Source: Candidatus Bathyarchaeota archaeon (lineage in GTDB: Archaea; Thermoproteota; Bathyarchaeia; Bathyarchaeales; Bathycorpusculaceae). From it: a DNA stretch of 34,925 nucleotides. The stretch is taken from assembly GCA_030672475.1 (NCBI GenBank), contig DAOVGI010000031.1, positions 1 to 34,925 of the forward strand. The letters run 5' to 3'. The position numbers and the translations under genes are program-made. A model generated the notes under the pieces. The model worked only from the letters and a program-made list of their open reading frames with translations. It did not search any database and was not told the origin of the DNA. Shown piece after piece: positions 1-34,925 of the stretch; the stretch's first letter is position 1, and each line of letters begins with the position of its first letter.

Positions 1-127
1 CATCATCAAAGGTTAACCGGGAGTCTTCTTTTTCGCTCATAAGTTTTATCTTGTACTTTTCTAGCCTTTCATAAGTCTCGATTTTCAAGGCAATATTCCT
101 CTTTTTCACATTCTTTCGGTTCTGCAT
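1..127 (-). CDS. Partial ribbon-helix-helix / VapB-like antitoxin-type protein (C-terminus outside window)
   Basis: Reverse strand ATG at 125-127 reads MQNRKNVKKRNIALKIETYERLEKYKIKLMSEKEDSRLTFDD..., open to the window edge; 'NIALKIETYERLEKYK...SFDD'-like pattern resembles archaeal VapB/RHH antitoxins. Confidence 0.5.
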   Translation of the reverse strand, partial: MQNRKNVKKRNIALKIETYERLEKYKIKLMSEKEDSRLTFDD

Positions 128-208
128 CTAACTATCCTCAGAAGTATTACATGTTGTGAATGTATTTAATGTTTGTGGTGTATTCGCCACAATGTTTAAA
201 TAACACGG

Positions 209-225
209 AATACATTTAATGTATT
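209..225. promoter_or_regulatory. Perfect palindrome AATACATT-T-AATGTATT, candidate operator
   Basis: 8-bp arms read directly; lies in the leader between the RHH-like gene (minus) and 388 (plus), near a related AATGTATTTAATGT element at 160-172 and the TTGTGG/CCACAA inverted repeat at 173-192. Confidence 0.4.
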
Positions 226-387
226 AGGTGTAATAAATGTTAAGTCTTCAAACACTCAAACAACGCCGTGAAAATAGAGGCGTTGAAATAATCGCAAGCA
301 ATTTCGAGATAAAACAACTTGACAAATCCTCTTTCCATAACACTTATTAGTTGTCGTTTTGCTTTGGTTTGAGAAGCGTGAAAAATT

Positions 388-1167
388 GTGCTAATTGTTC
401 AGATATCCGATATTCATTGCGGTCCCATGTTCAACAAAGGAATTTTCCGGAACGCCATAAAAGAAGTTAACGCCATGTCACCCGAGGCAGTAGTCATAAC
501 GGGCGACCTAACAGAAAATGGTATACAATCCGAATTCAAACAAGTAGCCAAAGAACTTGAACAGCTAAGAGCGGAACAAGTCATATACGTGAGTGGAAAC
601 CATGACTATCGTGCAACTGGCTACTTACTCTTCAAACAACTGTTCCCGTTCAACCAAATCACAGAGATCGGCAACACAGTTATTATAGTTCTAAGTAGTG
701 CACGACCAGACAGAGATGACGGTGAAGTAGGCAACAGACAAAATTTATGGCTGGAAAACACGCTGAAAAAATACAAAAACCACACAAAAATCGTGGCAAT
801 TCACCACCACATAGTCCCTGTGCCAGATACTGGAGCGGATCAAATAACAATTATAGATGCAGGCGACGTCCTAAGAAGCTTGACAAAATCGAGAACAGAT
901 TTAGTTCTATGCGGACACCGCCACAGACCATGGAAATGGCAAATTGAAAAAATGCAGGTAGTCCATGCTGGAAGTATATCATGTGAAAAACTTCGCGGCT
1001 TCTTCTGTAACTCTTATAATGTAATAGAAATCGAACACGAAAGAATCAATGCCAAACTAAAAATCGTTGGCGGAGGCTACGTAGACTTCAAAGAACTAGT
1101 AAAAAGACGCGAAATCCTCCAGGCCTCAGACATATCTCAAAGCAAATTAATGACACAAGAACCATGA
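388..1167 (+). CDS. Calcineurin-like metallophosphoesterase
   Basis: ISDIHCG, GDLTENG, GNHD, HHH, CGHRHRP motifs in canonical order; GTG start. Confidence 0.9.
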   Translation: MLIVQISDIHCGPMFNKGIFRNAIKEVNAMSPEAVVITGDLTENGIQSEFKQVAKELEQLRAEQVIYVSGNHDYRATGYLLFKQLFPFNQITEIGNTVIIVLSSARPDRDDGEVGNRQNLWLENTLKKYKNHTKIVAIHHHIVPVPDTGADQITIIDAGDVLRSLTKSRTDLVLCGHRHRPWKWQIEKMQVVHAGSISCEKLRGFFCNSYNVIEIEHERINAKLKIVGGGYVDFKELVKRREILQASDISQSKLMTQEP

Positions 1168-1560
1168 CTGCAACTGCATCTCAGACGCAAAATCTTTCAT
1201 AAAACTACAATTATCTATTTTAAACAAGTGGCTAACACAACTGCAATCAGAAGAACCAAAATCTACGATTGGAGCAACTCTCTCACTCAATTTTCGCGCG
1301 ATTTTACACTCCTCAGATTTCTCTGCTGCCTTGTAAAGTACATCCACAACATTTGCACACCTATTATCAAGTAAATAGTCGATATGCCAGAATTTCCTCT
1401 TCGCCTTTCTCCGATGCCGCTCTATTCGCTTCTCCAAACTTTTCTGGGCAGAACCAACATAAGTATACGATCCCTTCTCAAAAAATACCTCACCTAACGA
1501 TCCTACATTTATCCTAATATCTTCAGCAACTGAAATGATTAAGATGTAGACCCCTTTCAC
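1147..1560 (-). CDS. DUF123 / GIY-YIG-like domain protein
   Basis: MKGVYILII...GSYTYVGSAQKSLEKRIERHRRKAKRKFWHIDYLL pattern typical of archaeal DUF123 proteins. Confidence 0.85.
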   Translation of the reverse strand: MKGVYILIISVAEDIRINVGSLGEVFFEKGSYTYVGSAQKSLEKRIERHRRKAKRKFWHIDYLLDNRCANVVDVLYKAAEKSEECKIARKLSERVAPIVDFGSSDCSCVSHLFKIDNCSFMKDFASEMQLQSWFLCH

Positions 1561-1566
1561 AACAAT

Positions 1567-1680
1567 TCATCTAATTAAATTGTTCGACGTATACCATTTC
1601 AGAATTTCTTCGACAGCCTTAACCGAATAGCCTATCTCCCTAAGCATCTTCCTCAAATTCTCAACGGATCTGACATCCAA
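1567..1680 (-). CDS. Small ORF, 37 aa, possible conserved helical peptide
   Basis: TTG start: (M)DVRSVENLRKMLREIGYSVKAVEEILKWYTSNNLIR, stop TGA; protein-like composition, below the 60-aa ORF threshold of the supplied track. Confidence 0.4.
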   Translation of the reverse strand: MDVRSVENLRKMLREIGYSVKAVEEILKWYTSNNLIR

Positions 1681-1785
1681 TCATGAACACCGCGAGCAAT
1701 AACATACTTCAAAAGCTTATTTATCTTTTGACCATCACGCTTGTACCCGCAACACAACGAAAACAGTTCTGCCTTACGACCTGCC

Positions 1786-2205
1786 ATGGTCTACACCGTA
1801 GAAGATTTGTTCCTCACAACCGCGAGCTGCAACAAGCGCACCAACTAGCGGAAAACCTCTATGAAGAATGCATGGATAACTGGCACCGGTGGGCAGCGGA
1901 AAGGAGAATATGCATTCCCGTCATTGCTGCAGTTCCTCCAAATACTATCCAACTTGGATTGTACGTACAGATCGCACGGCTGTCAAATAGAGTGCAACAT
2001 TAGTAAATGTGTTGAAAAAAGATCGAGTCTGCACGCGGTGCAAAGAGAAGTTATATGCGCGCTAACCGAAAACCTATCAGAGTATTACTTGACAACGATT
2101 CAACATGAGAAAAGCCTTCGAAAAATCAGTATAGAACTGTGGGTTAAAGGACAAGAGAAAGGAGCCAAACTTCGCGCAGCAAACGTAGATACAAATTATC
2201 CATAA
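1786..2205 (+). pseudogene. Hypothetical ORF with one in-frame TAG (about 1846), or frameshifted remnant
   Basis: Frame from ATG 1786 reads MVYTVEDLFLTTASCNKRTN*RKTSMKNAWITGTGGQRKGEYAFPSLLQFLQILSNLDCTYRSHGC... to TAA at 2205 with a single TAG. Confidence 0.3.
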
Positions 2206-2210
2206 GAAAT

Positions 2211-3209
2211 CTAAGCGCCATCAATGTACGAGTTCACACTGTCCAAGTCAAATCGTTCACATTTCAGGACGTTTTTCACGAAATTGAGAAGTCTCACTCG
2301 AACCTCTCTCTTAAGATTGGGATACCAAACAGGTGAGGCAACAACCAATCCACGCCAAGCATAAAAAGGCTGAACGACCTCCAAAATCTCTTGATCACCA
2401 GTCTTCCGTAAATAGTTCGCCCAGAAAAATCTGAATAAACGCTCGAAAACCCCGGCTAATTTCCCATATTTCTGCAAAGAATAAAACACATAGTTAATGG
2501 TCATTGCAGCAACATCATCTGCAGGTTCACCCCATTCACCTCTGCTTCTGTCCAAAACCGTGAAGTCAACACCTTCACGAAACAGTACGTTCCACGGATG
2601 AAAATCTCCATGAATCTGACTAAGCCTGTGACCCATACGTTTCAGATGCCAACGCCAAACAACACAATCTCGCTCAACATCAAGGAAATATGACTCTCCA
2701 ACAAAATCAAGTTCAGATGGGTAACTATCCAGCAACCCCATAATACATTCCCCATGCCCAACAAGCTCGCGAGCTCTCCTTACATAAAGCAAAGGTGCCT
2801 CACGCTTAATGTTGTGAATCTCAACGAGGTACTCAGACAAGGCCAAACAACGCTATTCGTCCAACTCGTTCAACTGACCATTCTGCTTAATACGATCCAA
2901 GTCTAAATGGTAAAGCCTACCATCCGCAAACTCAGTTACAATAAAAAATTCGCCGCAATCACCTAACGATTTCAAGCCTCCATCATCCACAGTAAACGCC
3001 CCAACATCAACAGAACGTACATGTCGAGGCAACTTGTTAAACACTGAATGTTGCCAAAGCAGGATACTGGCGCGATCAGAAAAATGATCATGTCCAAACC
3101 CTTCAGAACGCATACTCTGCAAAACAACTCTCTTAACCTCACCACCAACATCGAGCTCAATAATGTATGGAACACCGTAGCCAAAGCCCTTCAGATCTTT
3201 TCCAACCAT
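2211..3209 (-). pseudogene. Aminoglycoside phosphotransferase (APH)-family protein interrupted by an in-frame TAG codon at 2853-2855
   Basis: ORFs 2853..3209 and 2211..2846 are in the same frame; C-lobe has LSQIHGDFHPWNVLFREG and VLDRSRGEWGEPADDVA (APH catalytic and metal-binding motifs); the family-like sequence continues directly through the TAG. The frame is open further upstream to about 3250. Confidence 0.8.
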
Positions 3210-3402
3210 ACCCTCATTCTCTGCGCCCAGCGTAGAAATCTTCGAAACATTTACTGATGTCTTATAAAGAGAAGAAAAATATCCTTTAGCCGATTAACAC
3301 TTAATCTCAACAAGGACACCACAATCTGAGCCAAAAGTAACGTAGAGTTAAGTTAAAAAGGTAATGGACGCAAGGCAATAACAGTAGTAAGGGCGAACAT
3401 AA

Positions 3403-3603
3403 ATGGAAAAAACCCGAATCATAGGCACAGCACTGATAATAATCAGCTTACTCATCATCTTACACCACTACATCCTCTCGCAAAAAATTGTAGACTTAAA
3501 CGACATTCTACACCATGAATTCTTCGAAGCCGTATTTCTCACAGCAGGCATAACATTACTCTTGAGTAACCGCTACAACAAGAACAGAAGCGAACAAACA
3601 TGA
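3403..3603 (+). CDS. Small membrane protein (two predicted TM segments)
   Basis: 66 aa with two hydrophobic stretches; stop overlaps the ATG of the next gene (ATGA), suggesting translational coupling. Confidence 0.6.
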   Translation: MEKTRIIGTALIIISLLIILHHYILSQKIVDLNDILHHEFFEAVFLTAGITLLLSNRYNKNRSEQT

Positions 3604-4955
3604 ACCTCCTTATCCAAAACGGAACCATAGTTACAATGCACAACCACAGAATAATTCATCAAGGCTCAATTGCTATAGAAAACCAGACCATAATTGATGT
3701 GGGAAAAACTTGCGAACTGAAAAGAAAGTATGGAACAGGATACGAAAAAGTAGATGCAAAAGGCAAAGTCGTCACGCCAGGCCTCATAAACACACATCAA
3801 CACGCAGCAATGAGCCTGCTGAGAGGATACGCTGACGACTTACCACTACAAGAATGGCTTGAAAAATGGATATGGCCAATAGAAAAAAATATGACCGCGC
3901 ATGACATTTACGTTGGAGCCTTACTGACCTCCATAGAATCTATAATGAGTGGAACAACAACCGTCAACACCATGTATCATTACACGCCAAGAGAAAATGA
4001 AGCAAAGGCATTCGCACAAGCCGGTTTAAGGGGAGTAGTAGGCCATGTATGTTTCTCGTGGAGAAAAAACGAAGACAAGAAAGCACTAGAACAACTGGCG
4101 AAAAACTGGCATAACAAAGCAAATGGACTAATCCGCGTCAGCGTAGACCCTCACGCGCCTTATACGGTTGACCCAGGATACATGAAAGAACTGAAAGTCA
4201 CCAGAGAAGAATTGAACTCGAAATATGCTTCAGAAGAAGTACCAATAATTTGGCACATGCATGTCGCAGAAACCAGCGATGAACCAGAAAAGATTCGAAA
4301 AGCTTTCAAAACAGAACTAAAAGCTGGAATAATGGAGTATCTAGATTCACTAGGCGTCTTAAGCAAACACGTCATTGCAGCACACTGCGTCGCTCTAACA
4401 GATAGAGATATAGCTATTATGAAATGTAGAAAGGTAAAGGCTTCACACAACCCCATATCAAATCTCAAACTCGGCTCAGGCATAAGCCCTGTTCCAAAAA
4501 TGCTCAAAGAGGGTGTAACAGTTTCGCTTGGAACGGACAGTCCATGCTCAAACAACACAGCAGACATGTTTGAAACCATGAAACTCACGGCTCTCCTACA
4601 TAAGGGAGCAGACAAAAACCCAACAATTACACCTGCACGACAAGTCCTTGAAATGGCAACCATAGAAGGGGCAAGAGCATTATCATGGGAAAGAGAAATC
4701 GGATCAGTAGATGTCGGTAAAAAAGCAGACTTGATAATCATAGATTTCAAAAAGCCACACCTCTGCCCACTTTACAATGAAATCAGCCATCTAGTCTACG
4801 CAGCAAAATCAACAGACGTCAACGTGGTGATCATTAACGGCAAAATCGTTATGGAGAATAGACAGCCAACAACCATAAACATTGAAAAAGTTATGGAAAT
4901 GGCCCAAAAAGCAAAAACCGGTATTCTAGAACGATTAGCGCGCAACGTTAAATAG
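3600..4955 (+). CDS. Amidohydrolase: 5-methylthioadenosine / S-adenosylhomocysteine / 5'-deoxyadenosine deaminase
   Basis: [63 protein letters not shown] motifs. Confidence 0.92.
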
Positions 4956-4989
4956 TCATTATTGCGAATTGCTTAGGAGGAGAATAAGA

Positions 4990-6246
4990 ATGGAAGACTT
5001 CAGAGTCAAAGACCTAGGTTTAGCGTCTAGAGGTTCTCTACAAGTAGAGTGGGCATCACGACATATGCCGGTATTAACTCTGATCAAGAAAAGATTCAGC
5101 GAAGAAAAATCATTTGAAAACATAACCTTTGGTGCATGCTTACACGTCACAAAAGAAACCGCAGTGCTCATTGAAACCTTCCTCGCCGGCGGAGCCGAAG
5201 TTTCACTCTGCGGCTCCAATCCGTTATCCACACAAGACGATGTTGCGGCAGCCCTAGTAGAAAAAGGCGTTCACGTCTATGCTTGGCGAGGACAAACAAC
5301 CGAGCAATACTACTGGTGCGTCGAAAGAGTGATAGATTACGGTCCCATGATAACTCTAGACGATGGTGCTGATCTTGTTGGCACAATTCACAGCAGAAGA
5401 ACAGAAGCCTTGTCAAGAGTCAAAGGTGGAACAGAAGAGACAACGACCGGCGTGCTGCGTTTGCGAGCCATGGACAGAAAGGGAGCTCTTAAATACGCAA
5501 TAATAGCCGTAAATGATGCTTACACGAAATATTTATTTGATAACCGCTATGGAACCGGACAAAGCACAATAGATGGAATATTGCGAGCTACAAACATCCT
5601 TTTGGCGAGCAAGAACTTTGTGATCTGCGGCTACGGATGGTGCGGAAAAGGCATAGCCATGAGAGCTAGAGGAATGGGAGCTAACGTAATAGTCACAGAA
5701 GTAAACCCGCTCAGAGCACTTGAAGCAGCATTGAACGGGTTCCGCGTGTTGCCGATGCACGAAGCAGCAAAAACAGGCGACATATTTGTAACGACAACTG
5801 GCGATACAAGCGTCATAAGAAAGGAACACATGCAGCAAATGAAAAATGGAGCACTACTCGCCAACAGCGGCCACTTCAATGTGGAAATAGACATAAAAGG
5901 CTTAAAAGAACTCGCCGTTTCCAAGAGAAACATAAGACAAAATCTAGATGAGTATACCCTTACAGACGGAAGAAAACTGTACCTTTTGGCAGATGGTAGA
6001 TTGGTAAATCTAGCTGCAGCGGAAGGCCATCCTTCAGAAGTCATGGATATGTCATTTGCAAATCAAGCCCTCTGTGCAGAACACATAAACAAAACCGCTA
6101 GAATGCCACCGAAGGTCCACGAAGTCCCAAAGGAAATAGATGAAACAGTAGCAAGGCTGAAACTCGACGCGATGAAGATAAGAATCGATGATTTAACGGA
6201 TGAACAGAAAAAGTATCTTGCAACTTGGGAAATGGGAACCATTTAG
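4990..6246 (+). CDS. ahcY: S-adenosylhomocysteine hydrolase (adenosylhomocysteinase)
   Basis: [46 protein letters not shown] (NAD-binding), [10 protein letters not shown] motifs; AGGAGG immediately upstream of ATG 4990 favours this start over 4969. Confidence 0.95.
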
Positions 6247-6316
6247 TACGCCGAAAAACACGGTAAACTTTAAAAGGTGTAAGAGGGTAAACATGGTTTA
6301 AAATGGTGATGCCTCA

Positions 6317-6619
6317 ATGGTTAGTAAAGATCAAGGAATAGGTGGAATAATATTCATAGTTTGCGCAGTAGTTGCCATCTTATACATTGTGACACTCTTC
6401 TATCCACAATGGCTTGAAGTAGTTGGAATACAATCAGAGTTATCTGAAATCCGATTGTGGGTAATTGCAGTACCAGTCTTCATAGCGTTCGTCGCTGTAA
6501 TGGGTATAGGTATGTGGATAGGTTGGACAATGGCTACAACACCACCTCCGAAACCGATAGAAGAAATCACAAGTGAAATAGAAGAGAAAGAAAAGACTCC
6601 AGAGAAAGCTGAGAAATGA
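6317..6619 (+). CDS. Hypothetical membrane protein, two TM segments and acidic/Lys tail
   Basis: 100 aa ORF, two long hydrophobic helices, C-terminal IEEITSEIEEKEKTPEKAEK. Confidence 0.65.
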   Translation: MVSKDQGIGGIIFIVCAVVAILYIVTLFYPQWLEVVGIQSELSEIRLWVIAVPVFIAFVAVMGIGMWIGWTMATTPPPKPIEEITSEIEEKEKTPEKAEK

Positions 6620-6674
6620 GGAAAGCCCAGGATTGCGATTCTAATTCCCAAATCTCATTTTGACGGAACTTGTG

Positions 6675-7052
6675 TCATAAGTCACATTTTATGTTGAGAA
6701 TAAGCGTAGAACCCAGTGATGAAACAATCTTTACAGTGTACATTTCACCTTCTACAAAAGTGCCGTGTAAATATATTATTCCCACGTCACCCGGTGGAAT
6801 AACCACTTCTTCTGTTAAACAATATTCTTCGCCGTTTACGTAGGCTTCCATTATTTGGACGTTTACTGAGGCAAAGCTTTTAATGAATACGGTTAAGCAA
6901 GTTTTATTGATGCTGAATTCCGCGGACAGAGGGCGTATTGGAAAAGACGTTTTCATTTTTTCTGTAAGACTGAACATAAAATGATAAACATAAAAACCTG
7001 TAGTGATAGCTGTGATGAAAGTGAGGAGCAATACCCCCACGGCAAGTTTCAA
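6675..7052 (-). CDS. Hypothetical secreted/pilin-like protein with N-terminal hydrophobic helix
   Basis: MKLAVGVLLLTFITAITTGFYVYHFMF followed by a beta-rich domain ending in GEMYTVKIVSSLGSTLILN, reminiscent of archaeal type IV pilin-like proteins. Confidence 0.5.
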   Translation of the reverse strand: MKLAVGVLLLTFITAITTGFYVYHFMFSLTEKMKTSFPIRPLSAEFSINKTCLTVFIKSFASVNVQIMEAYVNGEEYCLTEEVVIPPGDVGIIYLHGTFVEGEMYTVKIVSSLGSTLILNIKCDL

Positions 7053-7136
7053 GTAGTTTCACCCTTCGTGAAACGGGTTATGTCTTGGAAATTTATATAG
7101 CATTTATGAATTTGAAATTATGAAATGTGATAAACT

Positions 7137-7511
7137 TCAAAAGCCAAACATTGGAAGTACAAAGTATAACGTAACATACACCGCTGTGGAAACACCAAAT
7201 ATTACTGCAATCATTTTTGGCGAGATTGAAATGAAGGATGTCTCTTCACCTTTGGACTGGATTTCATATTCCTTAATTTCATGAGTTTCAGCATCAATTC
7301 GCACGATAGCCATGAGTTTTTTCATCTCAAATTCAACAATATAAGCACCCTCTTCCAGCGAGACTCTTTTAGGTTTTACACCGCTCTTATGTCCAATTCT
7401 CTTAAGGAAACCTGTCGCGATAGCCGTTACTGTTTCAGCGTTTAACTTTTTTATCTTCAGAGAAGCTGACGTGATGATACTTCGGTTTCTTTTCTGCAAA
7501 GCTGTTGACAA
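7137..7511 (-). CDS. Hypothetical protein with C-terminal TM helix
   Basis: 124 aa; YIVEFEMKKLMAIVRIDAETHEIKEYEI (beta-rich, PepSY-like appearance) then a hydrophobic tail. Confidence 0.55.
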   Translation of the reverse strand: MSTALQKRNRSIITSASLKIKKLNAETVTAIATGFLKRIGHKSGVKPKRVSLEEGAYIVEFEMKKLMAIVRIDAETHEIKEYEIQSKGEETSFISISPKMIAVIFGVSTAVYVTLYFVLPMFGF

Positions 7512-7588
7512 ATATGGCTTCTCCTATCCGTTTTCTAAGGAAATCCTCCCAGACTCAAAAGAGCATTCACATGTCATTAAACGTCAAC

Positions 7589-7996
7589 TCAACTGGTCAC
7601 TTTCTTAAGCATGCATTGCACAAGCTTATTGCAGGTCATGCATTTTTCAGGTATCTTTTCGTTTTTTGAACGTTCGCTCAAATATCCGAAATAATGTGGA
7701 CATTCATTTTCTTTTTGGGAAGATTGTTGATCTGGCTGCCTGGTTTTTACCTTCTTCAGTTGCACCTTCTTCTTTTCAATCTCAGTTCTCTCTTTACTTC
7801 GTTCTCGCGTTTTAGTTTTAACGTTGAAATCGTTTTCTATCACTATTTCAGTTAGGCAATAAGGACATGCACGGTATGAATCGTCGTTTTTTGAACTTAA
7901 ATCCTCAACAATTATTGGATTTGTAAATGCCCGTCCGCACTCCGGATTTGAACATGTAAAACTCTGGCTTTTCATTTCAGCCTTTGTCCTCTTCAT
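7589..7996 (-). CDS. Zinc-binding protein with CxxxxC...CPYC and CPHYFG...CMTCNKLVQC motifs
   Basis: Two cysteine clusters: CSNPECG...CPYC and CPHYFGYLSER...CMTCNKLVQC. Confidence 0.65.
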   Translation of the reverse strand: MKRTKAEMKSQSFTCSNPECGRAFTNPIIVEDLSSKNDDSYRACPYCLTEIVIENDFNVKTKTRERSKERTEIEKKKVQLKKVKTRQPDQQSSQKENECPHYFGYLSERSKNEKIPEKCMTCNKLVQCMLKKVTS

Positions 7997-8097
7997 TCTA
8001 GGGAATCCCTCTTTTCAGAGAATATCAGATTCCGACTTTATAGTCTTAATGAATTCAGAATAAGTATCCTCACTATCAACATGATCGCAAAGTAAAG

Positions 8098-8676
8098 TTA
8101 CGGAGATGCCAACTTTTTAAGGTCTTCTTCTCCCCCGGCGTACCCAGATGCTATCAGAACGTCGCCTGCCGCGATTCTTGTATGAGGTTTAGGTCTTATG
8201 CATTTACCTCCTCTTCTTATTGCTAGAACCCACATGCCAGTCTCTTCTGGAATTCGAGCTTTGCGCAAAGTGTTATTTACAAGTACAGAATTTTCAGCCA
8301 CTTGTACGTACGTAACAGTTTCTTCTGCCTCCTCGATGGCTAATTTCAATACTGGATGCGGCTTTATGTCCCTCAAAACAACTTCGGAAATTTCCGCAGC
8401 AGCATCCGCTATTTTTTCAGTGACCACGCCCAGCCTTATAAGTCCTAGAAAATCTTTGCCTTCTTTTGGTTCAAACCCACTTGAAAGAACAAGTAGCTCA
8501 AAATCTGTATGCAATTTGTCAACGTGCTGCTCAAGCTTTTGCACATCTTCAGCTAATTCTTTACTGTTTAATAGTAAGGAAGAATATGCTAAGTCAATCA
8601 TCAATTCTGAAGTATCTTTCAGTTCCACGAAACGTTCAACAAGTTCCTCAAACTTTTTCCGGTGCTTCTTTGACAT
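8098..8676 (-). CDS. PhoU-like / TrkA-C domain protein (potassium-channel-regulator type), second copy
   Basis: Likely start ATG 8674-8676 overlapping the upstream TAG; ELMIDLAYSSLLLNSKELAEDV and C-terminal VLAIRRGGKCIRPKPHTRIAAGDVLIASG (TrkA-C). Confidence 0.85.
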   Translation of the reverse strand: MSKKHRKKFEELVERFVELKDTSELMIDLAYSSLLLNSKELAEDVQKLEQHVDKLHTDFELLVLSSGFEPKEGKDFLGLIRLGVVTEKIADAAAEISEVVLRDIKPHPVLKLAIEEAEETVTYVQVAENSVLVNNTLRKARIPEETGMWVLAIRRGGKCIRPKPHTRIAAGDVLIASGYAGGEEDLKKLASP

Positions 8677-8677
8677 G

Positions 8678-9322
8678 CTAGTCCTCCAGCTTACGCAGTT
8701 TCCCTTCAGCCAGCGCTTTGAATCCTTTGCTACCGTGAGGAGCTCCGCGAGCAATAATAACGTCTCCATTTTCTATTTGTTCCCCCCCCTTAGGGTCAAT
8801 TATCCATTGCTGGTTCCTGCGGATGGCAATTACGTCAACGCCCATTCTCGCTGCCAAATCGAGTTCTCCTATTTGCTTCCCAATAAGTATTGAATCTTCG
8901 TTGACTTTTGCTCTCGTCAGGCGTTCTTCAACTTTCTCAAAAACTTCGCTTACTATTGGATGCACACCGATGTTCTGCAAAACTATTGCGGCGATATCTG
9001 CAGCCGCATCTGAGATCTTATCGGCTGCGGAGGCAACCTTTGAAACCCCTACTAACGCTTCAGCGTCTTCAGCGTCTCTCGCAGCAATCATTATTTCCAT
9101 TTCCAAAAGATAAGTTAATGTGTCAACGCGGTTTTCAAGTTCCAAAACATCTTCTGCAAGCCCTTTATCATTGAACAATGCTGCCGAATACGCCAAATCA
9201 ATCATCAGTTCAGAGAGATTTTTCATCTCCAAAAAAAGTTCTCTGACAGATATCGGTTCATACTTTATCTTTTCTAAACGGGGCATGTTATTAGGGTCGC
9301 TCCGACGATGAGAGTATAACAC
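8678..9322 (-). CDS. PhoU-like / TrkA-C domain protein, first copy
   Basis: ELMIDLAYSAALFNDKGLAEDVLELE...; C-terminal VIAIRRNQQWIIDPKGGEQIENGDVIIARG (TrkA-C). Confidence 0.85.
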   Translation of the reverse strand: MLYSHRRSDPNNMPRLEKIKYEPISVRELFLEMKNLSELMIDLAYSAALFNDKGLAEDVLELENRVDTLTYLLEMEIMIAARDAEDAEALVGVSKVASAADKISDAAADIAAIVLQNIGVHPIVSEVFEKVEERLTRAKVNEDSILIGKQIGELDLAARMGVDVIAIRRNQQWIIDPKGGEQIENGDVIIARGAPHGSKGFKALAEGKLRKLED

Positions 9323-9353
9323 AGGAAATATTTTAACTCTATCCCTCTTCGAC

Positions 9354-10595
9354 TCAGCCCAACCAAAGTAAAGCCGAAAGCAAAGCTATAGATGTTATGC
9401 TGTCCGCAAGAGAGCTCACAATGGGAATAACAAAATTGTCAGGGTCCAAACCTCTCTGAAAAGTCAGGATTGAAATAGCGTAGGACACTAGAACGATCGT
9501 GGTAACGGCGAGTATATTTGCTGTCAGCAGAAGAGAAGTGAAACGTAGAAATATATGTAAAGCGAATATTCCATTCATAAGCAATGACAAAGTTGAAAAG
9601 AAAACGAACATTGTCATTGACGCTGCCCACGTGGCAACAATCTGCGTGGCATGGTTTCGCAAGGCGATGAAAGAAGGTTTAAGCAAACCTAATGCAAGTT
9701 TTGTTGTAGCAGTGGAACCCACTACGGAACCAACATTCCCTACTGTGGCAGTCAAAGCAGGATAAACAGTATATATTTCCTTTCTATCCTCCACAATCAC
9801 TTGCTCACTTATACTTTTCAGAATAGTCCCTGTGACGTTAACAAGAAATGCAACAAACATCACTGTGAAGAACGATTCCTTTATCGTCTTAACAAATTCC
9901 TCTTCGTGAATGTTCCGAGGTAAAATGTAAAGCATCAGAATTGCAGGTATGAATGTAATGAATGTAACAGCGTACTTGCCGAAGGAACCGAAAAAAAAGA
10001 GCAAGTTAAGCATGAGAATGTAAAATATTGTTACAACTATGTCCATCGCAGTAGACGTTATGGGGTATACAACGACGTCTGGATCTAAACCTTTCTTGAA
10101 CGTGACAAATGTGACAGCTATTGTGAACAAGGATAGACTTAATCCTAAAGTCATGGTTGACACAATAACCATTAAAATATTTGAAAAATCTGCGAGAACT
10201 ATTCCCCAGAACAAACTACCGAAAACTACAGAAACTACACCTATTGCAACACTAGCTTCTAGAGTCAGGAAAATTACAGTATCAAATAGTCTGTAGAAGC
10301 TTTTTGTGTTGCCGAAAAACCTAGGGTAAATTGTGCCAACGTGCAGCGCTGTGCTAAGGCGTCCACTAAAAAGGCCGCTTATCACACCTTTCGCACTTAA
10401 AACAGCAGGATACACTGCAATAGCCCAAGGGAAAGAGGGAGAGTTGAATATGTTAAGCTGAGATGCAATAATGAAGCCTGCAAGTACTCCACCAGTGCCG
10501 AATGAATATGCAATCAAAGCCTCTTTGAGTTTTTTGAGGAATGTCTTATATTCTGAAACATTAGTCATTGATCGATCATCTCCGTTGGAGAACAT
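9354..10595 (-). CDS. MgtE/SLC41-like divalent cation transporter (two MgtE membrane repeats)
   Basis: Internal duplication: SGRLSTALHVGTIYP / VGSVVGSTATTKLALG and RGLDPDNFVIPIVSSLADSITSI / KGLDPDVVVYPITSTAMDIVVTI. Confidence 0.85.
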   Translation of the reverse strand: MFSNGDDRSMTNVSEYKTFLKKLKEALIAYSFGTGGVLAGFIIASQLNIFNSPSFPWAIAVYPAVLSAKGVISGLFSGRLSTALHVGTIYPRFFGNTKSFYRLFDTVIFLTLEASVAIGVVSVVFGSLFWGIVLADFSNILMVIVSTMTLGLSLSLFTIAVTFVTFKKGLDPDVVVYPITSTAMDIVVTIFYILMLNLLFFFGSFGKYAVTFITFIPAILMLYILPRNIHEEEFVKTIKESFFTVMFVAFLVNVTGTILKSISEQVIVEDRKEIYTVYPALTATVGNVGSVVGSTATTKLALGLLKPSFIALRNHATQIVATWAASMTMFVFFSTLSLLMNGIFALHIFLRFTSLLLTANILAVTTIVLVSYAISILTFQRGLDPDNFVIPIVSSLADSITSIALLSALLWLG

Positions 10596-10980
10596 TAGGT
10601 GATGATAAGTTAAGTGCAGAAGAACACTTTAAACAAGCAATAAACTTACGCAATTCATGAGTCACAAAGTTTCGAGAACCCTTGTTTACCATGAGCTTCA
10701 GCGGCAGAACGTGGGGGATACCATAGTGGAGGGTGTTGGCTAGCCTCATCTTGTCCGCCCTCTGTACATCCTTCACTTTCGCCCATCCGTGGACACCTCT
10801 TCAGAGCCTTCTTCAGTGAGCCTACAAGATCCACCTTTACATTCGCTCCTAGACCTTACAAGGTGATGAAAAACCATTTAAATAAGTTTCCAAAACAGGA
10901 ATCCTAGCAAGAATTCATATTTAAAATTCATAACCGTTTTAATTATCCAGACGCTAAACGTTTCTTTGTAACTGAAAACG

Positions 10981-11169
10981 GTGAAAGAAGTGTTCGCGGC
11001 TTGGATAAAAATTGACGAAACCTTGCCATGGATCGAACTGCAGGGAAAATACAAAACTAAAAAAGAAGCAAAGAAAGCAGCAAAGGAGATATTACATCAC
11101 ACCCAAATAATGATTGTCGAAATGCTAGGGAAGAAGAGACAGGTAAAAGCATTGGCAATTAAGCACTAA
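10981..11169 (+). CDS. Small hypothetical protein, 62 aa
   Basis: GTG start; MKEVFAAWIKIDETLPWIELQGKYKTKKEAKKAAKEILHHTQIMIVEMLGKKRQVKALAIKH; protein-like Lys/Glu-rich composition. Confidence 0.55.
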   Translation: MKEVFAAWIKIDETLPWIELQGKYKTKKEAKKAAKEILHHTQIMIVEMLGKKRQVKALAIKH

Positions 11170-11315
11170 TTCTCGGCTTGTCGAGTTACTAGAATAGAGA
11201 GAGCGCAAATTATTCTATAGTCACAAAGAATTAAACCTTATACCTGTAACGCAGTATGGTAAGTCTCCGTAGATATTATTTATCCCTTGAACTATCAGAA
11301 ATAGGAGAGAGAATA

Positions 11316-13379
11316 ATGCCAATAAGAACGTTTTTTGGATTGATGATGACAATGCTGTTAATGGTCATCTTGACGTTGGCATTTAACATTGAGCTGGTTC
11401 AAGCAGATCTCAGGAGAGTTGGAGAGAGAGATTCCTTCCTGAGTGACAATGTGCGGTTGACAGGCGATGGAGCCAGACGGCTTAAAGAACGGATCAAAAT
11501 GGATACTGATGGGAGGGTGAGGATTGTTGAACATGAAATCACAACTTCCGATTTGGAAAAACTCAAGCTGAAAACTGGAGTTTATAAAGAAGGCATGAAC
11601 TATAATAAGAAAATAAAGGGTTATGGGACAGGATTGCGTCCTCCAACAGAGGAGGGCTGGTCTAAAATTCTGGATGAAGCGTATGTTGTTGATCAGATTC
11701 TGTGTGATAAGAGCATCGAGTCCTTAGATCAAGTTGACCATTCAATTGGAGCGTGGTTTCCGCCTATAGGAAACCAAGATGGTGAAGGTTCGTGTGTGGC
11801 TTGGGCGGTGGGGTATTATATGAAGACTTTTCAGGAAGCGAAAGAACATGATTGGGACTTGTCAGGAGCGGTTTGGGAGGGTGGATACCTGGGACATCCA
11901 ACTCAGGCCTATCAGGATCGGATATTCAGTCCTGATTTCATTTATCATCAGATCAATGGAGGGGAGGATGGCGGTTCGTATTTTTCCGATGCTATGAATT
12001 TGGTGTGTTCTATTGGTGTTTGCTCTTGGGAGAAGATGCCTTATGATCCTAATGATCATACAAGTTGGCCTTCTGAGGCCGCGTGGAGAGAAGCTCCTTT
12101 ATACCGTGGCAATAGCACCGGATATGAATACGTGATATTGGATACTAATGAAGATATTGCTAATTTGAAAAATTGGATAGCGTCAGCGCACCTTGCAGTA
12201 ATAAATATGGACGCCAACCAATATGATGACTTGACAAGTGATGATGTTTGGACATTGGACAATTATGCAGGAGGCGGTGGACATGCAAACACAATTGTTG
12301 GATATGACGACAACTTGGAATACATAGAGGAAAGTGAGACTCGCCACGGGGCTTTTAAGATAGCAAACTCGTGGGGTATAGGAGGATGGGAAAATGTGGA
12401 TGATGGTTGCTATTGGATATCCTATGAAGCTATGAAACAGCGAGAGGGATATTGCATGTTTTTCCGGGACAGGGTGAACTACGAACCGAAACTAGTGGCA
12501 TCCTTCCAGATGGATCATTTGAAGAGAGGAGAATGTGAAATCACAGTAGGTATCGGAAGCAGGAGTACCCCAATTCAGACAAAAAGGTTTGATAATTGGA
12601 TGATGAATGGAGGAGACCAACCCTTTTGTCCCAACAGTGTAGTGTTTGATATCACGGAGTTTGAAGATGCTGTGCCAACAGTCATCAACCAATCATTCTT
12701 CATGAAAGTTTTCGATGGAGCTAGTTCCACAACAGGTGCGATCAATTCGTTCTTAATTGAACACTATTATGACTACACTTCTGGAAACTTACGTGTTGAA
12801 TCGACATCCGACGATGTACCAGTAGACACTTCTAATTATGAATACGTGTTTGCAGAATTGGTGTTGAGAAGCCTGCACGATATAGGAATAACCAGCATAG
12901 CCATGTCAAAAACTGTGGTTGGGCAAGGTTTCAACCTGCAAATCAACGTGTCAATAATGAACTATGGCAATTCCACTGAAAACTTTAACGTAACAATCTA
13001 CGTCGACACAACATCAATCACCTCATTTGTAAATATCACCCTAACAAGCAGAAACTCAACAACTCTCGCATTCACATGGAACACTGCAGGCTTTGCTGAA
13101 GGCAACTACTCTTTGACAGCTTATGCTCACCCAGTTTTAGGTGAAACGGACATTTCTAACAATCGTTTCACAGATTGTTGGATAATCGTTACTATTCCAG
13201 GTGATGTGGATGGTGACTTTGATGTTGACATCTACGACATAGTCCAGTTTTGCGGTTCGTACGGTTATGAGGAAGGCAACGCTAAATACATCAGCAACTG
13301 TGACATAGACGCAGATGGGGATGTGGACATCTACGACATAATCATAGCGTGTGATTATTACGGAAGACCATGTTCATAA
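11316..13379 (+). CDS. Secreted papain-like (C1) cysteine peptidase with CARDB-like domain and C-terminal dockerin type I
   Basis: Signal peptide MPIRTFFGLMMTMLLMVILTLAFNIELVQA; GNQDGEGSCVAWAVGYYM (Cys), GGGHANTIVGYDD (His), KIANSWGIGGW (Asn); GDVDGDFDVDIYDIVQFCGSYG...CDIDADGDVDIYDIIIACDYYG duplicated calcium-binding dockerin motifs. The upstream start at 11256 is possible. Confidence 0.9.
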   Translation: MPIRTFFGLMMTMLLMVILTLAFNIELVQADLRRVGERDSFLSDNVRLTGDGARRLKERIKMDTDGRVRIVEHEITTSDLEKLKLKTGVYKEGMNYNKKIKGYGTGLRPPTEEGWSKILDEAYVVDQILCDKSIESLDQVDHSIGAWFPPIGNQDGEGSCVAWAVGYYMKTFQEAKEHDWDLSGAVWEGGYLGHPTQAYQDRIFSPDFIYHQINGGEDGGSYFSDAMNLVCSIGVCSWEKMPYDPNDHTSWPSEAAWREAPLYRGNSTGYEYVILDTNEDIANLKNWIASAHLAVINMDANQYDDLTSDDVWTLDNYAGGGGHANTIVGYDDNLEYIEESETRHGAFKIANSWGIGGWENVDDGCYWISYEAMKQREGYCMFFRDRVNYEPKLVASFQMDHLKRGECEITVGIGSRSTPIQTKRFDNWMMNGGDQPFCPNSVVFDITEFEDAVPTVINQSFFMKVFDGASSTTGAINSFLIEHYYDYTSGNLRVESTSDDVPVDTSNYEYVFAELVLRSLHDIGITSIAMSKTVVGQGFNLQINVSIMNYGNSTENFNVTIYVDTTSITSFVNITLTSRNSTTLAFTWNTAGFAEGNYSLTAYAHPVLGETDISNNRFTDCWIIVTIPGDVDGDFDVDIYDIVQFCGSYGYEEGNAKYISNCDIDADGDVDIYDIIIACDYYGRPCS

Positions 13380-13822
13380 CTCTCCATTTTATGCTTGCGT
13401 AGGGTTTTGCTTGACTATGTAAACAGGTAAGATTGAACGGTGTTGAATCATCTAGTTATGATGTTCATTTGTGCATCCAGCCATACAGTAGATATGTCAA
13501 GCAAGAACTCCAAAGTGCGAATGTGCATTGTAAGTTGTAGTTTCACGCCTTCATTTACGGTGAATAACGTTTTTTTTGAATCGTACCTGCTCGCAAGGAA
13601 AACATGTAATTGAGATCTGTTAAGCCCGATAAAGAAACTGCAAAGGCAACACAACTACTATCCAATAAAGTAGAAACACACTCAGTGAGAGAAGAATTCT
13701 GGAGCACACGACAGAATATTATCAAAGCTTCCAACCATCAAATTAAGTAAACATGAAATTCTTCAAGCACGAAACAAGAACCAACCTTTCCTCCATGCAA
13801 TCACAACACTTTTGCTGAACAG

Positions 13823-13948
13823 CGCCGGGGAGGGGATTCGAACCCCTGCGAGCCCAAAGACCCACTGGCTTACTTGTCCCTATCCAGCCCTCTATACTTG
13901 ACATACCAGATCTCGAGGCCAGCGCGTTAACCACTCCGCCACCCCGGC
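13823..13948 (-). tRNA. tRNA-Ser (anticodon CGA) with about 41-nt intron (13871..13911), long variable arm, no encoded CCA
   Basis: RC: GCCGGGG TG GCGGAGTGGTTAACGC GCTGGC CTCGAG[intron]A GCCAGT GGGTCTTTGGGCTC GC AGGGGTTCGAATCCCCT CCCCGGC G; acceptor, anticodon and T stems pair; intron at canonical 37/38. Confidence 0.93.
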
Positions 13949-14120
13949 AAGTAAAACAAGGTTGTTTAATTCTAAAAGGGTTTTCATTCACTAACTAGTA
14001 GCGATGGAGAACGTCAGCGTTTCACATTTTCGTTCTTTGTCTATCGCATTCAGGTGATCTGTGTGACTTCGTCTGGCATTTTTTCCACACCCTCTTCTCA
14101 AGCTTCCAGTTTGGACTTGT

Positions 14121-14258
14121 CTATCTTTCTACTGACACAAACGGTACGTATGGAACTTGCTCTACACCGCAAGGATCCGTAACAATGTACATCTTGGCTG
14201 CTTCGATGTCAGAGTTTATAACAGTCACTTTCCGCAACGTATGAAGTAAATCGTCCAT
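14121..14258 (-). CDS. Small ORF, 45 aa
   Basis: ATG-start frame MDDLLHTLRKVTVINSDIEAAKMYIVTDPCGVEQVPYVPFVSVER, stop TAG; protein-like, below the supplied ORF threshold. Confidence 0.3.
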   Translation of the reverse strand: MDDLLHTLRKVTVINSDIEAAKMYIVTDPCGVEQVPYVPFVSVER

Positions 14259-14356
14259 ATGAGATTCGTGTTTTGGTTGTCAGATGGGTTTGTGTAATAT
14301 GAGAATCAGCCTATTGTTGCTGTTATTCCAATGCTATCTTCAGAAGAAAAACTTGC

Positions 14357-15412
14357 GTGGGCTTGTCCACCACAATCAAGATTAAGTATGCATTATTTAA
14401 TAATATTGATAACTCGGAGAACGTGTCATTGTCTGATGAACGAAGAAGAACAAGATATGATATTTACGCAGACATCATAGAAATGATTGCAAGGAAAGGT
14501 TTGTGCTCCTTGACTAGAGTTTCTTACGGAGCAAACATGCCAGTAGATAGAGCAAAGAAGACCGTGAATTTTCTAGTTTCCCATGGTTTCGTTAGAGAAG
14601 TAACTGTAGGCGACCGCAAAAAATACAGAGCAACAAAATGGGGTCTACAATATCTAGACACATTCAAGCGTATGCAAAGGTTCTTTGCTGCGTTAGAAGA
14701 ACCTGTAACGGTAAAGATTCCAGAGGCTGCTCTTCCCGGTCGTATTAGTACGGGATACAAGGATCTTGATAACTTGTTGTTCGGTGGGATACCTGAGAAT
14801 TACGCAGTCATATTAACCTCACCCTCGTGTGATGAAAAAAGCCTTCTGGTCAAGAGCTTTCTTGAAGCAGGAGTGAAAGAGGGACAAATCACGTTTTACA
14901 TTACTACAGAGGCGGGTGAGGAAAGAGCTTTGGCAGAAGAGTTTCAGTCAAACTTCTACCTCTTCATTTGCAATCCTCAAGCAGACGCAATCATGAAAAG
15001 TTTACCCAACGTGTTCAAATCGAAGGGCGTGGAAAACCTTACCGACATTAGTATCGCATTAAGTTCAGCTTTCCGAAAGTTAGACACTTCGATAAGTGGT
15101 CCAAGAAGGGCCTGCGTAGAAATCGTTTCAGACGTTTTGCTGCAGCACCACGCAGTTCAAACCAGAAGATGGCTAACCGCATTCATTCCACAATTGAAAT
15201 CAAAAGGATTCACTACTTTGGCAGTAATGAACCCCCACATGCATTCCCCACAAGAAGTTCACGCAATTCTAAGCATATTTGAAGGAGAGATCAACATCTA
15301 CGAGAAAGAAACAGAAAAAGGTCTAGAAAAATTCCTAAAAATCAGGAAAATGTACAATCAAAGATATCTAGAGAATAAATTACCTCTAAGAAAGGAAAAA
15401 CCAGAAACATGA
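14357..15412 (+). CDS. Winged-helix (HTH_45-like) N-terminus fused to KaiC/RecA-like domain with degenerate Walker A
   Basis: N-term DIYADIIEMIARKGLCSLTRVSYGANMPVDRAKKTVNFLVSHGFV; then STGYKDLDNLLFGGIPENYAVILTSPSCDEKSLLVKSFL (P-loop position lacks glycines). Confidence 0.75.
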   Translation: MGLSTTIKIKYALFNNIDNSENVSLSDERRRTRYDIYADIIEMIARKGLCSLTRVSYGANMPVDRAKKTVNFLVSHGFVREVTVGDRKKYRATKWGLQYLDTFKRMQRFFAALEEPVTVKIPEAALPGRISTGYKDLDNLLFGGIPENYAVILTSPSCDEKSLLVKSFLEAGVKEGQITFYITTEAGEERALAEEFQSNFYLFICNPQADAIMKSLPNVFKSKGVENLTDISIALSSAFRKLDTSISGPRRACVEIVSDVLLQHHAVQTRRWLTAFIPQLKSKGFTTLAVMNPHMHSPQEVHAILSIFEGEINIYEKETEKGLEKFLKIRKMYNQRYLENKLPLRKEKPET

Positions 15413-15500
15413 AAGAAGGAAGCAATTGAAAATCTAACATTTAGGATTCGTTGTGCATTAACAGACAGTACACATAGGATATGCTAGAGTTTTTATGGGT

Positions 15501-16259
15501 TTACTTTTCTCCAAATAGCGGCATATTGGGAAAGATCTCAATGCCATCCTGATCTATTGAATATGGCACAAGGCTTGGATTTACTTTGGCTTCTCTCATC
15601 TTTTCAACCTGTATTGCTCTAGTTGTAGTTCCTCCCGAAAACAAAGTTTGCATCATGATAACCCCGTGAACCAGAAATTCTTCTTCCAAAGCATTTCGTT
15701 CAAGACCTAAGTACCCTAGTTCAGTGCTCACAAGACTTGTAACCCCTAAATCCGCCAGCGATTCAATCAAATCCACAATTGCAGTTCTCCGTTCTATGGG
15801 ATCTGGAAATCGGTAGGTAAGTGCTGCCAAAGTGTCCACTACAACTCTTTTCGCATTAACCTGTTGGATTTTTGCTTGTAAATCTTCGATTAGCTTATCA
15901 ATAGACAGGTGCTTACCCCGTAAGCTACGAGACTCTTCTTTATACAGCTCCTCTTTCAGCATAGCCACCCGTGACATTCGCGTAGCATCTACAAAAGCAA
16001 ATTTCCTCTCCTCCTCAGCTTTCCGAAAATCCCATCCAAATTTCCGCATTTCAGAGTAGAAGTGATCCTTGCTTTCGTCTAGGCTTACGAAAACTCCGTT
16101 TTCTTGATTTTCATACATTCCTTTGTACAAGAATTGGCTGCACATAATGGTCTTACCTGTGCCTGGTCCCCCGATAACCAAAATGACCCTCCTTTCAGGA
16201 AAACCACCGCCAACCAGCTCGTCTAGGCCGCTAATCCCAGTATCAATCTTTTTTGACAA
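15501..16259 (-). CDS. KaiC-like RecA-superfamily ATPase
   Basis: DTGISGLDELVGGGFPERRVILVIGGPGTGKTIMCSQFLYKG (Walker A), AKRVVVDTLAALTYRF (Walker B). Confidence 0.88.
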   Translation of the reverse strand: MSKKIDTGISGLDELVGGGFPERRVILVIGGPGTGKTIMCSQFLYKGMYENQENGVFVSLDESKDHFYSEMRKFGWDFRKAEEERKFAFVDATRMSRVAMLKEELYKEESRSLRGKHLSIDKLIEDLQAKIQQVNAKRVVVDTLAALTYRFPDPIERRTAIVDLIESLADLGVTSLVSTELGYLGLERNALEEEFLVHGVIMMQTLFSGGTTTRAIQVEKMREAKVNPSLVPYSIDQDGIEIFPNMPLFGEK

Positions 16260-16480
16260 TCTATCTCACCTAGTGGTCTTAGATAATCTTCTGTAAATAT
16301 TTATACCTTATGCACGTACGACACGCGCTTATCTATAGGTTTTTGCAGATACCTTACAAGTTAAAAAATCACGTCTACGTAAGAACACACATAATATAGT
16401 AACAAATTGTGACTACAAAACGTGAGTTTCCTTTTTAAATCCCCAATAACATGAATTCATATGTAGGAGGGATTTAGATA

Positions 16481-17701
16481 ATGAACAGTAAGATATCTGT
16501 TCCTTCAAGAAGCAAAACAGCATTAGATTTTGTTGACGGAGATTTAGTTGTAGGCAGGCGTGCAATCATCAATGGAACAGGAACACCGCCCGCAGTGAAA
16601 GTTTGTGGCACAGTTTACTGTGAAGGAGACAACGTTTTTGAGTGCGCCCTCTCAGCAGAAAACCTAGAAGCAGAAGATAACGTAACAATTCATGGAAGCC
16701 TAGAAATAGAAAATGATGTTAAAGTGGAAGATGGTCACCTAGAAGTTTATGGGAAAATGACCGCAAAACGTGTAGATGTAGACTCAGCTCTCTATATAAC
16801 CAAGGATTTGACGGTTGAGGAAGTTGATGTTGGTGGAAGCCTAAAGGTTGACGGAAATGTAAAGGCTGAAGACATAGATGTAGGCGGAAGCTTTAAAGCA
16901 AAAGGAGAAGTAGAAGCTGAGAAAATAGACGTGGGAGGAAGTGTTTCAATAGCATCTAAAGTCAACATCACAAAACTGGATGTAGGAGGCACGGCAGAAA
17001 TTGGAGGCGGAGAAATTCGCAAAGTAGACGTAGGTGGAAGCTTCGAGTCAAAGGACTCGCTAGAATTTAAACAAATAAATGTGGGCGGAGTCGTTCGACT
17101 GACCAACAAAAGCAAAGGTGGTGACATAGATGTCGGAGGCTCATTTAAAATCGAAGGTGACCTAGAGTTCAAAAGCATTGACGTAGGAGGCAAAGTAGAA
17201 ATAACTGGATATGGTGAAGGCTGTGAAATAGAAGTAGGAGGCAAAGTGAAAACGGGCAAGTCGCTGAAGCTTTCAGGAGATCTCGAAGTAGGAGGCAAAG
17301 TAGAAGTTGACGAAGAGGTTTCAGCAGAAAACATCGAGGTAGGCGGAGCATTACGCTCGAGAAAAGCTACCGCAGAAGACCGCGTAGAGGTTGGCGGTTC
17401 AATAATTACTATGGAAGGCGTAACGGCACATTCTGTTGAAATAGGAAGAAGAGGCAAAGTATGTGGACCTATAAGGGCAGATCAAGTTATTATTGGTAGG
17501 GATGCGCATGCAGAAGACATTTATGGAAAGAGGGTTATGCTGAGAAGCGGAGCACACGTAGAAAGCGTTTACGGTGAAAACATCACCATTGAATCTCACT
17601 GTCATATAAGCGGAGAAGTGCAGTATACTGGCAAATTAAGAATGAATGAGCATGTTTCATTGGCTAAGCCACCGCAAAAAGTAGACAGGCTTCCCTTCTA
17701 A
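16481..17701 (+). CDS. Bactofilin-like / polymer-forming beta-helix repeat protein
   Basis: Tandem about 16-18 aa repeats xxxDIDVGGSFKxxGxVEAEK, C-terminal capping part VIIGRDAHAEDIYGKRVMLRSGAHVESVYGENITIESHCHISGEVQYTGKL typical of polymer-forming cytoskeletal proteins. Confidence 0.8.
   Translation: MNSKISVPSRSKTALDFVDGDLVVGRRAIINGTGTPPAVKVCGTVYCEGDNVFECALSAENLEAEDNVTIHGSLEIENDVKVEDGHLEVYGKMTAKRVDVDSALYITKDLTVEEVDVGGSLKVDGNVKAEDIDVGGSFKAKGEVEAEKIDVGGSVSIASKVNITKLDVGGTAEIGGGEIRKVDVGGSFESKDSLEFKQINVGGVVRLTNKSKGGDIDVGGSFKIEGDLEFKSIDVGGKVEITGYGEGCEIEVGGKVKTGKSLKLSGDLEVGGKVEVDEEVSAENIEVGGALRSRKATAEDRVEVGGSIITMEGVTAHSVEIGRRGKVCGPIRADQVIIGRDAHAEDIYGKRVMLRSGAHVESVYGENITIESHCHISGEVQYTGKLRMNEHVSLAKPPQKVDRLPF
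16815..17460 (+). repeat. Intragenic degenerate tandem repeat encoding [I/V][D/E]VGG-centred 16-18 aa units
   Basis: About 12 units, each centred on DVGGS, DVGGT, NVGGV, DVGGK, EVGGK or EVGGA. Confidence 0.85.
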
Positions 17702-18681
17702 AGTTTTTTAGGCATCACCAAGTCTGCTATGTCCACACTGTGCTCATAAATCTGCATCAAAATAGAAGTCACAGCTAAAATCTGCGGTACAACATCAAGT
17801 GACTGAGCCCTGGCAACCTTTTCAATGTCAGCAAATATTTTTTCAACATTCCCTCGCATATTCCGCACACCCTCAGCTATCTCTATATTACCAGTGAAAA
17901 ACGCTTTTAACGCGCTCTCATGAGCCCCAAAACAAGCCGTGTGAAAATCTACAAACAATTTCTTTAAATCTTCATCAAGTTTCGTATTCTTTAGCTCAAC
18001 TGTTTTCAGTACCGCTCGCACACATTCATCACCGATTGCCTCCACCAAACTCGCTGCAAGACGGTAATCTAGACATTCAATCGGGCGAACGCCAAGTTTC
18101 TCGCTTAAACTTGGATTTTGAATTATTGTACGCAAGATGCGAACCAAAAGAAAATAGAGCCTGTTAACCTCTTCGTCACGGGCTATAACGCTCTTCGCTA
18201 AGCGCACATCTCCATCCACAAGGGCGTTAACCACATCACGGTGCATACCAGCAGCAATAGCATAACCTCGGCGGAGAATCTTCTCGGGCAGAAAACCGGA
18301 AGGATCCAGCAAACACTGCAAAACAATGCCCGAATAATCCTCTTCAACAATTTCTAATCCTATCAAACGACTAACAGTCTTCTTAACAATATCTCTCATC
18401 TCAACGCCAATACGTTTCTTCGCCTTAACACGAATTATATCAAAGCCGAGCAGATAATTTCCCACGATTTCACGGCTCAAATATGACCCAATCTTCAAAG
18501 TAACGGTGCGGAGAGAAGGCTCAACATCATACTTAGGGTCTATGAGAAGCTTACCATCACTAGTTTCGTTAATGGACACCGTGCATCCACGGTGCAAACC
18601 ATGTTCTTCAGCCCAAGATTTGGGAATACACACAAAGAAAGTGCCGCCCGGAGTGCGTTGAACCTTTCGTATCTCACTCAT
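17698..18681 (-). CDS. AbrB/SpoVT-type N-terminus plus PhoU domains (phosphate-uptake-regulator-like)
   Basis: RKVQRTPGGTFFVCIPKSWAEEHGLHRGCTVSI (AbrB-like swapped hairpin), then two all-helical PhoU-like segments. Confidence 0.85.
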   Translation of the reverse strand: MSEIRKVQRTPGGTFFVCIPKSWAEEHGLHRGCTVSINETSDGKLLIDPKYDVEPSLRTVTLKIGSYLSREIVGNYLLGFDIIRVKAKKRIGVEMRDIVKKTVSRLIGLEIVEEDYSGIVLQCLLDPSGFLPEKILRRGYAIAAGMHRDVVNALVDGDVRLAKSVIARDEEVNRLYFLLVRILRTIIQNPSLSEKLGVRPIECLDYRLAASLVEAIGDECVRAVLKTVELKNTKLDEDLKKLFVDFHTACFGAHESALKAFFTGNIEIAEGVRNMRGNVEKIFADIEKVARAQSLDVVPQILAVTSILMQIYEHSVDIADLVMPKKL

Positions 18682-18906
18682 TCACGTCACCATAACAAGA
18701 TAAAGAAAAGACATCCAATATACTAATAAATCTAAACAAGAGGCCAATATATAAATCTAAAACCCAAGTCTTAAAACTGAAACCAAAAGTCTCGACCGAT
18801 ATAGATCAGCTGGAAAATTGAAAACTCGTAGGCAAAACAACATGTCCGCTGAGAAGCAAACCAAGTTCACAAGAGCTTGAAAACAATGAAGCAGAGCACA
18901 AAGTGA

Positions 18907-19044
18907 TCAGCCAATTGTGGCATTGACAAGCCTTTCAATCTTCCAAAAAAAGGCAACTAGGATGCTGATAAAGATGGTAAGAAGAAAATGTAACGCTTTT
19001 CCAGCATATCCATAGGCAATGTTGTAACTTACATGTAGAGCCAC
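18907..19044 (-). CDS. Possible small membrane protein, 45 aa
   Basis: GTG-start frame MALHVSYNIAYGYAGKALHFLLTIFISILVAFFWKIERLVNATIG with one hydrophobic helix; could be a remnant. Confidence 0.25.
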   Translation of the reverse strand: MALHVSYNIAYGYAGKALHFLLTIFISILVAFFWKIERLVNATIG

Positions 19045-19334
19045 AAGATTAACAAGTTAATGGGAGGAAGGAATACAAAACGATAAATGTGTACCTGCAG
19101 ACACACGTTAAGCTTTGATTACGTCATAAGAAGATTAAAGAAAGTCTAGACAATTCTGCAAAGTGTAGATCTAGAAGGGTAACCTTAAGGTGCGTCCTCT
19201 TGAATCGTAGGAGATTGATACAGTGACAGCCGCTTGACAGCGCCCTTTCATGTCAACTCCAAAAGGAAGCCTTTAGGGATGGAATCAGTTTACATAATTA
19301 TTCCCGAAAAACAAGAGGGAGGAACCCTTGAAAT

Positions 19335-20891
19335 ATGAGCAAAACCGAAAAGCTCCAAAAAGCTGTTGAATTGACGACCGATGCAGGGTACCAACTTAGC
19401 AAAGAAGCTTTTGAATTTCTAAGTTTGGTATGCGCAACGGATAACCCATCAGAACTCATGTGCAAGGCAATACGGAAGATAGAGACTCTAAAGAAAAAGC
19501 CATTGTTCATCGGCAGAAATCTCCTCGAAGAACTCGTCGAGAGGACAAAGCCAACAGAAGAAACTGCCGTCCGTTCAGTAGAAGAATCACTTCAAACATT
19601 GCCAGAGTCGCTGATGACTGAAGGAAAAACATTTTTCCATCCCTATGCAAAAGACATCGAATCGGATCTTGACGTACTTGTAGATCCAAGCACCAAACTG
19701 GACTCAAGCGGAACAATAAAGGATTACGTGGAATATTTTCGTGATCGATTCAAGAGGATGGAAAGGCTGTTGAAACAAAGGATAGATGCTAGAAGTGCTA
19801 CATCAATCATAGACGTTTTAAAAGCTCCAGCAAAGACGAAACTCAAAATAATCGCCATGATAACAAACAGGAGAGAACTCAGAAGAAGGATAATATTGAC
19901 TATTGAAGATTTGCATGCAAACGCCACGGTGCTTGTGACACAAAATGCTCCAGAGAAACTTCGCAAGAAAGCATCTTCACTCTTGCTTGACCAAGTCGTC
20001 TGCCTACACGTCATAAAGACAAGAAGTAATCTCCTAATTGCTGAAGACATTATTCTCCCTGATATCCCTCAGAAGCCTCACCATAAAGCTCCAGTTCCAG
20101 TCTATGCGGTGCTGACCTCGGACATGCATGTTGGCAGCACAGAGTTCCAGAGAGAGACTTTCAACCGCTTCTTATTGTGGTTGAACGGTAAATATGGAAA
20201 TGATAAGATGAGGGAGGTTGCAGGCCACGTGAAATATGTTCTAATAGCAGGTGACATTGTCGACGGAATAGGTATTTATCCTAATCAGATTGAAGAATTG
20301 GCAATCACAGATGTTTATGAACAATACAAGTTGGCTGCAAATTTTATTGAACAAATTCCGGACTATATAGAAGTGGCAATAATACCTGGTAACCATGACG
20401 CTCCGAGAAAGGCGTTACCACAGCCAGCCATCTCACAAAAATTCCTAGAGATACTGCAAGAGTCAAGAAAAGTGCATTCCCTTGGAAACCCATGTCTCTT
20501 AAGCCTCCATAGTGTGGAAGTATTACTATATCATGGCCGCAGCTTGGATGATATTGTTTCAACTGTTCCAGAAATGAGTCATAAACACCCGGAGAAAGCC
20601 ATGACTTTACTGTTGAAGAGTCGCCATCTTGCGCCAGTATATGGTGGAAAAACACCTCTTTCGCCGGAAAGCATTGACCATTTGGTAATCGAACGTGTGC
20701 CAGACATTTTCCACTCTGGACATATCCATAGGCTCGAATATGGCAATTATCGTGGGGTCTTAGTTGTCAATTCCGGTTGTTGGCAAGGGCGAACAGATTA
20801 CATGCGTAGACATGGGTTTGTTCCCACACCTGGAAAGGTTCCAGTAATAAATCTTCAAACATATGAGACTGCAACCATCTCGTTTGACTAG
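19335..20891 (+). CDS. polB: DNA polymerase D small subunit DP1 (PolD exonuclease subunit)
   Basis: C-terminal phosphoesterase: SDMHVGSTEF, AGDIVDGIGIYPNQ, IPGNHDAPRKALPQPAI, SGHIHRLEYGNYRGVLVVNSGCWQGRTDYMRRHGFVPTPGKVPV; OB-like middle domain. Confidence 0.95.
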   Translation: MSKTEKLQKAVELTTDAGYQLSKEAFEFLSLVCATDNPSELMCKAIRKIETLKKKPLFIGRNLLEELVERTKPTEETAVRSVEESLQTLPESLMTEGKTFFHPYAKDIESDLDVLVDPSTKLDSSGTIKDYVEYFRDRFKRMERLLKQRIDARSATSIIDVLKAPAKTKLKIIAMITNRRELRRRIILTIEDLHANATVLVTQNAPEKLRKKASSLLLDQVVCLHVIKTRSNLLIAEDIILPDIPQKPHHKAPVPVYAVLTSDMHVGSTEFQRETFNRFLLWLNGKYGNDKMREVAGHVKYVLIAGDIVDGIGIYPNQIEELAITDVYEQYKLAANFIEQIPDYIEVAIIPGNHDAPRKALPQPAISQKFLEILQESRKVHSLGNPCLLSLHSVEVLLYHGRSLDDIVSTVPEMSHKHPEKAMTLLLKSRHLAPVYGGKTPLSPESIDHLVIERVPDIFHSGHIHRLEYGNYRGVLVVNSGCWQGRTDYMRRHGFVPTPGKVPVINLQTYETATISFD

Positions 20892-21114
20892 GATAATCTG
20901 GGTGTAATTGACCGTGCACTTCACGTTCTCCTCAGCATTCTGTAACAGAAGTGCCAGTAAACTCGTCCCCTCATTTTGAGGAGTATCTACCGCTGGAAGA
21001 CAAGCCTAAGGCTTCGCGCGCACGCGCTAACAAACCTCAACCTTACGCTTTTGATTCGCGATTTTATTGCAAGATTTCGACAAAGTTTTGAGAGTTACGA
21101 CTCCGCAGAAACTA

Positions 21115-22371
21115 CTATTTTCGATGGCCACAATGGGCATGTTGCGAAATACATTTCAACTGACATTTTACCATACGGCCTAGTCTATCGTCTCCAGCAA
21201 AAACTTCTCTAATAAGTGTACGTCCTATCTCCAAACGGATTTTCTTCGTTCGCCCATATCTCCCCATACTTATAACCTGTGCATTTAACAGGCCTATCGC
21301 ATCAAGCTCATTCACTAGAGTGCTTACACGTCGCTGCGTCAAAGGTGAAACACCCGATTTTTCACAAAGCTCACTGTAAACGTCAAAGATTTCACCCGTG
21401 ATAGCACGTCGAACATTTGCTCCACTTAAATGAAACAAGCTGAGAATCACAAGCTTCGAGTGTAAAGTAAGATTTGTTAAAGCTTCAACAATACGGTTGT
21501 GCTCAATGCGCTTTTCCGCTTCCCGAACATGCCGTTCGACAATAACTCTCGCATTCTTTCGCTCACCAACTTCACCGGCAACGCGCAGCAAATCCAAGGC
21601 TCGCCTTGCATCACCGTGTTCTGCAGCGGCCAAAGCACCGCAAAGGCTCAAGGCACCATTAGACAATACACCATCTCGAAAGGCTAGCTTTGCACGATCA
21701 AACAGAATATTCCTTAATTCGCCTGCGTCATATGGTCTGAAAACTATTTCCTCTTCACCAAGTGAGCTTAAAACGCGTGGGTCAAGAAACTCCTTCAACC
21801 GTAGATCGTTGGATATTCCTACAAGGGAGACCTTGCTACTAGACAATATCTCATTTATCCGCGTTAGTTCGTAGAGCACACTGTCACCGTGACTCTTTAT
21901 TAGAGCATCAACCTCATCTAGGACAATGATAAACACTACTTTTAAGGAGTCTAGGCCTTTTTTAAACCTGTCAAAAACCTCGCCGATAGACAAACCAGTA
22001 AAGGGAACAGACATTCCCAGACTGTGACATAACCTTGAGAATACACGATATTCAGTACCTGTCAGACGGCAATTGACATAACAGACTTTGACTGGCGCAC
22101 CGAACCCTTTTGCCTTGATTTCCAAATGGTTTAGGACATATTTTGTCACTGCTGTTTTGCCGGTTCCTGTCTTTCCATAAATGAAAACGTTTGAACACCT
22201 AGCGCCTTTCAATATAGGAGCTACTGTTTCCCCAAGGGACTTAATCTGTTCTTCTCGATGTGGTAATTTGTCGGGGATATAATCATGCCGAAGAACTTCT
22301 CGATCATTAAATATCTGGGTGTTAGTAACAAACTTTTCGAATACCTCATCAAGTATGTTATAGTCGTTCAT
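21115..22371 (-). CDS. cdc6: Orc1/Cdc6 replication initiator
   Basis: PHREEQIKSLGETVAPILKG, GKTGTGKTAV (Walker A), VVFIIVLDEVDAL (Walker B), GISNDLRLKEFLDPRVLSSL (sensor 1), C-terminal winged helix; tandem TAG TAG stop. Confidence 0.96.
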   Translation of the reverse strand: MNDYNILDEVFEKFVTNTQIFNDREVLRHDYIPDKLPHREEQIKSLGETVAPILKGARCSNVFIYGKTGTGKTAVTKYVLNHLEIKAKGFGAPVKVCYVNCRLTGTEYRVFSRLCHSLGMSVPFTGLSIGEVFDRFKKGLDSLKVVFIIVLDEVDALIKSHGDSVLYELTRINEILSSSKVSLVGISNDLRLKEFLDPRVLSSLGEEEIVFRPYDAGELRNILFDRAKLAFRDGVLSNGALSLCGALAAAEHGDARRALDLLRVAGEVGERKNARVIVERHVREAEKRIEHNRIVEALTNLTLHSKLVILSLFHLSGANVRRAITGEIFDVYSELCEKSGVSPLTQRRVSTLVNELDAIGLLNAQVISMGRYGRTKKIRLEIGRTLIREVFAGDDRLGRMVKCQLKCISQHAHCGHRK

Positions 22372-22510
22372 TTTATATCCTCCTCGTTACGCAGAGGTAA
22401 TGCCTTAGCTTCCTCTGGAAAAAATAAGGTCTGTCATACATAAAACTAAATTATGAACACAAAATTTCTAAAACCAAGAAAATGGTTATAGGAGAAATAG
22501 TAAAAGAAAG

Positions 22511-22538
22511 AGACACCCTCATATTTCCACTGGAAATC
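22511..22538 (-). promoter_or_regulatory. ORB-like origin recognition box
   Basis: RC: GATTTCCAGTGGAAATATGAGGGTGTCT (dyad TTTCCAGTGGAAA followed by G-string). Confidence 0.75.
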
Positions 22539-22692
22539 TCTAATAAACCATATGGAATATGTTGATTTCTTTTATTAAAAGAAATATACTCTAAAACTCC
22601 ATTGAACTATATCGTTATAACAATTATAGTTAAGCATTTTTGATAGACTAACTAATTTTCTTTTCAGAATATAGAAATAGTCGTTGATTTTC

Positions 22693-22720
22693 TTTTCCAA
22701 TGGAAACGAAGGGGTGTCGC
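22693..22720 (+). promoter_or_regulatory. ORB-like origin recognition box, inverted relative to 22511-22538
   Basis: TTTTCCAATGGAAACGAAGGGGTGTCGC. Confidence 0.8.
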
Positions 22721-23171
22721 CTTTGTTTTAAATGTCCTACCTTGATGGTTAGCGCTTCTTCTTAATTATACTATCTTCTTGTATGTTTCTATGGGTACGC
22801 GAGAACTTCCTAAACAGGGCTCGTATTCACAACCTTGCGTTCTATCTAACAAGTTTGTGAATACCTTGTGAAATTTATTCACTGCTATTTCTTTCTATTT
22901 CTCTTTTTCGTCAATATTGACTTTTTCTTGATTGTTTCTTGTGAAAAGACCACCCCTACCCTTCTGCTGGAGATAACTGATTGCGTTGTGCCCCACTTGT
23001 TTTTCTAGTCTAGGGGAGCTGTGAACGCTGTGATAACAAAAGCAGTGCAATTCATGCTTATTCACCTTTTATGAGCCTATAAACAGATTATTATTTAACT
23101 TATATTCACCACAACAGCTATAACATGTGAACTGTAAAGTTGTGAACCACTAATCAAGGTGTACACCATTC

Positions 23172-23597
23172 ATGCCAGCGAGAAAGATGCGTATCGAACT
23201 GTTCGACAGTGAAGGTAATCGATACACTATATCATTTGAAGGTCAAGTAACGAGGCAGAAAGCACTTCGTCTTCTTGATTTAGTAGAATTGCTAGGTGGA
23301 GTTTCGAACGATGAAGCCGGCCCTAGAGCCAATGTCTCACCTAACGAGTTTTCCAAATATGACAAAACTCGGATTGTCATTCAGAGGCGCTTCTCTCTAG
23401 TCTGGTTCTCCTCAAAGGAAGTCCAGTCTGTCTACGAACAGGAATTGAAGGCGCCGATAACTCTCAGCACAATAGCAACTTATCTCTCTCGAATGGCAGA
23501 TAGGGGAATACTCCAAAGAATGCGAGCGTCTAGACATCTAAAATATAGAATGGTGCCCAGTTTTCCTGCGGTATCCATTAAGCAGCAAATACCTTGA
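23172..23597 (+). CDS. Hypothetical protein with C-terminal winged-helix-like domain, divergent from cdc6 across oriC
   Basis: FSLVWFSSKEVQSVYEQELKAPITLSTIATYLSRMADRGILQRMRASRHLKYRMV resembles a wHTH; N-term IELFDSEGNRYTISFEGQVTRQKALRLLDLVELLGG. Confidence 0.7.
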   Translation: MPARKMRIELFDSEGNRYTISFEGQVTRQKALRLLDLVELLGGVSNDEAGPRANVSPNEFSKYDKTRIVIQRRFSLVWFSSKEVQSVYEQELKAPITLSTIATYLSRMADRGILQRMRASRHLKYRMVPSFPAVSIKQQIP

Positions 23598-23885
23598 TTA
23601 AGTTACCTCGAATTTTGTGTTCGAGACAATGACACATGGTACATCGCCGCAAACATTGAGAATATAATAGATCATGTGAGCGGAGCTATCAAGAAAGCTA
23701 ACAAGATAACTGAAAGATACTTTTCATGTCAGCAAGTGTGAAGGCAACGCGGCGTTAACTGAATGAGTTGCAGTGTCATATTCACTGACTAATTTGATAA
23801 GGTATATTCACCCTTGTTAGTTTCTTCAACTCGAATTAGTAGCGAGCACCCAGGGGAACTCTCTAAACCATCAAGCAGACGCAAA

Positions 23886-24596
23886 TTATGTTTCGCTTTC
23901 TGTCTTTTTCAGGAGTTTTTCCATCTCTTTCTTAACACGATACTTGAATGGTATTCTGCTGGTGTTCCTATCCAGGTATCCCGTTTCGTAAAGCTTCTTC
24001 ATCAACCTCGCTGTATGCTCTCTGCTGAGTTTGATTGCATCCTTAATGTCAGGTGCAGTTTTAGGGCCCTCTTGAGCCAGGATCTCCAATACAGACAACT
24101 CGGTATCAGTCAACGGAGCTAAGGCTTTTTCCCTTCTTATAGGTATAACCGCTTCAATCCTCGATTCAGGAGCTGTCGTAAATTGTCTAGCTTCTTTTTG
24201 CAAACCTGAGATTTTTGCAGCAAGTTTCATCTGCGATGTGATAGTATCACGCATCTTCTTATCAGTTTCATCTAGCTTCACCAATATGCTCTCTCTATCC
24301 TGTAACATCAGACGAATTCTTGGTTTTAGTGCGTAGAGCTCCTTCTCAACTCCTTCAACCATTTTAAGAGCTCTATCACCTTTTGAAGAGAGTCCTTCAA
24401 CTTTGTATGCGACAACTTCCAGTTTCTCAGCTTCACGTTTCAGTTGCCTATTGAAACTTAGGACTATATCTTCGACAGCTTCCTTCGCCTTCTCATACTC
24501 CTTCTGAAGTCTGCGAATTTGTCTATAGTATTCAGCAGCGGCACCAATAGTCGCCGCAAGCAGTACTCCGACAAGAACTAATAACGTGTCAGTCAA
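23886..24596 (-). CDS. Membrane-anchored coiled-coil protein with C-terminal MarR-like winged helix
   Basis: N-terminal TM (MTDTLLVLVGVLLAATIGAAAEYY), long coiled coil, then LTDTELSVLEILAQEGPKTAPDIKDAIKLSREHTARLMKKLYETGYLDRNTSRIPFKYRV. Confidence 0.8.
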   Translation of the reverse strand: MTDTLLVLVGVLLAATIGAAAEYYRQIRRLQKEYEKAKEAVEDIVLSFNRQLKREAEKLEVVAYKVEGLSSKGDRALKMVEGVEKELYALKPRIRLMLQDRESILVKLDETDKKMRDTITSQMKLAAKISGLQKEARQFTTAPESRIEAVIPIRREKALAPLTDTELSVLEILAQEGPKTAPDIKDAIKLSREHTARLMKKLYETGYLDRNTSRIPFKYRVKKEMEKLLKKTESET

Positions 24597-24608
24597 ACAA
24601 TAGACCTC

Positions 24609-24732
24609 TGTGATTCATCTGTGATGAAGTGCGATGTTTTCACGTCACATCACATATCACAGTTCTACCGTTGAACATTTAAAAATTGTGGTATAACCAT
24701 TAGCTGAAGTAACTATGATGTCACATGTCACA
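24609..24732. promoter_or_regulatory. Cluster of TGTGAN heptad-type repeats upstream of the membrane-wHTH gene
   Basis: TGTGATTCATCTGTGATG at 24609-24626; RC of 24641-24661 TGTGATATGTGATGTGACGTG; RC of 24717-24732 TGTGACATGTGACATC. Confidence 0.5.
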
Positions 24733-24881
24733 GTATAACATGTCGAATAATTCAATTGTTAGGACATGTGGATTATAAGTAAAAGAGGCTTTTTCTTGGT
24801 TTTTTTTTCAATTTCCTACTTGCTTGTGCTTCCACTTCGTGTATATATTCGCGTTGTTACGTATCCTGATTGTTTTTCTGA

Positions 24882-24905
24882 TGTGATTTGTGATGTCACA
24901 TGATG
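24882..24905. promoter_or_regulatory. TGTGATTTGTGATGTCACATGATG repeat/palindrome
   Basis: Same heptad motif, located directly after the stop of the 24910..25422 gene. Confidence 0.4.
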
Positions 24906-24909
24906 TTTC

Positions 24910-25422
24910 TTACGGATTTGACAGATGCTTCAGACTCGTTTTAAGCTGTTCTCGTATCGTTTCTATGATTTTTACATGGTCATCTAGTTCTCTGCTTCGA
25001 TTTGGTATTTTCTTGCATGCGTCCATGTAGGCGTTCAGTTTGTTTGCGATTTCTAGATATGGGTCTAATGTCGTACTCTCGAATACTCCTAAGTATCCTA
25101 GAAGTAGCACTGTGTAAATCGATTTTACTACATTGGTCTTTGCCTGTTCTAGGGTTCTGTTAAAGGCGCCACGGCTTATTTTTGCCTTTATAAGCCTTAA
25201 GCTTGCCTTTTCATCATACTTCAACGGTTTAGCAGCTATATTATCGGCTAAAACGTCGATGAGTAATGTTTCGAGCTGTGTTCTAGTTAAGTGACTATTT
25301 TTAGCGAGTATTCTTGTAAGAGGGTCGTCTAGGGCGCTTACCAGCCATAATTGTACTTCATGTTTTAGGTTCACATTTTGATCTCCGCAAGTTCTTTCCA
25401 ATGAATACACTTTTGTATACAA
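24910..25422 (-). CDS. Hypothetical all-helical protein of unknown function
   Basis: 170 aa: LTRTQLETLLIDVLADNIAAKPLKYDEKASLRLIKAKISRGAFNRTLEQAKTNVVKSIYTVLLLGYLGVFE; strong protein-like composition. Confidence 0.75.
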   Translation of the reverse strand: MYTKVYSLERTCGDQNVNLKHEVQLWLVSALDDPLTRILAKNSHLTRTQLETLLIDVLADNIAAKPLKYDEKASLRLIKAKISRGAFNRTLEQAKTNVVKSIYTVLLLGYLGVFESTTLDPYLEIANKLNAYMDACKKIPNRSRELDDHVKIIETIREQLKTSLKHLSNP

Positions 25423-25459
25423 GCAAAGTCTTTTAAAACTATCGAAATCGTTTCTAATT

Positions 25460-26692
25460 ATGTGTTTACGAACACAAACATTTTATGCTGAGGACAACAA
25501 TGCATACCGAGGATACACATTGGCCTCTAACTTTAAGCCAGCAGAACGGTTAAAAAGAATGAAACTCTCCGAAATACGCCGTTTCTTTAGTTTAGCCCAA
25601 GGAATGCCTGATGTCATTAGTTTGAGTTTGGGAGAACCTGATTTTACCCCTCCAAAACACGTTTTAAGTGCTGGTTGGCAAGCCGCAAAAGAAGGTAAGA
25701 CACACTATGCCCCAACCAATGGGATACCTGAACTCCTAGAACGTTTGGCTAAGAAGGCATATCGCGATTACGGTCTCAAGTATGACCCAAACTCGGAAAT
25801 ACTAATCACTGTTGGTGGAACAGAAGCAATCTTCTTGGCATTGATGAGTTTGGTGAATCCGGGTGACGAAGTGCTAATCCCAAACCCAGGATTTGTAGTT
25901 TATGAGCCGTGTGTTCTTTTAGCAGGCGGAATCCCCGTTTACGTTCCTCTCTTGGAGAAAAATGGTTTTAGGCCATCGATCGATGATGTGACGTCACTTA
26001 TCACGGATAAATCACGTGTGATGATTCTTAACTATCCGAACAATCCCACAGGTGCTGTTCTTTCTTTTGACGAAGTTGCTGCTTTGGCGAAGATTGCTGC
26101 TGAACGTGACCTGATTGTGATTTCTGATGAAGTTTACGAAAAGATAGTTTACGATAATGCTGAACATTATTGCCTTTCAACTTTTCCGGCAATGCGTGAG
26201 CGTACGTTGATTATCAATTCGTTCTCCAAAACTTATGCGATGACCGGTTTAAGGGTTGGGTATGTTTATGGACCAAGGGAACTCATTTTCCCTCTTTGGC
26301 TTTTGCACCAGTATGTAACTGCTTGTGTAAATGGCTTGGCGCAGTACGTTGCGTTAGCTGCGCTAAGAGAACCGCAGAACTTTGTTAGGGATATGGTCAA
26401 GGAGTTTGATAAGCGGCGACGTTTCATCTGTAAAAGGCTTAATGAGATTGGTTCCTTCAGGTGTGTAACTCCGAAAGGTGCTTTCTATGTATTTCCAAAC
26501 ATAAAAGGCTTTGACATGTCTTCGGAAAAATTTACAGAACTTCTTTTGAAAGAAGCTCATGTTACAGCTGTCCCTGGATCCGCCTTTGGCAGCTACGGTG
26601 AGGGCTATCTTAGAATTTCTTATGCTGCTTCTTTTGAACAGCTTGAAGAGGCATTAAATCGTATAGAAAAGACCGTTGGGCACCTCAGATAG
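25460..26692 (+). CDS. Class I/II PLP-dependent aminotransferase (aspartate aminotransferase-like)
   Basis: SLSLGEPDFTPP, NYPNNPTGAV, ISDEVYEKIVYD, INSFSKTYAMTGLRVGYV (PLP lysine), LRISYAASFEQLEEALNRI. N-terminal start uncertain. Confidence 0.93.
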   Translation: MCLRTQTFYAEDNNAYRGYTLASNFKPAERLKRMKLSEIRRFFSLAQGMPDVISLSLGEPDFTPPKHVLSAGWQAAKEGKTHYAPTNGIPELLERLAKKAYRDYGLKYDPNSEILITVGGTEAIFLALMSLVNPGDEVLIPNPGFVVYEPCVLLAGGIPVYVPLLEKNGFRPSIDDVTSLITDKSRVMILNYPNNPTGAVLSFDEVAALAKIAAERDLIVISDEVYEKIVYDNAEHYCLSTFPAMRERTLIINSFSKTYAMTGLRVGYVYGPRELIFPLWLLHQYVTACVNGLAQYVALAALREPQNFVRDMVKEFDKRRRFICKRLNEIGSFRCVTPKGAFYVFPNIKGFDMSSEKFTELLLKEAHVTAVPGSAFGSYGEGYLRISYAASFEQLEEALNRIEKTVGHLR

Positions 26693-27008
26693 TTGTACCC
26701 AGAAGATCTCTCAATTCTTCTATTTGTTCTTGATTTTCGGAGTTTTCTACAGTTAGCAAGGATCATATCTCTACCTTTACGAAGTGTCATTCCGTTTATG
26801 TATATTAGGCTGTTGCAACCTCACTCCTGCATGTGCTTTCATAGTTTACACATGTAGTTAAGATGTTTTGGCACCGCTACCTTTGAAAGTCGCAACTCGG
26901 TGCTTCTTTATGCGAACAATAAGGCGTTTCCAACACTTCGGAACACCCTTACTCGCTGTTTCTACGCTGCATTATGGATGTTTCCATGAATCTTGTGCTC
27001 AACGAATC

Positions 27009-27848
27009 TTAAAGATTTTCGGCAGTTTCTTTCAGTTTGTCAAATAGTTCTGGACGCAAGTCTTTCAAGACGGGTACGAATATTTCAATGGGTCTGATGT
27101 CAGCATATTTAATTTCGCCTAGAACAAGGTCTTCTTCGTCGTATTTTGCTTTGACAAGAACCTTACCGTTAGGTCCAATAAGCCTGCTTCCGCCCCAAAA
27201 CTGCAAACCATCTTCTATTCCAACGAGATTTACATATGCTAGGAAGGCTGTATTTTCGATTGCTCTTGCAATTGTTAAGGTTTCAAAAAATGTCCGACGA
27301 GTTGCTGGCGAAGCGGAAATACAGACCAATAATTGGGCTCCTTTTAGGCGCGTTAGCCGACATATTTCCGGGAAGAATATGTCATAGCAAATGCTTAAGC
27401 CTATTTTCCCAAGTTCTGTTTCAAAAGCTGCTGCTTGGTATCCTGGGCGGAAGTACCTCTTCTCTTCGAACACACTGTGTGTTGGGAGGTACATTTTGCG
27501 ATATTTTCCAATAAAGCCTTCCGGGCCTACAAGCACTGCGGCGTTGTAAATTGTTGTTTGTGTTTTTTCACTACGTTCGGGCATGCCAAATATAATGTAT
27601 GTTTGTGTTTTCTTCGCTAATTCTTCCAGTACACTTGTTGAATGTCCAGGTATCGTTTCTGCATGTTCATATACTCGGTCTCTCATCATGTAGCCTGTTA
27701 GCGAAAGTTCTGGGAAGATAACAAGCTGTGCACCTTGTCTTTTGGCTTTTGTTACTTTACTCTTTATTTTTCTTATGTTCTCGGCTTTGTCTCCTAGTTT
27801 ACAGCTTATCTGCGCGAGAGCTATCCTGATTGTCTCTTTCGTATGCAT
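27009..27848 (-). CDS. Nitrilase-superfamily carbon-nitrogen hydrolase (likely amidase/glutaminase partner of NadE)
   Basis: Catalytic E/K/C context: FPELSLTGY, KYRKMYLP, LSICYDIFFPE; gene lies directly downstream of nadE. Confidence 0.9.
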   Translation of the reverse strand: MHTKETIRIALAQISCKLGDKAENIRKIKSKVTKAKRQGAQLVIFPELSLTGYMMRDRVYEHAETIPGHSTSVLEELAKKTQTYIIFGMPERSEKTQTTIYNAAVLVGPEGFIGKYRKMYLPTHSVFEEKRYFRPGYQAAAFETELGKIGLSICYDIFFPEICRLTRLKGAQLLVCISASPATRRTFFETLTIARAIENTAFLAYVNLVGIEDGLQFWGGSRLIGPNGKVLVKAKYDEEDLVLGEIKYADIRPIEIFVPVLKDLRPELFDKLKETAENL

Positions 27849-27859
27849 AACCTTCCTTT

Positions 27860-28702
27860 CTAGTGAAGTGTTCGTGGAAGCCTAAAGTCAGCTCCTATTG
27901 TTCGATACTGAATTTTTATTGTGAATGGCATATTTCTTTTGTGTTCCATAGATAGCCACCTGAGCTTTATTCTGTTCACTAGCTCTTCGCTTATGTTCAA
28001 TTGTTGTGCTATATCTTTAATTTTCATGAAGTGTTCGAGACCGTAAAGAACGAGGTCAAGTGTATCATATTTTACTCCGAGCTCATCTTCTGCCAGTTGT
28101 CCGGGCCATAACCCTGGTGAGGCTGGTTTTGCCAATATTTCCTTTGGTATACCTATGTACTGTGCTAATTTTTTGACTTGCATCTTGTATAAATCCATTA
28201 TGGGTGATATGTCTGCTGCAACATCTCCCCATTTTGTGAAGTAACCCATCATTGCTTCAGATTTGTCTGAGCTGCCGCAAACAAGCATGTCAAGCTTATT
28301 AGCATAATAGTAATTGTAGATCATTCTTGTTCGTGCTTTTACGTTGCCTTTACAAAGCTTGTTCGTAATTTCAAAAATGGGTATTGAATTATAAAATTCT
28401 TCCAAGGTTCGTGTGATGTCAATCATTTCGGTTCTAAGCCCGAACTTTTCAGCTACCAGTTTCGCGTGTTCAGCATCTTTGATGTTGTCTGTTTCTTGTT
28501 CTGGCAGGAGAAGCCCGAGGACCTTGTCTCCACCTACAGCTGTCGCGGAAAGCGCTGCTGCAGTGCAACTATCTATCCCGCCCGATAATCCTAAAACTAT
28601 GCCTCTTGCTCCAGATCCTTCCAGATAATCCTTAATGAACCGTTCTATTTTTGTCTCCACTTCAGCCCAGTCTAGACACAGAACGGCTGGTTCCAATTTC
28701 AA
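27860..28702 (-). CDS. nadE: NAD+ synthetase
   Basis: GIVLGLSGGIDSCTAAAL (PP-loop), GLLLPEQETDNIKDAEHAKLVAEKFGL, NVKARTRMIYNYYYANKLDMLVCGSSDKSEAMMGYFTKWGD, KPASPGLWPGQLAEDELGVKYDTLD. Confidence 0.95.
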   Translation of the reverse strand: MKLEPAVLCLDWAEVETKIERFIKDYLEGSGARGIVLGLSGGIDSCTAAALSATAVGGDKVLGLLLPEQETDNIKDAEHAKLVAEKFGLRTEMIDITRTLEEFYNSIPIFEITNKLCKGNVKARTRMIYNYYYANKLDMLVCGSSDKSEAMMGYFTKWGDVAADISPIMDLYKMQVKKLAQYIGIPKEILAKPASPGLWPGQLAEDELGVKYDTLDLVLYGLEHFMKIKDIAQQLNISEELVNRIKLRWLSMEHKRNMPFTIKIQYRTIGADFRLPRTLH

Positions 28703-28741
28703 TGAGTTTCATCCTCATCGATTTATGGTGTAGGCGAATAT

Positions 28742-28951
28742 TTAAGGACAGACATCACGTTTTTTTGAACTCCATAATATAATGTGGCCAAAAAGGCTCT
28801 GTTTTTCATGCCATCTGCAGATTCCTGATGCGCACGCTTCTGAATACCGTGTGGCTATGACTTTATCCATCCCGTCGCGGATAGCTATTTCCCATGATGG
28901 GATTCCGTCCCTTTTCTACACGACCCCCCCATTTTTGCCGTGTCTCTTCAT
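28742..28951 (-). pseudogene. Hypothetical ORF interrupted by a single in-frame TAG (28916-28918)
   Basis: MKRHGKNGGVV*KRDGIPSWEIAIRDGMDKVIATRYSEACASGICRWHEKQSLFGHIILWSSKKRDVCP then TAA; the frame is also open upstream (...YWIQANDSAGRNSFHYRKY). Confidence 0.35.
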
Positions 28952-29219
28952 GTATTTGCGATAATGGAAAGAGTTTCTTCCAGCTGAGTCGTTTGCTTGA
29001 ATCCAGTAGCGTTGTCATATAGAAAGCCTTTTTCGAATTGTTGAAGCATGTTGTGCATCTAGCCAAACCATAATATATCCATTCCAGAATGTGCGTTAGG
29101 AAACCTCCATGTAGATATGAATAGCAGATAAGAGGATTTATGGGAAACGTCCAGACGTATCCAGGGACAAACATAAATAACTGATAAGGTGTGACTCTAA
29201 GGATAGAAGGATTCGGAGT

Positions 29220-29471
29220 ATGGGACGGAGAAGAAGGAAAGTTGTTCGCATGCCTAAGAAGCATCTGCCTAAATTCTTCTCTTGTCCTAGATGTGGAAAG
29301 GAAACAGTTAGGGTTAAAATTTTTCGTGATGAAGGTCGAGCCGTTGTAAGTTGTGGCAGTTGTGATGCAAGGGAAGAGTTTCAAGTTAGACTTGCGCAGA
29401 GCGAGGTTGATGTTTACTGCATGTTTACAGACAAGATCTACGGAAACTCTAAGAAGGTGCTGACCAGTTAG
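29220..29471 (+). CDS. Transcription elongation factor Elf1-like zinc-ribbon protein
   Basis: MGRRRRKVVRMPKKHLPKFFSCPRCGKETVRVKIFRDEGRAVVSCGSCDAREEF...VDVYCMFTDKIYG. Confidence 0.85.
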   Translation: MGRRRRKVVRMPKKHLPKFFSCPRCGKETVRVKIFRDEGRAVVSCGSCDAREEFQVRLAQSEVDVYCMFTDKIYGNSKKVLTS

Positions 29472-29472
29472 G

Positions 29473-30234
29473 TTGATTCTTATGTGTGGCTCTGTTGAAA
29501 GATATTTGCTCGAAAAAATCCAAGCTGAAGGAGCTATTCACATAGCTCTGATAGACCCTGAAAAGGTAACACCCGCAAAAGCTTCAAGCGTTGCTAGTAA
29601 AGCAGAATCAAGTGGCACATCGGCCATAATGATAGGAGGATCAACGTTTGCTTCGACAACTCATCTTGGCAATGTGATTAAGGCTGTTAAGCGTGCAGTA
29701 ATAATTCCAGTGATTCTCTTTCCGAACAATGTGACAGGTATAAGCCGTCACGCTGATGCCATATGGTTTATGTCTTTGTTAAATTCTGTTGACCCCTACT
29801 TCTTGATGGGTGCGCAGGTTTTAGGTGCTCCACTCGTTAAAAAATATGGTTTAGAACCGATTTCTCTTGGATATATCATTGTTGGTGATGGCGGTACTGC
29901 AGGTATAATCGGCAAAGCAGTGCCAGTGCCGTACGATAAGCCTAAACTTGCCGCCGCTCACGCCCTAGCAGGGCAATATCTAGGTATGCGCTTCATATAT
30001 TTGGAGGCAGGCTCTGGTGCCAAAAAACCTGTTCCTCCAGAAATGATTCATGTCGTTAAACGTTCCGTGGACATCCCTCTGATTGTTGGCGGGGGCATAA
30101 AGTCTAGAAGTCAAGCGTTGGCTGCAGCATCTGCTGGAGCAGATATAATAGTTACCGGCAATCTCGTAGAGAACACCAAAGTTAAACGTAAGGTTTCGGA
30201 GATTGTTGAAGGCATAAAAAGCTGTAGGATGTAA
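29473..30234 (+). CDS. Geranylgeranylglyceryl phosphate synthase family protein
   Basis: HIALIDPEKV, IMIGGSTFAS, ILFPNNVTGIS, YIIVGDGGTAGIIGKA, YLEAGSGA, PLIVGGGIKS, ADIIVTGNLVE. Confidence 0.94.
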   Translation: MILMCGSVERYLLEKIQAEGAIHIALIDPEKVTPAKASSVASKAESSGTSAIMIGGSTFASTTHLGNVIKAVKRAVIIPVILFPNNVTGISRHADAIWFMSLLNSVDPYFLMGAQVLGAPLVKKYGLEPISLGYIIVGDGGTAGIIGKAVPVPYDKPKLAAAHALAGQYLGMRFIYLEAGSGAKKPVPPEMIHVVKRSVDIPLIVGGGIKSRSQALAAASAGADIIVTGNLVENTKVKRKVSEIVEGIKSCRM

Positions 30235-30239
30235 GACCC

Positions 30240-30560
30240 TTGACGGCTTTTGAAAACTACTTCAGTTCGTTAAAGAAAGTCTTAGGAAACGAAGCTCTTT
30301 ATGATGTTTGGCCCGATTTTGAGGCTCAACATGATGAATATGAATATGCGTGGACAACATTAAGGGGATTGGGTGAAGTATTAATCCTAAACTGTGGTGT
30401 ATGTGATGGCCCTTCTGATTCAAGACATGCACGCTGTAGAGAATGCGTGGAGAAAAGAAGCAAAATAGCGAAAGACTCGTATCAAAAGGCAACTGGTCGC
30501 CCTAAAGAGAGCTGGTCTACACTATTTTTATGTAGAATTCACACGGATTCAGATTTCTAG
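30240..30560 (+). CDS. Hypothetical protein with CGVCDG...CRECVEKR cysteine motif
   Basis: 106 aa; two Cys pairs suggest metal binding; between the GGGPS-family and DP2 genes. Confidence 0.5.
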   Translation: MTAFENYFSSLKKVLGNEALYDVWPDFEAQHDEYEYAWTTLRGLGEVLILNCGVCDGPSDSRHARCRECVEKRSKIAKDSYQKATGRPKESWSTLFLCRIHTDSDF

Positions 30561-30649
30561 CAACAATAGCTTTTGATTTGTTTATGCGACAAAACCAAAA
30601 TAAGCCTTGGACCGATAAAAGAGTGCGGAGGCACAGTTTGAATAGCGAA

Positions 30650-33600
30650 ATGAGCGCGTCATATAAACAGTATCTGACAAGCTTGGAAATGAAACTAGTG
30701 CATTTGTATACTATAAGCGCAAAAGCTAAGGAAAAAGGGCTTGACCCAACATGTAAACCTGAATGTAAAATCGCCAAAGACCTAGCTGATCTTGTAGAGG
30801 GACTTGTTGGACCGGAAAGAGTTGCCGAAAGTATCAGAGAATTAGGTGCCAAACTTCCAAGGGAAGAATTAGCCTTCAAAATCGCTGAGGAAATCGTCTA
30901 CGGCAAGTTTGGACACATGGAACCTGAGGCTGTAGCGGAACATGCCGTACGAACTGCGTTGGCTATTCTGACGGAGGGGCTTACTGCTGCACCCTTACAG
31001 GGAGTAGCTCACGTGAAAATCAAAAACAACAGCGATCGAACAAAATATCTTGCAATTTATTTTGCGGGCCCTATACGTTCTGCTGGTGGGACAGACCAAG
31101 CTTTGACTCTGGTTATTGGAGATTTTGTGCGTAGATTGCTTGGGCTTGATCGATACAAGCCCACGGAAGAGGAAATCGCGCGTTTTATTGAGGAGGTAAG
31201 GGTTTATGAACGTTCCGTAAGCCGCTTCCAATATCATGTTTCAGATGAGGAATTACGTGAGGCGCTTGAATGGTTGCCGGTCGAGGTGACGGGAACGGAA
31301 TCTGATCCTGTGGAAATTTCTTCTTTCCGGAATCTCCCACGAATCGAAACAAACCACGTGAGGGGCGGGGCGTTGCGTGTTGTAAATGATGGAATTGTAG
31401 GGCGTTCAGCAAAGGTTTGGACAATTATTGAAAAGCTAGGAATTCAAGGCTGGGATTGGCTTAAAGAAATCCATCAAACATCTGGAAACAAAAAATCCGC
31501 GGGGTTCATGAATGATGTTATCGCAGGTCGCCCAATATTTTCGTTTCCATCCAGACGCGGGGGTTTTCGTCTGAGGTATGGCAGGGCACGAAATACTGGC
31601 TTGGCTGCTGTGGGTATTCATCCAGCTACCATGTATGTTCTTCAAGGTTTTCCAGCTGCAGGTACCCAATTACGTTTAGAAATGCCAGGAAAGGGTGGTA
31701 TTACCCTTCCAGTCGACACAATAGAACCTCCTATCGTTAGGTTGAAGGATGGTTCGGTTGTTCGAGTTTCTGCTGAAAACTTCAGTATGACGAAAGGCAA
31801 GATTGAGAAGATTCTGTTTCTGGGTGACATTTTGATTAGTTTTGGAGACTTCCTGTATAATAGTAAGACTCTTGCACCTTCCGGATATGTTGAGGAATGG
31901 TGGGTTGAGGACGTAAAGAAGGCGATACTGGAGAAGTTCCATCAAGATTTTAAGAAGGTAGCTGAAATCGTCGAGATTTCGTTGAAAAGGTTAAAAAATC
32001 TCTTAGAACACCCGTTTACCAACAAGCCTGATATTAAGGAAGCAATAGCTCTGTCGTCAACCTTGGGCGTGCCCCTCCACCCATCTTTCACCTTTTTTTG
32101 GTCGAACCTTGCGTCACTCAGAGAGCTTGAATTGTTGAGAAACTGGATTGTCAATTCAAACATATCATGCGAAGATGGTTTCGTTCGTAAGATCGTCGGA
32201 AAAATGGAGGCAAATGTTAAAACGGCTTTGGAAACAATATGCTTACCTCATAGAGTTATAGCTGAAAAAATTGTTGTTGAACATGATGATGCATCTGCGT
32301 TTGCGTTTTCGTTAGGTTATAGTGTATTGAAAGCAGATTTTTCTTCTGCACAATCGATATTAGAAGCTGTAAAGATGCTTTCAGGTGTACCCGTTAGAGA
32401 GAAAGCTCCTACCTTTGTGGGGGCACGGATGGGGAGACCTGAAAAGGCGAAAAGGCGTGAGATGAAACCTCTTGTACATGTTCTTTTTCCGGTTGGTTTG
32501 GCTGGAGGTTCTCGAAGAAATGTTGTTCAGGCCGCTAAGCGAGGGCCAGTCTCCGTGGAAGTTGTTAAACGCAAGTGCCCAATTTGCAGAACTTATACTC
32601 TTAGGATAAAGTGTCCAGCGTGTGATGCCGAAACCGTTGTTGAGAAGGTTTGTCCCAAATGTGGAAGAAGCGTAAAGGGGGATACATGCCCAATCTGCAA
32701 GGTTTCCGCCAAATCATACGAGAAACAAGCCATCAACTTTAAAGAGCTTCTTGAAAGCGCGTGTAATAGTCTAGGCGTTTCTATTCCGAAAATTCTGAAA
32801 GGTGTTAAGGGCCTGATTAACGAGTCAAAGACACCTGAGACAATTGAAAAAGGTGTTTTACGTGCCAAATATGATTTGTCAGTTTACAAAGATGGGACAA
32901 TTCGTTTTGATGCTACGAACGCTCCTTTAACACATTTCAAGCCTTCTGAAATTAAGGTTTCCATTGAGAAACTCAAGCAGCTTGGCTACACCTACGACGT
33001 TAATGGAGCACCTTTAACAGATACAAGCCAGATATGTGAACTGAAAATCCAAGATGTAGTCATTGCCAGAAAATGTGCAGAATACTTCATGCAGATCGCA
33101 AACTTCATTGACGAGCTCCTTAGGAAGGTTTATGATATTCCACCTTACTATAACATCAAGACTGTCGAAGACCTTGTGGGACATTTGATTTTTGGTTTAG
33201 CTCCCCACACTTGTGTGGGCATTTTGGGACGCATTGTAGGCTTCACAAATCTGAGTGTCTGTTATGCGCATCCAGTTTGGCATTCAGCCAAGCGGAGGGA
33301 CTGTGACGGCGACGAAGATGCGGTAATGCTTGCGTTAGACACCTTACTTAACTTCTCCCGTGAATATCTGCCTGCACAAATAGGCGGTATAATGGATGCT
33401 CCGTTGCTTTTGATTCCAGTAGTAAACACAAAAGAGGTGCAGAGACAAGTGCATGATGTTGATGTTGCTCGTGCTTACCCAGTTGAGTTCTATGAACAGA
33501 CTTGGGAAAACGCAGAAGCCAGACACGTCAGCGATCTCATGGACCTAATCGAGTATCGGCTAACGACTGAAGCACAGTTTGAAGGTTTTAGCTATACGAC

Positions 33601-34054
33601 CCCTGTTTCAAATGTTAATATGGGGAACTCCGAAAGTTCGTATAAACGGTTTAAGACAATGATCGAAAAGCTGGCCAGTCAACTTGACTTGGCTGAAAAG
33701 ATCGAGGCTGTCGACGCTGATGAAGTAGCCTTAAAGGTTTTGACGACACATTTTATCCGAGATATTGCTGGGAATCTTAGGGCTTTTTCAACTCAGGGTT
33801 TTAGGTGTAAATCATGTAATAGGCGTTTCCGACGTTTACCACTTCTCGGTAAATGTCCAGCGTGCGGTGGGGAGCTGATGTTGACAGTCTATCGAGGTGG
33901 TATAGAAAAGTACTTGGATGTGGCGCAACATTTGATTGAAAAGTATCGGCTGCCGCAGTATTATAAGCAGAGGATTATACTTGTGAGGGAGGAGATTAAC
34001 GCTTTGTTTGATAGTAAGAAGCCGAAGCAAGTCAGTCTGGTGGATTTTGTCTAG
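30650..34054 (+). CDS. polC: DNA polymerase D large subunit DP2, intein-free
   Basis: YFAGPIRSAGGTDQALTLVIGD, HPATMYVLQGFPAAGTQLRLEMPGKGG, HTCVGILGRIVGF, HSAKRRDCDGDEDAVMLALD, zinc ribbons CPICRTYTLRIKCPAC..CPKC..CPIC and CKSCNRRF..CPACGG. Likely start ATG 30650 (ORF opens at 30578). Confidence 0.96.
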   Translation: MSASYKQYLTSLEMKLVHLYTISAKAKEKGLDPTCKPECKIAKDLADLVEGLVGPERVAESIRELGAKLPREELAFKIAEEIVYGKFGHMEPEAVAEHAVRTALAILTEGLTAAPLQGVAHVKIKNNSDRTKYLAIYFAGPIRSAGGTDQALTLVIGDFVRRLLGLDRYKPTEEEIARFIEEVRVYERSVSRFQYHVSDEELREALEWLPVEVTGTESDPVEISSFRNLPRIETNHVRGGALRVVNDGIVGRSAKVWTIIEKLGIQGWDWLKEIHQTSGNKKSAGFMNDVIAGRPIFSFPSRRGGFRLRYGRARNTGLAAVGIHPATMYVLQGFPAAGTQLRLEMPGKGGITLPVDTIEPPIVRLKDGSVVRVSAENFSMTKGKIEKILFLGDILISFGDFLYNSKTLAPSGYVEEWWVEDVKKAILEKFHQDFKKVAEIVEISLKRLKNLLEHPFTNKPDIKEAIALSSTLGVPLHPSFTFFWSNLASLRELELLRNWIVNSNISCEDGFVRKIVGKMEANVKTALETICLPHRVIAEKIVVEHDDASAFAFSLGYSVLKADFSSAQSILEAVKMLSGVPVREKAPTFVGARMGRPEKAKRREMKPLVHVLFPVGLAGGSRRNVVQAAKRGPVSVEVVKRKCPICRTYTLRIKCPACDAETVVEKVCPKCGRSVKGDTCPICKVSAKSYEKQAINFKELLESACNSLGVSIPKILKGVKGLINESKTPETIEKGVLRAKYDLSVYKDGTIRFDATNAPLTHFKPSEIKVSIEKLKQLGYTYDVNGAPLTDTSQICELKIQDVVIARKCAEYFMQIANFIDELLRKVYDIPPYYNIKTVEDLVGHLIFGLAPHTCVGILGRIVGFTNLSVCYAHPVWHSAKRRDCDGDEDAVMLALDTLLNFSREYLPAQIGGIMDAPLLLIPVVNTKEVQRQVHDVDVARAYPVEFYEQTWENAEARHVSDLMDLIEYRLTTEAQFEGFSYTTPVSNVNMGNSESSYKRFKTMIEKLASQLDLAEKIEAVDADEVALKVLTTHFIRDIAGNLRAFSTQGFRCKSCNRRFRRLPLLGKCPACGGELMLTVYRGGIEKYLDVAQHLIEKYRLPQYYKQRIILVREEINALFDSKKPKQVSLVDFV

Positions 34055-34092
34055 AGGTGAACCTTTTTCTATGCTTAGGCATATAATGTTTT

Positions 34093-34365
34093 TTGGTGCA
34101 TATGGTTAATGAAGCATATCATCCTAATGCTTATTTGGTTAACTTTAGAAATGTAAAACCTGGTCTACGGGCTAGAACTCGCGTATTAAATGCTTTGGAG
34201 AGAGATACGGCCGATGCTAAAACACTTGCAAATCAGACGGGACTTCATTATGGGGTTGTCATGCATCATCTTAAACTCTTAGAAGTAAGGGAATTAGTGC
34301 AAAGGAGAGGGAGCAGACCATCAGTCTGGAAACTTACGGGTTTGGGGCAAAAGAGGTTACAGTGA
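34093..34365 (+). CDS. ArsR-like winged-helix protein
   Basis: RTRVLNALERDTADAKTLANQTGLHYGVVMHHLKLLEVRELVQRRGSRPSVWKLTGLGQKRL. Confidence 0.78.
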   Translation: MVHMVNEAYHPNAYLVNFRNVKPGLRARTRVLNALERDTADAKTLANQTGLHYGVVMHHLKLLEVRELVQRRGSRPSVWKLTGLGQKRLQ

Positions 34366-34419
34366 TAAACTTCTCTATCAGAGGGTAATTTAGCGCGCGC
34401 AGTAGGGATTCGAATAGCG

Positions 34420-34698
34420 TTATTTTGTGTCTCGTTTAAAGGTGCATTGGCAGGGTGAATGTCCACATTTTGGGCATTTGTCGTCATACTTGTCTAAGGC
34501 TGCCTTTTCAAGATCTACGTTGGTGACGTTTGCAAGTGAAGCCAACCATGCGATGACATCTGCAAACTCATTTTCCAAAGCTTTCTTATCACCTGTTTTC
34601 GATGCTTCCCCCAGTTCTTCCACCTCATCCACAAGCCAATCAAACGTTCCCACTATGCCACGTTCAGAGTCTCGATGGAAATATATACGCCGCATCAT
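34420..34698 (-). CDS. MazG-like nucleotide pyrophosphohydrolase with C-terminal Zn-binding tail
   Basis: TFDWLVDEVEELGEASKTGDKKALENEFADVIAWLASLANVTNVDLEKAA (EExxE...ExxD); tail CPKCGHSPCQC. Confidence 0.85.
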   Translation of the reverse strand: MMRRIYFHRDSERGIVGTFDWLVDEVEELGEASKTGDKKALENEFADVIAWLASLANVTNVDLEKAALDKYDDKCPKCGHSPCQCTFKRDTK

Positions 34699-34804
34699 AT
34701 CCTGAAATTCGCATATACGTATGCTTCCTCACCTCATACTGTCTGAAAATGTGTAAGCGATATTTAAAATAAACAGCAATCCAAACTTTAACGCAGGTGA
34801 AAAG

Positions 34805-34925
34805 ATGGCACTATCATTTGTAATTCGGAAGTATCAAGACAATGACAGAGAGCAATGCCGTACTCTATGGAGAGAGCTAACTGAGTGGCATCGTGAAATC
34901 TACCAAGATCCAAACATCGGCGGAG
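34805..34925 (+). CDS. Partial N-terminus, probably GNAT acetyltransferase
   Basis: MALSFVIRKYQDNDREQCRTLWRELTEWHREIYQDPNIGG runs off the window; start of a GNAT-like fold. Confidence 0.55.
   Translation, partial: MALSFVIRKYQDNDREQCRTLWRELTEWHREIYQDPNIGG

Follow-up and report, generated by a model that had tools for sequence, protein, structure and literature searches.

In the Bathyarchaeia genome from which the analysed window (34,925 bp in all) derives, the intergenic region between orc1/cdc6 and a divergent winged-helix gene very probably constitutes the chromosomal replication origin (oriC), of the Orc1/origin recognition box (ORB) type, an assessment that leaves aside the role of the winged-helix protein. 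Four attributes of an Orc1/Cdc6-dependent oriC are present, namely an adjacent orc1/cdc6 gene, at least two ORBs with an inverted pair among them, an AT-rich centre, and a concentration of the ORBs at one place. This type of origin is known; what appears to be new is its combination with a box array and a syntenic winged-helix gene. No paper on Bathyarchaeia origins was found in a literature search outside subscription journals, and mapping is reported to have been carried out in Nitrosopumilus by Pelve in 2013. For an abundant, little-cultivated lineage such as the Bathyarchaeia, a conserved origin provides a fixed point for genome orientation, for read-depth estimates of growth rate, and for vector design.

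The first-pass annotation, made from the sequence alone, had proposed an origin here from an inverted pair of ORB-like strings and two weaker copies, and a string check in the window recovered all four quoted strings at their positions. ORBs were then scored with a 30-bp matrix built from the orc1 upstream regions of 29 relatives, with the window left out of the build; the matrix was seeded with an ORB-like regular expression and is, thus, not blind, and neither the window sites nor the background were used in building it. The four best sites in the 34,925 bp all fall within 22394-22975 (36.0, 32.4, 27.4, and 25.2 bits), and the fifth, located elsewhere, reaches 12.1 bits. The two top sites are the annotated pair (minus 22511-22538 and plus 22693-22720), here delimited as ORB-B (22509-22538, minus strand, 32.4 bits), the proximal member at a conserved distance of about 165 bp from orc1, with its dyad toward the AT-rich centre and its G-string outward, and ORB-C (22692-22721, plus strand, 36.0 bits), the distal member. 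Regarding the weaker copies, the reverse complement of 22949-22974 proved genuine and corresponds to the third strong box, ORB-D (22946-22975, minus strand, 27.4 bits). The plus-strand string at 22410-22435, taken for a fourth ORB, is not a conserved box and shares only the dyad; according to the matrix scan, the conserved element is ORB-A (TTTTTCCAGAGGAAGCTAAGGCATTACCTC, 22394-22423, minus strand, 25.2 bits), a variant box in the upstream or leader region of orc1, about 23 bp from the start of the gene (22371).

In ORB-A, a 3' half of the form GGYRTTACC, which recurs in relatives, replaces the G-string. Both the position and this half are retained by roughly half of the 74 distinct origins compared, those with the strand pattern ++-+. 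Since ORB-A lies in the orc1 upstream region, it suggests autoregulation and is a candidate autoregulatory site for orc1. The alignment also reveals a conserved block on the minus strand at 22416-22452 (conservation peaks at 22416-22433 and 22431-22452), which is probably the promoter region upstream of orc1. The order and spacing of the ORBs are kept across the family and the order: read toward orc1 with the nearest box first, the strand order is ++-+ in 39 of the 74 distinct origins and +-+ in 29, together 68, and almost every member of the family and the order has ORB-D some 500-620 bp away from orc1.

ORB matches are concentrated at this locus and not scattered, which had been offered as a check on the origin. 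Sites of at least 18 bits occur once in 1.6 Mb of sequence sampled as 20-kb stretches from four relatives. Moreover, the common ORB motif from the literature (Table 1 of PMC4164010) has its best window matches at 22696 (one mismatch) and 22515 (three mismatches), this motif is found at up to three mismatches at a single site in the 1.6 Mb of relatives, and exact matches to the ORB pattern in the own genome (857 kb) number two, both at this locus. Chance occurrence of the four ORBs has negligible odds and is excluded.

The adjoining orc1/cdc6 gene (21115-22371, minus strand) encodes a protein of 418 aa with an AAA+ domain, a lid, and a C-terminal winged helix, and the earlier description of it as full-length is borne out by Pfam matches to Cdc6_C (1e-26), Cdc6_lid (7e-23), and AAA_22 (5e-12). 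It is the single match in its own incomplete genome and is present in 57 of 61 relatives. As the assembly is 86% complete and comprises 857 kb in 65 contigs, further origins are possible. Most relatives encode another Orc paralogue as well (some 30% identity), at which no ORB of at least 13 bits was detected in the 20 loci scanned. Beside orc1 lies the gene for the small subunit of PolD, DP1 (19335-20891, plus strand; Pfam DNA_pol_E_B, 5e-20). Elsewhere in the window, a long bactofilin-like repeat protein is encoded at 16481-17701 (Pfam Bactofilin, 3e-11), and a reading of the sequence at 11256-13379 reveals a secreted protein of the papain-like peptidase type with a C-terminal dockerin-like repeat, DVDGDFDVDIYDIV.

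The divergent gene, the array of boxes in front of it, and an inverted repeat in the AT-rich stretch are additions to what had been annotated. The gene (23172-23597, plus strand) encodes a winged-helix protein of 141 aa, is single-copy, and remains syntenic with orc1 both within the class and outside it. Every member of the family and the order in which the arrangement is readable carries it divergently across the gap, as do most class members, and it occurs in 132 of 200 phylum genomes, with one copy in each. When coordinates were compared in this 200-genome sample, the gene adjoined orc1 divergently in families f25, f28, f29, f36, and f45 and in tandem in f27, stood about 6-60 kb from orc1 in several families (f30, f44), and was unlinked in others; the family was undetected in the remaining genomes of the sample, including families f31, f24, f37, f35, and f38. 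The AlphaFold model (pLDDT 74, pTM 0.50) starts with a beta-beta-alpha segment at the N-terminus, followed by a linker of low confidence and a winged helix; for this model, Foldseek returned generic ArsR/BlaI-like winged helices, and sequence- and fold-based searches of the PDB yielded nothing beyond generic winged-helix matches. Membership of the BlaI/MecI (Penicillinase_R) repressors was considered and fails, with no full-length match to that family: the Pfam match of the window protein is borderline (22.8, cut-off 22.6) and confined to residues 81-127, in the winged helix, and 27 of 43 relatives match at an E-value of 0.01 or better. NCBIfam gave no match for the window protein. The winged-helix family is an ancient one, phylum-wide and origin-linked, and neither Pfam nor NCBIfam has a family for it.

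Between ORB-C and the divergent gene lies an array of TTCACA boxes, all on the minus strand in the window: a pair at 11 bp spacing (22856-22861 and 22867-22872) within a conserved block at 22852-22880; a box (22940-22945) that, together with a conserved A-rich tail, forms an aligned and conserved element beside ORB-D (22916-22945); a box recognized by conservation and spacing (23020-23025); and a pair at 15 bp spacing just upstream of the winged-helix gene (23126-23131 and 23141-23146). In this half of the region, 71 origins together contain 321 TTCACA (plus strand in the orc frame), compared with 8 in shuffles, which makes it the most enriched hexamer there (37-fold, above the ORB words). Shared descent raises these counts; the sequence that flanks the boxes, however, shows poor conservation. 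Spacings between successive boxes cluster at 80, 106, 11, 15, and 73 bp. The pair TTCACA-N5-TTCACA is absent from the 1.6 Mb of sampled relatives, and a three-part TTCACA pattern had no match in the own genome because the window is without the third half.

The boxes and the gene tend to occur together. Among class members, a TTCACA box in the plus orientation of the orc frame is present in 11 of the 12 with the gene and in none of those without the gene within reach (900 bp scanned; descent ignored), which is suggestive of a connection between gene and boxes. Judging from position, that is, guilt by association in place, the TTCACA boxes are probably binding sites of the winged-helix protein. 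Other orders of the class retain the inverted ORB pair in many members, mostly with a third box, and no box of this matrix was found in 4 of the 19 loci with readable orc1 upstream sequence; the +-+ layout also extends beyond the class, to families f28, f29, and f36. In the ammonia oxidisers (f25; archaeal amoA in 3 of 3 genomes tested, as PF12942, whereas PF02461 had no matches anywhere), a diverged ORB, GCCTGGAGTGGAAATAAAGGGGT, is arranged in tandem (L242-L247, L252), and TTAACA repeats, 43 in seven origins, take the place of TTCACA between the winged-helix gene and orc1.

We tentatively propose, at somewhat short of even chances, that, apart from the Sulfolobus-like groups, Thermoproteota inherited an origin with two proteins, in which Orc1 and its ORBs would be joined by a dedicated, single-copy winged-helix regulator of initiation that binds a co-evolving array, TTCACA in Bathyarchaeia and TTAACA in ammonia oxidisers. 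It is also plausible, if not quite probable, that the boxes and the protein form a local transcription circuit of autorepression and have no role at the origin. Such a circuit would fit the TTCACA pair 26-46 bp upstream of the start codon of the winged-helix gene, the lack of plus-oriented TTCACA boxes from the 900 bp scanned in class members without the gene nearby, and the repressor-like character of the protein (Penicillinase_R at the cut-off, ArsR-like folds). However, the array extends about 310 bp from the gene and brackets ORB-D at fixed spacings, and the adjacency of the gene to orc1 is kept across classes, which plain autorepression would not need.

The stretch between ORB-B and ORB-C (22539-22692) is a candidate duplex unwinding element. 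Its description as AT-rich holds: it has 22.7% G+C against 41.8% in the window, whose 154-bp stretch of lowest G+C starts at 22541. Besides the ORBs, an alignment of 27 upstream regions reveals in it a conserved block, AGAGTATATTTC, after which come a short inverted repeat and TCA. The exact block occurs once in the own genome, at this locus, and once in 1.6 Mb of relatives. The inverted-repeat element (AGAGTATATTTCTTTTAATAAAAGAAATCA, 22563-22592, minus strand) exhibits compensatory changes, since its arms covary and TA, CG, AT, and GC pairs are all seen inside the stem. The three inner base pairs are kept in 14 of 29 distinct sequences against 5.2 in shuffles, and none of 20,000 shuffles reaches 14, a p-value that is inexact because the sequences are related. 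The loop varies in length from 2 to 7. In a Bathycorpusculum-like group (L186, L187, L192, L196-L200), the stem is degenerate and AT-only, and AGAGTA is retained. Instead of a hairpin or the site of another protein, the repeat could be a reduced ORB (a dyad that lacks the G-string) to which Orc1 binds, a reading that we regard as possible and rather doubtful: the outer arms, TTTC/GAAA, are similar to the ORB dyad, and the repeat is preceded by an AGAG-like prefix, as is ORB-B, but its inner positions change with complementarity retained, unlike the fixed core of an ORB, and its loop is variable where that core is fixed.

Skew around the locus was evaluated with a combined GC/TA score in four single-contig relatives, each sampled as 20 stretches of 20 kb. 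With a direction of the score picked after viewing G048 and G167, the origin ranks among the highest 5.5% of positions for G048, where the best position is 15 kb off, and among the highest 9.5% for G167; the skew of G137 is weak (r 0.31, top 4.5%), and the sampled stretches of G172 gave no signal at the origin. This check, also foreseen in the first-pass annotation, thus returned two supportive relatives, one weak, and one negative, and ranges from inconclusive to mildly supportive. It is very improbable that the ORBs only regulate transcription of orc1 and the divergent gene, with replication beginning elsewhere or via recombination, for although ORB-A and the TTCACA pair occupy promoter-like positions and Thermococcus kodakarensis can replicate without Cdc6 and its origin (PMC5663688), repression has no need of an inverted pair whose dyads face the stretch of lowest G+C, the layout that Sulfolobus oriC1 requires in the form of its inverted ORB2-AT-rich-ORB3 unit (PMC12141716), the pair is kept at a fixed, conserved spacing, and the skew shifts near the site in two relatives.

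Under the preferred reading as an origin, Orc1 from the neighbouring gene would bind ORB-B and ORB-C, whose dyads point inward and whose G-strings point outward, and the bound Orc1 would load MCM into the AT-rich stretch, from which bidirectional replication would follow. Such loading at inward dyads has been proposed and is genetically supported for Sulfolobus oriC1 (PMC12141716). ORB-D may bring additional Orc1 initiator close to the pair, and through ORB-A, Orc1 probably represses its own gene, limiting orc1 transcription. From its probable sites, the TTCACA boxes, the winged-helix protein would control its own promoter and could modulate initiation or orc1 expression. What the analysis establishes is the sequence, the position, and the conservation of these elements; the binding of Orc1, the firing of the origin, and the action of the winged-helix protein are inferred.

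Whether other archaea have accessory origin-binding proteins of their own is a question raised in the paper on UBP (PMC12141716). If the winged-helix protein does act on the origin, it would answer that question for Bathyarchaeia, and a two-protein origin, if true, would make it an archaeal origin regulator not previously described.

The closest known counterpart in layout is Sulfolobus oriC1, with ORB1-3, an AT-rich duplex unwinding element carrying ucm, and orc1-1 (PMC12141716). In both, two inverted ORBs enclose an AT-rich stretch upstream of orc1, a further ORB lies outside this pair, and a non-ORB element within the stretch is conserved. Here, in contrast, the pair is about 153 bp apart, the boxes number four, the one in front of orc1 being a variant, the element in the centre has the form of an inverted repeat, and a divergent winged-helix gene and a TTCACA array are added. 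By its place within the AT-rich stretch, the conserved element can be set beside ucm, the UBP site, but ucm is midway in that stretch, whereas the element here is an inverted repeat nearer to ORB-B. Compared with the common archaeal motif of DoriC/Ori-Finder 2, TCCA[CG]T[TG]GAAA[TC][GA]AAGGGGT, from which ORB-C departs at one position and ORB-B at three, the Bathyarchaeia matrix has a looser dyad centre and an extra G-N-C after GGGGT. The oriC-cdc6-DP1 arrangement is known from Euryarchaeota, and the locus resembles that of Pyrococcus and other euryarchaea in having orc1/cdc6 adjoin DP1 and a predicted origin (PMC2643942), whereas in the window DP1 and orc1 converge and the other flank is occupied by the winged-helix gene. 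As for the protein, WhiP, a winged-helix initiator, also stands next to an origin (Sulfolobus oriC3), and UBP at ucm, a small DNA-binding protein that acts at origin motifs, is comparable in the role proposed here; unlike both, the winged-helix protein described here shares its origin with Orc1 and ORBs.
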